This document shows, in pieces, positions 1 through 64,000 of a stretch of DNA of 64,000 bases (position 1 is its first letter; each line of letters starts with the position of its first letter). The position numbers were made by a program, and so were the translations under genes. This DNA is from Methylophaga marina. GTDB taxonomy: Bacteria; Pseudomonadota; Gammaproteobacteria; Nitrosococcales; Methylophagaceae. The stretch lies in the NCBI RefSeq assembly GCF_030296755.1, contig NZ_AP027741.1, positions 2,967,001 to 3,031,000 on the forward strand. Direction: 5' to 3'. A model generated the notes under the pieces. The model made no database searches and was not told where the DNA came from. It saw only the letters and a list, made by a program, of their open reading frames with translations.

Positions 1-126
1 TGTTTCCAGTTCTGAAACGGCGCGACTAACGGCTGGAGGACTAAGTCTGAGTTTACGTGCAGCACTGGCAAAGCCTTCATTCTCAACCACGGCCACGAAG
101 ACAGTCATTAAATGTAGTCGGTCCAT
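1..126 (-). CDS. LysR-family transcriptional regulator, N-terminal 42 codons (cut by window edge)
   Basis: Reading from the ATG at 126 on the minus strand gives a protein beginning MDRLHLMTVFVAVVENEGF and continuing through SAARKLRLSPPAVSRAVSEL, the typical winged helix-turn-helix start of LysR-type regulators (recognition helix around residues 28-42). The rest of the gene, including the ligand-binding domain, lies outside the window. It is divergent from the AhpD-like gene at 251, so by the usual LysR arrangement it probably controls that operon. Effector unknown. Confidence 0.85.
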   Translation of the reverse strand, partial: MDRLHLMTVFVAVVENEGFASAARKLRLSPPAVSRAVSELET

Positions 127-172
127 TCATTATTCCACTTTATGCAATAGTTAATTAATCATTTGGCTGATT

Positions 173-189
173 ATTATATTTCTGATAAT
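173..189. promoter_or_regulatory. Candidate LysR-type operator between the divergent genes
   Basis: ATTAT and ATAAT form a perfect 5-bp dyad separated by 7 bases, so the 17-bp site fits the T-N11-A layout of LysR boxes. It lies 47 bp upstream of the LysR start and 62 bp upstream of the AhpD-like start. It is AT-rich, so chance occurrence is possible; the call rests mainly on position. Confidence 0.35.
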
Positions 190-250
190 AGCGAATAATG
201 TTCTCGCTGCAAACACAACAGCATTATTTACTGATAACAGGAGAACAAAC

Positions 251-796
251 ATGAGCAGAATCAAAACCATCACTGATGATATAGCCAACAATGAACAAGC
301 TGAATTATTTGCTGCTATCCAATCATCACTGGGCATTGTGCCAAACTTCCTTCGGGTCTTTGCTAACTCACCGGATGCCTTAAAAGCGTTCCTGGGTTTT
401 CATCATATTGCTGGCAATGGCTCTTTGGACGCCGTCACACGTGAACGAATTGCGCTGACGCTGGCTCAGAAAAATGAATGTGGCTATTGCTTATCAGCTC
501 ACACCGCTATTGGACGTAAAGCTGGTTTAAATACCGATGAAATCAATGCCAATCGCCAGGGCGACAGTCAGGATGCCAAAGCCGCTGTTGCTGTGAAGTT
601 TGCCCGTACTCTGGCTGAACACACAGGCGAAGTGACGAATGCCGAAGTGCAGGAAATGCGTGATGCCGGTTTCACTGATGCCGATATTGTTGAAGTCATT
701 ACCCACACGGGCATGAATTTATTAACCAATATTCTGAGTAAGGCTAGTCGGGTAGATATCGACTTCCCGAAAGTTGAACTGAATCAGGCGGCTTAA
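251..796 (+). CDS. AhpD-like / carboxymuconolactone decarboxylase family protein
   Basis: The 181-residue all-helical protein carries the family signature NECGYCLSAH (about residues 75-84), the CxxC-x3-H redox centre of AhpD-type alkylhydroperoxidases. An SD-like GGAGAA sits 5 bases before the ATG. The family reduces peroxides or acts as a thiol-linked peroxidase-related protein in the cytoplasm; the true substrate here is unknown. It is the first gene of a four-gene run with flavin-binding-like, glutathione transferase and NTF2-fold proteins under a divergent LysR regulator, which suggests defence against an oxidant or electrophile. Confidence 0.88.
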   Translation: MSRIKTITDDIANNEQAELFAAIQSSLGIVPNFLRVFANSPDALKAFLGFHHIAGNGSLDAVTRERIALTLAQKNECGYCLSAHTAIGRKAGLNTDEINANRQGDSQDAKAAVAVKFARTLAEHTGEVTNAEVQEMRDAGFTDADIVEVITHTGMNLLTNILSKASRVDIDFPKVELNQAA

Positions 797-802
797 CGGA
801 TA

Positions 803-829
803 TTGCCCGGTCTTTTGCCGATCGGGCAA
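803..829 (+). other. Intercistronic hairpin between AhpD-like and PNPOx-like genes
   Basis: TTGCCCG (803-809) and CGGGCAA (823-829) are a perfect 7-bp inverted repeat with a 13-base loop, just after the upstream stop codon and before the strong SD at 838-844. There is no U-tract, so an RNA-processing or stabilising stem is more likely than a terminator. Confidence 0.45.
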
Positions 830-847
830 CTATTCTTAGGAGGTGTT

Positions 848-1408
848 ATGGCCAGAGCATTTGCAAAAATCGCGTTCACAGACAATGTAAAACAGTTACA
901 GTCTGAAATGGGTAGCCGGCAAACGTATCAGGTATTCGAGCAAGGAGATACCGATGATGTGTGCATTGATAAGCGAACAGAGCAATTCATCAAACAACGG
1001 GATAGTGTTTATATTGCCACAAGTAATGATGATGGCTGGCCGTATATTCAGCATCGAGGTGGACCCAAAGGTTTTCTCAAGGTACTGAGTGATAAACAGA
1101 TTGGTTTTGCTGACTTTCGTGGTAACCGACAGTACCTCACTGTAGGCAATATTCAGGGTAATAATAAAGTCTGTTTGTTTTTGATGGATTATGCTCAAAC
1201 TCGCCGCCTTAAAATCTGGGGTCATGCTGAGGTGATTCAGAAAGCCGAATACGCTGGCTTGATGGCACAACTTGAACTCGCTGATTTCAGAGCACCTGTT
1301 GAGCGAGGCGTTGTCATCACCATTGACGCGGTGGACTGGAACTGTCCGAAGTACATTACACCTCGTTATACTCAGGATGAGTTTGCACAGTTTTTAGTTG
1401 ATGATTAG
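848..1408 (+). CDS. Pyridoxamine 5'-phosphate oxidase-family (FMN-binding split barrel) protein
   Basis: The ATG at 848 is chosen because a near-perfect SD (TTAGGAGGTGTT) precedes it; an upstream in-frame TTG at 803 lies inside a hairpin and has no SD. The 186-residue product has the split-barrel core: RDSVYIATSNDDGWPYIQHRGG near residue 60, then GFADFRGNRQY and VCLFLMDYAQTRRLKIWG. The family binds FMN or F420, and members of this ~200-residue subgroup are of uncertain substrate. It probably works with the flanking AhpD-like and GST proteins in a redox/detoxification operon. Not a true PdxH by length and context. Confidence 0.8.
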   Translation: MARAFAKIAFTDNVKQLQSEMGSRQTYQVFEQGDTDDVCIDKRTEQFIKQRDSVYIATSNDDGWPYIQHRGGPKGFLKVLSDKQIGFADFRGNRQYLTVGNIQGNNKVCLFLMDYAQTRRLKIWGHAEVIQKAEYAGLMAQLELADFRAPVERGVVITIDAVDWNCPKYITPRYTQDEFAQFLVDD

Positions 1409-1448
1409 CGTGTAATTGTTTGAAAAAGCTATTTTATTTGTCTTTTAC

Positions 1449-2063
1449 ATGAGCGACAAAACAATGATTTTATACAATATTGCATTATCGGGTAACTGCC
1501 ATAAAGTACGGCTGATGTTAGCTTTTTTAGGCTTGGATTATCAGACCTATGATTTGGATTTAGGCACATCTGAACAGTTAAGTGACGACTTCTTGAAGTT
1601 AAATCCATTTGGTCAGGCACCGGTGATTGATGATCAAGGTCTTGTCATTCGTGATAGCCAGGCTATTTTGGTGTATTTAGCTAAAAAATACGGTGAAGAC
1701 AGGTTTTGGTCGGATGATCCTGCTGAGTTAGCTAATATCACATCATGGTTATCGACAGCAGCCAATGAGCTACAAAATGGCCCAGCAAGATTACGTCTGC
1801 ATCATAAAATGGGGCGACCTATCGACCTTAAACACGCTACAGATACAACGACAAAACTGCTGAATATCATTGACCGTCACTTAGCTGATAAACAATGGCT
1901 AATCGTCGACAGACTGAGTCTTGCAGATATCGCTATGTATCCCTATCTGGCTTTAGCACATGAAGGCCAGGTCGATCTTAGTCCCTATCAGAACATCACT
2001 GCGTGGCTGACACGGTTTGAAGCTTTACCAAACTATGTATCCATGCCAGGCATTAATTTATAA
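1449..2063 (+). CDS. Glutathione S-transferase family protein
   Basis: The thioredoxin-fold N-terminal domain reads [19 protein letters not shown], with the conserved [11 protein letters not shown] loop holding the cis-proline and [14 protein letters not shown] for the glutathione gamma-glutamyl contact. A helical C-terminal domain contains the N-capping [14 protein letters not shown] motif. About 200-205 residues, normal for bacterial GSTs. The start is uncertain: ATG at 1449 or 1464, neither with a strong SD. Third gene of the redox operon, conjugating or reducing an electrophile with glutathione. Confidence 0.86.
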
Positions 2064-2085
2064 ATCTATTTTGGAGAACAACACT

Positions 2086-2559
2086 ATGACAACCGATATT
2101 AAGCCCCCTCTTCCGCCATTTGATGAAGCCTCGGCTACACAAAAAGTGCGTATGGCTGAAGATGCCTGGAACAGCCGTGACCCGGATCGTGTGGCACAGG
2201 TGTATACCGAAGATACTATCTGGCGTAACCGTGCTGAATTTCCTCGTGGTCGCGAACAAGTCAAAGACTTTTTGCAAAAGAAATGGGCAAGAGAACTCGA
2301 TTACCGTCTAATAAAAGAGCTGTGGGCATTTGAACAAAATCGCATAGCTGTGCGATTTGCATACGAATGGCATGATGATAGTGGCAACTGGTTTCGTTCG
2401 TATGGTAACGAAAACTGGGAATTTAATGAGCAAGGTCTAATGCAACGTCGCTTTGCCTGCATTAATGATTTGCCGCTTAAAGAATCCGATCGTTTATTTC
2501 ATTGGGCATTAGGTAGAAGACCTGATGACCACCCAAGTTTGAGTGATTTAAACTTATAA
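2086..2559 (+). CDS. DUF1348 / NTF2-like (SnoaL-type) family protein
   Basis: The ATG at 2086 follows TTGGAGAA and gives 157 residues. The sequence has the hallmark of the DUF1348 nuclear-transport-factor-2-like fold: [19 protein letters not shown], then [14 protein letters not shown], then [20 protein letters not shown] and [12 protein letters not shown]. Members are small cone-shaped cytoplasmic proteins of unestablished function. Last gene of the operon, ending just before a strong terminator. Its place with AhpD-, PNPOx- and GST-like genes suggests a stress role but no reaction can be assigned. Confidence 0.85.
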
Positions 2560-2565
2560 ACAAGC

Positions 2566-2596
2566 AGCTCCGGACTTTTAGTTCGGAGCTTTTTTC
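2566..2596. terminator. Rho-independent terminator after the redox operon
   Basis: AGCTCCGGAC and GTTCGGAGCT form a 10-bp stem with one G-U pair and a TTTTA loop, followed by six T. It starts 7 bases after the stop codon of the DUF1348 gene. The convergent gene ends at 2595, so the stem may also serve that gene. Confidence 0.9.
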
Positions 2597-3047
2597 ACTC
2601 TGGCAATAACTGTGATTCTGAATCTTTGATAAAAGTGGCCCATGTTTCGTTGGGTAACCACTCAGTTAATAAAGCACGTTTTGCTTCAAAAACAGGTTTC
2701 TCTTCAACAATACGAAGATAAAGATATAAGAAAGCTGATGCACGGTAGTTCATGGCACAGTGAACCCAGATTTTATGCGCTGAGAATGCTTTCATAATAT
2801 TAAGAAACTGCTCTAAATGAGTCTGACTGGGGGCGTCAAATGGCACAGGTATGTGGATATACGTCATACCTAGACTGGTGACGATACTGCCTTCATTTTC
2901 AATAGCTGACGTAGAATCAGGCATTGCCAGATTGATGATGACTTGAACCCCCTGCTCTGCAATTTTCTCAAACTCGTCGATAGTGGGTTGTCCAGAACTG
3001 GCAATGTTAAGTGTCACATTCAACGCATTCTTAATGGTGGTTTCCAT
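2595..3047 (-). CDS. DUF442-like / protein tyrosine phosphatase-fold protein with a shortened P-loop
   Basis: The ATG at 3047 is preferred because GGAG lies about 10 bases upstream; the frame opens further upstream without an SD. The 150-residue protein has the fold seen in the DUF442 group: ASSGQPTIDEFEKIAEQGV near the N-terminus, a beta strand VIINLAM, and the loop VHCAMNYRASAF near residue 105. Classic tyrosine phosphatases have C-x5-R, whereas here the spacing is C-x4-R, so catalysis is doubtful. Monocistronic, convergent with the redox operon. Confidence 0.7.
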   Translation of the reverse strand: METTIKNALNVTLNIASSGQPTIDEFEKIAEQGVQVIINLAMPDSTSAIENEGSIVTSLGMTYIHIPVPFDAPSQTHLEQFLNIMKAFSAHKIWVHCAMNYRASAFLYLYLRIVEEKPVFEAKRALLTEWLPNETWATFIKDSESQLLPE

Positions 3048-3207
3048 TATCGAAATACTCCATTTCTTGTTATGGCGCTTTAAGATTATCATGACCTGTT
3101 AACAAGAATCATATTGGATAAGCAACGTCATGGCGACTCTTTGTGAACTCTTTGTTGAATTGACACTCTGAATACCTTTAATAATAAAAATAGAATGAAC
3201 AATAACA

Positions 3208-4224
3208 ATGAAGTTAAAAACAGGATTCGCTTTTTCGTGCTTGCTGATAAGTCAGCTTGTCTCAGCACGTGACTATATAGATGGACATTTACATTACGTC
3301 GATTTTTTTCAGGAAACAGATGGCATGCCGGCCTTACTGAAGGTGATGGATGAGAGTGATATAAGCCAGGCTGTCATTATGGGGATTCCCGTTGCCAAGA
3401 CATGGGATGAAAATGAACCCAAAAAACCACGCTATTATGCGGGGGATGATGCCCCGATTTATTGGTATAGCGGCACTGATCTTGAGCTACACGCTGCGAT
3501 AAAAAATCTAAGTACTGAACAACAGAAACGCTTTATTCCTTTCTTATCTGGCTTTAACCCAGATGATAAAAATGCGGTGAACCATATCCGTCGGGCATTA
3601 GAGCTTAACCCGGGATTCTGGCAAGGTATCGGTGAGGTGTTTACACGACATGATGATCTCACTGCTTTGATTCATGGCAGTGCGCCAAGGGCCAATAGTG
3701 AAGCCATGATGAAAGTCTATAAGCTGGCTGCCGAACATGATCTACCCGTCTTAGTTCATAGCAATATCACGTCTCAACGTGAGCGCAACCCCTTGTATCT
3801 TGAGGAGTTAGAAGAAGCTCTTGGCAAGAATCCCGAGGTCAAATTCATCTGGGCACATGCTGGTACCAGTAAAGAGTTGCACCGACATCAAGAAGAGCTC
3901 GATTTTATTCGGCCACTGTTAAAAACGCTTTTGGATAAATACGAGAATTTGACCATAGACTTGTCATGGACAATGATCGAACCCTATTTACTGGATGAAA
4001 AAGGTCAGCCACGAGCTAAGTGGTTGAGTTTGCTTGAGCAGTATCCGACCCGGTTTGTGATTGGCAGTGATGTGGTCGGCAGCTTTGATAATGTCGGTAA
4101 AATTATGCATGGGTTTGATACGGTATTAGATGCACTACCAGAGGGCGTAGCAAAAGCGATTGCTCATGATAACTTTCTCGCTCTGTTACCTGACTCTAAA
4201 GATATAAATACGATTAAGGAATGA
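3208..4224 (+). CDS. Exported amidohydrolase-family (TIM-barrel metal-dependent hydrolase) protein
   Basis: A cleavable signal peptide (about residues 1-20, ending LVSA) precedes DGHLHYVDFFQ, the HxH motif of strand 1 in the amidohydrolase superfamily. Later metal-ligand candidates are the histidines in VLVHSN and FIWAHAGTS and the Asp in VIGSDVVG. The 338-residue protein resembles amidohydrolase_2 (ACMSD-like) proteins and should act in the periplasm. Substrate unknown. Single gene with 160 bp upstream and 282 bp downstream that show no gene. Confidence 0.75.
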   Translation: MKLKTGFAFSCLLISQLVSARDYIDGHLHYVDFFQETDGMPALLKVMDESDISQAVIMGIPVAKTWDENEPKKPRYYAGDDAPIYWYSGTDLELHAAIKNLSTEQQKRFIPFLSGFNPDDKNAVNHIRRALELNPGFWQGIGEVFTRHDDLTALIHGSAPRANSEAMMKVYKLAAEHDLPVLVHSNITSQRERNPLYLEELEEALGKNPEVKFIWAHAGTSKELHRHQEELDFIRPLLKTLLDKYENLTIDLSWTMIEPYLLDEKGQPRAKWLSLLEQYPTRFVIGSDVVGSFDNVGKIMHGFDTVLDALPEGVAKAIAHDNFLALLPDSKDINTIKE

Positions 4225-4506
4225 TAAAGGTTTTGTCCAGCTTCATTCACAGCAAGACACTAAACATCTTAAGTGTATCTCTTTCTGTAGCGACGTTATG
4301 AAACAAAAAGTGGTTTCTCTGCATTCATAATTTGATTGTAACGCGTCTATGATTTACCACGATTGTTAACCGACTATGCGTTGAGATGAGACAGAAAAGC
4401 CCAGCCAAGACCGTAAAATTGTTATATTTTGAAACAGGTGTGAAGTTCGTTTAATTATCAAATAATTAAATTCAGCCCCCACTGCATAGTCATTAAGGAG
4501 TGAGTC

Positions 4507-5598
4507 ATGCCAAATCGTCGAGTTGGTAATAAATGCGCAGGATACGCACAGAGCTTTTATAAGCAGAATGGAAAAGCACAGCCTATTCTTATCTTGGCTA
4601 TTGCACTTGTTGTTTTACTCGTGGCTGCCCAGCTGGCGCTACCAACATTAGTCAAAAACTACCTCAATAAAAAACTAGCCAATATGGGCGACTACAGTGC
4701 GCATATTGAGGATGTTGATATCGCACTCTGGCGTGGTGCCTATACCTTAAACAGCATTAAGATCGTCAAAACAGATAGAGATATCCCCGTCACCTTCTTT
4801 GAGTCGCATAGCATCGATCTTGCTATCAGCTGGTCCGTACTATTCCGTGGTGAAGTGGTAGCTGATGTAGAGCTTATCGAACCTGAAGTACATTTTGTGG
4901 ATGCAAATGATGACAAGGTGCAAACAGGTGCTGGCACCGATTGGCGAGAGATGTTGCAACAACTGCTACCGATTAGAATCGAACGTCTTGCTATAAAACG
5001 AGGGCAGCTTCATTTTCACAACTTTCAGTCTGACCCGCCCGTTCACCTTGTATTGAGCGATTTGAATGGCCAGTTTACCGGTTTGAGCAATCGTGATGAT
5101 GCTAAAGAATCGACATTATCTTTTAAAGGAACCATGCTAGAAACGGCTAAGTTATCTATCGATGGAAAGCTGAATCCGCTTGGAAGATTTCGCAATTTTG
5201 ATATTAAATTAAAAGTAGAAAATGTGGATGCCGTCAAACTCAATGAACTGACTGAAGCTTATGCCAACTTTAATATGGAGTCAGGTCAGGGTGAGTTGTT
5301 AATGTCCCTTAAAGCTGAGGATGGTCAGTTGAACGGCTATGCCCGGCCCATTTTAGATAACGTGACCATCTTAGATCTTAGTGAAGACAGTGATGAAGGA
5401 CTCATTAATGTTGTGTGGGAATCAGTTATGGCCGCATTGGGACAAATTTTCCGTAATCAACCTAAGGACAGAATTGCTGCCGAGATTCAAATCAGTGGTA
5501 GCTTGGATCAGGAGAATATCAGTCCATGGCAAGCTTTCTTATCCATACTGCATAATGCTTTTGTGGAAGCCTACGATAAACAATTTCGACAAGAATAG
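4507..5598 (+). CDS. DUF748 / AsmA-like membrane-anchored periplasmic protein
   Basis: AAGGAG lies 6 bases before the ATG. After about 27 residues there is one transmembrane helix (PILILAIALVVLLVAAQLAL), then a long periplasmic part with the DUF748/AsmA-like pattern: short beta repeats, DVDIALWRGAYTLNSIKI, and VELIEPEVHFVD. 363 residues, shorter than many DUF748 proteins. Relatives are thought to take part in outer-membrane lipid or assembly processes, but no function is established for this group. It ends 24 bp from the convergent DUF3750 gene. Confidence 0.7.
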   Translation: MPNRRVGNKCAGYAQSFYKQNGKAQPILILAIALVVLLVAAQLALPTLVKNYLNKKLANMGDYSAHIEDVDIALWRGAYTLNSIKIVKTDRDIPVTFFESHSIDLAISWSVLFRGEVVADVELIEPEVHFVDANDDKVQTGAGTDWREMLQQLLPIRIERLAIKRGQLHFHNFQSDPPVHLVLSDLNGQFTGLSNRDDAKESTLSFKGTMLETAKLSIDGKLNPLGRFRNFDIKLKVENVDAVKLNELTEAYANFNMESGQGELLMSLKAEDGQLNGYARPILDNVTILDLSEDSDEGLINVVWESVMAALGQIFRNQPKDRIAAEIQISGSLDQENISPWQAFLSILHNAFVEAYDKQFRQE

Positions 5599-5622
5599 TG
5601 TGTTTGTTTAGTGATAAACAGC

Positions 5623-6162
5623 TTAGTCTGCGTAACCACTGCCAATGGCTCGAAATGGCATTTTTAGTCCGAGTTCTTTAACTTGTAAGCCTACCCAGGC
5701 CGGAAAAGTGTTGCTATTCGGACCAGGAAATAAAGAATACTCATCTGCCCAGGGGTAATTGGCTACTGCGGTTTTAATTTCAGGAATCAATTCGGCGGCT
5801 TTATCTCCTTTTAGAGACAAGATTTTTTCGGGTCTGGCACCATACCAATAGGTGTCTGGTGTAGTGGTTTGAAACTCACGTAATGCAGGTAAACCACGTT
5901 TTACTCGCCAGCCCACCACTTCGTAGACCGTATATGTTGCCGCATTTTCTGGTTTTACCGCTATCCAGGAATGCACAGCGAACCAGCCACGCCAGCTAAA
6001 CGCATCGGCAGCATAGACTTCGATAATGGCTTGTTTTTCTTTATTTGGATCAGCTGCAATGCCTGCTGGTTCACGGCTGGCCGTTCGCCAGTCCTGAGAG
6101 GTACAAGCACTCAAGGCGACCACCAACATAAAGGATGTCACAACATTAAGTAAACGTGTCAT
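5623..6162 (-). CDS. DUF3750 family lipoprotein
   Basis: The ATG at 6162 (a GTG lies one codon upstream) starts a 179-residue protein with a lipoprotein signal ending VVALSACTS. The body matches DUF3750: AFSWRGWFAVHSWIAVKP, YEVVGWRV and the strongly conserved PGPNSNTFPAWV. The start overlaps the end of the histidine kinase gene by 17 bp, so the lipoprotein is probably the last gene of a response regulator-kinase-lipoprotein operon. Function unknown. Confidence 0.8.
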   Translation of the reverse strand: MTRLLNVVTSFMLVVALSACTSQDWRTASREPAGIAADPNKEKQAIIEVYAADAFSWRGWFAVHSWIAVKPENAATYTVYEVVGWRVKRGLPALREFQTTTPDTYWYGARPEKILSLKGDKAAELIPEIKTAVANYPWADEYSLFPGPNSNTFPAWVGLQVKELGLKMPFRAIGSGYAD

Positions 6163-7519
6163 CACGACCTAAACCTTGACTGGAATGTGGTAAAGAGATT
6201 TCAACGCGTAAACCGGTTTTTGTATTGGCAATATTTAACTCACCATTGAGAATATCGACGATGGCTTTGGTGATGCTCAAGCCCAGCCCAAAGTTACCTT
6301 TTTTCTTATCATGCACGAAACGATTAGTCACATTGGGTAGTAACTCAGCATCAATGCCCCCTGCTTCATCCGTTATCTTCCAGGTCACAAAATCATCTTG
6401 TTCTGTCACCAGGATTGACACTGACTGCTCTGGAACCGAGAACTGAATGGCATTTTTTATGACATTTCTGATGGCAACAGCGACGAGTTCTTGTGGCAAA
6501 AATAAATCCTGATCGCTATGAATAATTTTATGAATTTCTACCTGACTTTCTTTGATCATAGAGTGAAGCGGCGTTAATGCTTTGCTAGTGATTTCACTAG
6601 CGCTGCTGCTTGCCGTGATCGCTGCCATCTGCTCGGCATCGAGCCTTGCCAGCATTAATAATTGATCAAGCAGTTCTGTTAGCTGTTTAACCGCCAGGTT
6701 GGCTTGTTTCAGATTGCAGTCCGCTTCCGCACCTTGTTTGAGCATGGCGACTTGTAGTTGGGTCGTAATGCCTGCCAACGGTGTACGCAGTTCATGAGCA
6801 GCATCTGCAGTAAAGCGACGTTCACTTTCCAGCACGGCTTTGACTCTAGCCAACAAAGCATTAAAACCGGCAATCACCCCCTTGACTTCACTTGGCACAT
6901 CGTCAATTTCGATGGGTGTCAAACTGCTGCCCGTGTGGGTATCAAAATGATCCTGTAGCTGTGTCATGGGTTTAAATACGCGCTGAATAATAAAATAAAG
7001 AGAGATAATCAGCGTCAAAACAGCCAGTACCCAGGGAATCACTACCCCAATCAAGACGATATTAAAGAGTTGACGACGTTTATCCAGCTTCTCGGCAGTC
7101 GTGACTGAAATGCCGTGCTCGGTTAATTTGAATACGCGCCAGATAGTGCCATTATCCCGAACGAAGCTGTAGCCATCTTTGACAGAGGTTAAGACATCAC
7201 GGTTATCATCTTCAGTGCTGATAATTAATTCGCCATCAATACGAGTGACATTACAGACAATGACCTCTGTATTTTCTCTATTTTTTTCTATTTGTTGAAT
7301 CAGTTCATTGGTTAATGATGAGGATGGCTTTTCATTCTTTACATCGTATTGATGAACAATATGAGACAACATTTTTGCTGAGGCGGCTAAGCGATCATCC
7401 AGAATCTGTTTCACATCGCTTTTAATGGTGTGGTACATGAATGGACCGATAGCCAAACATAAAATACCGGTGACTAAAAATACCGACAGTAGGAGTTTAT
7501 TTCTTAGGCTACCTTTCAT
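6146..7519 (-). CDS. QseC/PmrB-like sensor histidine kinase
   Basis: 457 residues. One N-terminal membrane helix (residues about 9-30), a periplasmic loop, a second helix near 155-178, then HAMP, then the HisKA box FTADAAHELRTPLAGI (phospho-His near 242). The ATPase domain shows the N box RNVIKNAIQFS and the G boxes DEAGGIDAELL and GNFGLGLSITKAI. Start codon overlaps the stop of the response regulator by 4 bp (ATGA), so the two are translationally coupled. Divergence from an RND pump operon suggests it senses a toxic compound, metal or envelope stress. Confidence 0.88.
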   Translation of the reverse strand: MKGSLRNKLLLSVFLVTGILCLAIGPFMYHTIKSDVKQILDDRLAASAKMLSHIVHQYDVKNEKPSSSLTNELIQQIEKNRENTEVIVCNVTRIDGELIISTEDDNRDVLTSVKDGYSFVRDNGTIWRVFKLTEHGISVTTAEKLDKRRQLFNIVLIGVVIPWVLAVLTLIISLYFIIQRVFKPMTQLQDHFDTHTGSSLTPIEIDDVPSEVKGVIAGFNALLARVKAVLESERRFTADAAHELRTPLAGITTQLQVAMLKQGAEADCNLKQANLAVKQLTELLDQLLMLARLDAEQMAAITASSSASEITSKALTPLHSMIKESQVEIHKIIHSDQDLFLPQELVAVAIRNVIKNAIQFSVPEQSVSILVTEQDDFVTWKITDEAGGIDAELLPNVTNRFVHDKKKGNFGLGLSITKAIVDILNGELNIANTKTGLRVEISLPHSSQGLGRDDTFT

Positions 7520-8181
7520 TGTTTATCCACGGCTAAAAAGTAGCCTAAACGGCGTTCAGTACAAATGAGATCCGTACCCAGCTTTTTACGCAAATTATGA
7601 ATATGTACTGCGACAGCGTTACTTGCCACGCCCTCAGCCCAGCCATAGAGTCTGTCTTGTAATTGTTCCGTGTTCACCACTTTTCCTGGTTGATGCATCA
7701 AGGCTTCAAGCACAATCAGTTCACTTTTAGATAACTTGACGGGAAGACCATTCGCTTTGACTTCACCTTTAGTGGGATTGAAACTAATATGCGCGAAAGT
7801 AATCACATTATCTGCCCGGCCAGCGATACGGCGTGTGATGGATTGTAATCGCGCCACTAACTCATCAAAGTCGAAGGGTTTGGTTAGATAATCATCGGCA
7901 CCAGCAGAAAGACCGGTGACTCTATCCGGGATAGCATCTCGTGCAGTCAGGATAAGTACAGGCAGTAATATTTTATTTTGACGCCACTTGGTCAGTAATG
8001 TCATGCCATCGTAATCAGGTAATGTTAAATCAAGTATCACGACATCATAGTTCACATGCTGAATAGCCTGATTGGCGGTATGAGCGTCTTTTACCCAGTC
8101 GGTGCTGTGGCCTAATGTTTCCAGCCCCTGTTTGATGCCATCACCGACGATGTCATTGTCTTCAACCAGTAAAATATACAT
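7516..8181 (-). CDS. OmpR-family response regulator (QseB/PmrA-like)
   Basis: The start at 8181 (MYILLVEDND) is chosen by alignment with receiver domains. Receiver domain about 1-115 with phospho-Asp in DVVILDLTLPDYDG and Lys in YLTKPFDFDELVAR; winged helix C-terminal domain with ELIVLEALMHQPGKVV and AVAVHIHNLRKKLG, ending GYFLAVDKQ. 221 residues. Upstream, ATTAA-type repeats at 8217-8239 could be its binding site, which would link it to the divergent efflux operon. Confidence 0.9.
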   Translation of the reverse strand: MYILLVEDNDIVGDGIKQGLETLGHSTDWVKDAHTANQAIQHVNYDVVILDLTLPDYDGMTLLTKWRQNKILLPVLILTARDAIPDRVTGLSAGADDYLTKPFDFDELVARLQSITRRIAGRADNVITFAHISFNPTKGEVKANGLPVKLSKSELIVLEALMHQPGKVVNTEQLQDRLYGWAEGVASNAVAVHIHNLRKKLGTDLICTERRLGYFLAVDKQ

Positions 8182-8216
8182 ACATGATTCCCAATAATTA
8201 CACACTCATTATGGTT

Positions 8217-8239
8217 ATTAACATTAAGTGAATATTAAA
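8217..8239. promoter_or_regulatory. Candidate direct-repeat operator for the QseB/PmrA-like regulator
   Basis: ATTAAC (8217-8222), ATTAAG (8223-8228) and ATTAAA (8234-8239) occur in the same orientation. The last two are one helical turn (11 bp) apart, like the TTAA-type half-sites of PmrA/QseB regulators. The site lies 36 bp upstream of the regulator start and 125 bp upstream of the membrane fusion protein gene. AT-rich repeats arise easily by chance. Confidence 0.35.
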
Positions 8240-8363
8240 AACGACATAATGTAGAGCTAATGTTTGACTCATAGACTTGATGTAAATTACACAGCTTCGT
8301 GTATATGTTGCTCTGATTAACTAGCCAGTAACCCAATTAAATTTTTTATAAGAGATGTTTACC

Positions 8364-9533
8364 ATGCGAGTCATTCCTTTAACACTCATATCTGCTTTTT
8401 CGTTAATGTTAGTTGCTTGTTCCGAGCCTGAGAATCAACCTACTGAACAGGCTGCTCCCCCTCCTGTTGAGGTGGATGTGGCAATTCCACTTCAACATAA
8501 ACTGACGGATTGGGATGAGTTTACAGGCCGTTTTGAAGCCATCAATAATGTTAATTTAAGAGCACGAGTAACCGGCTATCTCATCGAGAAGAAATTTAAG
8601 GATGGTCAACAAGTTAAGAAAGGCGATGTCCTGTATGTGATTGACCCTCGTCCTTTTCGTTATGAGCTAAAACAAATTCAGGCTCAGCATGAACTCGCCA
8701 AAAAAGAATTGGATCGCGCCCATCTGTTGCGTGAATCCAATGCGATTTCTCAGGAAGAAGTCGACAGACGTTTCCAGGAACTTCAAATTTCAGAAGCTTC
8801 ATTGAATAATGCCAAACTACAATTAGGCTTCACAGAAGTCACTTCGCCCATCGACGGTAAAATCAGTGATAGCTACGTCGATATTGGCAACATGATTGAA
8901 GAAAATCAGACCATTTTGACCCGTATCGTCAGTACCAACCCTATTCACTTCCGATTTGAAGGATCGCAAGCTGACTTGCTGAAATACCTGCGTCTTGACC
9001 GTGCAGGGCAACGCCCCAGCAGCGATTCCAGTCCTAACCCTATCTATATCAAACTGATGGACGAAGATAAGTTCTACCACGAAGGCAAAATGCACTTTGT
9101 TGACAATGTGGTCGACAACGCCACCGGTACTATTCAGGCCACCGCAACAGTGAACAACGATGACGGCATTATTTACCCAGGTCTGTTTGGGCGTGCTCGC
9201 TTGTTAGGTCGTGCTAACTACGACGCCATACTGGTGCCCGAGAATGCCATCAATACAGATCAGGATAAAAAATTCGTCTATATCAGCGATGAGAATAATG
9301 CCATCAAACGTCAATATGTCACTGTCGGCAATCTACTTGAAAACGATCTGATTGTGGTCAGCACCGGCCTAACCGGTAATGAAAAAGTCGTTGTGAACGG
9401 TATTCAACGTATTCGAGCCAGTGGTCAGGAAGTGACACCTAATGTTGTCGAACTTGAGTGGAAGCCTCTCGATGTTTTAGGTAAGCAAGCCACTGAAGAC
9501 ACAACGAACATCTCAAAAACTGATAAGGAATAA
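8364..9533 (+). CDS. RND efflux periplasmic adaptor (membrane fusion) lipoprotein
   Basis: The ATG at 8364 has AAGAG at SD distance; an in-frame ATG at 8355 is an alternative. Signal with lipobox LMLVACSEP, then a lipoyl half-motif RARVTGYLIEKKFKDGQQVKKGDVLYVID, an alpha-helical hairpin (ELKQIQAQHELAKKEL), the second lipoyl half VTSPIDGKISD, a beta-barrel and a membrane-proximal domain. About 389 residues, normal for AcrA/MexE-type adaptors. First gene of the efflux operon, 6 bp before the pump gene. Confidence 0.92.
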   Translation: MRVIPLTLISAFSLMLVACSEPENQPTEQAAPPPVEVDVAIPLQHKLTDWDEFTGRFEAINNVNLRARVTGYLIEKKFKDGQQVKKGDVLYVIDPRPFRYELKQIQAQHELAKKELDRAHLLRESNAISQEEVDRRFQELQISEASLNNAKLQLGFTEVTSPIDGKISDSYVDIGNMIEENQTILTRIVSTNPIHFRFEGSQADLLKYLRLDRAGQRPSSDSSPNPIYIKLMDEDKFYHEGKMHFVDNVVDNATGTIQATATVNNDDGIIYPGLFGRARLLGRANYDAILVPENAINTDQDKKFVYISDENNAIKRQYVTVGNLLENDLIVVSTGLTGNEKVVVNGIQRIRASGQEVTPNVVELEWKPLDVLGKQATEDTTNISKTDKE

Positions 9534-9539
9534 GCGACT

Positions 9540-12500
9540 GTGAATTTTCCAAAATTCTTTATTGATAGGCCTATTTTTGCTTCGGTACTTTCCATTATCG
9601 TTGTCATTATTGGCTATATGGCCTATTTGAGTTTGCCTATTGAGCAATACCCACAAGTAGCCCCACCGACTATTCAAGTATCAGCAACCTACCCTGGTGC
9701 AACAGCAGAGACAGTGGCTGAAACGGTGGCAACACCGATTGAGCAGGAAGTCAACGGGGTTGAGGGCATGCTTTATATGTACTCACAATCCTCTGCCGAT
9801 GGTTCAATGACGTTGAGCATTACCTTTGAGCTGGGAACGGATCTGGATACAGCCCAAGTATTAGTTCAAAACCGTGTCGCTATCGCTGAAGCCAAATTAC
9901 CAGAAAGTGTCCGTGCTTTAGGTGTGACTACCAAGAAAAACTCACCTGATCTGATGATCGTTATCAATCTCTCCTCACCAGATGGCACCTACGATCAAAA
10001 TTATCTCGCTAACTATGGCGTATTAAATATACGTGATCGTATTCGTCGTATTGATGGTGTGGGTGAAGTCCCTGTTTATGGTGCCTCAGATTATGCGATG
10101 CGTCTCTGGTTAAAACCTGACTTAATGCAGTCGTATGATATCGCGGCGGGTGATGTTATCTCTGCTATCCGTAATCAAAATGTTCAGGTCGCCAGTGGTA
10201 CCTTAAACCGTGCACCACAACCCGATCAGAACTATTACGAGTACATCGTCCAGACACAAGGTCGATTAACGACACCAGAAGAGTTTGGTGAAATCATTGT
10301 TAAAGCCAGTGATGATAGTCGTATTGTTCGACTACGTGATGTGGCGCGAATAGAACTAGCAGCTCAGGATTACATCACCAAAGGGTATTTAGGTGGAAAA
10401 CAAGCCGTCGCTTTGCCTATTTTCCAACGTCCTGGTACCAACGCGATTGAAACAGCCAATCAGATCAAAGCCGAAATGGAAGATATCGCGGCTGAATTTC
10501 CACCAGGCATGACTTATGAGTTTGCCTACAACCCGACAGACTTTATCGAACAATCGGTTGATGCAGTAAAAATGACCGTTTATGAAGCCGTCTTTTTGGT
10601 GGTCATTGTTATTCTGGTTTTCTTACAAACCTGGCGTGCAGCGATTATCCCTATTGTGGCTATTCCAGTATCACTTATTGGTACGTTTGCGGTGATGTCA
10701 GCCATTGGTTTCTCGTTAAACAACCTGACATTATTTGGTCTGGTTTTGGCGATTGGTATCGTGGTGGATGATGCGATTGTTATCGTTGAAAATATGGAGC
10801 GGAACCTGCGTAATGGACTGTCGCCTCGTGAGTCAGCCCGTAAAACGATGGATGAAGTAGGTTCAGCATTAATTGCCATGGGGCTGGTTTTGGTTGCTGT
10901 ATTCCTGCCTACCCTGTTCCTTGAAGGCATTTCAGGTGAGTTTTACCAAGCCTTTGGTATTACCATCGCTGTAGCCACCATGATCTCGGTCGCTGTATCA
11001 CTGACCTTATCACCAGCACTCGCGGCCATTTTGATGAAGTCACACGATCAGGATAAACCAGAGAAACCCGTTAAATGGTACCGCTCACCGGTAAAAGCAT
11101 TTTTCAATGGTTTCAACCGTGGTATGGAAGGCTTATCAAATCGCTACGGCTGGTTTGTCGGTAAAACCATTCGCATGGGACTGATTATGTTAGTGATTTA
11201 TGCGGGCCTGATGACCTTAACCGCATTTCAATTTAACCGTGTTCCGACCGGGTTTATTCCGTCACAAGATCAAGGTTCTTTGATCGTGGCTATCACATTG
11301 CCTGACGGCGCCTCGTTTGATGCTACGGATAAAGTGGTTCAGGCGGTGACTGAAGAAATGTTAGCCGTACCCGGTCTGAAAAACGCGGTTGGTTTTACAG
11401 GGTTTTCTGGCGCGACAAGAACCATTCAATCTAATGCCGCCGTGATATTTACACCACTAGAACCATTTGAAGATCGTATAGCTAAAGGCATTGAATATCA
11501 GACTATCTTAAGTGATATGCGTGCTGTGGCTGCCAGCTTCAAAGAAGCCAAGGTGGCGGTATTTGAACGCCCTCCTGTGCCCGGTATTGGTAGTGCTGGC
11601 GGCTTCAAGATGATGCTGCAGGATCGTGGTGGCCGTGGCTTAAAAGTATTAGAGCAAGCAGCAACCGATATGGCCGCTGCGGCAAATAGCCCTGATAGCC
11701 CTGCTACAACGGCTGTTTATTCTTTCTTTAATACTAATAATCCGCAAATCTATTTGGATATTGACCGTAATAAAGCGGAACGACTGAACGTACCTGTGCC
11801 TGATGTGTTTGAGGCATTGGAAGTGTTTATTGGTTCAGTCTATGTTAATGATTTCAACTACTTAGGAAGAACCTTTAGAGTAACCGCTCAAGCTGAAGCT
11901 GAGGATCGTTTATCTGTAGATGATGCACTTCGAATCCGTGTCAGAAGTACTAATGGCGATATGGTGCCTCTAGGCTCGTTTGCCACAGTGCGTGATACCT
12001 CTGGCCCTTCTCGAGTGCCACGCTATAACTTATATCCAGCAGCAGGTGTTATGGGCAGTAGTGCGGAAGGCTTCAGTAGTGGCCAAACACTTGATGCCAT
12101 GGAAGAACTAGCAGAAAAAATTCTGCCTGATGGCATTGGTTATGAGTGGACTGAAATTGCCTATCAGGAGAAAGCAACCGGTGATACTGCTGCTTTGGCT
12201 TTCCTACTGGCTGTTGTGTTTGTGTTCTTATTATTGGCTGCGCAATATGAAAGCTGGGCATTGCCGTTCTCTATCATCCTGATTGTACCGATGTGTCTGT
12301 TATCAGCCATCACCGGTGTGTATCTGGCGAAGATGGATAACAATATCCTGACGCAAATAGGCTTGGTCGTGCTGGTAGGTTTAGCATCAAAAAATGCCAT
12401 ATTGATTGTTGAGTTCGCCCGAGAGCTGGAGCGTCAGGGACGTTCTGTCTGGGATGCAGCCGTTGAAGCAGCCAGACTACGTTTACGCCCTATTTTGATG

Positions 12501-12710
12501 ACATCCTTCGCTTTCATTCTAGGTGTTGTGCCCATGGCCATCGCTCAAGGTGCGGGTGCTGAAATGCGTCAGGCATTAGGTATCGCAGTATTTTCAGGCA
12601 TGCTTGGCGTGACCTTCTTCGGGTTAATATTTACCCCAGTGTTTTATGTGATTTGTCGTCGGGTTGCGCTTTACTTCAAACCTGAACAGGCGACAGGAGA
12701 AAAATCATGA
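9540..12710 (+). CDS. RND efflux pump inner-membrane transporter (HAE1 family)
   Basis: GTG start with AAGGA about 10 bases upstream. 1056 residues, full length for AcrB/MexF-type pumps. N-terminal FFIDRPIFASVLSIIV, conserved PQVAPPTIQVSATYPGA, and transmembrane helix 4 motif AIGIVVDDAIVIVENMER with the paired Asp residues for proton relay. The second half has PTGFIPSQDQGSLIV and GLASKNAILIVEFARELERQ. It forms a tripartite drug/solvent pump with the adaptor and the outer-membrane channel of the same operon; substrate range cannot be read from sequence. Confidence 0.95.
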   Translation: MNFPKFFIDRPIFASVLSIIVVIIGYMAYLSLPIEQYPQVAPPTIQVSATYPGATAETVAETVATPIEQEVNGVEGMLYMYSQSSADGSMTLSITFELGTDLDTAQVLVQNRVAIAEAKLPESVRALGVTTKKNSPDLMIVINLSSPDGTYDQNYLANYGVLNIRDRIRRIDGVGEVPVYGASDYAMRLWLKPDLMQSYDIAAGDVISAIRNQNVQVASGTLNRAPQPDQNYYEYIVQTQGRLTTPEEFGEIIVKASDDSRIVRLRDVARIELAAQDYITKGYLGGKQAVALPIFQRPGTNAIETANQIKAEMEDIAAEFPPGMTYEFAYNPTDFIEQSVDAVKMTVYEAVFLVVIVILVFLQTWRAAIIPIVAIPVSLIGTFAVMSAIGFSLNNLTLFGLVLAIGIVVDDAIVIVENMERNLRNGLSPRESARKTMDEVGSALIAMGLVLVAVFLPTLFLEGISGEFYQAFGITIAVATMISVAVSLTLSPALAAILMKSHDQDKPEKPVKWYRSPVKAFFNGFNRGMEGLSNRYGWFVGKTIRMGLIMLVIYAGLMTLTAFQFNRVPTGFIPSQDQGSLIVAITLPDGASFDATDKVVQAVTEEMLAVPGLKNAVGFTGFSGATRTIQSNAAVIFTPLEPFEDRIAKGIEYQTILSDMRAVAASFKEAKVAVFERPPVPGIGSAGGFKMMLQDRGGRGLKVLEQAATDMAAAANSPDSPATTAVYSFFNTNNPQIYLDIDRNKAERLNVPVPDVFEALEVFIGSVYVNDFNYLGRTFRVTAQAEAEDRLSVDDALRIRVRSTNGDMVPLGSFATVRDTSGPSRVPRYNLYPAAGVMGSSAEGFSSGQTLDAMEELAEKILPDGIGYEWTEIAYQEKATGDTAALAFLLAVVFVFLLLAAQYESWALPFSIILIVPMCLLSAITGVYLAKMDNNILTQIGLVVLVGLASKNAILIVEFARELERQGRSVWDAAVEAARLRLRPILMTSFAFILGVVPMAIAQGAGAEMRQALGIAVFSGMLGVTFFGLIFTPVFYVICRRVALYFKPEQATGEKS

Positions 12711-14113
12711 ACAAAATGATCTTGTGTACCTTAATTAGCCTGTCCATCACTGGCTGTGCTCAATTTCGAGATTATCAGTCACCCACGACGGATAAGACGG
12801 TTGAAGCGACACAACTGAGTGATGACACCTACGAGTTTGCTAATGCACAGCAACCTATCGCAGATTGGTGGACAGCTTTTCAGGATCCACAATTAACGCA
12901 ACTCGTTGAAAAAGCATTAGTACATAATCTGGATGTACGGATTGCACTGGCGAACCTACAGGCGGCTCGTGCTTTATCCAGAGCAGTGGGTTCAGATAGA
13001 TACCCGACAGTCGATGCAAACGGTGGTTATAGTCGTAACCTGTATTCTGAGGAAACACAAAATGCGAACACTCGCGCGGCTGATATCTATGAAGCAGGCT
13101 TTGATGCCAATTGGGAATTAGATATTTTTGGACGTGTCAGCTATGGCATTGAGTCACAACTGGCTCAGGAACAAGCTATCGCCGCCGACTTGCAACAAAT
13201 GTATGTCAGTGTCGCCGCAGAAGTCGCCAGACAATACTTTACTCTACGCGGGGCACAGTATCGTTTGGATATTGCTGAGCGAAATGCTGAAAATCAAAAT
13301 GAAACCTTTGAATTAACAGAAAAGATATTGAATGCAGGCGGAGCCAGTGCTCTGGATGTGAGTCGTGCCAAAACACAACTCAGTCTGACTCGCTCCACGA
13401 TTCCACCATTAAGAGCGCAGATAGATTCGACCATAAACAGTCTTTCTGTTTTAACAGGGCAAGTACCAGATGCTTTACGTAGTCGTTTGTCTGAGACTAA
13501 GGCTCTACCGACATTACCGCTAACAGTAGCCGTGGGTGACGTGCAACAGTTGCTTACCCGACGCCCAGATATCCGCTCAGCTGAACGTTCATTGGCGGCC
13601 AGTGTGGCGGATTATAATCTGACCGTGGCGGATTTATTTCCCAAGGTCAGTATTCTTGGCTCTTTAGGTTTTATTTCTACTAACTTGAGTAGCTTTGGTA
13701 CCACTGCCCTCGCCGGCTCAATTGGTCCATCGATCAGTTGGCAAGTCTTTGATCGTGATCGCTTGAAAGCGTATGTCGATCAAGCTGATGCCCAAACTGA
13801 AGTCGCGTTGGCACAATATGAGAAGACGGTATTATCAGCACTTGAAGAATTACAGTCCGCGATGAGTGATTTTTCTAACGAGGAACAACGGCGTGCTGAA
13901 TTGCAAGAAGCTGCGGCTTCGGCAAAACAATCTGCCACCATGGCCAGAAATCGCTTTGATAGTGGCTATGATAATTTTCTTGATGTGTTAGATGCTGAAC
14001 GAACATTACTGGAAGCAGAAGATACCTTAGCAAATAGCGAAATTACTTCAGGGCTTAATTTAGTCGCTATTTACAAAGCATTAGGTGGTGGCTGGCAAGT
14101 CAAACCTCAGTAG
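12707..14113 (+). CDS. Outer-membrane efflux channel lipoprotein (TolC/OprM, NodT family)
   Basis: Starts on an ATGA overlap with the pump gene, so translation is coupled. Lipobox SLSITGCAQ, then two OEP repeats of coiled-coil helices: FQDPQLTQLVEKALVHNLDV and later VGDVQQLLTRRPDIRSAERSL in the second half. 468 residues, usual length. Supplies the outer-membrane duct of the tripartite pump. No terminator is obvious in the 100 bp downstream. Confidence 0.92.
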   Translation: MNKMILCTLISLSITGCAQFRDYQSPTTDKTVEATQLSDDTYEFANAQQPIADWWTAFQDPQLTQLVEKALVHNLDVRIALANLQAARALSRAVGSDRYPTVDANGGYSRNLYSEETQNANTRAADIYEAGFDANWELDIFGRVSYGIESQLAQEQAIAADLQQMYVSVAAEVARQYFTLRGAQYRLDIAERNAENQNETFELTEKILNAGGASALDVSRAKTQLSLTRSTIPPLRAQIDSTINSLSVLTGQVPDALRSRLSETKALPTLPLTVAVGDVQQLLTRRPDIRSAERSLAASVADYNLTVADLFPKVSILGSLGFISTNLSSFGTTALAGSIGPSISWQVFDRDRLKAYVDQADAQTEVALAQYEKTVLSALEELQSAMSDFSNEEQRRAELQEAAASAKQSATMARNRFDSGYDNFLDVLDAERTLLEAEDTLANSEITSGLNLVAIYKALGGGWQVKPQ

Positions 14114-14121
14114 CGTTAATA

Positions 14122-14358
14122 TTATGAGGGCGTTGGCGCACCATTAGTGCCCATTAAATGGCGTTGGTTGTTGTCACTGATTTTAGAGCCGAATTTGCTG
14201 TTTGCATTAAGCCACTTCACAATAGCTGCTGAAAATGGCTTATCCCCTACAAATCCGGTATCACAATAGTTCTTCATTGTGTGATATTTTTGTGCTGCAT
14301 TTATTCTGCTTAAATTATCTTTGAAAAGAAGATAATTTTGACCATTGCCATAAGCAGA
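14122..14358 (-). pseudogene. Unrecognised open frame, possibly the 3' remnant of a lost gene
   Basis: On the minus strand a frame stays open for 78 codons from a TAG at 14359-14361 to TAA at 14122. The translation looks protein-like (SAYGNGQNYLLFKDNLSRIN ... VKWLNANSKFGSKISDNNQR) but has no ATG until codon 28 (14277), and no SD there. This could be a 51-residue small protein or, more likely, the C-terminal end of a gene truncated when the region was rearranged. I do not recognise the family. It lies between the efflux operon and an atypical methyltransferase-like gene. Confidence 0.35.
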
Positions 14359-14401
14359 CTATCTAACATGTTTGATTGAATCTACTACGAAGGAAAGTGA
14401 C

Positions 14402-15172
14402 GTGAAAAAGTTTAAAGATGTCGATAATATTGCGGAACAGATATTCAACGATAAGATTGGCAGACCAGCATATGCATTCGGTCTATGGCTTGCTACACTT
14501 CAAGCAAAAGAACTCGGTATAAAAAAGCTGAATATATTTGAATTTGGCGTTGCGACTGGCGCGGGACTGATAAACCTATGTGACATCTGCGCCATCATGA
14601 CTAAATCTACAGACATGCAATATGATATTTATGGCTTCGATTCAGATATTGGTATGCCAGCACTATCAAGTGGATATAAGGATCATCCTGAGCTATGGCA
14701 TGAAGGACAGTTCCTTGTTGACCATGATGAGATAAGAAAAAAATTGCCTGAAAATGCTCAACTCATTTCAGGAAATATTGCTGATACGATAGAACCTTTC
14801 TGTCAAGAACATTTATCTAATGACGCACCGGTTGGTTTTGTTGCTGTAGATGTAGACCTTTACTCTTCAACCTTATCTGTATTTGAGCTTTTTAAACATA
14901 ATAATCCTGAGCTTTACCTCCCCGTCACTATTATGTATCTAGATGATATCAATGACTTACTGACCAATAACTCATGGTGTGGCGAAATGTTAGCAGTAAG
15001 AGAATGGAATGATCAAAATGAACTTCGTAAGATGGAAGAAATGCGTATTAGACAGAATCATAGCCCAGCGGGCTGGCATGATCACATATATGGCCTGCAT
15101 GTGCTTGATCATCCTGTTCGCAATGGCAAACGTCCAGATGTATGTTTAGACATCAATATAACTGCAATTTAA
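14402..15172 (+). CDS. Class I SAM-dependent methyltransferase-like protein (TylF-like fold)
   Basis: A GTG at 14402 is preferred because AAGGAAAG precedes it; an in-frame TTG at 14372 has no SD. The 256-residue protein has a motif-I-like loop IFEFGVATGAGLINL, an acidic strand-2 end YGFDSDIGMP, and FVAVDVDLYSSTLSVFELF, which resembles the D-x-D-x-Y-x-S/T metal/SAM region of TylF/macrocin O-methyltransferase relatives. Codon use is richer in AGA, ATA and AAT than the neighbours, suggesting acquisition. Substrate unknown; sugar or surface polysaccharide modification is a guess. Confidence 0.6.
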   Translation: MKKFKDVDNIAEQIFNDKIGRPAYAFGLWLATLQAKELGIKKLNIFEFGVATGAGLINLCDICAIMTKSTDMQYDIYGFDSDIGMPALSSGYKDHPELWHEGQFLVDHDEIRKKLPENAQLISGNIADTIEPFCQEHLSNDAPVGFVAVDVDLYSSTLSVFELFKHNNPELYLPVTIMYLDDINDLLTNNSWCGEMLAVREWNDQNELRKMEEMRIRQNHSPAGWHDHIYGLHVLDHPVRNGKRPDVCLDINITAI

Positions 15173-15351
15173 TCAATTCTTACAGAAACCAGTTCCGATA
15201 AATGATTTATTATTTTTTTCAAACTAGCTTAGAGAGAAACGAAGTCGTATATAACAAAACAAATCCCGACCGTTTTTAGTTATTTAATCTTGAGGTAAAA
15301 AATGATTGCCTCCCAAGCTTTTATATTTATCTGTCTTAATAAGTAAAATAT

Positions 15352-15579
15352 TTACTTGCTAGTCATATCTGCTGCTTGTCTGATAACGCATTGCTGACAA
15401 ATACAGGCTTTGCCTCTCTGAGTTGAAGGTACCTGCTCTAAAAGGGTCTGGCTAATTATCATATCCGCTTTATGACACCAACAATCAGCCGGGTTACTAT
15501 CGACTGATAAATTGCCACAATCGTTTGGACCACCACATATGGGACATCTGTCAGCGCAGACGCTTTGACTCTCAGTCAT
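15352..15579 (-). CDS. Cysteine-rich CWC family protein
   Basis: 75 residues with the CWC family pattern: CPICGGPNDCGN, then ADCWCHKADM, then GKACICQQC near the C-terminus. The paired cysteines probably bind zinc or another metal. Members are small cytoplasmic proteins of unknown role. Single gene with about 180 bp of empty sequence downstream. Confidence 0.8.
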   Translation of the reverse strand: MTESQSVCADRCPICGGPNDCGNLSVDSNPADCWCHKADMIISQTLLEQVPSTQRGKACICQQCVIRQAADMTSK

Positions 15580-15707
15580 ATGTGATGAATTTCATTGAAG
15601 TCGAGTATTCAAAAAGTCAAACCTACTCACATTGTTTCCAGCCCTGATAATAAGCTGGTGATAGAAACGTTATAAGCCATAAAAGACCATCAATCATGGT
15701 GGCGTGT

Positions 15708-16580
15708 TTATTTTACTGATTGCAGATTAAGTTCTAGCCAGTCTGACAGTAATAATGGTTTGTAAAAGTAATAACCTTGAATCAGATCACATGCTTTTGA
15801 GCGAAGGTACGTCGCTTGTGTAACCGTCTCAACACCTTCTGCAACCACTTTTAACTTCAGGGCTTTTGCCATTGATATCACCATATCCACAATCGGGTAA
15901 TCCCCATCTTCACTATTTATTTTGTCAATAAACGACTTATCAATTTTTAATTCATCAATTGGTAACTGACTTAGATAGCTCAGGTTGGATTGTCCTGTAC
16001 CGAAGTCATCAATGGCAATCCCAAACCCGGCTGTTTTAAGTGCATGGATGACAGACGTTAACAGATTGATATTCTCTGCCATCACTGATTCTGTCACCTC
16101 GAAAATAATCTGGTGAGTGGGCACATTATGCTGTTTACATATGGCCTCGAAGGTTTCAACTAACTTGGTATCAGCGAGCTGTCGAATACTGAGATTAACC
16201 GATATTTTCTTATGAAAGTCAGGAACGCGCTGTCGAATAACTTTGAGCATTTCACACACTTGCTCAAGCACAAAATACCCAACATCCACAATCACACCTG
16301 TACTTTCTGCCACACCAATAAAATCTAATAGCGTAAGTGGTGCTGAATTCACATTATCCCAGCGTAATAATGCTTCAGCAGAATCCACCTGATTAACTGA
16401 ATTGATTTTAGGTTGATAAACCACACTGAGTGAAGAAAAATCCAGACCACTTAACATGGACTGAGCCAGCGCTGCGACTTTCACCGTCCTGCCATAGTTA
16501 GTGTTTTCTACAAAAATAAGCTCACCAGATTTGCCTGTTTGTTTATAATTTTTCAGTGCATCTTCCAGCATGGGTAACAT
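15708..16580 (-). CDS. EAL (c-di-GMP phosphodiesterase) part of a frameshifted REC-PAS-GGDEF-EAL gene
   Basis: This is the C-terminal portion of the gene that starts at 17797; it is in frame from the A-run at 16608-16613. The EAL domain looks catalytically complete: SAEALLRWDN, ISVNLSIRQL, FEVTESVM, IDDFGTGQSNLSYLSQLP, LKIDKSFID and VVAEGVET. It would hydrolyse c-di-GMP to pGpG. An ATG at 16580 could allow separate translation, but the domain boundary and the text before it (FFESDTVKNGAML in the same frame) show it belongs to the upstream GGDEF domain. Confidence 0.85.
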   Translation of the reverse strand: MLPMLEDALKNYKQTGKSGELIFVENTNYGRTVKVAALAQSMLSGLDFSSLSVVYQPKINSVNQVDSAEALLRWDNVNSAPLTLLDFIGVAESTGVIVDVGYFVLEQVCEMLKVIRQRVPDFHKKISVNLSIRQLADTKLVETFEAICKQHNVPTHQIIFEVTESVMAENINLLTSVIHALKTAGFGIAIDDFGTGQSNLSYLSQLPIDELKIDKSFIDKINSEDGDYPIVDMVISMAKALKLKVVAEGVETVTQATYLRSKACDLIQGYYFYKPLLLSDWLELNLQSVK

Positions 16581-17797
16581 AGCACCATTTTTAACGGTGT
16601 CACTTTCAAAAAAGACATGACCGCACTAATCGATAATTTATGCTTAAGTTGCTGACTAACTGACTCTAATAAAATAGAAAAGGCATCCTGAACGGTATCT
16701 TTTATATTAGCGTAGTTAACCTTTTCAATAGGTTGAATTGATTTGATGATAAATATATCACCACCGACACGATATATTCTGACGGGTAAGTTTTGCATCA
16801 AATGCTTGAGCTCGGTGGCGACATCGACGAGTAACTGATTGCAGTGGGCATGGCCATAAACCGCATTCAATTCGTTAAACCTATCAATATTCAGCAGACA
16901 GCCGAGGTAGCTTGCCCTGTTACTTTTTTTACCATAGATTTTTTCTAAATCAAGTTCTAGCGCCTCTCTGGAATATACGCCTGTTAAAGAATCATATAGC
17001 GCGGCTTTGAGTAAGCGAGCTTGTGTTAATTTCTTCTCAAACTGATCACGGATCACATATAAGAAATGAAAATCCTGCTCGCTTTTATGTAAAGACACGC
17101 CTACTTCGACTTCGATAGTCTGACTATTTTGTTTGCTTAAATCCATCTGTTTGAATATGGGCGTGAAGTCATGCTGCTCAGTTATGGTTGACGCTTCTTG
17201 GTGATGAGCAAGTTGATCATCGGGAATAATATCTTTGATATTTCTATTGGTCAGGTCATCGAATCCAAAGAGAGACTTACTATAATCGTTAGCCAATTCT
17301 ATGTTGCCTTCTACATCTGTGATCATGACGGCCTCAGTCAGCATGCTTAACAGATGCACGAATTGCTCTTTCAATTGTTCTAGTTGAGTCTGTGAAGTTG
17401 ATTTAACGGTATTAGCTATATGCGTTCGATTCATCAGCATCGAACGAATTTTTCTCTCAAGTAACAGTTCGTTTACTGGTTTTGTAATAAAATCTATAGC
17501 ACCACGAGATAATGACTTGAAGTGATTATCAAATTCGCCATGGGCGGTGATGACGATGACATTGATATGTTTCAGCTGCTCATTGTTGCTGAGTTCAGTT
17601 AAAACATCAAAGCCATCGACATCAGGAAGTCCGATATCTAACAAGATGATATCAGGAACGATATCCCTGGCTGTAGCTATGGCACTCGCCCCTGAGTTAG
17701 CCACATAAATATCGCCTAAACTTTTTAATACAGTTGATAATTCCAGAATAATGACTGGGTCATCATCAACGATTAAAATTTTTGTTTCCATACTCAT
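16553..17797 (-). CDS. REC-PAS-GGDEF response regulator, N-terminal part of a frameshifted REC-PAS-GGDEF-EAL gene
   Basis: Receiver domain (1-120) with DIILLDIGLPDVDG phospho-Asp and Lys in FITKPV; PAS domain near 145-260 (LLSMLTEAVMITDVEGNIEL); GGDEF-fold domain from about 265 with DSLTGVYSREALE. The signature is RVGGDIF rather than GGDEF, so cyclase activity is doubtful and the domain may only bind GTP. Reading falls out of frame at six T residues on the coding strand (16608-16613) and stops 20 codons later. ATG at 17797 chosen; a GTG lies three codons upstream. Confidence 0.85.
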   Translation of the reverse strand: MSMETKILIVDDDPVIILELSTVLKSLGDIYVANSGASAIATARDIVPDIILLDIGLPDVDGFDVLTELSNNEQLKHINVIVITAHGEFDNHFKSLSRGAIDFITKPVNELLLERKIRSMLMNRTHIANTVKSTSQTQLEQLKEQFVHLLSMLTEAVMITDVEGNIELANDYSKSLFGFDDLTNRNIKDIIPDDQLAHHQEASTITEQHDFTPIFKQMDLSKQNSQTIEVEVGVSLHKSEQDFHFLYVIRDQFEKKLTQARLLKAALYDSLTGVYSREALELDLEKIYGKKSNRASYLGCLLNIDRFNELNAVYGHAHCNQLLVDVATELKHLMQNLPVRIYRVGGDIFIIKSIQPIEKVNYANIKDTVQDAFSILLESVSQQLKHKLSISAVMSFLKVTPLKMVLCYPCWKMH

Positions 17798-17830
17798 GCT
17801 ATTCACTCATCAGTTACATTCAGTATCAGT

Positions 17831-18751
17831 TTATTCACTTTCTTCCATACTAGAATAAGCTGCCAATTTATAGTTATTTCTCCCATCATTCTTCACTTCA
17901 TACAATAAATCATCGGCTTTTTTTATAAATTCATTGATGGTGTGCTTGGTATCGTGTTTGTTGATGACGACACAGCCAAAACTCATCGTCACATTGATGG
18001 ATATATTGTTGTAACTATATTCGGATGAAGCAATTGCTTGACGAAGTCTTCTTAAAATAATGTCGGCTTCTTCCACGGTCGCTTCACAATAAATTAAGAA
18101 TTCTTCACCGCCAAACCGGGCAGCGGTTTCGAAAGGCCGAATACTATTTCGTATACGGTTGGATACATCGATTAATACGCGATCACCAATCAGATGACCA
18201 TAGGTATCATTGATCTGTTTAAAAAAATCAATATCAGCGATGATAAGACAATGACTAGTCGATTTATCAGAACGGGCTAGTCTGGCAAGATGTGTTTCGC
18301 AGGCCTTAATGGCAGCGCGTCTATTCAATAAGCTGGTCAGTTCATCGGTATCGGCCAGTGATAAAAGCTTTTGTTGCATCTTAACAATACGCTCACCCAC
18401 TCTTAACCGAGCGATAAATACGGCACCATGAATAGGCTTTTCAATAAAATCATCAGCCCCCACGTCTAGTGCTTTTCGTTCGATTTGACCAAGAGAATTG
18501 GAGGTAATCATGATGATATATGGCGTGAGACTTAAGTTCAGCGCTCTGATTTTCTGACATAACTCCAAGCCATTGACTTCTGGCATCATCCAGTCAACAA
18601 CAATGATTTCCGGGGTGGTATCTCTGTTTGAGATAATTTCAAACGCTTGAGTGGCGTTATTGGCTATTAACGCATTCATCCCTGCTTTTTGCACGAAGCT
18701 ACTGATCGTGATGCAGTCAATCTCATTATCGTCCACAATTAATACGTGCAT
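17831..18751 (-). CDS. REC-GGDEF response regulator (PleD/WspR-type diguanylate cyclase)
   Basis: Receiver domain 1-120 with VDDNEIDCITI, phospho-Asp in IIVVDWMMPEVNG and Lys in FIEKPIHG. GGDEF domain with DTDELTSLLNRRAA and an intact RFGGEEFLIYC active site. The upstream inhibitory site reads RPFE instead of RxxD, so product inhibition may be weak. Should make c-di-GMP when phosphorylated. 25 bp separate it from the REC-PAS-GGDEF-EAL gene, indicating one operon with a maker and a breaker of c-di-GMP. Likely phospho-donor: the hybrid kinase encoded just across the divergent promoter. Confidence 0.92.
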   Translation of the reverse strand: MHVLIVDDNEIDCITISSFVQKAGMNALIANNATQAFEIISNRDTTPEIIVVDWMMPEVNGLELCQKIRALNLSLTPYIIMITSNSLGQIERKALDVGADDFIEKPIHGAVFIARLRVGERIVKMQQKLLSLADTDELTSLLNRRAAIKACETHLARLARSDKSTSHCLIIADIDFFKQINDTYGHLIGDRVLIDVSNRIRNSIRPFETAARFGGEEFLIYCEATVEEADIILRRLRQAIASSEYSYNNISINVTMSFGCVVINKHDTKHTINEFIKKADDLLYEVKNDGRNNYKLAAYSSMEESE

Positions 18752-18939
18752 GTACCCTTGTTTCCATGGCAGTTTGATTTGATATCAAGTTTCTACTTCT
18801 ATAGCTTAACTATCAAGCCTTGATGTTCATTTTATTGGTAAATCGTTTACGATAAGTCCTGATGACAATCAATTGCTCAATACAATGTCTGTTGTGTCGA
18901 TACAGTAAAAATAAACATCTTAGTCTTTAGGTAAGTGTA

Positions 18940-20244
18940 ATGAATAATCCAGAAGCCTCTACCCAACGAACACAAGAAAATATCTCGGGGGATAGACGCG
19001 ATTTTATAAAAAAATCTGGTGTATTAGCTGGCCTATCCGTTTTATCAAGCAAAGCGCCTTTTGTGTTCGCCAGAACAACACCAACTTTACGCGTGATGGG
19101 CACACACGTGACGCTACAAGAAGAGATAAGACAACAAGCCATGGCTGATCTTGGTATTAATATCGTTTTTGAACCAGGCGGCGAGGCTGAACTTATTCAA
19201 AAAGCCACAACCCAACCAGGCTCTTTTGATATCTATGAACAATGGACCGACAGTATCCGACAGCTCTGGCAGGCATCTGTAATTCAGCCCATTGATACGG
19301 ACCGCTTAAGCTACTGGGATGAAATCAATGCCCTCTCAAAAACAGGGAAAATTGTACCTGAAGCTAATATAGGCTTGGGTGATGCACCACATAAAATTTT
19401 AAATATTCAATCTGATGGCAGTTTAGGAACTGAATTCACCGGCAAGATTAGTTTTTTACCCTATGTTCACAATGTGGATTCATTTGGCTACAACACAAAT
19501 GCCATAAAAAAAGGCATTCCGTATGAAACGGAAAGTTGGTCCTGGTTATTAGATGAGCAGTATCGGGGTAAAGTGGGCATTGTTAATTCACCAACCATCG
19601 GTATTTTTGATTTGGCTCTCGCTGCAGAGAGTAAAGGTCTGATTAATTTCAATGATATGAGCGATATGACGCAAACCGAAATTGATGGCCTCTTTTCTAT
19701 TTTGCTGGATTTCAAAAAACAACATCACTTTGCAGGTTTCTGGAATTCGGTACCTCAATCAATTGATTATATGCGTCAAGGACGGGTACACCTGGAAAGC
19801 ATGTTTTCACCAGCAGTTTCTGCACTCAATGGCGACGGTATCCCTGTTACGTATGCAGCCCCCAGAGAAGGTTACCGTGCCTGGCATGGTGTGATGTGTT
19901 TATCCAGTGAATGCCAGGGGTATGTCAAAGATGCCGCTTATGATTATATGAACTGGTGGCTAAGTGGTTGGGCTGGTGCTTATGTTGCCCGTCAAGGTTA
20001 TTACATTTCAAATCCGGAACGATCAAAACCTTTATTAGACAAAAATGAATGGGATTACTGGTATGAAGGAAAAGAGGCCACCGCGGATCTAAAAGGTACG
20101 GATGGCAAGATTTCAGTCAAGGCTGGTGATATTCGTACCGGGGGAGCGTACACCACACGTTTAAGCAATATCGCTGTCTGGAATACGGTTATGCCAAATT
20201 ATGATTATTCGCTACAGAAATGGTATGAGTTTTTATTAGCATGA
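18940..20244 (+). CDS. Tat-exported PotD/PotF-like periplasmic solute-binding protein
   Basis: A twin-arginine signal ([18 protein letters not shown], near residues 24-41) with an Ala-rich cleavage region (FVFA) leads into an extracellular solute-binding fold: [44 protein letters not shown] and [15 protein letters not shown]. 434 residues. No ABC permease or ATPase is present; instead its stop overlaps the start of a hybrid kinase by 4 bp. This suggests a sensory binding protein presenting a ligand (polyamine-like or other small molecule) to the kinase, as TorT does for TorS. Confidence 0.85.
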
Positions 20245-22100
20245 GTAAATGGCATCAAACTACACTGATGAGTCAGCTTGGGATACGCAAGCGTGTCTTT
20301 ATTGGTTTCGCCAGCCTTGCGTTGATTTCTTTGTTTATTGTCATTGTGAATTTATTTTCTCTGACAAATGTTGAAAAACTATTCAACGACTATACAAAAT
20401 CGATTTCTTATACACGGCTGATGTCTGAAGTCGAAGCAGATATTATTGAACTTAATCGAAAAATATTAGTGTTTCGCATCACGGATAGTCAGTCGTCCAT
20501 TACAGATATTCAACGATTATTAAAAAGCCTGAAAACCAGTATCCATAGTCTTTCTGTTTCATCGGAGTCCAGTGAGGAATCAGCCGCCATTTATCCCAAA
20601 TTTACCGACTCACTTGAGAACCTCTACGAGAAAACGGCAAAATTGAATGATGAGCGTATGGTGTTAAAGCAGTTACATACACAACTGGAGCAACAGTTTA
20701 GTTCTGTTTATAACATGCTCGACACCATGACAAAGCAACATAAGAAGTCTGAAGAAGTGATTTTATTGTATGAAATTCGTTCTTCCATCGCTTTTGCTCA
20801 GAATCAAATTATTCAATACTTTCAGAGCCGTACCAACAAAACGCGTTTAAATTTCGTTGACACATTTAATCAAGCAAAAACGGATATTGCTGTCTATTCA
20901 GAGCTCGCTTCCACCTCTGAAAAAGAAAGACAATTAATCATTAATCTCAACAATCAACTTGATACCATCAAAAATACCTTCTTTCGTACGATTCAAGCAG
21001 ATCGCAATTTTATTTTTCTGGTTAATGTGGTGATTGCAGGGGAAGCCTCTGAATTAAAAAGCCTGTCTGTGCAATTAAAAGATTATTCCATTGAGAGACA
21101 AACAGCACTTTTTAGTAGCACCAATAATAATCTGGAACTGTATAAGTTTATTGCGTTTATCGGTTCCTTTTTTCTGATGGCCATCGCCCTCATGATTTCT
21201 GGCAGGGTCAGTCGCGCTATCACGGTCCCCATTTCTGATATCAGTAAGACATTTGAAGATATCAGTGCTGGTCGAGAAACCTTATCTATTCCTGGTATCG
21301 ATCGGCATGATGAAATAGGCAAGCTAGCCCGATCGGCTACTCTCTTTAAACAAAGTGCGGATGAAACAAAACGCCTCTTAAAAGAAACAGAAGAGCTGGC
21401 CGAAGAGTTAAGTTTAAGGGAGGTTGAACTAGAGCTAGCGGCTAAAAAAGCGAATTCAGCCGCCGATGCAAAAAGTGCGTTTCTGGCGAATATGAGTCAT
21501 GAAATAAGAACACCGATGAATGGCATCCTAGGCATGATTAATCTGCTAAGCGATACCCAGCTTACGGAAAAACAACATCAGTTTGCCCACAATATTAAAA
21601 TCAGTGCCGAATCATTGATGCGAATTATTAATGATATTCTGGATTATTCAAAAATTGAGTCTGGCAAGCTCTCTATTGAAGAGACGGCATTTAATTTAGA
21701 AAAACTGATTTCTGATATTGGCAGAGTGGTTGAACCCAATGCACATAATAAAGGCCTTCAAGTCCTCTGCCCTGCCAATGCAATTGAGAATGTACAAATT
21801 ATTTCTGATCCGATTCGTCTCAGACAAATCCTGCTTAACCTGCTTTCTAACGCCGTTAAGTTTACCGAAAGTGGTTCAGTCGAACTCATGATTGATATCA
21901 AGTCAGTCGATGACAACAGCCTTAACCTTGATTTTTCTGTTACTGATACTGGCATCGGCATATCAGAAAAAGAGCTGACCAATTTATTTGAGCGGTTTAG
22001 CCAACTTGATTCAGCTTCAACCAGAAAAGCCGGCGGCACCGGTCTTGGGTTAGCTATCAGTGCTGAGTTAGTGAGCATGCTGGGGGAAACTGGAAGTTGA
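20241..22100 (+). CDS. TorS-like hybrid sensor kinase, N-terminal part (frameshifted)
   Basis: Membrane helix at 18-40 ([20 protein letters not shown]), a ~260-residue periplasmic helical bundle, second helix near 298-318, HAMP, coiled coil, HisKA box [19 protein letters not shown] and ATPase boxes [15 protein letters not shown] and [10 protein letters not shown]. The frame ends soon after [10 protein letters not shown], where a five-G run at 22082-22086 breaks the gene; sequence resumes in the +1 frame as [22 protein letters not shown] overlap with the binding-protein gene gives coupled expression and supports a sensor-receptor pair. Confidence 0.88.
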
Positions 22101-22143
22101 CTCAACTGTTGGGGCTGGCAGTCATTTTTATTTCACCATTACG

Positions 22144-22974
22144 GTGAAAAAAGATAAGGTTTTACCTCCTCGAGTACTGACCACAAAATTCACGCAGTTT
22201 TTTGCCTACACCAGCAATGAAAAATTAAGTACCTATTTAGAAAGCTTATTTTCTAAATGGGGGAATCATCTACATATCACCTCATCATTATTGCTGATTG
22301 AGACAACGGTTCGAGAGGAAGATACCGATGTGGTGCTGATGGTTGATAGCGCCATGCTGAACCACATCAACGAAAATAAACTCAAACAGCTCAAATCCAA
22401 AAATATTAAGATTATTTTGCTGTCATCATTGGCAGATGATTTGAGCCATTCACTGATAGGCGATTTGTCGGATATCACGGTGATTAAACCTATCAGTGCG
22501 TCAGAGTTATTTAATGCGAGTCGCTTATTATCAGAACAGCTTATTGAGCAACACGAACTCAGCAACCATACACCAGCAGATTCTTTATCACTACCTACCT
22601 TTTCATCAAGTAAAGTCCTTCTGGTTGAAGACGATGAAATCAATCAAATGGTAGCCAGCGGTATCCTCGAGAAATATGGAATGACGGCTGATATTGCAGA
22701 AAATGGTGCAGTCGCTTTAAATAAACTGCGTGAGAAGCAATACGATATTGTCTTTATGGATTGTATGATGCCGGTCATGGATGGCTTTACCGCCACACAA
22801 CAGCTTCGCTCAGGTCAAGCCGGAGAGTTCAATCTGTCGACCCCGGTTATCGCCCTCACAGCAGATGTGATGGAAGGCGTAAAAGAAAAATGTCTCTCCG
22901 CAGGCATGTCGGACTATATTACTAAACCGATTATGCCGAATACCTTATTGGATATATTGCAGAAATGGCTTTAG
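22144..22974 (+). CDS. Receiver-domain part of the frameshifted hybrid kinase
   Basis: In frame from 22087, this is the C-terminal part of the kinase started at 20241. After the end of the ATPase domain comes a degenerate receiver-like region (about 120 residues with ILLSSLADD and VIKPISASELF but no clear phospho-Asp), then a full receiver domain: VLLVEDDEINQMVASGIL, phospho-Asp in IVFMDCMMPVMDG and Lys in YITKPI. No HPt domain follows, so phosphate transfer to the nearby REC-GGDEF proteins needs another HPt or direct transfer. It ends 6 bp from a convergent kinase gene. Confidence 0.82.
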   Translation: MKKDKVLPPRVLTTKFTQFFAYTSNEKLSTYLESLFSKWGNHLHITSSLLLIETTVREEDTDVVLMVDSAMLNHINENKLKQLKSKNIKIILLSSLADDLSHSLIGDLSDITVIKPISASELFNASRLLSEQLIEQHELSNHTPADSLSLPTFSSSKVLLVEDDEINQMVASGILEKYGMTADIAENGAVALNKLREKQYDIVFMDCMMPVMDGFTATQQLRSGQAGEFNLSTPVIALTADVMEGVKEKCLSAGMSDYITKPIMPNTLLDILQKWL

Positions 22975-22980
22975 CGAGTC

Positions 22981-24747
22981 TTACCGTTTGAGCATTTTCT
23001 CCATCAACATTCTCAATTGAACCGGTTTAATCGGTTTATGCAAAAGTTGAAAGTCATGTTGTTTAATTTCGTTCACCACACTTTCACTGGTATCCCCAGT
23101 GATAATAACGGTCGGTGTTTTACCCATTATCGTTTCAATATATGAGACAAAACGACAGCCACTATACTGACCAGGCATTCGATAATCGACGAGTAAAAAA
23201 TCTGGCTTTTCCCCGTTATTTATTGCCCTAATGGCCATTTCTGTCGTGGTATAAGCCTGACAAGTGCAACCCCATCCTTGCAACAGTTCGGTCATCGCCT
23301 TAACAATACTGGCTTCATTATCGACGACCATGACATTCAGGTCTTCCAAGATATTGACACGCTGTGGCAGCTCAGCTTCTTGATGTTGGATGAGGTTTTG
23401 TTCATTACTCAAGGGCAAAGATAAGGTAATGTTGGTCCCCTTGCTGACTTCAGACTCGATCTCAATGTGATGTTCAAGTAAGTCCATAATTCGGCGCACA
23501 ATGGCGAGGCCGAGACCTAAACCCTTTTGTCTGTTTCTTTCCGGGTTATCCAGTTGAACAAATTCATCAAAAATATCATCAAGCGAGTCTTTGGGTATGC
23601 CGATGCCGGTGTCATTAATATGAAGCTGGATGTGTTTATGATCTTTCACAGAGACGACAACCCTGATCCCGCCCTGCTTTGTATATCGAACCGCATTCAC
23701 TAACAGGTTTGTGATAACGCGTTCAATCAGTAAAGGATCACTAAAAACGATATGCCTGGTTTTTTCTATGTCCAAACTGAGTCCATGCCTCAGTGCATCA
23801 AGTCGAAACTGGGGCTCAATTTTTGCTAACAAGCTGCCGAGATCAAAGCTGATTTTATTTGCCTGAACGATATTAGCATCCAGACGCGATATATCCATTA
23901 AGACGTCCAATAATTCATTGAGTGATTGCAAGCCTTGTTGGATATTATCTATGTCTCGCTGCTGTGACGGTGATGTCAGCTTCTCGCTTAACAACTCAGT
24001 AAACAGATTAACTGCATGTAGAGGCTGGCGAAGGTCATGGCTGGCTGAAGCCAGAAAACGTGACTTATCTCGATTGGCTTTATCCGCTACTTCTTTTTGT
24101 TCCTGTAGATCACGAATGAGATCCAAATTCTCATATTGCAATCTCAGTGATTGAGTAATGACTTTGTAAATATTGAGACAAAAAGCGAATGTGGCAGCTA
24201 AATAGACAATTGCACCAAAGCCCATCCAGTTGAAAAAATGCTCATCCTGCAACAACATAATGACACTGAGGGGTAACATGACGGGTAATGCAAACGCGGC
24301 ATAGGCTATAGGTCTGGCTGAAAGTGACGCTAAACTGCCAGCGAGCATACAAACAAACGTCAAAATGACAAAAGCCAGATTAGAAATAGCCGCAGGGTCA
24401 AAAAACAGAATGCCAGCACTGCCCCATACACTGCCAGATAGCAACGCCAACAACACCTGAACTTTACCGTACCTGAAAATATCTTCACTCTGTGCCGTTG
24501 ATGTATCTAATGTCTGATAGTGCCACCACCGCACAATAATCAAAAGATACAACACACAAAACCAGCTAATGGCTGCCATGGCATAGGATGTATTCTGCAT
24601 GACTAATGTCATGGGTATCGCACCCAGCGCGTTACCAATAAGTGTCGCCGGGCAATTCCGGTGGGCAATCAGGATTTTTTCAATATCTATCTGTTGCTGA
24701 TAAGGCCCCAGATCATTTGATGCTGGCTGACTGGTGAGTCGAAACAT
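22981..24747 (-). CDS. Membrane hybrid histidine kinase with C-terminal receiver
   Basis: 588 residues. About six hydrophobic helices in residues 35-195 form an uncharacterised membrane sensor. HisKA-type box SRFLASASHDLRQPLHAVNLF, ATPase domain with NLLVNAVRYTKQGG and GLGLGLAIVRRIMDLL, then a receiver domain (VMVVDNEASIVKAM, phospho-Asp in FLLVDYRMPG, Lys in LLHKPIKP). The SHDLRQPLHA type is common in kinases paired with LuxR/NarL regulators. Its start codon overlaps the stop of exactly such a regulator by one base (TAATG). Confidence 0.88.
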   Translation of the reverse strand: MFRLTSQPASNDLGPYQQQIDIEKILIAHRNCPATLIGNALGAIPMTLVMQNTSYAMAAISWFCVLYLLIIVRWWHYQTLDTSTAQSEDIFRYGKVQVLLALLSGSVWGSAGILFFDPAAISNLAFVILTFVCMLAGSLASLSARPIAYAAFALPVMLPLSVIMLLQDEHFFNWMGFGAIVYLAATFAFCLNIYKVITQSLRLQYENLDLIRDLQEQKEVADKANRDKSRFLASASHDLRQPLHAVNLFTELLSEKLTSPSQQRDIDNIQQGLQSLNELLDVLMDISRLDANIVQANKISFDLGSLLAKIEPQFRLDALRHGLSLDIEKTRHIVFSDPLLIERVITNLLVNAVRYTKQGGIRVVVSVKDHKHIQLHINDTGIGIPKDSLDDIFDEFVQLDNPERNRQKGLGLGLAIVRRIMDLLEHHIEIESEVSKGTNITLSLPLSNEQNLIQHQEAELPQRVNILEDLNVMVVDNEASIVKAMTELLQGWGCTCQAYTTTEMAIRAINNGEKPDFLLVDYRMPGQYSGCRFVSYIETIMGKTPTVIITGDTSESVVNEIKQHDFQLLHKPIKPVQLRMLMEKMLKR

Positions 24748-25364
24748 TAATCCAAACCAAGCTGATGGGCTTTTTTACTGGACTCGGAACGACTTTGTGT
24801 CCCCAGTGCCTGAAAAATAGCACTAACGTGTGACTTCACTGTCGGCATGCTGACCGATAATTGTTCTGCAATCGCCTGATTAGAGAAGCCTTGCCTCATC
24901 AGTCTTAAAACTTCCAGTTGTCGCTTTGTAATATTGTGCTGTCTTGCCCACTCCTCTGCGCCAGGTTTTAGATCTGAAGCAGCATTGTCTGGAAACACTT
25001 TCTGCCCAGTCATCACCTTTTCAATCGTGTTAAGAATGGTTTCACCTGAAGAAGATTTAGGAATAAAACTCATCGCACCGAGGTTAAATGCGGTATCGAT
25101 ATCTATCGGATCGGATGAAGCTGAGACAATAATAATCGGCACCAGACAGGATGAATCAGATAAAGACTGTAACAGTTCAAAACCATCCATTATCGGTAAA
25201 CGAAGATCAATCAACGCCACATCATATTGCCCTGACATTAACTTTTCAAAAGCCTCTTGGCCGTTATTGACCGTTTCAATGATATCAATACTATCGGCTT
25301 TGCTAAGTAAGGCTGTTAAGCCATCTAAAAATAACTGATGGTCATCAACCAGTAATAGTTTCAC
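24747..25364 (-). CDS. NarL/LuxR-family response regulator
   Basis: Receiver domain (VDDHQLFLDGLTALL; phospho-Asp in DVALIDLRLPIMDG; Lys in FIPKSSSGE) followed by a LuxR-type helix-turn-helix: ITKRQLEVLRLMRQGFSNQ and AIAEQLSVSMPTVKSHVSAI. 205 residues. First gene of a two-gene operon with the hybrid kinase at 22981. It transcribes away from the repeat surface protein gene upstream, separated by a terminator. Targets unknown. Confidence 0.9.
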   Translation of the reverse strand: MKLLLVDDHQLFLDGLTALLSKADSIDIIETVNNGQEAFEKLMSGQYDVALIDLRLPIMDGFELLQSLSDSSCLVPIIIVSASSDPIDIDTAFNLGAMSFIPKSSSGETILNTIEKVMTGQKVFPDNAASDLKPGAEEWARQHNITKRQLEVLRLMRQGFSNQAIAEQLSVSMPTVKSHVSAIFQALGTQSRSESSKKAHQLGLD

Positions 25365-25441
25365 GTCTGAGCCTCTGTCTTTTATTATTGTTATTGGTCA
25401 TTATTAATAATTTTGAAAAATCAGCCTAGTTTAAATGAAAA

Positions 25442-25465
25442 AAAGCCGTCATTAACGACGGCTTT
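25442..25465 (-). terminator. Rho-independent terminator of the repeat surface protein gene
   Basis: AAAGCCGTC (25442-25450) and GACGGCTTT (25457-25465) form a perfect 9-bp stem with a 6-base loop. On the minus strand the stem is followed by seven T. It begins 22 bases after the stop codon of the gene ending at 25488. Confidence 0.88.
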
Positions 25466-25487
25466 TTCTTCGCGTTTCACATTGACT

Positions 25488-28400
25488 TTAACGTTGGCTC
25501 ACACGACGACGTATACCAATGAATCCCAGCAGTGCTGGTGCAAACAAGAAAATGGCTGCCGGTACGGGTACCGCACTGACACTTTCAGTAATCACCAGAT
25601 TGGCAAAGGTATCACCGAAGATCACATCAAAATCAAAGCCACTCATCAGCGGCAGAATGATGTTATCAAAACTGCCGACTAAGCTGCTGAAGGTCATGAA
25701 ATTAAAGATCCCGGCTTTAAGCTCTGAACCGATAAAGTCAAAACTCAACACACCCGCCAGTGTCGCCACGCCATTTACAGCAAATATATCCGTGCTATTA
25801 CCATCAAACTCGATATTCATTACAACAAATGTACCTTGGGTGTAATTGCCATTCACCGTCAGTTTACTGATAGAGTTACCTGGGGTCAGGCTGGCATAAT
25901 CGCTATAGCTGGTACCGTTCACTAACACATTGCTATTAATCACGCCGTGGCCGTTCAAGTTACCGCCATTAATCTTGACGCTCTTTTGGGTCATGCTGCC
26001 ATTTACTGTTGTGCTGCCAGCCGTTTGAATAAACTCACCACTGCCAGACACAATGTGGCCATCTGTCGTAATAAATTGACCAGAGTTGGTGATAATGCCG
26101 TTATTTTTTAATGTCCCTTGATTGGATAAGACACCTGCATTCTCAATCGTTGCTTGGTTGTTGATCTCACCAAAGTTAGTGAAGTTACCGCTACTTTTAT
26201 TGCTTATCTTTGAGGTATTCGATAGCGAACCAGTGGAGGCATTGGTCAGTTTTCCTTCATTGGAGACGCTATTTTTATTATACAAAAGCCAGTGATTATT
26301 AAACTCACCGGTGTTAGTGATGACACCGTTATTCTCCATGGCCAGAGTATTGAACTCACCGGCATTAGCAAATGTGTTGTTGTTATAAAACTCCCCGGTA
26401 TTATTAAAAAGCGCACCCGTGTTATTCGTTATGCGACCTGCATTGGTGAGTCTATTATCGCTAATGAATCGACCGCTATTATTGATTTGGCCGGATGAAG
26501 CCACATTGAGATCACCTGAGGCTGAGTTAGTCAGCTGACCGCTATTGCTCAGTACCCCCTCAACGTTGAACTCATCGTTATTATTGAGCACGCCGGTATT
26601 ATTGAGCGTTGCACCGACTTTATTTTTTAAGACAGAGGCATTAGTCAGTGTGCCAGCATTCTCAAAGGTGCCGCTATTTACAAACACGCCAGTATTGACA
26701 ATATTGCCTCCAGCCAGGTTTGTCACGGTAGCGAAGTTATTGAAGGTACTGGTGTCAGTATTATTTATCACGCCAGTATTGGTAATGGTGTTTTCATTAT
26801 CCAGCAGCCAATAACTTGTCAGCGTGCCGGAATTGGCAATAGTCCCCGTATTTTGAAGGCCGACAGAGTTAATTGCCCCTTCACTATTCAAGGTGCCATT
26901 GTTAAAAAACTCTTCCGTGTTATTGATTGTGCCGTTAACCGCATTATTGATAACACCATAATTTATCAGCCGAGCGTCATTTGACAGCATTCCCCGGTTT
27001 GTCATCGTGCCACTACTGGACAGTGTCATCTCAGCCGAACCGGTATTACTGATGTAATTATAGTTAGTTAACTGGCCACTGGTTGAAAATACAGCCGTAT
27101 TATTTATTTGTCGGTTATTAATCAAGGCGCCATTATTCGCTAAGGTACCTGAGTTATTCAGCGTGCCATCGTTCGTTAAAGAGCCCGAATCACTGTTGGT
27201 GAGTAAGGTTTCATTATCAAGCTGACTGTAATAGCTCATATTAAACTCACCTTCATTAGTGATGTTCGAGGGTGAATATTTCTGATTCAGCAATTTACCC
27301 TTCAGGTTAAGGGTGCCATCAGATTTATTGATGAGGGTATTAACGTTAGCAACCTCTGCATAGTCATCAATCAAAAACTGGCTGTAATTATTTACTGTGG
27401 CGCTATTAACAAATTTACCCTGATCAATAAATTGGCCGTGATTATTGATATCGCCATAATTTGCCATTGTGGAATATAAAGTGGAGGTAAATGTGCCCTT
27501 ATTGTTCAGCACACCGCCATTGGCAAACACACCGCTGTTGAGGAATTGCCCGTTTTCGTTGTTATTTAAAGTGCCAGCATTAGCAAATTGACCACTATCT
27601 GAGTTAATCAAGCTACCCGCATTGTTGAGTGTGCCGGTTTCGTTATTTCTGATAATGCCGTGATTGGTTAAGGTGCCACCGGCCTGATTGCTGAGTATGC
27701 CGTTGTTATTCAAACTTGCTGTTGTATGATTAACAAAACTGGCCATATTAGCGTTGTCGAATCTGCCAGTTTGCTGATTGTTGAAAGTTGCGTGATTATT
27801 TACGATACCATTTGCTTGATTATTGAAGGCAGAAGCGTTGGTAAATTGAGCACCACTATTATTGTTGACTACACCGTTGTTATTGAACGTGGCATCCTTC
27901 TCATTGGACATCGTGGCATTGTTGTTTATTGTGCCAGTATTCTCTAGCTTTCCCTTTTTATACTCGTTACCAAGGTAAGTATAGCCAGCTCTATTTACGA
28001 AATTGCTATCATTTGTAATCAAACCTGTATTCGTGAATTTATAAAATGTGGTGAATGAATGACTGGTGGTATTGTTTAGTTGACCTGTGTTAAGGAATAT
28101 ACCCTCATTTTCTACGCTAGAGTCATTTTGAAAAACACCTTCATTTTTAAAAGATGAACCGATTCTATTATGAAGAAATCTATTATTCTGAAATATGCCT
28201 GAGGCTCTGTTTTCAACTTCGCCATATCTGTTATTAAAAAACAATCCCGTATTTTCGTATAGACCGGCGTTTGTAATCTTTCCGTAATTTTTTATCGTAG
28301 GCAGCGATGTACCGTTGTTTGTTACCACCCCATCTTGGTCAATGAATATATTGCCACCGTTACGATGCTCACCGGTCATTTCCCATCTACCATTGGTAGA

Positions 28401-28826
28401 GATATAACCGCCACTAAAATTCTCAAGGTAATGAGACTTAAAGACGGAGTTACTGCCATTTTGGATAGCCGCTTTATTCCAAATATTGCCTCTATAACTA
28501 TCAAAGGTGGCATTATTCTCGATTAAGTGCTCATTGGTTATCCAACCCCGGTTATCGATTAAGCCATTATTAATTACAGTGCCAGAAGTCATATTGACAA
28601 AACTATTACCACCACCCGATTTAGATAGATTGCCACCTGCTGTAATAGTTATTTTACTCGCGTTTTTATATCCATCTAAGCCGATATAACCATCGCTAAC
28701 GGTGATGGGAGATGTGTTTGTACCGTGGAGTCCTGTGACAGCATGCACAACTGACGGTGTCAGTAAAAATGAGCTGCACAGCAACGTAGTTGAGAGCGAC
28801 AGAAACTGTCGTTGTTTATTTATCAT
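25488..28826 (-). CDS. Giant Asn-rich repeat surface protein with VPxPA-CTERM sorting tail
   Basis: About 1112 residues. Signal peptide 1-31 (SSFLLTPSVVHA). Residues ~60-960 are dozens of 14-20-residue degenerate repeats of the type N-N-x-G-x-L/F-x-N (e.g. GTLNNNENGQFLNSGVF), predicted to form a long beta-solenoid. Residues ~960-1080 resemble the end module of autotransporter passengers (LTPGNSISKLTVNGNYTQG). The tail VPVPAAIFLFAPALLGFIG plus IRRR is a VPLPA/PEP-CTERM-type sorting signal, so an exosortase elsewhere should anchor or release it. ATG preferred over the GTG one codon upstream. Likely a biofilm or adhesion fibre; controlled by the leader riboswitch. Confidence 0.85.
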   Translation of the reverse strand: MINKQRQFLSLSTTLLCSSFLLTPSVVHAVTGLHGTNTSPITVSDGYIGLDGYKNASKITITAGGNLSKSGGGNSFVNMTSGTVINNGLIDNRGWITNEHLIENNATFDSYRGNIWNKAAIQNGSNSVFKSHYLENFSGGYISTNGRWEMTGEHRNGGNIFIDQDGVVTNNGTSLPTIKNYGKITNAGLYENTGLFFNNRYGEVENRASGIFQNNRFLHNRIGSSFKNEGVFQNDSSVENEGIFLNTGQLNNTTSHSFTTFYKFTNTGLITNDSNFVNRAGYTYLGNEYKKGKLENTGTINNNATMSNEKDATFNNNGVVNNNSGAQFTNASAFNNQANGIVNNHATFNNQQTGRFDNANMASFVNHTTASLNNNGILSNQAGGTLTNHGIIRNNETGTLNNAGSLINSDSGQFANAGTLNNNENGQFLNSGVFANGGVLNNKGTFTSTLYSTMANYGDINNHGQFIDQGKFVNSATVNNYSQFLIDDYAEVANVNTLINKSDGTLNLKGKLLNQKYSPSNITNEGEFNMSYYSQLDNETLLTNSDSGSLTNDGTLNNSGTLANNGALINNRQINNTAVFSTSGQLTNYNYISNTGSAEMTLSSSGTMTNRGMLSNDARLINYGVINNAVNGTINNTEEFFNNGTLNSEGAINSVGLQNTGTIANSGTLTSYWLLDNENTITNTGVINNTDTSTFNNFATVTNLAGGNIVNTGVFVNSGTFENAGTLTNASVLKNKVGATLNNTGVLNNNDEFNVEGVLSNSGQLTNSASGDLNVASSGQINNSGRFISDNRLTNAGRITNNTGALFNNTGEFYNNNTFANAGEFNTLAMENNGVITNTGEFNNHWLLYNKNSVSNEGKLTNASTGSLSNTSKISNKSSGNFTNFGEINNQATIENAGVLSNQGTLKNNGIITNSGQFITTDGHIVSGSGEFIQTAGSTTVNGSMTQKSVKINGGNLNGHGVINSNVLVNGTSYSDYASLTPGNSISKLTVNGNYTQGTFVVMNIEFDGNSTDIFAVNGVATLAGVLSFDFIGSELKAGIFNFMTFSSLVGSFDNIILPLMSGFDFDVIFGDTFANLVITESVSAVPVPAAIFLFAPALLGFIGIRRRVSQR

Positions 28827-28846
28827 CACTCGGATTCCTTGCGTTT

Positions 28847-28923
28847 GTGCAACCCAGCCACCTTGTTAAACAACAAGGCCTGTGGCTTTCCGTCCCTGAT
28901 TCACACCAAGTTTGGCCGATTAA
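28847..28923 (-). promoter_or_regulatory. Cyclic-di-GMP-I (GEMM-I) riboswitch in the leader of the repeat protein gene
   Basis: Read on the minus strand, the leader contains GGCCAAAC, a 6-bp stem CUUGGU/AUCAGG capped by a GUGA (GNRA) tetraloop, the core GGGACGGAAAGCC, a hairpin CCUUGUU-GUUU-AACAAGG, and the closing GGUGGCUGGGUUGC. Order and spacing match GEMM-I RNAs (consensus GGCAAACC, GGGACGCAAAGCC, GGUAGCGGGGUUACC). GCC and GGC close the second helix. The core has GGAAAG where most have GCAAAG, and the outer P1 pairing is weak. UUGC at the 3' end could pair with GCAA beside the SD (AAGGA), suggesting translational control. Confidence 0.75.
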
Positions 28924-29009
28924 ATAACACGTCGATCATAATGAAAGGGGGTATAGCGACTATCAGCCAAAAGTATGATTTTGTGAGAAAAATAAAATAA
29001 GCAATAAAA

Positions 29010-29030
29010 AAGGGAGTCACTGACTCCCTT
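29010..29030 (-). terminator. Rho-independent terminator of the EF-hand gene
   Basis: AAGGGAGTC (29010-29018) and GACTCCCTT (29022-29030) form a perfect 9-bp stem with a three-base loop. On the minus strand it is followed by a T-rich tract. It lies 25 bases past the stop codon of the EF-hand gene and upstream of the riboswitch. Confidence 0.85.
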
Positions 29031-29054
29031 CTAAATATGGTGTGATAAAAGAAA

Positions 29055-29360
29055 TTAACTTTCTTTCTTGTCTTTGCAGGATGGGCCTTTATCGCCCTTA
29101 TGTTTTTTATGGGCGGCTTTGGCTTCTTCTTTGGTCACTTGACCATCACCATTGGCATCCAATTTTTCAAAACGTTTTAATGCCGCTGCGGTCGCTTCCT
29201 CTTTTGTAATTACACCATCACCATTGGTGTCGATATGAGCGAAATATCCTTTTTTATCGTGTTTAGCCATATCGTCAGTTGATACTGGTTCAGCAAATGT
29301 AGCTGAGCTAATGGCCATCGCAGCTAAGGCTGTGAAAAGTGTTGTTGATAATGTTTTCAT
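29055..29360 (-). CDS. Small secreted EF-hand calcium-binding protein
   Basis: About 101 residues with a signal peptide (to about TFA at residue 23). Two canonical EF-hand loops are clear: DTNGDGVITKEE and DANGDGQVTKEE, each followed by Ala-rich helix, then a Lys-rich tail (KKHKGDKGPSCKDKKES). Should bind calcium in the periplasm or outside the cell. The second of two adjacent ATGs is chosen for its spacing to AGAGGG. Own terminator, so monocistronic. It precedes the surface protein gene, but no shared transcription is expected. Confidence 0.88.
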   Translation of the reverse strand: MKTLSTTLFTALAAMAISSATFAEPVSTDDMAKHDKKGYFAHIDTNGDGVITKEEATAAALKRFEKLDANGDGQVTKEEAKAAHKKHKGDKGPSCKDKKES

Positions 29361-29445
29361 CATAAATCCCTCTTTTGTTTGTTGGGATTTTTAGACTACG
29401 CCGACCCAAGTTAAGAAATGGTTATTACATCCAAACAAATCAATA

Positions 29446-30594
29446 TTATTTTTCTATCGCTAGTTTTATCTCAGCTACAGCGTGTTTAATTTGTGCTTCA
29501 TCTGAGAAGCGTCCCAAACTGATGCGTAAAGATGATCCTGCTTCTTCATCTGTCAGCCCAATCGCTTTTAATACATGCGAAAGCAAGACCATTTCACTAT
29601 TACATGCTGATCCAGTAGAGGCACAGACATTGGGTTGGAGTTTTTCTAATAGCTTATTCGCATCGCAACCAATGAATTGCACATTAATATTGCCAGGGTG
29701 ACACTGAGTTTGTGTGCCATTCAATTTAAATGGAATATGTGTCGCTTCCAGTTGTTGTAGAAACAAACGTTTCAAATGCGTTAATTGTTCACGGTGAGTT
29801 TTTGCTTCTTGTTTGGTGATACGCATCGCTTCAGCAAAACCAACACACAGTGGGGTGGCCAAGGTGCCTGAACGCATTCCAAACTGCTGCCCTCCTCCCT
29901 GAATGAAAGGCGGTAACTCGGCTTGAAGATCATTTTTAATATAAAGCGCACCGATGCCTTTGGGACCATAGACTTTATGGGCAGACAAACTCAGCATATC
30001 GACATTCCAGTCTTTCACGTCAATATCCATCGCTTCCGGTGCTTGAGCCGCATCACAATGAAACAGAGCGCCTGCCGCGTGTGCCATTTCAGCAAAAGTT
30101 TTCACATCCTGAATGGTGCCAATTTCATTATTGACCGCCATAATGCAGACCAACAATGTCTGATCAGACAATAATGATTGATAAGCGTCTACATCAATCA
30201 GCCCCGTGCTATCGACTGGAATTTCTTTGACTTTGTAACCTAGTTTTGCGGCATAAAAATAGGCGGCATTTTTAATACATTTATGTTCGATTTCACTGAT
30301 AAGGATGTCACGGCGATCTGTTGTATTGCCAAATAACACACTGGCAATCGCCTGATTATTTGACTCTGTCGCACCCGAAGTAAAAATCACTTCTTCAGAA
30401 GAGGCATTAATACAGTTTTCAATTGTACTGCGTGCGGCCTCAACCGCTGCCGCTGACTGCTGACCTAGAACATGGGCAGTGGAATGTGGATTAGCAAAAA
30501 TCTCATGGTTATAGGGTGCCATTGCGCTAACAACGCGAGGCTCTATCGGCGTTGTTGCCTGATAGTCTAGGTAAATTGAACTACCGGTTTGCAT
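29446..30594 (-). CDS. Cysteine desulfurase (NifS/IscS-type class V aminotransferase)
   Basis: 382 residues from the ATG at 30594, which has GGAG seven bases upstream (the frame extends four codons to a GTG that overlaps this SD). Pyridoxal-phosphate lysine in SLSAHKVYGPKGIGALY, catalytic cysteine in CASTGSACNSE, and N-terminal YLDYQATTPIEP. The enzyme removes sulfur from cysteine to give alanine and a persulfide for Fe-S or other sulfur transfer. No iscR, iscU or suf genes are next to it, so it is a stand-alone copy with an unknown acceptor. Confidence 0.92.
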   Translation of the reverse strand: MQTGSSIYLDYQATTPIEPRVVSAMAPYNHEIFANPHSTAHVLGQQSAAAVEAARSTIENCINASSEEVIFTSGATESNNQAIASVLFGNTTDRRDILISEIEHKCIKNAAYFYAAKLGYKVKEIPVDSTGLIDVDAYQSLLSDQTLLVCIMAVNNEIGTIQDVKTFAEMAHAAGALFHCDAAQAPEAMDIDVKDWNVDMLSLSAHKVYGPKGIGALYIKNDLQAELPPFIQGGGQQFGMRSGTLATPLCVGFAEAMRITKQEAKTHREQLTHLKRLFLQQLEATHIPFKLNGTQTQCHPGNINVQFIGCDANKLLEKLQPNVCASTGSACNSEMVLLSHVLKAIGLTDEEAGSSLRISLGRFSDEAQIKHAVAEIKLAIEK

Positions 30595-30742
30595 TGACTG
30601 CTCCACTTTTTAATATCAGATAATCAGAGGGTGATATAAAGATTGACGTCATAGGATAGCGAGAAACACCAGCTATTGGCTACGCATAAACGTATTTATT
30701 GCACTGATAAAATCAACATGACGCTCAGATAACAGGCAAAAA

Positions 30743-30780
30743 AAGCTGTTACCGAGGAGGAGTAAAATCGGTAACAGCTT
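30743..30780 (-). terminator. Rho-independent terminator of the small secreted protein gene
   Basis: AAGCTGTTACCGA (30743-30755) and TCGGTAACAGCTT (30768-30780) form a perfect 13-bp stem with a 12-base loop, followed on the minus strand by TTTTT. It starts 17 bases past the stop of the gene ending at 30798. Confidence 0.92.
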
Positions 30781-30797
30781 GAAGGATCATTAGCATT

Positions 30798-30989
30798 TTA
30801 TTTTTTTATTATTTCCTGATGCGCTTTGTTGCTTGCTTCATTCGAAGAGAGCTTGTGACTTTCAACCAGACTGGTTTCAATTTTATTTATATTTTTGGGA
30901 TCAACGTTTTTGCTATCGGCAACGGCGACAGAAGCAGAGCTGGCGATACTCAACGCACTAATAGAGAGAAAGGTATTTAATCTGTTCAT
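30798..30989 (-). CDS. Small secreted protein of unknown function
   Basis: 63 residues. A good SD (AAGGAG, 8 bases before ATG), a signal peptide ending SVAVADS near residue 25, and a strong terminator show this is a real gene. The mature part (about 38 residues) is charged: KNVDPKNINKIETSLVES then HKLSSNEASNKAHQEIIKK. No family recognised. The promoter region carries a 15-bp palindrome at 31013-31027. Confidence 0.75.
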   Translation of the reverse strand: MNRLNTFLSISALSIASSASVAVADSKNVDPKNINKIETSLVESHKLSSNEASNKAHQEIIKK

Positions 30990-31012
30990 AGGATGACTCC
31001 TTAAATTGACTG

Positions 31013-31027
31013 AGCTAATGATTAGCT
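31013..31027. promoter_or_regulatory. Palindromic site upstream of the small secreted protein gene
   Basis: AGCTAATGATTAGCT is a perfect palindrome with 7-bp arms, 24 bp upstream of the start codon, so it is a candidate operator in the leader or promoter. A further tandem TTAAGTAA-TTAAGTAA lies at 31085-31100. Confidence 0.4.
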
Positions 31028-31128
31028 ACAGTTCAGTTATAGACCCTGGATACTGAATTTTTGCTGAACGAGATTAAGGAAGGCTTAAGTAATTAAGTAA
31101 TAAAACAAAATGTGTTAGCTACTTCAAA

Positions 31129-32160
31129 TTATTGTGCAAATAAATGATAAGGCGAGCTTCCAGTCCAACGCTTAAAGGCTCGTCGAAAATTATTCATGTC
31201 ATTAAAACAGAGGTACTCGGCTATTTCCTGGCTATTCATCTGTTTAACCTCATACAAATAAATAGCGGTATGTTTTCTGACCAAATCTAATTGTTGTTGA
31301 AAGCTGGTTTGATGCTTTTTGAGCTTTCGTTTCATGGAGGCCGGGCTGAGGCCAAATGAAAATGACACTTTATCCAAATTAAGCGGTTCGTCTATATGTG
31401 ACTGAAGGTAGCTGTATATTTGATCAAGAAAACTATACGGGCTGTATTCTTCAGAGAGTTGCTTGTCACTCTCTTTTAAGGCGCCCTGCATGCCAAACTT
31501 AGATGCATTCGGCCAAGGTGTATCTAAACAGTATCTGGGTAGGCGTATTCGGTTCATCTGTTGATTAAAGCGAATAGCTTGTCCAAAGTTGACCCAATAT
31601 TGTTCAACGTATTCAGGTTCATCGTAGCTAAATTCAAACTGCCAAGGCATTTTTTCACCAGCTAACCACGCCACCATCGACACAAAAGCGGACATGTAAG
31701 ACTCAATAATAAATCTGTGTTGTTCTATGCTCCCAGTACTGTCAACCCAATACAAAAATAGCTCATCATCATTTTCATAATATCGGGGCGTGAATAGTGG
31801 CGACAAAATGGCATGATATTCACAAAGAATCGTTATTGCCTGACGTAAGTTATTCGCTTGCTGTAAAGCTTGACTCACAGAACCATAAAATCCAGGAAAT
31901 AAACGCTGACCATATAAAAAGCTTATATCATCAGCATCCGTTAGTTTCTGACAGTTTTTGATTAACGTCAGATATTGGTCAGGACTAATGCGCTCTTCAG
32001 CCTGCTCAAAATCACCAAGCTGTAAACGCGTTCCTTTCAGTAGATGATACTCAGACACATCACGTGACAGTGCCAATTCGACTAATACAGCGGGCTGATA
32101 ATGAGGTGTGATACAGGGGGTATCTAGCTCATATCCCAGCGTTTTTACCAGCTTTGCCAT
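31129..32160 (-). CDS. AraC-family regulator with N-terminal Arabinose_bd-type domain (OruR-like)
   Basis: 343 residues. The N-terminal two thirds resemble the Arabinose_bd ligand domain of OruR/ArgR-type AraC regulators; the C-terminal 100 residues are two helix-turn-helices: LDKVSFSFGLSPASMKRKLK and NSQEIAEYLCFNDMNNFRRA followed by FKRWTGSSPYHL. It starts 3 bp after the GGDEF-type gene, so both form one operon, divergent from the phosphate-scavenging operon. Effector unknown. Confidence 0.87.
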   Translation of the reverse strand: MAKLVKTLGYELDTPCITPHYQPAVLVELALSRDVSEYHLLKGTRLQLGDFEQAEERISPDQYLTLIKNCQKLTDADDISFLYGQRLFPGFYGSVSQALQQANNLRQAITILCEYHAILSPLFTPRYYENDDELFLYWVDSTGSIEQHRFIIESYMSAFVSMVAWLAGEKMPWQFEFSYDEPEYVEQYWVNFGQAIRFNQQMNRIRLPRYCLDTPWPNASKFGMQGALKESDKQLSEEYSPYSFLDQIYSYLQSHIDEPLNLDKVSFSFGLSPASMKRKLKKHQTSFQQQLDLVRKHTAIYLYEVKQMNSQEIAEYLCFNDMNNFRRAFKRWTGSSPYHLFAQ

Positions 32161-32163
32161 GGT

Positions 32164-33078
32164 TCAGATGACAGGTGCAGCTGTTTGTTTACGCTGGCTA
32201 AGAAGTTGATTTAATCGTTTAATTAACGAATCAGAATCATCCCTTTTTGCCATGGTAATGGCGGTCGTTGCTGTTAAATAGACACGCTGCTGTGACTCCT
32301 GCGTACGGTAAGCAAAACTGGCTACCGCATGTTGCAGATCCTGACTCAGCTGTTTTGCCTCAGCCTCATCGGTGTCGTGTAAGAGGATGACGAAACGGTC
32401 GCCAGCCAAGCGACAGATCAAATCCTTATCACGCAGGTTTAACAGTAATAGCTGACAGACCAGCTGGAGGATGTGATCGCCCTCTTTTATGCCATACAAA
32501 CGATTAATCACATTGAAATCATCAAGATCAATGGCGATGAGCGCCAATGGTTGCTGATTCTTTTTACTCTCTGCCAAGGATAGCTTGAGCTGTTTTTTTA
32601 AATAAGCGCCGCCGCCAACAGGCATAAGCTTGTCAAACAAACGGTGCTCGCGAAAATACCGTTCACGTTTTACCATTTGAGCACTGATAGCAATTTCTTC
32701 CTGATGCCAATGATAGATACCAATACTTAATAATATTAAGGCAATAGGTATCGGCATACTTTCAAGCCAGTTGTGCCAGATTAAGGTTGATGGCATACGA
32801 ATGAACTCATCCATAAAGTCCATCGACCAGGAAAAAACAATGGCGCATAAACCAAATGCCAACAGCCGCGTTACTCTGCCTGCAGGTCGACTCCGAAGTA
32901 ATAAGGCCAACCAGAAAAAGGCTAGGATGACCATGCCGCCCTCTGACATAACATCCAACCAGTTCACCTCGCTTATCGGCTTTACGTCACCCCTTGCTCG
33001 TAAAATGAGGGTCCCGGAAACAATAGCTGTCGCCAAGCCATAAAAATAAGAAGTCTGTAAAAACGGTCGTTTTTTCAT
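32164..33078 (-). CDS. Membrane protein with degenerate GGDEF domain
   Basis: 304 residues. Four hydrophobic helices in residues 10-125 form a membrane module; the C-terminal 170 residues have the GGDEF fold (LALIAIDLDDFNVINRLYG, DGDHILQLV-like GDHILQLVCQLLL). The active-site motif is LAGDRF instead of GGDEF/GGEEF, and the usual DxLTGLxNR start is missing, so it is unlikely to make c-di-GMP. It could bind nucleotide as an effector. Co-transcribed with the AraC regulator. Confidence 0.82.
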   Translation of the reverse strand: MKKRPFLQTSYFYGLATAIVSGTLILRARGDVKPISEVNWLDVMSEGGMVILAFFWLALLLRSRPAGRVTRLLAFGLCAIVFSWSMDFMDEFIRMPSTLIWHNWLESMPIPIALILLSIGIYHWHQEEIAISAQMVKRERYFREHRLFDKLMPVGGGAYLKKQLKLSLAESKKNQQPLALIAIDLDDFNVINRLYGIKEGDHILQLVCQLLLLNLRDKDLICRLAGDRFVILLHDTDEAEAKQLSQDLQHAVASFAYRTQESQQRVYLTATTAITMAKRDDSDSLIKRLNQLLSQRKQTAAPVI

Positions 33079-33450
33079 TGATTTAAGTGCACTAAATATC
33101 AGCTAGAAACATTGAATGTTGGCGACACTACGCTAAAAAAATGACAGTGTTGTGACATCACATGCAGTCAATTTAGCTCACAAAAAAATGACCATTTCTT
33201 CATTTTTTTGATGTTTAAACCGTGCAGCAAATAGTCATATGACGTTGTTTTTAAAGAATTAAGCTAGGTGGGATAGGCTTATTTCCAACTCAACATTTTT
33301 AACTTCGTCATGGTCATTTCAGCTCAAATATACGGTCACCACTAATCTATCTTATTGTTTTTAAATGCTTTTAAATTTTTCTGTCATCTAACTGTCATTT
33401 AGCCTACCTACACTTGCCGCCATCGAACCACTATGACGACAAGGATATTT
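33079..33450. other. 372-bp divergent intergenic region
   Basis: Holds the promoters of the GGDEF/AraC operon and of the phosphate-scavenging operon. Contents seen: an AT-rich inverted repeat AAAAAAATGA/TCATTTTTTT (33182-33191 and 33200-33209), and a Pho box at 33381-33400. No open frame of interest. Confidence 0.6.
33381..33400 (+). promoter_or_regulatory. Pho box (PhoB-binding site) of the phytate/phosphate-scavenging operon
   Basis: CTGTCATCTAACTGTCATTT matches the consensus of two CTGTCAT repeats spaced 11 bp apart. A -10-like TACACT at 33409-33414 follows about 9 bp downstream, the geometry expected when the Pho box replaces the -35. It lies 50 bp upstream of the receptor start. PhoB/PhoR themselves are not in the window. 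Confidence 0.85.
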
Positions 33451-35952
33451 ATGAAAAAGACAAACCTGATGTTAGAGCGACCCAGTTTTAAGTTAAGTCT
33501 GATTGCTCTCGGGATAAGTAGTTTTATCAGTAATGGCGTCCAAGCTGAGGATGACCTCAATCTGGAAACTGTTCGCGTGATTGGACAGGCAGTACAGATT
33601 GACAAAGCACTCACTGAACAACGCAACTCAAATAGTATTGAGAGTGTGGTGCATGCGGATGGCATTGGCCAGTTACCCGATGATAACGCTGCTGAAGCAT
33701 TACAGCGTTTACCGGGTGTGTCTGTGGCAAACGATCAGGGTGAAGGACGTTTTGTTACTGTTCGTGGACTGGCTCCTGAACTGAATGCCGTTACTATCAA
33801 TGGTACTAATGTGCCCTCACCTGAGAGTGATACCCGGGCTGTTGCACTGGATGTTTTGCCGAGTGAGTTGGTGCAATCTCTTTCAGTGGTAAAAACATTA
33901 ACCCCTGATATGGATGCGAACTCGCTGGGCGGCACCATCAATGTCAGAAGTCTGTCAGCCTTTGATCATGATGGCCTGTTCTATACGCTCTCAACAGAAG
34001 GTAGTTTTGATGATAATACTGACCAAATCAGCCCTAAAGGCTCAGGTGCAGTCAGTAATATTTTCAGTATTGGCGATGGGGTCGATAACTTTGGTGTGGC
34101 CGCGGCCTTGAGTTGGCAAAAACGGGACTTTGGTTCAGATAATGTTGAAACCGGTGGCGCCTGGGATTTCGATGGTAGTCAACCGCGTCTCGAGGAACTG
34201 GAACAACGTGATTACGAAATTTCACGTGAGCGTCTGGGTTTAGGGGTCAATTTTGATTACAAAGCCGACGTCAATACCAGTTACTACCTGCGTACTTTAT
34301 TCAGTCGTTTTACAGATACGGAAACCCGTAACGCGGCTGGTATTGAATTTGCCGATCCCCTACTCCCAAATGAATCAGGCGATGACGCTGAAGGTTTCCG
34401 TGAATTAAAAGATCGTGAAGAGACCCAAGAAATTCAGTCTTATGTATTCGGTGGTGAGAAAACTATCGGTTTATGGAAGATTGATGGTCAGATTGGATAT
34501 AGCCGTGCCAGTGAAGACACGCCAGGTCATCTTGCTGGTGCCAAGTTTGTTGGTGATTTCGATAATGTCAGCTACAGCGGCACCTCAAAACCGAGATTAA
34601 ATGCCGGATCAGATTATTACGACCCAGCCAGCTTTGAACTTGATGAAGTGGAATGGGAAGAACAAAAAACTACCGATACCGAAAAGAATATCAAAATTGA
34701 TCTTGCCAGAGACTTTGATATTCAAGGTTACGCTTCGCAATTGAAATTTGGCGGTAAGTTATCACGCCGTGAAAAAGATAATGAAGTTGATGCCTGGGCT
34801 TTTGAAGACTTTGGTACCAACGATACCAGTCTTGCTGCCTATAGTGCTGGTAATGTGGATTACAGTCTAAACCGATATGGTCAAGGTATTAGTAGCTCGG
34901 CATTAGAGCGTCTTATCGGTCGACTAGATAAAGCAGGCAATGTGGATGCTGAAGAGTCACAAATTAATGACTTTGTGATGAATGAAGATATTAACGCTGC
35001 CTATGTCATGAATACCTTAGACCTCGACGACTGGACGATTATCGCCGGCCTTCGTTATGAGGGAACAGAGTTTAAAGCAAAAGGTACAGGTATCAGAGAC
35101 GGTAACTTTGAAGCTATTTCCAGCAAAAACAGTTACCACAACTGGTTACCAGGCTTACATTTACGTTATTACCTTGATGATAAAACTCAGGTTCGTGCGG
35201 CATGGACCAATAGTGTTGTCCGCCCAACATTTGAAGCCTTAGCCCCAGGATTTGCCATTGATGGTGATGAAGCAAGCTTTGGTAATCCAGATTTAGATCC
35301 GATGACATCAAAAAATCTGGACTTAGGTATCGAACATTACATGGGACGAGCGGGCGCGGTGTCGGCGTATGTGTTCTATAAAGATATCTCTGATTTTGTC
35401 TATAACACTGACCTCGGTGGTACAGGTATGTTTACAGACTTTGATCAGGCAGAAACTTTTGATAACGGTGATACAGCAAAAGTCTATGGTCTTGAGCTGG
35501 CCTATACACAAAAGCTGAGTTGGCTACCCGCCCCGTGGAATGGCTTGTTACTGGGAGCAAATGCCACATTCAGTCAATCCGATGCTGAAATTGAAGGTTT
35601 AGGACAAAAACGTGATATCGATTTACCAGGTCAATCCAACCAAGTCGCCAACTTGATGGTTGGTTGGGAAAACGACAAACTCAGCATGCGTTTATCGGCT
35701 AACTACAAGTCTTCTTATCTATCAGAAGTCGCAGGTATTGATGATAAAGAACATGATCAATATGTCGACTCACAGCTCTTCCTCGACTTTAGCACCAGCT
35801 ACTTTGTAACCAAAAATGCCCAGATTACTTTGGAAGCAAAAAATCTTACTGATGAAGAGTATTACGTCTATACCGGCAGCAGTGCTTACAACGCTCAATA
35901 TGAAGAATATGGGCCAAGCATTAAACTTGGTTTCACATTAACTAACTTCTAA
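33451..35952 (+). CDS. TonB-dependent outer-membrane receptor (TIGR01782-like)
   Basis: 833 residues from the ATG at 33451 (AAGGA upstream). Signal peptide to about VQA, a short TonB-box region (LETVRVIG), plug domain (GIGQLPDDNAAEALQRLPGV, RFVTVRGLAPELNAVTING, LGGTINV) and a 22-strand barrel ending YGPSIKLGFTLTNF. The C-terminus ends in Phe, usual for BamA substrates. Plug type matches the Caulobacter/Xanthomonas group for carbon or organic ligands. With a Pho box upstream and a phytase downstream it is best read as a phytate or organophosphate transporter. Confidence 0.9.
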   Translation: MKKTNLMLERPSFKLSLIALGISSFISNGVQAEDDLNLETVRVIGQAVQIDKALTEQRNSNSIESVVHADGIGQLPDDNAAEALQRLPGVSVANDQGEGRFVTVRGLAPELNAVTINGTNVPSPESDTRAVALDVLPSELVQSLSVVKTLTPDMDANSLGGTINVRSLSAFDHDGLFYTLSTEGSFDDNTDQISPKGSGAVSNIFSIGDGVDNFGVAAALSWQKRDFGSDNVETGGAWDFDGSQPRLEELEQRDYEISRERLGLGVNFDYKADVNTSYYLRTLFSRFTDTETRNAAGIEFADPLLPNESGDDAEGFRELKDREETQEIQSYVFGGEKTIGLWKIDGQIGYSRASEDTPGHLAGAKFVGDFDNVSYSGTSKPRLNAGSDYYDPASFELDEVEWEEQKTTDTEKNIKIDLARDFDIQGYASQLKFGGKLSRREKDNEVDAWAFEDFGTNDTSLAAYSAGNVDYSLNRYGQGISSSALERLIGRLDKAGNVDAEESQINDFVMNEDINAAYVMNTLDLDDWTIIAGLRYEGTEFKAKGTGIRDGNFEAISSKNSYHNWLPGLHLRYYLDDKTQVRAAWTNSVVRPTFEALAPGFAIDGDEASFGNPDLDPMTSKNLDLGIEHYMGRAGAVSAYVFYKDISDFVYNTDLGGTGMFTDFDQAETFDNGDTAKVYGLELAYTQKLSWLPAPWNGLLLGANATFSQSDAEIEGLGQKRDIDLPGQSNQVANLMVGWENDKLSMRLSANYKSSYLSEVAGIDDKEHDQYVDSQLFLDFSTSYFVTKNAQITLEAKNLTDEEYYVYTGSSAYNAQYEEYGPSIKLGFTLTNF

Positions 35953-35980
35953 AACATATTGAAATATATAGATATATAAC

Positions 35981-37903
35981 ATGAATAAATTACGATTAAA
36001 ACCGACCTTATTAGCCTCGTGCCTGATGGCCTTTTTACCGCTATCAGCATTGGCTGATAAGACACTACACGCAGTTGATAATCAACATAACCGCCATATT
36101 GAATCAACACAGCTACTTAACAAAACAGTCATAAATCATGCTGACCGTCTTGTTGCTTATACACAAAAAGGCATTGCACTTGAATCTGTAGATGGCAAAA
36201 CCATGAGCCTGCTTAAAGGTAACTTTGGTAGCGTTGACCATCGTCAGGTAAAGCAAGGCCTGTTATTGGCAAGCGTTGATCTGGATCGACAGCAGGCCAT
36301 GGTGGCATTGTTTGATGACACTTCACAAGATTGGGTTGCTAGCACCTATCTCCCACAACCTGATTTTAAAATTGAAAGTGTCTGTCTATATCAAGATGAG
36401 ACACAAAATGGGTTCTTGTTTCTGGTTGGTGAGCAGGGACAAGGAGAGCAATGGCTGGTGGCTGATGCCTCCTCTCCCATTGCTCTCCCTCAATTAATTC
36501 GCCACATAAGCACACCACCTGAAAGTGAATACTGCCAGGTTGATGATGCTCTTTCACGTTTCTATATTAACGAAGAAAGCGTTGGCATATGGGCTTATGA
36601 TGCTCATCCTGAGGCCGACCTCAGCCGCTATCCTGTTGCGCTTGTTGAGCCATTTGGCCAATTAAAAGACAGCGCTGCAGGTATGACGATTGTGCCAGGT
36701 GGTTTATTAGTCCTTGATGCTGAATCATCTAGCTTATCAGTTTATGTAGAACATCAAGAACAATGGCAGCTTGAGACAACCTTTCCATTAAAGCAGTTGA
36801 TCGAACCTGAAGCCATCAGTGCCAGAATGGATGGCGAAAAGTTAGATATTATTATCAAACACGATATGGGCACGGCTTCTTATACTCTGACTTGGCCACA
36901 TAAAAAGACGTCGTCACCAGAAGCGATACCACTTGTTACACCTTTAAAACAAACAGACCCTGTACCCAGTTTAGGTGATGCTGCCGATGATCCTGCTATC
37001 TGGGTTAATCAACGTGATCCTGAACAAAGTCTGATATTGGGTACAGATAAGCAAGGTGGTCTGGGCGTCTACGACCTAGATGGTAAAACACAGTCCTTTT
37101 TAGCAGTGGGGAGACTCAATAATGTCGATGTTCGTCACGGCTTTCACTTCAACGGTAAACAAGTTGATTTAGCGATTGCCAGCAACCGAGATAACAACTC
37201 ACTTCATGTATTTGCCATCGATCCCGACAGCAGAAAAGTCAGCGAAATAGGTGAAGTGGCTACCCATGCACAGGATATTTATGGTCTGTGTATGTATAAA
37301 AATAAACAAGGTGATATCTACACCATTGTTAATGATAAAGATGGTCGTTTTTTTCAGTATCTGATGCAGGATAAACACGGCAATATCGCTGGTGAACTAG
37401 TACGTCAGTTCAAGGTGGCTACCCAACCTGAAGGCTGTGTAGCAGATGATAAACATGATCGACTGTTTATTGGTGAAGAAAACAGAGCGGTCTGGACACT
37501 GGATGCCAGGGCTGATGAACCGACTGTGATGACACAGGTCATGCCAGTTGCGGAGCACCTCAAAGAAGATATTGAAGGCATCAGTTTGTATCAGACACAA
37601 CAGCAGAACTTTTTAGTGATATCCAGTCAAGGTAATAACAGTTATGTGATTTTGGATGCCCTGCCTCCTTTTGCCTACCGTGGTGTGTTTCGTATTGGTT
37701 TTAATACGGCTGCAGGCATTGATGGCGTGTCGGAAACAGATGGCCTTGATGTGACTAGCATCAACCTTGGCCAATCTTGGCAGCAAGGCATGTTGGTTGT
37801 GCAAGATGGTCGTAACCGTATGCCTCGGGCAAACCAGAACTTCAAATATGTGCCATGGTCAGCCATTGCTGATCAGCTTGGCCTGACAGACATCAGTAAA
37901 TAA
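35981..37903 (+). CDS. Two-domain beta-propeller phytase (3-phytase)
   Basis: 640 residues with signal peptide (ending ALADK). The C-terminal domain (~320-640) has beta-propeller phytase hallmarks: GDAADDPAIWVNQRDPEQS, LNNVDVRHGF, TQPEGCVADD, DIEGISLY, GNNSYVILD, ETDGLDVTSI and MLVVQDG, whose acidic residues hold calcium and phytate. The N-terminal domain (~30-310) is a degenerate copy (ESEYCQVDDALSRFYINEES aligns with the EGCVADD region) lacking those ligands. Releases phosphate from phytate in the periplasm or at the surface. SD is weak; starts 28 bp after the receptor gene. Confidence 0.92.
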   Translation: MNKLRLKPTLLASCLMAFLPLSALADKTLHAVDNQHNRHIESTQLLNKTVINHADRLVAYTQKGIALESVDGKTMSLLKGNFGSVDHRQVKQGLLLASVDLDRQQAMVALFDDTSQDWVASTYLPQPDFKIESVCLYQDETQNGFLFLVGEQGQGEQWLVADASSPIALPQLIRHISTPPESEYCQVDDALSRFYINEESVGIWAYDAHPEADLSRYPVALVEPFGQLKDSAAGMTIVPGGLLVLDAESSSLSVYVEHQEQWQLETTFPLKQLIEPEAISARMDGEKLDIIIKHDMGTASYTLTWPHKKTSSPEAIPLVTPLKQTDPVPSLGDAADDPAIWVNQRDPEQSLILGTDKQGGLGVYDLDGKTQSFLAVGRLNNVDVRHGFHFNGKQVDLAIASNRDNNSLHVFAIDPDSRKVSEIGEVATHAQDIYGLCMYKNKQGDIYTIVNDKDGRFFQYLMQDKHGNIAGELVRQFKVATQPEGCVADDKHDRLFIGEENRAVWTLDARADEPTVMTQVMPVAEHLKEDIEGISLYQTQQQNFLVISSQGNNSYVILDALPPFAYRGVFRIGFNTAAGIDGVSETDGLDVTSINLGQSWQQGMLVVQDGRNRMPRANQNFKYVPWSAIADQLGLTDISK

Positions 37904-37913
37904 GGAGTCAATC

Positions 37914-38615
37914 ATGGAAACAGCAATGCATGAAATGACCATTTGGGGGCTGGTGAGTGATGCCAGTATATTAGTCAAAATAGTCATGTTAATTCTGGTA
38001 TTGGCATCGATGGTGAGCTGGTATCTGATTCTTTGGCGTTCAAATGTACTCAGTCGTCTGGAGAAACAAAATAAGCTGTTTCAACAGCAATTCAGACAAA
38101 CGGCGGATATGACGTCATTACCTGAAGCAACAACAAAAGCGACTTTACACAAAGCGATTCCAGCCATATTTCAGGCTGGCTGGCAGGAGTATGAGAAATA
38201 TCAGCATATCGGCACCATGGCAGAAGATGAAAAAGTGGAAAATATTGAACGAGCCATGTTGGTCAATATTGGCGAGCAGGAAGCCGAACTTGAAAAAGGT
38301 CTTTCTTACCTGGCTACCATTGGTTCAGTCAGCCCCTACATCGGCTTGTTCGGTACGGTCTGGGGCATTATGAACTCATTTATTGGCCTGTCCCAGGTTG
38401 AACAAGCGACATTAAACACCGTGGCCCCAGGTATTGCTGAAGCCTTGATTGCCACCGCAATCGGCTTATTTGCAGCGATCCCGGCAGTGGTTGCCTATAA
38501 CCAGCTGAGTAAACGTGCTGGTGCTATCAGCACACTTTATTATCATTTTGGTAATGAGTTCATCACGCGTTTACAGCGTGTGATGCACCGTGCGCCTTTA
38601 GCCAAGGCAGCGTGA
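37914..38615 (+). CDS. exbB: ExbB/MotA/TolQ proton-channel protein
   Basis: 233 residues with three membrane helices: near 15-38 (VKIVMLILVLASMVSWYLI), 126-150 (GSVSPYIGLFGTVWGIMNSF) and 165-190 (GIAEALIATAIGLFAAIPAV). These conserved segments are typical of ExbB/TolQ. Strong SD (AAGGAG) before ATG. With ExbD and TonB it uses proton-motive force to energise the receptor encoded upstream; its position inside the Pho-box operon suggests a dedicated copy. Confidence 0.93.
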   Translation: METAMHEMTIWGLVSDASILVKIVMLILVLASMVSWYLILWRSNVLSRLEKQNKLFQQQFRQTADMTSLPEATTKATLHKAIPAIFQAGWQEYEKYQHIGTMAEDEKVENIERAMLVNIGEQEAELEKGLSYLATIGSVSPYIGLFGTVWGIMNSFIGLSQVEQATLNTVAPGIAEALIATAIGLFAAIPAVVAYNQLSKRAGAISTLYYHFGNEFITRLQRVMHRAPLAKAA

Positions 38616-38622
38616 GGTTGTC

Positions 38623-39072
38623 ATGCTAAGAAAACCAGTTGCTAAACAAGCCTTAAAGGCAGAAATGAATGTGGTGCCTTATATCGACGTGATGCTTGTG
38701 TTATTGGTCATTTTTATGGTGACGGCTCCCCTTTTGGTACAGGGTGTCAAACTGGAGTTACCTAAAATCGCATCTGAAGCACTACCTACAGACAGTCAAA
38801 AGACGATTCTGACCTTATCCGTCGTGTCTGATGGGAGTTACTACTGGAATGTCGGTCCTGAAGTCGATATTCAATCCCGCTCAGATCAGGCTGTCAGCTT
38901 AGATGACATGGTCGAGAAAATAGAACAAATCAAACAACAACACGAGGCGTTATTGTTTTTTATCCGTGGTGATAAAAGCACAGACTATGCTTCAGTTGTA
39001 AAAGCCATCGCTGCGTTACAAAAAGTGGGCATTGCTGATGTGGGTCTGATTACGGAGTCACCAGATGCCTGA
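38623..39072 (+). CDS. exbD: ExbD/TolR biopolymer transport protein
   Basis: 149 residues. Single N-terminal membrane helix with the conserved Asp: MNVVPYIDVMLVLLVIFMVT, followed by a periplasmic domain ending DVGLITESPDA with IRGDKSTDYASVVKAI. Starts 7 bp after exbB and overlaps the tonB start by 8 bp. Forms the proton channel with ExbB. Confidence 0.93.
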   Translation: MLRKPVAKQALKAEMNVVPYIDVMLVLLVIFMVTAPLLVQGVKLELPKIASEALPTDSQKTILTLSVVSDGSYYWNVGPEVDIQSRSDQAVSLDDMVEKIEQIKQQHEALLFFIRGDKSTDYASVVKAIAALQKVGIADVGLITESPDA

Positions 39073-39364
39073 ATTAGTAATACGTCAACACGATTACTTG
39101 AGTGAACCATTTTCTGCGGCCAAACTCAACAAATCTGCTTTAGTGGAAGTGGCGGTGTTTCATTTAGCCATAGCCGCTTTATTGCTTCACTCATGGACGC
39201 CTGCAGCCCAGATGGCGCCAGCGGTAAAAACAGTCAATATTCAAATGTTTGAACTGCCGAAACAGAAAAAGGTCATTGAAGAAAAAGTGATTGAAAAGAC
39301 GCCACCGCCTATTGAGCCTGAGCCTGTTATTAAGCCAGAGCCCCCGTTAAAAAAGCGGTGGTAG
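39065..39364 (+). CDS. tonB: TonB, N-terminal part (frameshifted)
   Basis: Membrane anchor near residues 26-45 (ALVEVAVFHLAIAALLLHSW) followed by the Pro/Lys-rich spacer (PPPIEPEPVIKPEPPLKK). The frame then leaves the gene at a six-A run (39349-39354) and stops at TAG 39362-39364. With seven A it would continue as AVVENDLAFKRVEKPVKK into the part at 39358. The break sits in a TTA AAA AAG context, a classic -1 slippery heptamer. Confidence 0.88.
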   Translation: MPELVIRQHDYLSEPFSAAKLNKSALVEVAVFHLAIAALLLHSWTPAAQMAPAVKTVNIQMFELPKQKKVIEEKVIEKTPPPIEPEPVIKPEPPLKKRW

Positions 39365-39888
39365 AAAATGATCTTGCATTCAAACGTGTTGAAAAACCGG
39401 TAAAGAAAGTTATGCCGAAAAAGCCAGTGCAAAAGAAGGTTGAGAAGGTCATAAAACCCATTGAGAAAAAGCCTGAGAAACCGGTGAGCAAACCGCTGAC
39501 TCAAGAAAAGTCGATAAAGCCTCCGACGAACAAACCCGTGGTCGCCACCAATAAAAGTACGAATTCACCTCAAAAAACACAAATAAGTACGAATAAGGTA
39601 GAAACTGACACAGTTTCTGTAGAACACTATAAACCGATAGAAAAACAGGCACCCGATTATCCAAGAGGCGCTTTACGAAAAGGGTTGGAAGGTGATTGCA
39701 CGGTTCGTTATACCGTTAACACTCAAGGACAGGTTGAATCGCCTGAGGTGATGAATGATTGCCATCCCTTATTCAAACGGCCATCATTAGCCGCCGCTAA
39801 GACTTTTCGATATACGCCACGAATGGTCAATGGCAAGGCCGTAAAAGTGCCTGATGTCCGTAATACTTTTGAATACCGTATTCACTAA
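39358..39888 (+). CDS. tonB: TonB, C-terminal part (frameshifted)
   Basis: Continues the gene begun at 39065. Residues 1-95 are the Lys/Pro-rich periplasm-spanning spacer; the last ~85 residues are the TonB C-terminal domain: KQAPDYPRGALRKGLEGDCT, VRYTVNTQGQVESPEVM and FRYTPRMVNGKAVKV. Cysteines in DCTVRY and NDCHP are likely paired. It contacts the TonB box of the receptor. The ATG at 39367-side of the frame has no SD, so independent translation is unlikely. Confidence 0.88.
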   Translation: MVENDLAFKRVEKPVKKVMPKKPVQKKVEKVIKPIEKKPEKPVSKPLTQEKSIKPPTNKPVVATNKSTNSPQKTQISTNKVETDTVSVEHYKPIEKQAPDYPRGALRKGLEGDCTVRYTVNTQGQVESPEVMNDCHPLFKRPSLAAAKTFRYTPRMVNGKAVKVPDVRNTFEYRIH

Positions 39889-39904
39889 TGGAATATAAAC
39901 GCAT

Positions 39905-41881
39905 ATGACACACCCAACATCATCTGATTTTCATCAACGTCTGGCGTCATACGATGATGAGGTTATTAATCACACTGAAGAGAAAAGCCTGAATTCAATC
40001 GCGATGTCACGACGTGATGTATTAAAAGGCAGTTTAAATGCGGCTGCTTTAGGTTTTTTAGGGCTAAACCTTTCCAGTCGTCTAGCCTTCGCCGGTGATC
40101 ATGCTCACCCTCCCGTGCCTTATATTGGTTTTCAAGCCATTCAGCCACGCACCGATGCCTTATTCGATCAGGTCGTGGTAGCAGAGGGTTATCAGGCCAA
40201 GGCTTTCTTTTCTTGGGGCGATCCTGTTGAATCGGGCGCGACAAAATGGAAAGCCGATGCCAGTAATACCTGGCAGGAACAGCTAAAGCAGGCGGGTGAC
40301 AATCACGATGGTATGCATTTTTTTGCCTTCCCCAACGATAATAATCGTGGATTGATGGTCATCAACCATGAATACATTAACCCAACACTTCACCAAAACG
40401 GACTGAACTATGATGACCAAGGCAAGCGCTTGCTTGATGATGTCAAAAAAGAACAAGCTGCGCATGGCGTCAGTGTTATTGAAGTCAAAAAAGATAGTCT
40501 CGGTGAATGGCAACGCGTCTACCCTTCTCTATATAACCGTCGTATATCAGCATTAACGCCAATGAAGGTCAGCGGCCCTTTAGCAGGTCATGCCTTATTT
40601 AAAACGGCTTCTGATCCAAGTGCGATGGAAATTATTGGCACTTTAAATAATTGTTCGAACGGCTTCACGCCTTGGGGTACTTATCTGGCATGTGAAGAAA
40701 ACTGGCATAACTATTTTGTAAATCATGACAAAAAGGATTATCAGTCACGTGTTTCACATAAACGTTATGGCATCTCAACAGGTAAAGAAGACAATTATTA
40801 TGGCTGGAGCACGATTGATGCGCGTTTCGATGCTACGCCAAATGACGCTTTACCCCATCAAGGCTATGTGAATGAACCTAATCGTTTTGGCTGGGTGGTG
40901 GAAATTGATCCCTTTGATCCACAGAGTAAACCTGTAAAACGCACGGCATTTGGTCGCTTCTGCCGCGAATGTGTCGCACCAGCTATGGCTGACAATGGCC
41001 AACTGGCCTTCTATTCTGGCGATGATACCCGTGGTGAATACGTGTATAAATTTGTGCCTTCACAACGTTTTGATAAAGCAGATATGCACAAGAATCGCGA
41101 CATACTGGATGAAGGCACACTCTATGTCGGTCGGTTTAATGATGATGGCACAGGACGTTGGTTACCATTAATTCATGGCAATGAAGGATTAACCGCTGAA
41201 AATGGCTTCCCCAGTCAGGCCGAAGTGCTGGTTAATGCCCGTGCAGCAGCTGATATGTTAGGTGCAACGCCAATGGACAGACCTGAGTGGGCAACAGTGA
41301 ACCCACACAATCTGGATGTTTATATCTCCTTAACCAATAACTATAAACGAGGTAAAGCATTTGAGGTCAATGCGGCTAACCCTCGTCCCGATAACCGTCA
41401 TGGCCAAATTATTAAAATCATGGAAGATCATGCTGATCCGGCAGCAACCACATTTAACTGGTCATTATTTGTATTGGCTGGTGAAAAACCGGGTTCTACA
41501 GACGTCAATGGCAATAAGGTTCCCGATCATTTAGTCGGCAATATTCAAGGGGATATTTTTTCATCGCCTGATGGCTTGGGTTTTGATCGTGATGGACGCT
41601 TATGGATTATGACGGACTACGATGATGACGATCCGGTGATGGCTAATATGGGCTGTAACCAAGTCTTATGTGCTAATCCACAAACACAAGAAATCAAACG
41701 CTTTTTGGTTGGTCCGAGAGGTTGTGAATTGACCGGGATTACCTGGAGCCCTGATTACAAAGCCATGTGGGTGAATATTCAGCATCCGGGCATAAGCTAC
41801 CCTGCTTCTGATGGACAAACACGCCCACGCTCAACAACTGTGCTAATCACTAAAAATGATGGCGGTGTAATTGGTACATAG
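39905..41881 (+). CDS. phoX: PhoX-family alkaline phosphatase (DUF839), Tat-exported
   Basis: 658 residues. Twin-arginine signal near 35-62 (SRRDVLKGSLNAAALGFLGL). PhoX features: FFAFPNDNNRGLMVINHEYI, NNCSNGFTPWGTYLACEENW, GRFCRECVAPAMADNG, YSGDDTRGEYVYKFV and SSPDGLGFDRDGRLWIMTD, regions that hold the Fe/Ca cofactor in the family. Releases phosphate from many organic esters in the periplasm. Last gene of the Pho-box operon, 16 bp after tonB; complements phytase by attacking partly dephosphorylated products. Confidence 0.92.
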   Translation: MTHPTSSDFHQRLASYDDEVINHTEEKSLNSIAMSRRDVLKGSLNAAALGFLGLNLSSRLAFAGDHAHPPVPYIGFQAIQPRTDALFDQVVVAEGYQAKAFFSWGDPVESGATKWKADASNTWQEQLKQAGDNHDGMHFFAFPNDNNRGLMVINHEYINPTLHQNGLNYDDQGKRLLDDVKKEQAAHGVSVIEVKKDSLGEWQRVYPSLYNRRISALTPMKVSGPLAGHALFKTASDPSAMEIIGTLNNCSNGFTPWGTYLACEENWHNYFVNHDKKDYQSRVSHKRYGISTGKEDNYYGWSTIDARFDATPNDALPHQGYVNEPNRFGWVVEIDPFDPQSKPVKRTAFGRFCRECVAPAMADNGQLAFYSGDDTRGEYVYKFVPSQRFDKADMHKNRDILDEGTLYVGRFNDDGTGRWLPLIHGNEGLTAENGFPSQAEVLVNARAAADMLGATPMDRPEWATVNPHNLDVYISLTNNYKRGKAFEVNAANPRPDNRHGQIIKIMEDHADPAATTFNWSLFVLAGEKPGSTDVNGNKVPDHLVGNIQGDIFSSPDGLGFDRDGRLWIMTDYDDDDPVMANMGCNQVLCANPQTQEIKRFLVGPRGCELTGITWSPDYKAMWVNIQHPGISYPASDGQTRPRSTTVLITKNDGGVIGT

Positions 41882-41905
41882 CGACTGAATAAAGAGATAC
41901 TTTTA

Positions 41906-41935
41906 GCATGATAGGTTTTGAATGGCCTATCATGC
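41906..41935. terminator. Hairpin between phoX and the convergent ppk2 gene
   Basis: GCATGATAGG (41906-41915) and CCTATCATGC (41926-41935) form a perfect 10-bp stem with a 10-base loop. It lies 24 bases past the phoX stop. There is no good T-tract on either strand, so it may be a weak or factor-assisted terminator. Confidence 0.5.
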
Positions 41936-42003
41936 CTACTCTCTGTCTTAGCAGCTTCTTTAGTGTCATTTCCGAATAACTGGGTTAAAAACAGGTACTG
42001 GTC

Positions 42004-42246
42004 TTATTTCTCTTTTAACAATTGTTTTTTACAGGCTTGCAACTCAGCGCGGTGTTCATTACTGACTTGCGGATATTCCATTTTTAATGATTCAAATGTA
42101 TCAAGAATGATCTGAGAGGTAATTAACCGCGCATTTTTTTTATCGTCTGCCGGAATCACATACCAAGGCGCTTTCTCACTACTGGTCTCAGTTAAACATT
42201 TTTCATAAGCCGTCATATACTCATCCCAATAGCCTCGTTCATTCAT
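42004..42246 (-). CDS. ppk2: Polyphosphate kinase 2, C-terminal part (frameshifted)
   Basis: Continues the gene begun at 42878. Carries the C-terminal region typical of the family: [20 protein letters not shown], then [20 protein letters not shown]. With one more A in the run at 42269-42274 (T on the plus strand) the junction reads [17 protein letters not shown], exactly as in PPK2 proteins. Contains a run of eight identical bases that is in frame. Confidence 0.85.
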
Positions 42247-42878
42247 ATCGGCTGAGGTGAACTTCCAATTTTTTCTGGCTTGTCGATCCGTGCAATAAAA
42301 CGCTTACGCTGTTCCTCTTTAGACAAGTGCAAGAAAAACTTAATTACCCGCGTGCCGTTTTGGAATAAATGATTTTCCAAATCATTAATGGAGTTGTAGC
42401 GCTGTTGCCATATCGCCTCATCTTTCAGCAATTTATCGGGCAGATTTTGACTATGCAGGATCTCAGGATGGACGCGAACTACTAATACCTCTTCATAATA
42501 GGAACGGTTAAATATGCCGATACGACCACGTTCAGGTAAACATTGGTTAGTGCGCCATAAAAAATCATGTTGCAGCTCTGAATAGCTGGGATGCTTAAAG
42601 CTGAAAACCTGGCAGCCCTGGGGATTAATACCTGACATAATATGACGAATGGTGCCATCTTTACCGGCTGAGTCCATCGCTTGAAAGATGATTAATACGG
42701 AATAACGGTTGGAGGCATAAAGTCGCCGTTGTAATTCACTTAACTGCGTCACATGTGATTTTAATTGTTTTTTGTAGTCTTTTTTAGAGTCATAGATAGC
42801 ATTAATGTCAGTAGGCCATTTTTTCAAGTTCACCTTATGTCCCGCATGAACTTGAAATGTGTCGCTCTCTATTTTCAT
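42243..42878 (-). CDS. ppk2: Polyphosphate kinase 2, N-terminal part (frameshifted)
   Basis: The ATG at 42878 follows a GGGGGA-type SD. Walker [21 protein letters not shown], Walker B region [22 protein letters not shown] and lid [20 protein letters not shown] are all present. The enzyme transfers phosphate between polyphosphate and nucleotides. Frame breaks after DKPEK. It faces the phosphate-scavenging operon; no Pho box was seen in its 370-bp upstream region. Confidence 0.87.
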
Positions 42879-43248
42879 TGTCGCTATCCCCCGATTAGAA
42901 CCCGTGTTATTTGAGTGTGTCACAATTTAGCCGGGAATACAGTCGTTTTTTTGGCCAACCACCGAGTAAAGATATTCAGCTCCAATCAATGGTCGTCTAA
43001 AGCTTAAAGTGTTGTTAGCTTAGTTTTTGAATAAGTTTGTGGGTAAGCATAAAGGGTGGAAAGCACTCACAAGTGGACGACATAAATTTATAGTAAAAAA
43101 TTGAATGTACTTTTGTGAGTGCTTTCCATCGCGAATGCCTGAGTGTAGTTAAAGTTTGCCAAAGTCACAATATGTGTTTGTTATTAATATGAATTAACAC
43201 ACATAATCAGAGCCGGAAAATCAGGCTTGCTTTGATACTGCTAACGGA
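42879..43248. other. 370-bp intergenic region with a long inverted repeat
   Basis: Holds the promoter of ppk2 and the 3' end of the MFS gene. TGGAAAGCACTCACAA (43057-43072) and TTGTGAGTGCTTTCCA (43113-43128) are a perfect 16-bp inverted repeat with a 40-bp AT-rich spacer. Could be a long-loop RNA hairpin or a mobile-element scar. No gene seen. Confidence 0.6.
43057..43128. repeat. Perfect 16-bp inverted repeat, 40-bp spacer
   Basis: Arms at 43057-43072 and 43113-43128 pair without mismatch. The arm shares the core TGGAAAGCA with the hairpin at 44506-44538, so the MFS gene is bracketed by two related stems. Not followed by a T-tract in either direction. Confidence 0.8.
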
Positions 43249-43794
43249 CTAGGCACGAGTAAACTTGTCTTGTTTTACCGCTATCAGGAATCCCATGCCA
43301 ACCAACATGACTAACGCCGTTGCCCACAATGCTACGTGATAATTACCATAGTAACTGGCAAGATATCCGGCTGCTGCTGGTGCAATGATCTGTGCAGTAC
43401 CATAACAAATAGTGAGTCGGGCCATAGCTTTAGCTGGATTCAATGGGAATTTATGACCAATAAAGGTCAACATCAGGCTCACAATTCCAGTGAATGTACC
43501 ACCAAATATGGCCGCTGCTATCAAATTAGTGATCAGCGAATCAGACAATACCGGCATAATGACAGCGACCATCTGTAAGGCATAGGTCAGCAATAAAGTG
43601 TTTAACTCTCCAAACTTATTCGCCACTTTATCCCATAAGAAACAGGCTGGTGCAGCAGCAAGACCAAGAATCACCCATATCCAGTCACCCTTACCGCTCA
43701 GTTGTGGCATTTCTTCTAGTATCGCGACAATAAACGTGGCACTCACAACGTACCCCACTCCGGCACAGGCATAAGCCAGGATTAGCTTTATCAT
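43249..43794 (-). CDS. YbfB/YjiJ-family MFS transporter, C-terminal half
   Basis: 181 residues with about six membrane helices, beginning MIKLILAYACAGVGYVVSAT, which in the family is helix 7 of a single 12-helix protein. The upstream frame also reads through SWMIKL, showing the original junction. Start overlaps the N-terminal half by 4 bp (ATGA), so coupled translation of two half-transporters is possible, but a single missing base near 43796-43806 is the simpler reading. Substrate unknown. Confidence 0.8.
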   Translation of the reverse strand: MIKLILAYACAGVGYVVSATFIVAILEEMPQLSGKGDWIWVILGLAAAPACFLWDKVANKFGELNTLLLTYALQMVAVIMPVLSDSLITNLIAAAIFGGTFTGIVSLMLTFIGHKFPLNPAKAMARLTICYGTAQIIAPAAAGYLASYYGNYHVALWATALVMLVGMGFLIAVKQDKFTRA

Positions 43795-44426
43795 CCAGCT
43801 ACGGGAGGCTCTATAAGTGGCTGGCTCGTTTTATGTTGCGTCAGCTGTGGCTGAGGTATCCAGAACCAGGCAGGAATAAAAAAGAGTATGCCAAACAGCC
43901 CCATCACAATCCATTGGCTATCCCATGGCAAAAAATGATTCATTAACACCACGGCTGATCCAGGTATAGCAATGCCAAGTCCCAATCCCATAAAATGCAG
44001 CCCTAGTTCTGGCTTAAATTGATGGTGTTTAAGCCAACTGAGCACAAATCCCGATGACAATATGACCCCCGCCGTACCACTGATACCTGCAATAAATCGT
44101 AATATTACCCAGCGATACAATTCTGTTGTCATACCCATGGCTATAGTGGATAACACCGCAATCACTAAACACCACTGATAAAAACGAAACTTAAACACAA
44201 GGTTATTTGTAAACGAGACTAGAACCACACCCAACAAGTAACCAATATAGTTAAATGTCGCCAGCCAGCCACTATTCACCAGCGATAAGTCTGTCTGGTT
44301 CAGCATTAAAGGAAGAAACGGTGTATATGAAAATCGTGCTATGCCCACCGCTAGAATGACTGCACAGATACCCGCTGTAATGACTTTTATTCGTTGAAAC
44401 TGTATGGCGCTGTCATGATGTGTCAT
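43791..44426 (-). CDS. YbfB/YjiJ-family MFS transporter, N-terminal half
   Basis: About 211 residues with six membrane helices: AGICAVILAVGIARFSYTPF, NSGWLATFNYIGYLLGVVLV and LRFIAGISGTAGVILSSGFV are typical of this MFS group. Ends in the central loop (TSQPLIEPPVAG) where the frame stops. ATG at 44426 chosen; a TTG lies five codons upstream. No homopolymer is present at this break, unlike the other interrupted genes. Confidence 0.8.
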   Translation of the reverse strand: MTHHDSAIQFQRIKVITAGICAVILAVGIARFSYTPFLPLMLNQTDLSLVNSGWLATFNYIGYLLGVVLVSFTNNLVFKFRFYQWCLVIAVLSTIAMGMTTELYRWVILRFIAGISGTAGVILSSGFVLSWLKHHQFKPELGLHFMGLGLGIAIPGSAVVLMNHFLPWDSQWIVMGLFGILFFIPAWFWIPQPQLTQHKTSQPLIEPPVAG

Positions 44427-44505
44427 GTTGAGTACTGTCAATCAAAATATGAAGTCGGCATCTTAGCACTAGCCATACATAAGTCACATGCTCATAGGTA
44501 AAATA

Positions 44506-44538
44506 CATACGCTGGAAAGCAGCGCTTTCCAGCGTATG
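44506..44538. terminator. 15-bp stem-loop downstream of ccoG
   Basis: CATACGCTGGAAAGC (44506-44520) and GCTTTCCAGCGTATG (44524-44538) form a perfect 15-bp stem with a three-base loop AGC, between the ccoG stop and the start of the MFS gene. Only a short T-rich stretch follows on the minus strand. Probably the ccoG terminator. Confidence 0.65.
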
Positions 44539-44561
44539 AAGATACGATCAGGTCGTCAGCG

Positions 44562-45980
44562 CTATGGTGCTATAAATACCGCTTTGTAACGATTACTGAT
44601 AGCAGAACTTCCCACACTTGTAGCGATGAAATGGAATGCATGTAATCCTGATTCCGTTGTTTCAGAAGGTAATCTGACTAAGGCTGTTACAGGGACGATT
44701 TTACCTGGCTGTATCGTAATGCCCTGTTCTAAACCATCTACACTGGCTGATGGCAAACCCTCAATGTGATAGTTCACAACGAGTGGCTGATCTGTTTTAT
44801 TTAGTAGCTTTAAGGTGTATTTATTTTGAATATCACCGTTACTCATTTGGATATATAACGGTCTTCTCTCATGCACCACATTAAACTCGGTGGGTTCAAA
44901 GTGGGTAAAGCCATAACCCACACCCATAATTGAAAAAGCCATAATCAAACTGTAAACAATCACTCGCGGACGTTTCCATAGGCTAACTTCAGCTTTACCT
45001 TGATGTAGTTCTTTATGAGATGCGTAACGAATCAGGCCTCTGGGCTCATTGATTTTGTCCATAATGCTGTCACAAGCATCGATACATAAACCACAGGTGA
45101 TACAGCCCTCTTGCTGACCTTTACGAATATCGATACCCGTCGGACACACTGCCACGCAGAGTTTACAGTCGATACATGAGCCTTTATTGGCATCTTGTGT
45201 ACCTGAACGGGATAACTTACCCCTGGGTTCCCCACGTACTGCATCATAAGCAGGTAATACAGTTTCCTGGTCATACATCACACCCTGTAAACGCGCATAG
45301 GGACACAACCAAAAACACACTTGTTCACGCATAAACCCCGCGAACCAATATGTGAAAAAGGTAAAGATACCCATTGCCACCCAGACTGGTGTGGGCGCTT
45401 GAAGAGAGAAGATATCACCCCACAATTGATAGGCATCTGTAAACCAGGCTGAAAACGTAATACCTGTCAGTATGGCAATTGCTAACCAAACACCGTGCTT
45501 ACCGACTTTTCTGAAGGCTTTAGATGCAGTCCAGGGCTCAGTGTTAAACTTACGCTGTTTTTGTGGTGTTTTGCCTTCAAACTGTCCTTCAATAAAAGTA
45601 AATATATCTGTCCAGACTGTTTGGAAACAAAAATAGCCACAAAAGACTCGTCCTGCAATGCTGGTTGCCGCCGCTAACAATATGGCAAAGAACAGCAGTG
45701 TTAGCGACAACACCCATATATCTTGTGGATATAGGGTCAAAGCAAATAAATGAAATTGCTGCTCAGGAATGTCCAGCAATACAGCTTGATGACCATCCCA
45801 ACGTAGATAAGGCCCCAAAAAGTAAATCAACCACACCGACATGCCAAAGTTTTTTAAGGTGCGAAACCGTCCTTTCATGCGCCTGGCAACGACATTCTCA
45901 CCTTGTCCTGTATGTACCTCCCAGTCGGATAAGGCATCATAAACTTCAACTTTAATAGGTACTTCTGATAGTTTGCTCAT
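44562..45980 (-). CDS. ccoG: CcoG (FixG/RdxA), cbb3 oxidase accessory ferredoxin-like protein
   Basis: 472 residues; ATG at 45980 has AGGAG 8 bases upstream. Five membrane helices, FCGYFCFQTVWTDIFTFIEG, and two [4Fe-4S] motifs: CIDCKLCVAVCPTGID and CITCGLCIDACDSIMDKI, followed by RGLIRYAS. The C-terminal periplasmic domain has an Ig-like fold. CcoG assists copper handling or reduction for cbb3 cytochrome oxidase assembly. The ccoNOQP genes are not next to it. Lies 50 bp downstream of the MocR gene on the same strand. Confidence 0.93.
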   Translation of the reverse strand: MSKLSEVPIKVEVYDALSDWEVHTGQGENVVARRMKGRFRTLKNFGMSVWLIYFLGPYLRWDGHQAVLLDIPEQQFHLFALTLYPQDIWVLSLTLLFFAILLAAATSIAGRVFCGYFCFQTVWTDIFTFIEGQFEGKTPQKQRKFNTEPWTASKAFRKVGKHGVWLAIAILTGITFSAWFTDAYQLWGDIFSLQAPTPVWVAMGIFTFFTYWFAGFMREQVCFWLCPYARLQGVMYDQETVLPAYDAVRGEPRGKLSRSGTQDANKGSCIDCKLCVAVCPTGIDIRKGQQEGCITCGLCIDACDSIMDKINEPRGLIRYASHKELHQGKAEVSLWKRPRVIVYSLIMAFSIMGVGYGFTHFEPTEFNVVHERRPLYIQMSNGDIQNKYTLKLLNKTDQPLVVNYHIEGLPSASVDGLEQGITIQPGKIVPVTALVRLPSETTESGLHAFHFIATSVGSSAISNRYKAVFIAP

Positions 45981-46030
45981 CACAGGATCTCCTCTGTGGC
46001 TAAATGCTGAAAACGAGGTGTTTTTTATAG

Positions 46031-47428
46031 TTATACGATGGTTTTTGAATGAATTAAGCCTGGCCGGTACAAATCCGACAATAAGGTTAACCCTTGTTTT
46101 AATGACTCAAAATCACTACTGGCACCAAGCGAAATGCGTACGGCCTGACTATGGCTCCGAGACATGACAAATGCTGTTGAAGGCACAATAGAAACGCCAA
46201 TTCGGCTCGCTTGTTCAGCAAAATCTAATGCTTTGTAGCCATGAGGCAACTTTAGCCACAGGTGTGGTGAAGCAGGATGTGACCATACATCGCTTTGCTG
46301 GAAAATTGACTTGGCTAATGATTGCCTTATGATATTTTCAACCTTAATCGCCTGGGTAATCTCATTGATTTTGTGGTGTGTTATCCAATGCGAGACAACG
46401 GCAGTCATCAGTGGTGGTGCCATTAAATGACTGATTCGCATTTCTTCGGTGAGGCCTAATGCATCATTAATATTCGGTGATGCAATATAAGCAACACGTA
46501 ACGATGGGCTAAGGCATTTAGAGATCGTGGCAACATGCCAAGTACGATGTCTGGCAAGGTTATATAGCGACGGCAATTTCTCATCGAGAAAATGATAGTA
46601 AGGATCGTCTTCGATAATGGTGACGTTGAACTGATCTGCTAACGCTGCTAAAGACTCTCTTCGCTTTACAGACAAGGTCGCCGTGGTGGGATTATCAATA
46701 TTTGGAATAACATATAAAACATCGATTGATTGTTTTACGCATTGCAGTTGAAACTGTTCTGGAATGATCCCCTGCTCATCCATGCTGATACCGATGACGT
46801 CCAGTTGCAACTGATCTGCCATCGCTCTCAATCCTGGATAAGAAAACTCAGGAGCGGCTATCGTTTTTGCTCCTTTGCGTTTGAGATAGCTTAATAAACA
46901 AAACAAAGCACTGTGAGCACCGCTAGAAATCAGAAGTTGATCGCTATTGAGCCCTGTCAGTTTCGGTGACAACCATTGCTGGCCGGCAAGCCGGTCATCC
47001 GGATGGCCAGCTGTTTCCTGGTAACACAGGTGGTGTGAGGCAGAAATACCTGACAGACTAAGTTCGCTGATGGCTTCGGCAATGCTCTTCTCGAGATTCA
47101 GCTCATTAGGTATAGGCGGGTTGTTCATGCTTAAATCCAGCGTTTTGCCTTCAATAAGCTGTGATGAGTTGTAATGAGAAAAAGTGGTTTGAGCAATAAA
47201 ACAGCCATTGCCTCTTTGGGTTTCAACTAATCCCCTTCTGGCTGCTTCATTAATGGCTCTTGTTACCGTAGTGAGATCGACAGAGAGTGCATCAGCCATT
47301 TGACGTTGTGCGGGTAATCTGTCACCCGGTTTGAGAATACGGTTTTTGATGTCTGTTTCTATCGCATCAACAATACCGATGTATTTAACGCGAGCATTTG
47401 AATCTATTCTTGCTGACCAGGTAGACAT
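46031..47428 (-). CDS. MocR-type GntR/aminotransferase-fold transcriptional regulator
   Basis: 465 residues. ATG at 47428 follows GGAG, with an in-frame ATG four codons upstream. N-terminal winged helix (IVDAIETDIKNRILKPGDRL, MADALSVDLTTVTRAINEA), then a class I aminotransferase fold with LLISSGAHSALFCLLSYLK, TIIEDDPYYHFLDE and the pyridoxal-phosphate lysine in VATISKCLSPSLRVAYI. Such proteins sense PLP or amino-group ligands and usually control nearby transport or amino acid genes. Target here unclear; the split MFS exporter lies two genes downstream. Confidence 0.9.
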   Translation of the reverse strand: MSTWSARIDSNARVKYIGIVDAIETDIKNRILKPGDRLPAQRQMADALSVDLTTVTRAINEAARRGLVETQRGNGCFIAQTTFSHYNSSQLIEGKTLDLSMNNPPIPNELNLEKSIAEAISELSLSGISASHHLCYQETAGHPDDRLAGQQWLSPKLTGLNSDQLLISSGAHSALFCLLSYLKRKGAKTIAAPEFSYPGLRAMADQLQLDVIGISMDEQGIIPEQFQLQCVKQSIDVLYVIPNIDNPTTATLSVKRRESLAALADQFNVTIIEDDPYYHFLDEKLPSLYNLARHRTWHVATISKCLSPSLRVAYIASPNINDALGLTEEMRISHLMAPPLMTAVVSHWITHHKINEITQAIKVENIIRQSLAKSIFQQSDVWSHPASPHLWLKLPHGYKALDFAEQASRIGVSIVPSTAFVMSRSHSQAVRISLGASSDFESLKQGLTLLSDLYRPGLIHSKTIV

Positions 47429-47608
47429 AGCTTTCTCCATTGACGCTAACCGTACAATTTGGAGTAAATGCTATGCCTCACTTATTTTGTATGCAATAAA
47501 AACATACAAAACAAGTGTTTGTATGGATTATTATTTTTATATATACCTACAATCAGGACGTTTTAGACAAGAATAACAAGTCTATTTGCGCAAAATTGGG
47601 GCTGAACA

Positions 47609-47911
47609 TCATTCCCACATGATGTCTGCATCAGCTTTTGCAGCTGCGTCGAATAATTCAATTAATGGCAGAGCACGTTTTGATATAGACACTGGAGGAT
47701 TATCTTCGTCCTCATTATCAGTATTGCCTTCATCATTTGCTTTGGCTCTATTTACTGCTTGCTCCAGACGTTGTTTATAGTCATTAACGTCTTCTGCCTG
47801 GATAGCACCTGGAACAGTTCCACTATGTCCCATCAGTTTTAATAAATGAACAGCCACATCACCAAACAGGGTGATATCAGCATAAGCTTTTGTTTTAAAT
47901 GTAACAATCAT
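47609..47911 (-). CDS. DUF1840 family protein
   Basis: 100 residues from the ATG at 47911 (AGGAGTCCTT upstream). Family signature: MIVTFKTKAYADITLFGDVA, VHLLKLMGHSGTVPGAI, and C-terminal SKRALPLIELFDAAAKADAD. An acidic stretch (NDEGNTDNEDED) lies in the middle. Small cytoplasmic protein, function unknown. Confidence 0.88.
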   Translation of the reverse strand: MIVTFKTKAYADITLFGDVAVHLLKLMGHSGTVPGAIQAEDVNDYKQRLEQAVNRAKANDEGNTDNEDEDNPPVSISKRALPLIELFDAAAKADADIMWE

Positions 47912-48004
47912 AAGGACTCCTGCTAGTAGAAATATGAACAAACATCATACGTTGAATCAGGTATCAAGACATTAACAAAGAAAGGAAGGAGTCGCTGGAT
48001 TCAG

Positions 48005-50233
48005 TTATTGGTAGATATAACGGATTTCCTTAGCAGGAAGCGGCGCACAAAAATAGTAGCCCTGCACAGTCACCGCATAGTCGTTATCTCTAAAAAAGGC
48101 AAGTTGTTCTTCTGTTTCTACCCCTTCTACGACGACTTCCAGCTTTAATTGTTTAGCCATGGCAATGATGGCTGTCACTATGGCGGCATCGTTCTCATCA
48201 TTGACCAAATCGTCAATAAAGGATTTATCTATTTTTAAAGCATGTATCGGAAATTTTTTGATGTAGCTTAGTGATGAGTACCCCGTTCCGAAGTCATCGA
48301 TGAATATTTTTACACCAATATTTTTGAGTTTTTCTAATATGGCAAAACTTTCATTCAGATGATGCATCATCAGGTTTTCTGTGATTTCGACTTCAAGGTA
48401 TTCCGCTGGGAGCTGATATCGATTCAAACTTGATTCAATTAACTCGAAAAGTTTGTTTGGTTTGCCAGTATGTAAAAACTGCCTCGCGGAAAGGTTAACT
48501 GATATATGTGCGGGAAAACCGGCATCCAGCCATTGTTTAGCTTGTTTACAAGCTTGGTCAATGACCCACTCGCCAATCGAAACAATAAGACCACTTTTTT
48601 CAGCAATAGGAATAAAAATGGAAGGTGAAATGTCGCCATGCTCAGCATTATGCCAGCGCAGTAATGCTTCAAACCCCACTGTGTCGCCATTCACAATATC
48701 AATCTTGGGCTGATAATATAACTGCAATTCATTGTCAGCAATCGCACGTCGAAGTCGGTTTTCCAGCTCAAAATGATTTTGTACTGAATTATTCATTTCA
48801 TCACTGAAAAAATGATACTGGTTTTTACCCAATGCCTTTGCATGGCGTAAGGCATTATCCGCGTCGGACAAGGCTTGGTCGACGCTGTCTATCCCTTCAT
48901 TGAAGAAAGCGATGCCAATACTGATAGAAACAAAGACTTCATGCTCATCGATTACAAACGGCTGGTGAAAGCTACTGATGATTTTTTCAGCAATATTAGC
49001 TGCATCAACAGGTTCGTTGATATAGGTCATCAATACAACAAATTCATCACCAGCAAAACGTGTCAAAGTATCGTTTTTACTGAGACTCTCAGGAAGTCGT
49101 TTCGCCACCTCAGCGAGAAGTGCATCACCCACCATATGACCGAGTGAATCATTAACGCGTTTAAAATCATCGAGATCGATAAACAGTAATGCTTGTGACA
49201 CCTTTTTTTGCGCTGCAAGCTTAACTGCCTGCTGGAGTCTATCTGTGAGTAATGCACGATTAGGTAAGCCGGTTAAGGCATCAAAATGGGCTAAATAATC
49301 CAAGTCATGTCTGACTTTTTCTACCTGTTTCAGTTTTTGTGCGTTATCCAACGCAAGCGACAGAGTGTGAGCAAAACTTAAAGCAAACAGTTCATCATTT
49401 TTATCAAATTGCTGACCTGACAATTTTTCGCTTAGCAGAATATATCCAAAAGTATGTGCATCACGTCGTATGGGTACTAGTAATACAGGAGACAGATTAT
49501 GCGATCTTTCTTTGCACTCTGGGCATAAATCATTGAGTAACTCAGGTGTATTAGGCAGTGAGTTTTTGTGTAGTGTTAGACATTGGTGGAGTACTGATAA
49601 CTGTTGTTCTGTGAAACCGATACCGACGGTATCCGTGATGGAATAGTGGTTATCAACAAGTTGAACGGATGCCGAATGACATTGCACGATTTTTGCTAAC
49701 GCGTTGATGCCTTGGTATTTTACTTCTGGCTCTGTAGAAATCCTTGCCAGGCAAGCTAATAAATCTCGAGAACGATCATGCAGCTCTTCCAAGCGTTTGG
49801 ACCAGGAAAGGAGTTGTTGATGCTCCTGTTCGATCTGTTCTAATGAAGTATGGGACTCCGTGAGAAGATGTTGTTTACGACTGACAATACGTTCAAAAAT
49901 CGCTGTACGTGTGATAACCCCGGCGAATCGATCCTTATCGAGTACGGGCAATAATTCTTGCCCATTGATATCCAGCATGGCCAGACTTTGCTCTATGGGT
50001 GTTTCAGGGGTGACAAAAATAGAAGAACTGGACTTACAGAGATCGGCAAATATCCAGTTAGGGTGTTTCGAGACTTCTTGTAATGTGACTAAACCACAAA
50101 ACTTGCCGTCTTTGGGATTGTCATTAAAAACAGCAAAAATCGTGTTTTTATCAATTTTCCGAGGTCGTTCTTCATCCAGTACATACTGAACCAAATCAGT
50201 CTGTACACAATCCCTGACAAATAACGTATTCAT
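48005..50233 (-). CDS. CBS-GAF-GGDEF-EAL dual c-di-GMP enzyme
   Basis: 742 residues: CBS pair (1-125; FVTPETPIEQSLAMLDINGQ, ELLPVLDKDRFAGVITRTA), GAF-like domain (~150-300), GGDEF (~310-480) and EAL (~490-742). The cyclase site reads RFAGDEFVVL, a variant that can still be active, with DALTGLPNRALLTDRL. The EAL site is complete (GFEALLRWHN, DDFGTGYSSLSYIKKFP, LKIDKSFIDD, VVEGVETEEQLA). CBS and GAF suggest control by nucleotides or small ligands. Overlaps the preceding small gene by 4 bp. Cytosolic, no membrane helices. Confidence 0.92.
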   Translation of the reverse strand: MNTLFVRDCVQTDLVQYVLDEERPRKIDKNTIFAVFNDNPKDGKFCGLVTLQEVSKHPNWIFADLCKSSSSIFVTPETPIEQSLAMLDINGQELLPVLDKDRFAGVITRTAIFERIVSRKQHLLTESHTSLEQIEQEHQQLLSWSKRLEELHDRSRDLLACLARISTEPEVKYQGINALAKIVQCHSASVQLVDNHYSITDTVGIGFTEQQLSVLHQCLTLHKNSLPNTPELLNDLCPECKERSHNLSPVLLVPIRRDAHTFGYILLSEKLSGQQFDKNDELFALSFAHTLSLALDNAQKLKQVEKVRHDLDYLAHFDALTGLPNRALLTDRLQQAVKLAAQKKVSQALLFIDLDDFKRVNDSLGHMVGDALLAEVAKRLPESLSKNDTLTRFAGDEFVVLMTYINEPVDAANIAEKIISSFHQPFVIDEHEVFVSISIGIAFFNEGIDSVDQALSDADNALRHAKALGKNQYHFFSDEMNNSVQNHFELENRLRRAIADNELQLYYQPKIDIVNGDTVGFEALLRWHNAEHGDISPSIFIPIAEKSGLIVSIGEWVIDQACKQAKQWLDAGFPAHISVNLSARQFLHTGKPNKLFELIESSLNRYQLPAEYLEVEITENLMMHHLNESFAILEKLKNIGVKIFIDDFGTGYSSLSYIKKFPIHALKIDKSFIDDLVNDENDAAIVTAIIAMAKQLKLEVVVEGVETEEQLAFFRDNDYAVTVQGYYFCAPLPAKEIRYIYQ

Positions 50234-50568
50234 TTTACTCTTGATAGGTGCACATCAATATCAAGCTCCATATGGAGAACCTCGTCTGAACCTAATAGGG
50301 ATTTCGTATGGGTTAACACAAAATCCATCAGCTGCTCCTTACTGATTCTTCTTAACAATGACTGACGAATGAGAATATCGCCTATCACTTCATCATCTAC
50401 TTCAATATGTTCGTAGGGTGTTTTTACCAGAAGATCTAACGCCCTTTTCATGGCAATGCAGCCGATCGGTGCATCCTTCCCCATCACTAGCATATCTCTC
50501 AGTGGGGGCATTTTATACTCACTAATTCTGGCTGAGATATATGAACCAGACTCTGAACCTAATGGCAT
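50230..50568 (-). CDS. Hypothetical protein coupled to the CBS-GAF-GGDEF-EAL gene
   Basis: About 112 residues from the ATG at 50568 (GAGG at SD distance); the frame opens further upstream. No family recognised. Visible parts: MPPLRDMLVMGKDAPIGCIA, ALDLLVKTPYEHIEVDDEV, and SKEQLMDFVLTHTKSLLGSD. Contains neither signal nor membrane helix. An ATGA overlap with the next gene suggests a partner or modulator of the c-di-GMP enzyme. Confidence 0.6.
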   Translation of the reverse strand: MPLGSESGSYISARISEYKMPPLRDMLVMGKDAPIGCIAMKRALDLLVKTPYEHIEVDDEVIGDILIRQSLLRRISKEQLMDFVLTHTKSLLGSDEVLHMELDIDVHLSRVK

Positions 50569-50969
50569 CCTTTTCCTCATTTTTATTAGTATCGTTATTA
50601 ACAAAAGCTAAAATGATGGCCGACTGTTTAATCGAGCTAAACTATTAAAAACAGATTTTTTATTAATTGCAAATAATAGTAAAAACCTAAATATCCATAG
50701 CTTCTCAAACTTCTAAAATGAGAATAACAAAACACATTTAAATGATTGATATGGATTATGAATACTGTATTCGTATCACACTAAATCCATACAGTTTGAT
50801 AGCCCAATATAAAATTTGTTCAGAGTCATTCAGACGTCAGCATTGCTTTGCATCGCGCTTAGCAATCCTGAGTTTTCAGAAGAGTCTACCGTATGAATGG
50901 GCTCGCTTTATTAGGAATTACTCCTAAACAACGAAAACTGTGAATTAATCGGTATAAAAAAATAATTGC
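50569..50969. other. 401-bp intergenic region
   Basis: AT-rich near 50590-50740. A 61-codon plus-strand frame at 50742-50927 lacks an SD and protein-like features, so it is not called. The region must hold the promoter of the 50230-50568 gene and the 3' end of trkA. No hairpin or known motif seen. Confidence 0.5.
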
Positions 50970-52346
50970 TCACATCAGATAGTTGAAATCGACTTGAAAC
51001 AGCTTCTCCACAGCCATAATGTCGCGTTGATTGGAGATAAAAATAATCAGATGATCGTCAGGCTCAATCACAAGTGATTTATCTGAAAATAAAACGTGCT
51101 CATTTCTTAAAATCGCCGCAACAGAGGCGCTTGCTGGCAATTTTATTTGCTCAATATGACGGCCAACGACTTTCGATGTGGTCAAGTCACCATGTGCTAT
51201 CACCTCGATGGCTTCAGCCGCCCCTTGTCGAAGTGAATGGACGGTCACGACATCCCCTTTACGAATATGCGTTAACAAACTGCCTATCGTGATCTGAGCC
51301 GGCGAAATAGCTAAATCAATGCTGGTGCCCCTGACCAGTTCCACATGGCTGGCTTTACCAATTATTGAGATCACTTTTCTTGCGCCCATTCGCTTGGCAA
51401 GCATCGCGGAAAGAATATTCACTTCATCATCATTCGTCACAGCACAAAACACATCTGTTTTGCTGATATTCTCTTCCTGCAATAGGTTAGCGTCACCCGC
51501 ATCGCCATGTAGAACAACGGACTTCTTCAAGCCCTCGGCAATAAAGCGAGCACGTTTTGGGTCCATTTCAATAATTTTGACCTTATGGTTAGTCTCTATA
51601 CGCTTGGCCAGTTGACGCCCTATATTACCGCCGCCGGCAATGAGTATGCGTTCATAAGTTTTATAGGCATGACGAAATACTTTGACCAGTTTCGAAATAT
51701 GCTGAGTGAGTGCTAAAAAGAAAATTTCATCACCGGGTTGCAAAGCCTCTCTGCCTGTTGCTTGAATGGCTTGATTATCTCTGAATATCGCCGCGACACG
51801 CATTTTGATATCGGGAAGGATGTCGAGTAATTTACTGATAGGCTTGCCAGCCATGGGGCTTTGTTCACTGACTTCCACCGCCACAAGTTGGGCCATGCCA
51901 TCAAAAAACTCAACAACCTGTAACACTTCAGGCTGTTCAATTAGTCGTTGTATGTAAGCCGTAACCAGTTGTTCTGGACTTATAATGACATCGGTTGCAA
52001 AGGCGTCAGGTGAGAATAAGGCGGGATACTCAACATAATCCGAAGCTCTTATTCTTGCCAGCTTTTTAGGTGTTTTGAATAAGGCATTGGCAACCTGACA
52101 CGCGACCATATTGACTTCATCATTTTGTGTCACCGCAATCAGCATATCGGCATCCTCAATACCCGCCGCGATCAACGTCTCTGGCGAGGATGCATGACCA
52201 TTCACAGCACGAATATCTAATCGATCCTGAATGCGTTCCAGTAAGTAACTGTCTGTGTCGACGACGGTGACATCATTTCCCTCGTTGACCAAACTCTCAG
52301 CAGTCGAACCACCTACCTGACCTGCCCCTAAAATGATAATTTTCAT
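50970..52346 (-). CDS. trkA: Trk potassium transport NAD-binding subunit TrkA
   Basis: 458 residues, full length. Two RCK units: first Rossmann motif MKIIILGAGQVGGSTAESLV with VVDTDSY, second ILIAGGGNIGRQLAKRIE with HGDAGD; each is followed by a TrkA_C domain (GKPISKLLDILPDIKMRVAA; VVGRHIEQIKLPASASVAAI). Peripheral membrane protein that binds NAD(H)/ATP and gates TrkH. Lies 19 bp downstream of trkH in the same operon. Confidence 0.95.
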   Translation of the reverse strand: MKIIILGAGQVGGSTAESLVNEGNDVTVVDTDSYLLERIQDRLDIRAVNGHASSPETLIAAGIEDADMLIAVTQNDEVNMVACQVANALFKTPKKLARIRASDYVEYPALFSPDAFATDVIISPEQLVTAYIQRLIEQPEVLQVVEFFDGMAQLVAVEVSEQSPMAGKPISKLLDILPDIKMRVAAIFRDNQAIQATGREALQPGDEIFFLALTQHISKLVKVFRHAYKTYERILIAGGGNIGRQLAKRIETNHKVKIIEMDPKRARFIAEGLKKSVVLHGDAGDANLLQEENISKTDVFCAVTNDDEVNILSAMLAKRMGARKVISIIGKASHVELVRGTSIDLAISPAQITIGSLLTHIRKGDVVTVHSLRQGAAEAIEVIAHGDLTTSKVVGRHIEQIKLPASASVAAILRNEHVLFSDKSLVIEPDDHLIIFISNQRDIMAVEKLFQVDFNYLM

Positions 52347-52365
52347 CGGATTTCCTCAACAGCTA

Positions 52366-53811
52366 TCAATGACGCCAATAAGCGGGAATCAACAATATTA
52401 ATAGTGTGAATATTTCTAATCTTCCGGCTAACATGCCAAACACACCTAACCATTTCACTACATCATTCACGCTGACAAAATTAACCGCCACCTCACCTAG
52501 ACCTGGCCCCAGTAGATTAATGGTAGCGACCACAGCACCAAATGCACTTTCAAGATCTAAACCGGCTGCCATCATCGCTACTGTCAGAAATAATGAGACA
52601 ACCACATAAAGCACATAGAAACCCCAGACTGAATACAATACCTCTTCGGAGACTGCCCTCTCACCTTGTTTAACCACAACCACAGCTCGGGGATGTGCTA
52701 AATGAAATAATTGTCGTAAGCCCAACTTGGCAAGCAGCATAACTCGCATGACTTTGACACCCCCTGCTGTTGAACCTGCACAACCACCAGTGAATGACAA
52801 AATCACCATGATAAGAGGGATATGCAATGGCCAACTGGCAAAAGTAGCCGTCCCAAAACCGGTACTGGTCAGCACGGAAGCAACCTGAAATGCCGCATAG
52901 CGTAGTGATTCTAATACCGTGCCATAAGCATGAGAAAGATAAAGGCTGAAAGCAACAAACAGACTAGCCAATAAAAACACTAAACCATAGGTTCTGACTT
53001 CAGCATCTTTTACATAGGGTGAAAGCAATTTCTTTCTAAAAACAATAAAGTGGACAGCAAAGTTAATGCCGCCTGCCAACATAAATATAATGGTGATGAA
53101 TTCGATTAACGGGCTGTTATAAAAGCCCAGACTGTCGTCATGTGTCGAAAAGCCACCTGTCGCCACAGTCGTAAAAGCATGACCCACGGCATCGAATAAA
53201 GTCATACCGGCAAAATAATAAGCAACACCACACAAGGCCGTCAGGATAAGGTAGATAATCCATAAGGAGCGCGCTGTTTCAGCAATTCTCGGAGTCAGCT
53301 TTTCATCTTTAGCGACACCCGATGTTTCTGCCCGGTAGAGCTGCATGCCCCCCACACCCAATAATGGCATGATGGCAACGGCTAAAACGATGATCCCCAT
53401 CCCACCCAGCCACTGAATTTGTTGTCTGTGATACAAAATAGATGGGGGTAATTGATCCAGGCCGGTAATCACTGTAGCGCCTGTTGTGGTAAAACCAGAG
53501 ATGGACTCAAACACGGCATCCGTCACATCCAGATGTAATCCAAAAAGAAAAGGCAATGCGCCAACCAGCCCCAGTAGAATCCAAAATAAGGTGACCACCA
53601 GGAAACCATCACGCACCGATAGCTCTTGACGTTCCTGAGCGTTTGCTCTCCAAAGAAGCGTACCGATTGCAATCACGGATAGCATAGAAAGTAAAAAGAC
53701 ATCCAGTTCGCCATCCTGATAAAAAAGCGAAACAAGAATGGAAGGCACAAAGTTCAGACTGTAAAACATCAACAATATGCCAAATAACCTCAGTATCGCT
53801 CGCCAATGCAT
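52366..53811 (-). CDS. trkH: Trk potassium channel subunit TrkH
   Basis: 481 residues, with four pore-loop repeats holding the K+ filter: SISGFTTTGATVITGLDQ, TVATGGFSTHDDS, SVLTSTGFGTATFASW and VVATINLLGPGLGEV. Many membrane helices. Imports K+ with TrkA. The promoter is shared with a divergent KdpD-like sensor gene, an arrangement that suggests K+ or osmotic control of trkHA. Confidence 0.95.
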   Translation of the reverse strand: MHWRAILRLFGILLMFYSLNFVPSILVSLFYQDGELDVFLLSMLSVIAIGTLLWRANAQERQELSVRDGFLVVTLFWILLGLVGALPFLFGLHLDVTDAVFESISGFTTTGATVITGLDQLPPSILYHRQQIQWLGGMGIIVLAVAIMPLLGVGGMQLYRAETSGVAKDEKLTPRIAETARSLWIIYLILTALCGVAYYFAGMTLFDAVGHAFTTVATGGFSTHDDSLGFYNSPLIEFITIIFMLAGGINFAVHFIVFRKKLLSPYVKDAEVRTYGLVFLLASLFVAFSLYLSHAYGTVLESLRYAAFQVASVLTSTGFGTATFASWPLHIPLIMVILSFTGGCAGSTAGGVKVMRVMLLAKLGLRQLFHLAHPRAVVVVKQGERAVSEEVLYSVWGFYVLYVVVSLFLTVAMMAAGLDLESAFGAVVATINLLGPGLGEVAVNFVSVNDVVKWLGVFGMLAGRLEIFTLLILLIPAYWRH

Positions 53812-53921
53812 GTCTCGACTATCCTTATTGTTGTGAGGGTGTCACAGACGAAAAACAGAGTGTGATAAATAACTAAATACCGTTAACAAATCGTTTTACC
53901 TGTCATAATTGAAAAACTTAA

Positions 53922-53934
53922 CGGCATTATGCCG
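53922..53934. promoter_or_regulatory. Palindrome in the trkH / kdpD-like divergent region
   Basis: CGGCATTATGCCG has 6-bp perfect arms, 50 bp upstream of the sensor gene. A direct repeat CGTTAAC-AAAT-CGTTTTAC (53881-53898), with an 11-bp period as in OmpR-family sites, lies nearby. Confidence 0.35.
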
Positions 53935-53983
53935 CGCTGATATAACAAGATTGTAAAAATAATATAAAAATCCATGAGCAAAA

Positions 53984-55468
53984 ATGACGCCCCTGCTAAC
54001 AGTGACTAAGGCCATCTCTCCCATAAAAGGGTATTTACTGGCGACGCTCACCATGACTGGTATCAGTCTTGTCACCGCGTTGCTGACTCCCCTATTTCTT
54101 CACACCAGCCTGTTAATGCTGTTTATGGCTGGGATTGTATTTATATCCGCCAAAACGGCGCTAGGTCCCGCCATTTATGCCAGCGCTTTAAGTTTCACGA
54201 TCTTTAACTTCTTTTTTACTGAGCCTTATTACACACTGGATATCACCCATCGTCATGATGTGGCGACCTTGGTGTTATTTATTTTTGTCAGCTTGATAAC
54301 CGGAAATTTAGCATCAAAAATGCGGCTGGCCATTGCTGAATCGAAACAAGCACTTGAGCGGCAGCATCGCTTTTTTGCATTCAGCCAGAAAATGACATCA
54401 GCTATGAATGCAGCGCTTGTTTTAGACACGCTGCAGCAGGCTATTCAACACTCGTTATCCTCGGCGTTCTACCTGATTGAAAAAAACCAGCAAGAACTCG
54501 TTTTTACGCCATCCACACCCCCATCTCCCTCCATCAGCCTATTGGAAACAATCTGGGAGAACCCAGAAAATAGCGAACTAATAGATGGGGAAGTTATTGC
54601 ACTTAGGACAGAGAATAAAACACGGGCACTTATCTACGTGCCATCGCCTTTAACTGAGGAGCAGTCAGCGGCGCTGCAGACTTTTTCGAATCTCGCGGCA
54701 TTGGCGCTTCAACGCATTTTGCTTGCTGAAGATCTGGAAGCAAGCAGGCGGCTTTCAGAAACAGAACAGTTACGCTCCGCACTATTGTCTTCTGTATCAC
54801 ATGACTTACGGACACCGCTTTCATCTATTATTGGTTCGGCATCGAGTCTGCTTGAGTATCAGGAAAAACTGACAGCTGATGATCAAAAACAGCTGCTTCT
54901 CACCGTCCTGGATGAATCACAGCGTCTGGATCGTCATATTCAGAATTTATTAGATATGACACGTTTTGGTCAGGGCAAAGTCACGCTGAATAGAGATTGG
55001 GTTGATATCCGAGATATCATTGCGAGCACGCTATACCGACTACGTGATGCATTAGATTCATGCCATTTGAATATCTCAGTGCAAGATAATATTCCCATCA
55101 TATGGGTACATGGTTTATTAATAGAACAAGCACTTGTCAACATCATTGATAATGCCGCCAGAGTGACACCAGCAGACGGTGACATTGATATTTCCGTTAA
55201 ACTCACCACAACCAGTCTCGACATTGATATTAGTGATAATGGACCGGGCATTGCAGATCATGAAAAAGTAAAAATATTCGATATGTTTTATAGCGTGACG
55301 CATGATGATTCTGAAACCAAAACAGGCACAGGACTTGGTCTGGCGATTTCGAAAGGTATGATTGCTGCTCATAGTGGCAATATTGAGGTAATAGATAATT
55401 CATCTGGTGGCACCATCATGCATATCACCTTACCGAAACATCCTGTTGTGTACGGACCTCAAGAATGA
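53984..55468 (+). CDS. KdpD-like sensor kinase lacking the N-terminal KdpD/USP module (DUF4118)
   Basis: 494 residues against ~890 for KdpD. Four membrane helices near 15-108 form a DUF4118 module (TALGPAIYASALSFTIFNFF, FTEPYYTLDITHRHDVATLV), then GAF-like domain, HisKA box LLSSVSHDLRTPLSSIIGSA and ATPase boxes NIIDNAARVTPADG, DNGPGIADHEKVKIFDMF and [13 protein letters not shown]. Ends 2 bp before the ATG of the response regulator. Probably senses K+ or osmotic state and acts on trkHA or kdp genes elsewhere. Confidence 0.9.
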   Translation: MTPLLTVTKAISPIKGYLLATLTMTGISLVTALLTPLFLHTSLLMLFMAGIVFISAKTALGPAIYASALSFTIFNFFFTEPYYTLDITHRHDVATLVLFIFVSLITGNLASKMRLAIAESKQALERQHRFFAFSQKMTSAMNAALVLDTLQQAIQHSLSSAFYLIEKNQQELVFTPSTPPSPSISLLETIWENPENSELIDGEVIALRTENKTRALIYVPSPLTEEQSAALQTFSNLAALALQRILLAEDLEASRRLSETEQLRSALLSSVSHDLRTPLSSIIGSASSLLEYQEKLTADDQKQLLLTVLDESQRLDRHIQNLLDMTRFGQGKVTLNRDWVDIRDIIASTLYRLRDALDSCHLNISVQDNIPIIWVHGLLIEQALVNIIDNAARVTPADGDIDISVKLTTTSLDIDISDNGPGIADHEKVKIFDMFYSVTHDDSETKTGTGLGLAISKGMIAAHSGNIEVIDNSSGGTIMHITLPKHPVVYGPQE

Positions 55469-56153
55469 GCATGTCATCAAAAAAATTCTGATTATCGAAG
55501 ATGAACCACAGATCAGGCAATTTTTACGAATCAGTCTAGAGGCCCAAACCTATGATGTCTCTTTGGCTGTTACTGCCAAAGAAGCGATTGCCTTCTCTGA
55601 GTCGCTGCATTGTGATCTCATTATCCTCGATCTGGGACTACCCGATAGAGATGGTCAGGATGTTATCCGGATATTGAGAAAACAAACTCAAGCTCCGATA
55701 ATTGTGTTGTCTGTAAGAGCGAGTGAAGATGAAAAAGTCCGAGCACTTGATTCAGGTGCCAATGATTATGTGACCAAACCTTTTGGTATCAGTGAGCTCA
55801 TGGCCAGAGTACGGGCATTGATACGGATTCATGATAATCAGCCAAGACCCCATGCGATTATCCATGTTGATAATTTAACAGTGAACACGCAAACTCGAGA
55901 AGTCTGGTTAGATGACCACAGTATTCACCTATCACGCAAAGAGTTTGCCCTGTTGTATGAGCTGATAGCGACACCAGGTCGGATTCTGACGCATCAACAA
56001 TTACTCAAGCAAATTTGGGGCGAACATTTTATGACCGAAACCCATTATTTGCGGATTTTAGTGGGACATCTTCGGCAGAAGTTGAATGACGACCCTATGC
56101 AGCCTAAATTTATCATTACCGTTCAGGGTGTTGGTTACCGTTTCAAATTTTAA
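55407..56153 (+). CDS. KdpE-like OmpR-family response regulator (start disrupted)
   Basis: Receiver domain with KKILIIEDEPQIRQFLRISL, phospho-Asp in DLIILDLGLPDRDGQDV and Lys in YVTKPFGISELMARVR; winged helix with HLSRKEFALLYELIATPGRI and RILVGHLRQKLNDDP, ending GVGYRFKF. The natural start should be ATG at 55471 (MSSKKILIIEDE), but the run at 55479-55485 has seven A where eight are needed. In the sequence as given only a GTG at 55407 overlapping the kinase gene opens this frame, giving 248 residues. Confidence 0.88.
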   Translation: MAPSCISPYRNILLCTDLKNEHVIKKILIIEDEPQIRQFLRISLEAQTYDVSLAVTAKEAIAFSESLHCDLIILDLGLPDRDGQDVIRILRKQTQAPIIVLSVRASEDEKVRALDSGANDYVTKPFGISELMARVRALIRIHDNQPRPHAIIHVDNLTVNTQTREVWLDDHSIHLSRKEFALLYELIATPGRILTHQQLLKQIWGEHFMTETHYLRILVGHLRQKLNDDPMQPKFIITVQGVGYRFKF

Positions 56154-56233
56154 TGCCTTATGTATTGAAGGTCTGCTTCAATACCAATAGCATCAACATC
56201 CTAGTGACTCAACGTTCTTATCAGGAAACAAGT

Positions 56234-57640
56234 ATGCTTACCCATTTAGTTAACATCATTTTTCTGCTTTTTTTGCTTAGCAGCGTGAGTGTACAGGCGA
56301 CAACTTTAACCGTGGATGGTTTAGCAAATAAGAACACGCCTAAGGCAACGGATGTCGCTTTCCATTTAATTGATATGAAAACCGGTAAAACCCTGATTGC
56401 TCAGCGTGAAGATCAGTTACAGCCCCCAGCGAGTTTACAAAAGTTAGTCACTGCCCTCGCGGCAAAACTCTATCTGAAAGATGACTTTCGTTTTGTAACA
56501 CGCCTTGAACGGAATAAAGAGGATGTCATTATACGCTTCAGTGGCGATCCTAACTTTAGCTCAGATGACCTGGATGGATTATTTAAAACCCTGCGAGCAA
56601 ATCAGTCGGTTATCAAAGGTAATCTATATATTAATGGTGCCGCTTTTGATGATTACGAACGGGCCATCGGGCTTCCATGGGATAACCTTGGTGTTTGTTA
56701 TAGCGCCCCTTCCAGCAGTATTTCCATTGATAAAAACTGTGCCATGGGCAATTTATATGTCAAACCTGGTGCAAGCAAAGCACAAGTATTACTGTCAGCT
56801 AAAAAGCCCATCAATATCGATACCTCATCGCTACAAATTATCAAAACAACCGTGAGTGATGATGATTACTGTCAGATGAAATTACTCGCTGATGAACAGA
56901 ATCACTATCAAATCGGTGGCTGCATCAATGAAGCATCACTACCAGTGAAATTGAAGTTTGCTTTGCAAAACACCACAGCCTATGCAAAATCGTCTATTGA
57001 AGAAGCGTTAAATAAAGCCGGTATTCAGTTAAAAGGAAAAATCATCCGAGATGACAACAAAAATGGCGCCGTCATCACGGAACATCAATCAGCACCGCTG
57101 GATGTACTTATCAGACAAATGCTCAAGCGTTCAGATAATCTTATTGCTGACAATATCTTAAAAACAATTGGTCATCAGTTTTATAAACAATCTGGTAGCT
57201 ACGAAAATGGTATTGCGGCACTGCAGCACATACTCAAACAACAGGCGAATATTGATCTCAGCCATGCCATGTTAGTGGATGGTTCTGGTCTGTCCAGAAA
57301 TAACAGGTTGTCAGCTTCACAACTGATACAAGTGGTGTCTTATATATTCAAACATCCTGAACTCGGCCTGATTAGTGATCTACCCGTGTCAGGTGAGAGT
57401 GGCACACTGGCCTTCAGAAGCAGTGTGAATAAACCGCCCTTAAAAGGTCAGATACAAGCCAAGACCGGTACGCTCTATGGTACATACAATTTAGCGGGTA
57501 AGATTCGCACAAAAAGTAACCGGGACTTGCTATTCGTTCAAATCGTCACTAATTTTCACCCTGCGGATGAAAAACAGTCACGCTGGCCCGTGATGAAATT
57601 TGAAAAGTCGTTGTATGAGTCGATTTATCAACGTTTCTAA
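56234..57640 (+). CDS. dacB: D-alanyl-D-alanine carboxypeptidase/endopeptidase PBP4
   Basis: 468 residues from the ATG at 56234 (AGGAAA upstream); the open frame begins earlier without support. Signal peptide to about VQA. Penicillin-binding motifs: SxxK in PPASLQKLVTA, SxN in KRSDNLIADN and KTG in IQAKTGTLYG. The long insert between the first two motifs is typical of class C PBP4. Acts in the periplasm on peptidoglycan cross-links and terminal D-Ala. Monocistronic by context. Confidence 0.92.
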   Translation: MLTHLVNIIFLLFLLSSVSVQATTLTVDGLANKNTPKATDVAFHLIDMKTGKTLIAQREDQLQPPASLQKLVTALAAKLYLKDDFRFVTRLERNKEDVIIRFSGDPNFSSDDLDGLFKTLRANQSVIKGNLYINGAAFDDYERAIGLPWDNLGVCYSAPSSSISIDKNCAMGNLYVKPGASKAQVLLSAKKPINIDTSSLQIIKTTVSDDDYCQMKLLADEQNHYQIGGCINEASLPVKLKFALQNTTAYAKSSIEEALNKAGIQLKGKIIRDDNKNGAVITEHQSAPLDVLIRQMLKRSDNLIADNILKTIGHQFYKQSGSYENGIAALQHILKQQANIDLSHAMLVDGSGLSRNNRLSASQLIQVVSYIFKHPELGLISDLPVSGESGTLAFRSSVNKPPLKGQIQAKTGTLYGTYNLAGKIRTKSNRDLLFVQIVTNFHPADEKQSRWPVMKFEKSLYESIYQRF

Positions 57641-57721
57641 CCGTGAGGCCTCTCGCAATTTAAGGTCGAAATAGGTAGAATTTTCGGCTTCTTATCACGT
57701 CAAATTCTTGGAAGATTAACC

Positions 57722-59380
57722 ATGGCTCAGTACGTATACAGTATGAATCGGGTGGGCAAAATTGTTCCGCCAAAACGAGAAATACTTAAAGATATTTCTT
57801 TATCCTTTTTCCCTGGCGCAAAAATCGGGGTGCTTGGCCTGAACGGTTCAGGTAAATCAAGTCTGCTTCGTATTATGGCGGGCATCGATCAAGATTACAT
57901 TGGTGAAGCACGTCCAATGCCTGACTTGAATATCGGTTACTTACCTCAGGAACCCGAACTGGATGACAGCAAAACCGTGCGCGAAGTAGTTGAGGAAGCC
58001 GTCTCCGATGTGAAAGGTGCGCTCGATGAACTTGATGCTATTTATGCTGCCTATGCCGATCCTGATGCCGACTTTGATGCCTTAGCCAAGAAACAGGCTG
58101 AATTAGAAAATCTGATTCAGGCAAAAGATGGGCATAATCTTGAAAATGCTTTGGAACGTGCAGCTGACGCCTTACGTCTCCCAGCATGGGAGACACCTGT
58201 TTCAGTCTTATCCGGTGGTGAACGTCGTCGCGTTGCCTTATGTCGATTATTGCTCGACCATCCTGATATGCTACTTCTTGATGAGCCAACCAACCATTTA
58301 GATGCGGAATCCATTGCCTGGATTGAGCGGTTCTTACAGGAATACCCTGGCACCGTGGTTGCCATCACCCATGATCGCTACTTCCTGGATAATGCAGCAG
58401 GCTGGATTTTGGAGCTTGATCGTGGTCGTGGCATTCCATATGAAGGCAACTACTCTTCATGGTTGGAGCAAAAAGACCAGCGCTTGCAACAAGAAGCTAA
58501 AGAAGAAGCGTCTCACCAAAAAGCCATTAAGGCAGAACTGGAATGGGTCAAACAAGGGGCAAAAGGTCGTCAGACTAAATCAAAAGCCCGTCTGAAATCA
58601 TTTGAAGAAATGAATTCACGTGAATTCCAGAAACGCAATGAAACACAGGAAATTTATATTCCACCCGGTCCACGCCTGGGTGATAAAGTCATTGAACTCA
58701 ATAACGTGACAAAATCTTACGGTGAGAAGCTGCTCTTTGAAAACCTGAGCTTATCGATTCCAGCAGGTGCCATTGTCGGTATTATCGGTCCTAACGGGGC
58801 GGGTAAATCGACCCTCTTCCGCATGATTTCTGGTGAAGAACAACCAGACTCTGGAGAAATCGAAATTGGCAGTACCGTTGAGTTAGCCTATGTGAATCAG
58901 TCACGTGAGCTGGATGGTAAAAAAACCGTGTTTGAAGAGATTTCTGATGGTGCTGATGTGATTACCGTCGGAAATTATCAAACACCCTCTCGCGCTTATT
59001 GCGGCCGTTTCAACTTCAAAGGCTCAGATCAGCAGAAGTTTGTTAAAGATTTATCGGGTGGTGAACGTAACCGTCTGCATATGGCAAAACTGCTTAAGTC
59101 TGGTGGTAATGTGTTATTGCTTGACGAGCCCACCAATGATCTTGATGTAGAAACACTTCGTGCCCTAGAAGAAGCCATTCTTGCATTCCCTGGTTCTGCC
59201 GTCGTGATATCGCATGATCGTTGGTTCCTTGACAGAATATGTACACACATCATTGCCTATGAGGGTGACTCTTCGGTTGTCTTCTTTGAGGGGAACTATA
59301 GTGAGTATGCTGAGGATTATGCGAAACGTTTTGGCAAAGACCATCAACCTGAACGTATCAAATACCGTCGTATTGGTTAA
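57722..59380 (+). CDS. ettA: Energy-dependent translational throttle protein EttA (ABC-F)
   Basis: 552 residues, close to the usual 555. N-terminal MAQYVYSMNRVGKIVPPKRE, first Walker A GLNGSGKSSLL, signature LSGGERRRVALCRLLL, Walker B LLLDEPTNHLD; the linker/PtIM region around 245-300; second Walker A GPNGAGKSTLF, signature LSGGERNRLHMAKLL and LLLDEPTNDLD. No membrane domain. Binds the ribosomal E site and tunes the first elongation steps to ATP level. Followed by a clear terminator. Confidence 0.97.
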   Translation: MAQYVYSMNRVGKIVPPKREILKDISLSFFPGAKIGVLGLNGSGKSSLLRIMAGIDQDYIGEARPMPDLNIGYLPQEPELDDSKTVREVVEEAVSDVKGALDELDAIYAAYADPDADFDALAKKQAELENLIQAKDGHNLENALERAADALRLPAWETPVSVLSGGERRRVALCRLLLDHPDMLLLDEPTNHLDAESIAWIERFLQEYPGTVVAITHDRYFLDNAAGWILELDRGRGIPYEGNYSSWLEQKDQRLQQEAKEEASHQKAIKAELEWVKQGAKGRQTKSKARLKSFEEMNSREFQKRNETQEIYIPPGPRLGDKVIELNNVTKSYGEKLLFENLSLSIPAGAIVGIIGPNGAGKSTLFRMISGEEQPDSGEIEIGSTVELAYVNQSRELDGKKTVFEEISDGADVITVGNYQTPSRAYCGRFNFKGSDQQKFVKDLSGGERNRLHMAKLLKSGGNVLLLDEPTNDLDVETLRALEEAILAFPGSAVVISHDRWFLDRICTHIIAYEGDSSVVFFEGNYSEYAEDYAKRFGKDHQPERIKYRRIG

Positions 59381-59387
59381 TTCATCA

Positions 59388-59424
59388 GGCTGCCTGTTCA
59401 CACAGGCAGCCAATCTTTCTTTGT
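59388..59424 (+). terminator. Rho-independent terminator after ettA
   Basis: GGCTGCCTGT (59388-59397) and ACAGGCAGCC (59402-59411) make a perfect 10-bp stem with a TCAC loop, followed by AATCTTTCTTT. It begins 8 bases after the stop codon. Confidence 0.88.
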
Positions 59425-59500
59425 ACCAGTCAACACTGAATCTTTTTTCATCCTTCGCGTGTCTATGTGTCGATGAGTAATATGTTGTGATAGATCAACC

Positions 59501-59881
59501 ATGAAAAACGCACAAAAAGCCCGCTTAAAACTTCGTTGCCCAATTACCCTGGGTCGTCAACATGAAATCAATGTGCCATCAGGCTGGTTCGAACTGGTTT
59601 TTAACCTCTGTGCCGCTATCGAGGATGTGGCTCAAGAGATCAATAAAAAACACCGACAACGCATGTTTCTACCAAGAATAGTCTTCATCGAGGAACATCA
59701 AGGTAAAATTCTATGTGATGTCATCAATGGCACTCGTGATATCAATCACATCATCAAACAAGCGCAAATGCGGTCAACTAAATGCTGCATGATTTGCGGT
59801 GACGAAGGCTCACAATTCCGTTTGGGTAGAACGCTGGTCACACGATGTGAAAAGCATCGTTCATATGAGATGTACTATTAA
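59501..59881 (+). CDS. Hypothetical protein with C-terminal zinc-type motif
   Basis: 126 residues; no family recognised. N-terminal part RLKLRCPITLGRQHEINVPS and a helix FELVFNLCAAIEDVAQEINK. C-terminal cysteines and histidine, CCMICGDEGSQFRLGRTL then TRCEKHRSYEMYY, give a C-x2-C ... C-x2-H pattern suited to zinc. Its last four bases overlap the end of the convergent gene. SD is weak. Confidence 0.65.
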   Translation: MKNAQKARLKLRCPITLGRQHEINVPSGWFELVFNLCAAIEDVAQEINKKHRQRMFLPRIVFIEEHQGKILCDVINGTRDINHIIKQAQMRSTKCCMICGDEGSQFRLGRTLVTRCEKHRSYEMYY

Positions 59882-60183
59882 TTATCCCTGTGTTCCAAAC
59901 AGTTTTCATAAACGGCTTTCTCAATCTGCTCTTCTGACTGCGATTCAGGGAAAGTAAAAGCCAGGTTTATCGCCAGTTCAATCTTTCTCAAAAACGCCGT
60001 ATGCTTGAACTCGGAGGGCGTTGCCTGTTGCATCTCTGCTTTCGTTTTACCGTCTAATCGTTGAGCGAAATAGTCTCCGGTTAAACTTGAAATTTGCAGA
60101 CACTCTTTATGTGCTTCATCTTGGGCCATGACCATGGGGGCAAACCATACAGCTAGTAACATCAGCGCGACGTTCAATTTCAT
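59878..60183 (-). CDS. Small exported protein of unknown function
   Basis: About 101 residues with signal peptide MKLNVALMLLAVWFAPMVMA and cleavage before QDEAHKECL. Two cysteines in the mature part (KECLQI and ENCLEH) may pair. Helix-rich: FKHTAFLRKIELAINLAF. The second of two adjacent ATGs is chosen for spacing to GAGG. No family recognised. Confidence 0.65.
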   Translation of the reverse strand: MKLNVALMLLAVWFAPMVMAQDEAHKECLQISSLTGDYFAQRLDGKTKAEMQQATPSEFKHTAFLRKIELAINLAFTFPESQSEEQIEKAVYENCLEHRDN

Positions 60184-60285
60184 CATATCCTCGCATTAAG
60201 TGACTTATCACCCTCATTGAGACTAAAAAGAAATGATTTAATTTCTTCACACAAATTTTTAGTCAGATACCCGATAATAACGGCC

Positions 60286-60313
60286 TAAAGAATAAAGAAT
60301 AAAGAATAAAGAA
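60286..60313 (+). repeat. Four perfect tandem copies of a 7-bp unit beside the RBS of the CbiX gene
   Basis: TAAAGAA is repeated four times without change, ending directly in GGAAAAGC and the ATG at 60322. The last unit together with GG makes the SD. Copy changes would alter leader length and possibly initiation, though not the reading frame. Confidence 0.9.
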
Positions 60314-60321
60314 GGAAAAGC

Positions 60322-60687
60322 ATGAAAGCGTTACTCATTATTGCTCATGGCAGCCGTCGACAAGCATCAAATGATGAAGTGAAAAAGATTGCTACACAAA
60401 TAAGAGAACACGGACAACATGACTTTGATATTGTCGAATCTGCTTTTTTGGAGTTGGCTTCTCCCCTTATCCCTGAGGGTATAGAACACTGTGTAAAATC
60501 AGGCGCTAAACAGATTGTTGTTTCACCTTATTTTCTAAACTCGGGCAAACATGTCACGGAAGACATTCCAGAGATCATTGCAGAAGTCAAAGCGGCGCAC
60601 CCAGACATCATTATTGAGGTCACACCTCACGTAGGCTCCTCACCTATTATGCTTGATCTGATACTAAAAACAGCATCAGGCTCATAA
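60322..60687 (+). CDS. CbiX/SirB-type single-domain chelatase
   Basis: 121 residues, the size of short CbiX (CbiX_S). Family motifs: MKALLIIAHGSRRQASNDEV with the metal-binding His and AFLELASPLIPEG, and the second His in SPYFLNSGKHVTEDIPE. Inserts Co2+ or Fe2+ into sirohydrochlorin, or acts on a related tetrapyrrole. No cobalamin or siroheme genes are adjacent. Preceded by the 7-bp tandem repeat. Confidence 0.85.
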   Translation: MKALLIIAHGSRRQASNDEVKKIATQIREHGQHDFDIVESAFLELASPLIPEGIEHCVKSGAKQIVVSPYFLNSGKHVTEDIPEIIAEVKAAHPDIIIEVTPHVGSSPIMLDLILKTASGS

Positions 60688-60752
60688 CTAACTAGGTTCA
60701 ATAAAGTCTTCATCGAGTCGATAAACAATTTAATAATTGACTCGAGACGCAC

Positions 60753-61490
60753 ATGTCACACCGCTGTTTGTACCTGATCATTTTTTTATTATCGTCATCG
60801 ATATCATTCGCCGAAGACAGACCTAAGTGGCGTGCCAGCAATATTCAGTTTTTATATGGTAATCAATATGAACTGGGCCCCTCATCAAGAGAGTCAATAA
60901 CAATTGAACATGCGTCATCGTGGCAGTTCGGAGAGAGTTATTTTTTCACCAATGTCTTTAATCGTTCTGATACAAGTACTGAATTCTATGCAGAGTTTTA
61001 TCCCCGTCTTACCTGGAAGGCCCTAACAGCACGGCCACTCCCTCTCACTCTATTTGATGATATCTCTATTGTTGCTGGTATCAATGCAGGTAATTTACCC
61101 AAATCAGACCCGTTCAAGGCTTATCTGCTGGGTGCCGGTGTCAAGTTTAAAACGTCTGTATTTGACTATCTCAAATTAGATGTTATGGCTTTTAAAGCCG
61201 AACACCTTGAAACCACTGGCATACAAGTTTCTCCAATTTGGGGAATGACTTTTGATATTGCTCAACATCGCTTTTTATTTAAAGGCTTTATTGACTGGCA
61301 AAGTGCTGAAGCGACAGGCGGGCATGCCAGTCTGTTGGCTCAACCTCAACTACTCATTGATGTCGGTCATTACTGGCAACATGACAATCAATTCTATGCA
61401 GGTATAGAGTATTCATACTGGTACAATAAATTTGGACTTGATGGTGTGATTGAGTCTGTTCCACAAGTTATGTTCTTACTTCCCTTCTAA
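60753..61490 (+). CDS. Tsx/OmpK-like outer-membrane channel (DUF5020-type)
   Basis: 245 residues with signal peptide ending SISFAED. Twelve short amphipathic beta strands can be traced (NIQFLYGNQYELGPSSRESI, FYAEFYPRLTWKAL, FKAYLLGAGVKFKTS, FYAGIEYSYWYNKFG) and the last residue is Phe (VMFLLPF). Resembles nucleoside-specific channel-forming proteins of the Tsx/OmpK group. The following kinase gene starts 13 bp downstream, so the two may be co-transcribed and linked in sensing or uptake. Confidence 0.8.
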   Translation: MSHRCLYLIIFLLSSSISFAEDRPKWRASNIQFLYGNQYELGPSSRESITIEHASSWQFGESYFFTNVFNRSDTSTEFYAEFYPRLTWKALTARPLPLTLFDDISIVAGINAGNLPKSDPFKAYLLGAGVKFKTSVFDYLKLDVMAFKAEHLETTGIQVSPIWGMTFDIAQHRFLFKGFIDWQSAEATGGHASLLAQPQLLIDVGHYWQHDNQFYAGIEYSYWYNKFGLDGVIESVPQVMFLLPF

Positions 61491-61503
61491 GCTAAGGCAG
61501 AAA

Positions 61504-63246
61504 ATGAAACAACTTTATGCTTGGATATACGTCTATCGCAGTTACCTATTAATTTTACTGATAGGCAGCATGGCCACTGCGTATTTGATGCTGCAAGAAA
61601 TGCATGAAATTGATGTACAAAGAGAACAAATCGCCAGTGCCTTTATCGCAAAACACGCATCATCATTACAAAGTACATTATCAGAACGTTTATCGAGCCT
61701 GGAATCCTTAAACGCATTTGTGATTGAAAATGCACACTATAATCTGCAAGTGAAAGAAGATGAGCAACAATTCCAAAAGCGCTTCGATCGTTTTGCCAAT
61801 CAGCTTCACCAATCCGTAGATGGTTTTTTGAGCTTACAACTAGCACCACAAGGTGTTATTCGTTATTTAACTGGGCCTGAAAATAACAAAAAAGCATTAG
61901 GCTATGATTTATTTAAAGATGATGCTCGGAGAGAGCAGATCATCAGTGCTATTTATTTATACGAACAAGTCATAACCGGACCAATAAACCTGATTCAAGG
62001 CGGTAGCGCTATCATCGCCCGCAAGGCCATCTTTAGTAAATTATCGCCAAATTCATCCTCCGATAGGCTTGTTGATCATCACCTGTTAGCTGACACAAAC
62101 CTTAAACCAAGGAATGATTTTTGGGGCTTGGCAACGATTCTTTTTACAACGGAAAGCTTACTCAATGAAGCGGGCTTACTCGACTCAGACATGAATGGCT
62201 TTGAATTGGCGTTAAAAGGCAGGCATGGCTTGGGTGAAGATGGCGAAGTATTCTGGGGACAAGCGGCTATTTTTGATAAGCCCGATCATATATCGCCTAT
62301 CCATTTTCGTTCCGGTAGTTGGCTGCTTGCAGTCAAAAATACCAGCACTTACCCCATTGCTAGAGTGCTTAACTTTGCTGCACTTGGCACGCTATTGACG
62401 ATTACCTTACTTGTGGCGGTATACATGCGGCAAAGAAATCGCTCCGCCAAACAACGTGAAACAGCTAAAGATGCTTTTTTAGCCATGGTAAGTCATGAGC
62501 TTCGTTCACCGTTAAATGGTGTTATCGGTTTGACGAGTTTGTTAAATAAAACAGCGTTAGATACAGAACAACGTCAACTGGTTGAATCATTATCAATCAG
62601 CTCCAAACAACTCTCCTCTATCATTGGCGACATACTGGACTTTTCAAAAATATCAGCCGGGAAGTTAGAGCTTGACTATCAAGCCGTTAATCTAGCCAGC
62701 ACTATTGAGGATTGTGTACGTATTACTACCCCACTGGCCGAGCAAAAAGATTTACCTATTACGGTGAATATCGCACCGGTTCTTATGGAACAACTCATCA
62801 TGACCGATGAGATCCGTCTGAAACAGATTGTTCTTAATTTGCTCAACAATGCTGTCAAGTTTACTCAATCAGGAAGTATTAAAGTCGATATCGATGCTAT
62901 TGAAAATTTTGGACAGCAACGGTTAATCATAAAAGTCACGGATACTGGCGTAGGGATGAGTGCTAAACAGATGACAGGGTTATTTGAACACTTCAATCAA
63001 CTGGACCAGACGACAAACCGTAAATATGGCGGAACAGGCTTAGGACTGGCTATATCTAAAAGTCTAGCCGTGTTGATGGACGGTGATATTCATGTGCAAA
63101 GCAGCATCAATAAAGGCTCCTCTTTCACGCTCGATTTACCCCTATCGTTGGTAGAAAAAACCAGACAGAGAGTGAAACGCCCCATCTTGCTATTGAAAAC
63201 AAAATTTCTCAGCTATCTATTCTTGTCGTTGACGATCTTGAAATGA
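61504..63246 (+). CDS. CHASE-domain hybrid sensor kinase, N-terminal part (frameshifted)
   Basis: ATG at 61504 with AAGGC-type SD. Membrane helix 13-33, CHASE sensor domain (~40-275; NAFVIENAHYNLQVKEDEQQ, GFLSLQLAPQGVIRYLTGPE), second helix near 288-308, HisKA box FLAMVSHELRSPLNGVIGLT, ATPase boxes LNLLNNAVKFTQSGS and [16 protein letters not shown]. The frame is lost at six A (63155-63160). With seven A it continues KNQTESETPHLAIENK into the receiver at 63243. CHASE domains bind small extracellular ligands. Confidence 0.9.
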   Translation: MKQLYAWIYVYRSYLLILLIGSMATAYLMLQEMHEIDVQREQIASAFIAKHASSLQSTLSERLSSLESLNAFVIENAHYNLQVKEDEQQFQKRFDRFANQLHQSVDGFLSLQLAPQGVIRYLTGPENNKKALGYDLFKDDARREQIISAIYLYEQVITGPINLIQGGSAIIARKAIFSKLSPNSSSDRLVDHHLLADTNLKPRNDFWGLATILFTTESLLNEAGLLDSDMNGFELALKGRHGLGEDGEVFWGQAAIFDKPDHISPIHFRSGSWLLAVKNTSTYPIARVLNFAALGTLLTITLLVAVYMRQRNRSAKQRETAKDAFLAMVSHELRSPLNGVIGLTSLLNKTALDTEQRQLVESLSISSKQLSSIIGDILDFSKISAGKLELDYQAVNLASTIEDCVRITTPLAEQKDLPITVNIAPVLMEQLIMTDEIRLKQIVLNLLNNAVKFTQSGSIKVDIDAIENFGQQRLIIKVTDTGVGMSAKQMTGLFEHFNQLDQTTNRKYGGTGLGLAISKSLAVLMDGDIHVQSSINKGSSFTLDLPLSLVEKTRQRVKRPILLLKTKFLSYLFLSLTILK

Positions 63247-63587
63247 ACCGCTTTATGATGCAAATGATTATCAAAAAACTGGGTGGGGATGCCGCATTAG
63301 CAGAAAACGGGATTGAAGCCATTAATCTGCAAAATGAACATCACTACGATCTCATCTTTATGGATTGGCAGATGCCGGATTGTGATGGTGTTGAAGCGAC
63401 CAAACGCATCAGAAAACACTTCAACAATAATAATCCCTGGATTGTGGCACTAACTGCTAATGCTTCAACGACAGATAAGCAAGAAGCAATTGAGTCGGGC
63501 ATGAATGATTATCTTCTTAAACCGGTCAGTGTAGAAGATATACAGCAGGCATTTGAACGTTATTTTGCTCTAGCCGATACAGAATAA
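63243..63587 (+). CDS. Receiver domain of the frameshifted CHASE hybrid kinase
   Basis: Read in the corrected frame the domain starts QLSILVVDDLEMNRFMM, so the acidic pair and N-terminal strand lie before the ATG at 63243. Phospho-Asp in LIFMDWQMPDCDGVEATKRI, Thr in VALTANAS and Lys in YLLKPVSVEDI. The domain passes phosphate to an HPt protein, and one is encoded 90 bp downstream. Confidence 0.88.
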   Translation: MNRFMMQMIIKKLGGDAALAENGIEAINLQNEHHYDLIFMDWQMPDCDGVEATKRIRKHFNNNNPWIVALTANASTTDKQEAIESGMNDYLLKPVSVEDIQQAFERYFALADTE

Positions 63588-63676
63588 AGCGAACAATGTT
63601 ACATTTAAGTTCAACAATAATTAAAAAATAATATAACCATCATTTAACACAACAATAATGTCATATAGGTAACAAT

Positions 63677-64000
63677 ATGGAGAGAGAAACCACACACGCA
63701 CTATGGGACCGTGAAGGTGCTTACAACAGATTACTGAATGATGAAGCCCTACTACAAAAGATGATGCAGATGTTTTTAGATAATGTTGAAAAAGCGATGT
63801 CTGTACTGGAGTCGGCACTATCACAGAAAGACTTCGTATCCATAAAAGCCCATGCACACAAATTAAAAGGCAGTGCAGCTGCAGTAGGTGCTTTAAGAGT
63901 TGTAGATGATTGTATTGCCATTGAAGAAGCTGCTAATGCGACTGATATCGAAAGAATTGAAAGTGAGATGTCATTGTTAAAGAACGATATATCAGATATC
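63677..64000 (+). CDS. HPt phosphotransfer protein (3' end beyond the window)
   Basis: From ATG 63677 (AGG eight bases upstream) the frame is open to the window end, 108 codons. Helical, with the phospho-His motif SIKAHAHKLKGSAAAVGALR near residue 58. It should carry phosphate from the CHASE kinase receiver to a response regulator further downstream. It may be a stand-alone HPt or the start of a larger protein. Confidence 0.85.
   Translation, partial: MERETTHALWDREGAYNRLLNDEALLQKMMQMFLDNVEKAMSVLESALSQKDFVSIKAHAHKLKGSAAAVGALRVVDDCIAIEEAANATDIERIESEMSLLKNDISDI

Follow-up and report, generated by a model that had tools for sequence, protein, structure and literature searches.

Exosortase systems occur in many environmental bacteria, and the timing of substrate synthesis is known mainly through a sigma-54 site; in Proteobacteria, PrsR is the sigma-54 regulator of PEP-CTERM genes (PMC1569441). 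In Clostridioides difficile, the sortase substrates CD2831 and CD3246 are controlled by c-di-GMP riboswitches (PMC7865049). The nearest prior report is a riboswitch table published in 2025 for Methylophaga nitratireducenticrescens GP59, in which four of seven c-di-GMP riboswitches lie beside PEP-CTERM/VPLPA genes (PMC12530212). The open-licence full-text literature, outside of which most subscription papers lie, yielded no account of a riboswitch regulon of PEP-CTERM/exosortase substrates.

The stretch of DNA analysed here (the window, 64,000 nucleotides of Methylophaga marina) contains an open reading frame of 1112 codons, for which the initial annotation had given exact limits and for which a GTG at 28829 is a possible alternative start. 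From its N- to its C-terminus, the encoded protein comprises a probable signal peptide and a short initial region, then the Asn-rich repeat, the C-terminal module and a tail. The features of the locus are as follows.

28845..28926, minus strand: aptamer of a c-di-GMP-I riboswitch, located in the 5' leader (full-length match to RF01051 over positions 1-87; 57.2 bits, cut-off 35)
28836..28840, minus strand: AAGGA resembling a Shine-Dalgarno sequence, located between the aptamer and the ATG (seen in the sequence itself; spacing of 9 nt)
25488..28826, minus strand: coding sequence of the putative VPLPA-CTERM solenoid protein (ORF call; ATG at 28826; 1112 aa)
28737..28826, minus strand: N-terminal signal peptide, residues 1-30 (MINKQRQFLSLSTTLLCSSFLLTPSVVHAV), read by eye from the sequence
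26046..28580, minus strand: Asn-rich repeat over residues about 83-927, with a predicted beta-solenoid fold of about 40 coils (periodicity, AlphaFold model, strand count, Ag43/TibA matches)
25578..26144, minus strand: autotransporter autochaperone-like module, residues 895-1083 (model pLDDT mostly 90-98; structural and sequence matches)
25491..25577, minus strand: VPLPA-CTERM-type sorting tail with SAVPVPAA motif, hydrophobic stretch and RRR (read directly; common to 17 other proteins of this genome)
25445..25459, minus strand: core stem of an intrinsic-terminator-like hairpin 3' of the gene
29008..29032, minus strand: terminator-like hairpin of the upstream EF-hand gene, dividing that gene from the solenoid gene

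Since terminator-like hairpins stand on both sides, one after the gene and one after the upstream EF-hand gene, the solenoid gene is probably transcribed as a single-gene unit. Matches to RybB and the L20 leader near 29000 were below cut-off, sit on the terminator hairpin and were rejected. Residues 1-30 show clear n, h and c regions by eye and are 97-100% identical among orthologues. The C-terminal module includes LTPGNSISKLTVNGNYTQG, the tail sequence is SAVPVPAAIFLFAPALLGFIGIRRRVSQR and the C-terminus reads SVSAVPVPAAIFLFAPALLGFIGIRRRVSQR. Searches with the 1112-aa protein found no family over cut-off in Pfam and NCBIfam and no sequence match in the PDB, and a search of viral contigs found no relatives.

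The leader carries a c-di-GMP-I riboswitch with predicted ligand binding, its aptamer lying 18 nt upstream of the start codon. Genome-wide profile and pattern searches were made in the Methylophaga genome of the window (below, the window genome), and an RF01051 scan gave 14 copies over cut-off. The ligand-contact positions G20, A47 and C92 (Vc2 numbering from PMC4744006, mapped onto these aptamers by us) are invariant in all 14, and changes on both sides of a pair, compensating each other, occur in 15 of 21 pairs across aptamers that have otherwise diverged in sequence. Assignment of the window aptamer to the c-di-GMP-I-GGC variant was rejected (RF03167 51.2 bits, below the cut-off of 59; A at the A47 position); three sibling aptamers do pass RF03167. 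The riboswitch, together with its regulon, had been overlooked by the initial annotation.

For the sign of the switch, three folding approaches gave no clear answer in the window leader. Forcing P1 did not free the AUG, the start codon still being paired, and c-di-GMP-I OFF switches are known (PMC4744006); both points speak for a riboswitch that is OFF at high c-di-GMP, which would make the protein one of the motile state rather than of the biofilm matrix. Against this stand two other observations. In the MKKAML paralogues, the 3' end of the aptamer pairs with the start region (-13.2 kcal/mol vs -5.7 kcal/mol when mismatched), a pairing that we read as exclusive with P1. In GP59, three of four PEP-CTERM-linked riboswitch transcripts are higher in biofilm, Ribo5 being higher in planktonic cells (PMC12530212). 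In addition, the GbpA riboswitch Vc1 behaves as an ON switch (PMC4744006). Because of the GP59 biofilm transcripts and the MKKAML pairing, binding of c-di-GMP most likely raises translation of the window gene, and an OFF switch appears doubtful, although it deserves to be taken seriously.

All 14 riboswitches of the window genome lead a VPLPA-CTERM gene within 36 nt (hypergeometric probability about 1e-34, if genes are independent), and these 14 genes encode nine unrelated families of mature proteins. Among 58 relatives, the riboswitches belonging to the same genus and family were traced to the genes downstream of them. In the Methylophagaceae other than the window genome, 83 of 85 assessable riboswitches lead a tail gene. 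In detail, of the 88 riboswitches in these other family members, 82 precede a tail gene that is intact or was scored as intact by the script (one of them, in genome G027, is degenerate by eye), one leads a tail gene with a broken frame, three run off the contig and two lead something else. The first of these exceptions, in G033, which is without XrtD, leads a secreted metalloprotease-like protein; the second, in G032, has no gene downstream on its strand. Exosortase XrtD and riboswitches co-occur by genome (17/1/3/14) with agreement in 31 of 35 family members (Fisher p = 4e-6, uncorrected for kinship). Outside the Methylophagaceae, 40 XrtD genomes contain 17 riboswitches, only four of which lead VPLPA genes, so that a general exosortase-riboswitch rule was rejected. 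In six genomes from outside the family among the 58 relatives (G038-G053), riboswitches lead other genes. Because of the 83 of 85 inside the family against the four of 17 outside, we regard the predicted wiring of riboswitch to substrate as a family trait with sporadic parallels elsewhere.

It could be argued that the linkage is mostly inheritance, one cassette of riboswitch and gene having been duplicated repeatedly, in which case the count overstates the regulon. Indeed, six of the 14 genes in the window genome belong to one paralogous family, 34 of 96 proteins across genomes fall into one cluster, and leader and first codons are alike within the MKKAML group. The remaining genes, however, are spread over 23 further unrelated clusters, the aptamers have diverged in sequence while keeping their structure, and duplication fails to explain why no non-substrate gene in the window genome has such a riboswitch. 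We therefore consider it unlikely that duplication accounts for most of the linkage.

A further element accompanies part of the regulon. The palindrome GTACYAARGTAC was found upstream of 46 of 99 riboswitch leaders, where 0.0155 would be expected per 120 nt, and its 14-base form has eight copies in the window genome, each upstream of a VPLPA gene (reversed control: 0). It is absent within 120 nt upstream of the window gene. PrsR was searched for in the window genome with the curated profile, the best score of 361.5 bits not reaching the cut-off of 502.6.

Beyond the initial annotation, the wider finding is a probable regulon of c-di-GMP riboswitches reserved for exosortase substrates. On balance, though with odds only somewhat better than even, we favour the view that the Methylophagaceae have coupled XrtD sorting to c-di-GMP through RNA elements, with a separate riboswitch for nearly every substrate and, in the window genome, no other use of this riboswitch class. 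One messenger would then set the composition of the coat, which would include a barrel-less rod of autotransporter type that reaches the surface by the exosortase route.

The extreme C-terminus of the window protein shows a VPxPA motif, a hydrophobic stretch and a basic cluster (SAVPVPAAIFLFAPALLGFIGIRRR). With a tail profile seeded from 13 tails of the window genome, its own tail included, it scores 68.9 bits; this profile finds 18 places in the genome, 17 strong and one weaker, the latter being a second passenger-like protein at C1:2397827. The search with the curated TIGR03370 model suggested by the initial annotation failed, as the window tail scores 9.5 bits alone and 15.6 bits in the genome scan, below the cut-off of 25.35, which is an annotation threshold and not a biological feature; three sibling tail proteins do pass it. 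The same annotation had expected an exosortase of XrtA type. An exosortase is present, but the single enzyme of the genome is XrtD by profile scores (TIGR04152 524.4 bits, cut-off 400; XrtA model 127 bits, under 208), and the three residues proposed as its catalytic triad (Cys, Arg and His; PMC1569441) are retained. Its gene sits among polysaccharide genes and is followed by that of a PrsT-like TPR protein (249.6 bits, short of the respective cut-off). Compared to relatives, xrtD of the window genome differs by one base within a poly-A run close to its start. This difference splits off the first 30 or so model positions and may reflect a sequencing error, or else an enzyme that is shortened or phase-variable. 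With TIGR03370 below cut-off, it is the likeness of the tail to its siblings, together with XrtD, that makes the window protein a probable VPLPA-CTERM/XrtD substrate.

Alternatively, the tail might be a plain C-terminal membrane anchor, the rod staying in the inner membrane and facing the periplasm without any role of the exosortase. Such an anchor would fit two observations: the tail by itself goes undetected by the curated VPLPA and PEP models, and the reading frame of XrtD is broken close to its start. On the other hand, 18 proteins have a common motif in which VPxPAA precedes the hydrophobic stretch, a feature that would be needless for mere anchoring. In addition, XrtD and riboswitch-led tail genes co-occur in the family, and G027, which is without XrtD, retains only a decayed copy of a tail gene. 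We regard a plain anchor as quite unlikely.

The Asn-rich repeat spans about 840 residues. The Asn/Gly repeat run noticed initially is borne out by composition and periodicity, N accounting for 197 of 1113 residues and the autocorrelation exceeding that of shuffled sequences at 6 (z = 11.0), 20 (z = 6.2) and 14 residues (z = 6.0). Structure prediction, which had been proposed as a check, gave a beta-solenoid: the full-length AlphaFold model, built on only seven sequences and with a spread between models of 33.6-73.3, has a mean pLDDT of 73.3 and reaches about 85-97 over most of residues 180-480. It contains 119 strands of four residues, mostly 6 or 8 residues apart, which, assuming three strands per coil, correspond to about 40 coils. 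The predicted fold of the repeat is thereby a beta-solenoid with three sides and a length of about 19 nm. The model agrees with the solenoid suggested initially, whereas a length of many tens of nanometres was overstated. The nearest solved structures found by Foldseek were Ag43 and TibA (E 7.5e-5 to 5e-3), and VIA-align superimposed the full-length model on TibA with Z 18.3 (3.5 A, 250 residues). Because many unrelated beta-helices also reach Z 15-18 against this model, the TibA match shows the predicted fold class and not kinship.

When modelled by itself, the C-terminal module comes out with much higher confidence (mean pLDDT 88.8). Its model aligns with the C-terminal part of the Ssp passenger (178 residues at 2.4 A, Z 19.7), with IcsA (Z 17.5), Ag43 (15.8) and pertactin (15.4), and with the autochaperone region of IcsA (Z 12.5). 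By sequence, the module is homologous to autotransporter passengers carrying PF03797: in relatives from Dyella, Candidimonas, Trinickia and others, this barrel follows the module in all eight tested, and other relatives, e.g. L195, end in PEP-CTERM tails. The resemblance to the end of autotransporter passengers, claimed in the initial annotation, was thus confirmed by both lines of comparison, and so was the absence of a beta-barrel. A beta-helical passenger with an autochaperone-type end, a trait of the classical T5aSS, is seen in the structure model and the alignments; the protein is nevertheless not filed as an autotransporter, because there is no Pfam match to a C-terminal PF03797 barrel and only the 29-residue tail follows the module. 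Mixing of autotransporter and PEP-CTERM elements is a known theme, cf. the NCBIfam repeat rpt_T5SS_PEPC (TIGR04393), which has no match in the window genome at E up to 10.

The closest relatives are from Methylophaga aminisulfidivorans MP, M. sulfidovorans DSM 11578 and Methylophaga sp. SAT92. Because three orthologues are each exactly 1112 aa long (pairwise identity 91-99.7%) and dN/dS is 0.17-0.37, the gene is judged to be intact and under purifying selection. Other Methylophaga have shorter relatives, 460 to about 810 aa in length, with the same two ends and fewer repeats, and a c-di-GMP-I riboswitch lies just 5' of the gene at six of seven further homologue loci with solenoid and tail. A remnant of a true autotransporter, whose passenger lost its barrel, gained a tail and has no present function, would explain the homology of the module to barrel-linked passengers, but it is already disfavoured by dN/dS and, with the length exactly kept in four genomes, its own riboswitch retained and relatives of 460-810 aa with the same ends in other Methylophaga, it is very improbable.

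Taken together, we propose, with a probability of roughly two in three, that the window gene encodes a surface or biofilm-matrix rod that is sorted by XrtD and belongs to a c-di-GMP riboswitch regulon that is specific to the family and comprises exosortase substrates only. This agrees with the suggestion in the initial annotation of an exosortase-sorted surface fibre of autotransporter-passenger type, which is supported by XrtD, the 18 tail proteins and the predicted solenoid. Counting against our proposal are the TIGR03370 score of the tail alone, the poly-A frame difference in xrtD, the folding of the window leader, in which the AUG stays paired with P1 forced, the planktonic Ribo5 transcript and the seven-sequence model. 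The rod would be exported by means of the Sec signal peptide, and folding of the solenoid may be nucleated by the autochaperone-like cap at its C-terminus. The VPLPA-CTERM tail would hold the C-terminus in the inner membrane until XrtD cleaves it and, judging from the family, passes the rod to the outer surface or the exopolysaccharide matrix, where the Asn-rich face of the solenoid could promote adhesion between cells or between cell and matrix, in the manner of Ag43-like proteins. Synthesis would be set by the riboswitch directly before the start codon, translation most likely rising at high c-di-GMP, with the window gene as one of 14 riboswitch-controlled putative XrtD substrates in its genome.

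A direct link between exosortase substrates and c-di-GMP, the biofilm signal, can here be read from the DNA, and if it holds true, a single signal could switch a whole sorted surface coat. With a cultivable genus, one exosortase and about 18 substrates, exosortase function becomes testable via the c-di-GMP level. In addition, an autochaperone-like module on a barrel-less protein raises the question by which route rods of the passenger type get through the outer membrane when type V secretion is not used.

Among known systems, the PEP-CTERM/EpsH exosortase system with its VPLPA-CTERM/XrtD class (Haft et al. 2006, PMC1569441; TIGR04152, TIGR03370) shares with this locus the signal peptide, which is a probable one here, the motif followed by hydrophobic stretch and basic cluster, the multi-TM exosortase that has Cys/Arg/His and is encoded amid polysaccharide genes, and the many single-gene substrates; it differs in its sigma-54/PrsK-PrsR site, the place of which is taken here by c-di-GMP-I riboswitches. 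Type V autotransporters (Ag43, TibA, Ssp, IcsA, pertactin) have in common with the window protein the beta-solenoid passenger, predicted in our case, and the autochaperone-like end, whereas the window protein is without the beta-barrel and ends in an exosortase tail. The GP59 table (PMC12530212) describes the same pairing in the same genus and names neither exosortase nor regulon. The riboswitch positions of one of our genomes (G007) nearly match those of that table, and in G007 a VPLPA tail is likewise encoded by the gene that follows the counterpart of the riboswitch listed as 'Thrombospondin'. In function, C. difficile offers the nearest parallel (PMC7865049), a c-di-GMP riboswitch controlling surface proteins that are sorted by a transpeptidase-like enzyme. 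There, in a Gram-positive bacterium, a class II riboswitch and the sortase SrtB are involved and few genes are concerned, whereas in the window genome it is a class I riboswitch, an exosortase and essentially the whole riboswitch set of the genome.

In the MKKAML family of riboswitch-led paralogous VPLPA-CTERM genes (L041, L042, L039 and relatives), the 3' end of the c-di-GMP-I aptamer shows strong complementarity to the opening codons of the gene that it leads, with a mean pairing energy of -13.2 kcal/mol versus -5.7 kcal/mol for mismatched pairs. This pairing likely constitutes an expression platform that blocks the start codon.

The palindrome GTACYAADGTACAA occurs in 8 copies in the genome of the window, G000 (L263-L270; C1 positions 534735, 578861, 579003, 2024399, 2117538, 2279013, 2279760 and 2392000), all 8 upstream of VPLPA-CTERM genes, while its control gave 0 occurrences there. 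A second passenger-like VPLPA-CTERM protein, a 498-residue open frame (L262, G000:C1:2397827), had no riboswitch match. In L188 and L191, which carry the C-terminal module of the fibre type, the protein ends resemble a dockerin more than a barrel or a PEP-CTERM tail.

The fibre gene has the following neighbours in the window:

22981-25364, (-) strand: hybrid histidine kinase and LuxR-type response regulator, immediately downstream
32164-33078, (-) strand: GGDEF-domain protein, ~3.3 kb upstream

The latter has the signature AGDRF and might lack diguanylate cyclase activity.

The poly-A run in XrtD, the exosortase matching VPLPA-CTERM tails, differs in G000 from that of relatives by one base (L001:1380-1560; C1 near 2305141-2305215), which splits the first ~30 model positions off from the rest and reflects either an assembly error or phase variation. 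G027, a genome without XrtD, retains a decayed riboswitch-led VPLPA gene (L153); enzyme and substrate seem to be lost together. XrtD is also absent from G033, where the gene behind the riboswitch encodes a secreted metalloprotease-like protein that has no tail (L126).

Isolated pairs of c-di-GMP-I riboswitch and VPLPA-CTERM gene (L168, L170, L171, L172) occur in four other XrtD-bearing gammaproteobacterial families, which suggests parallel recruitment.
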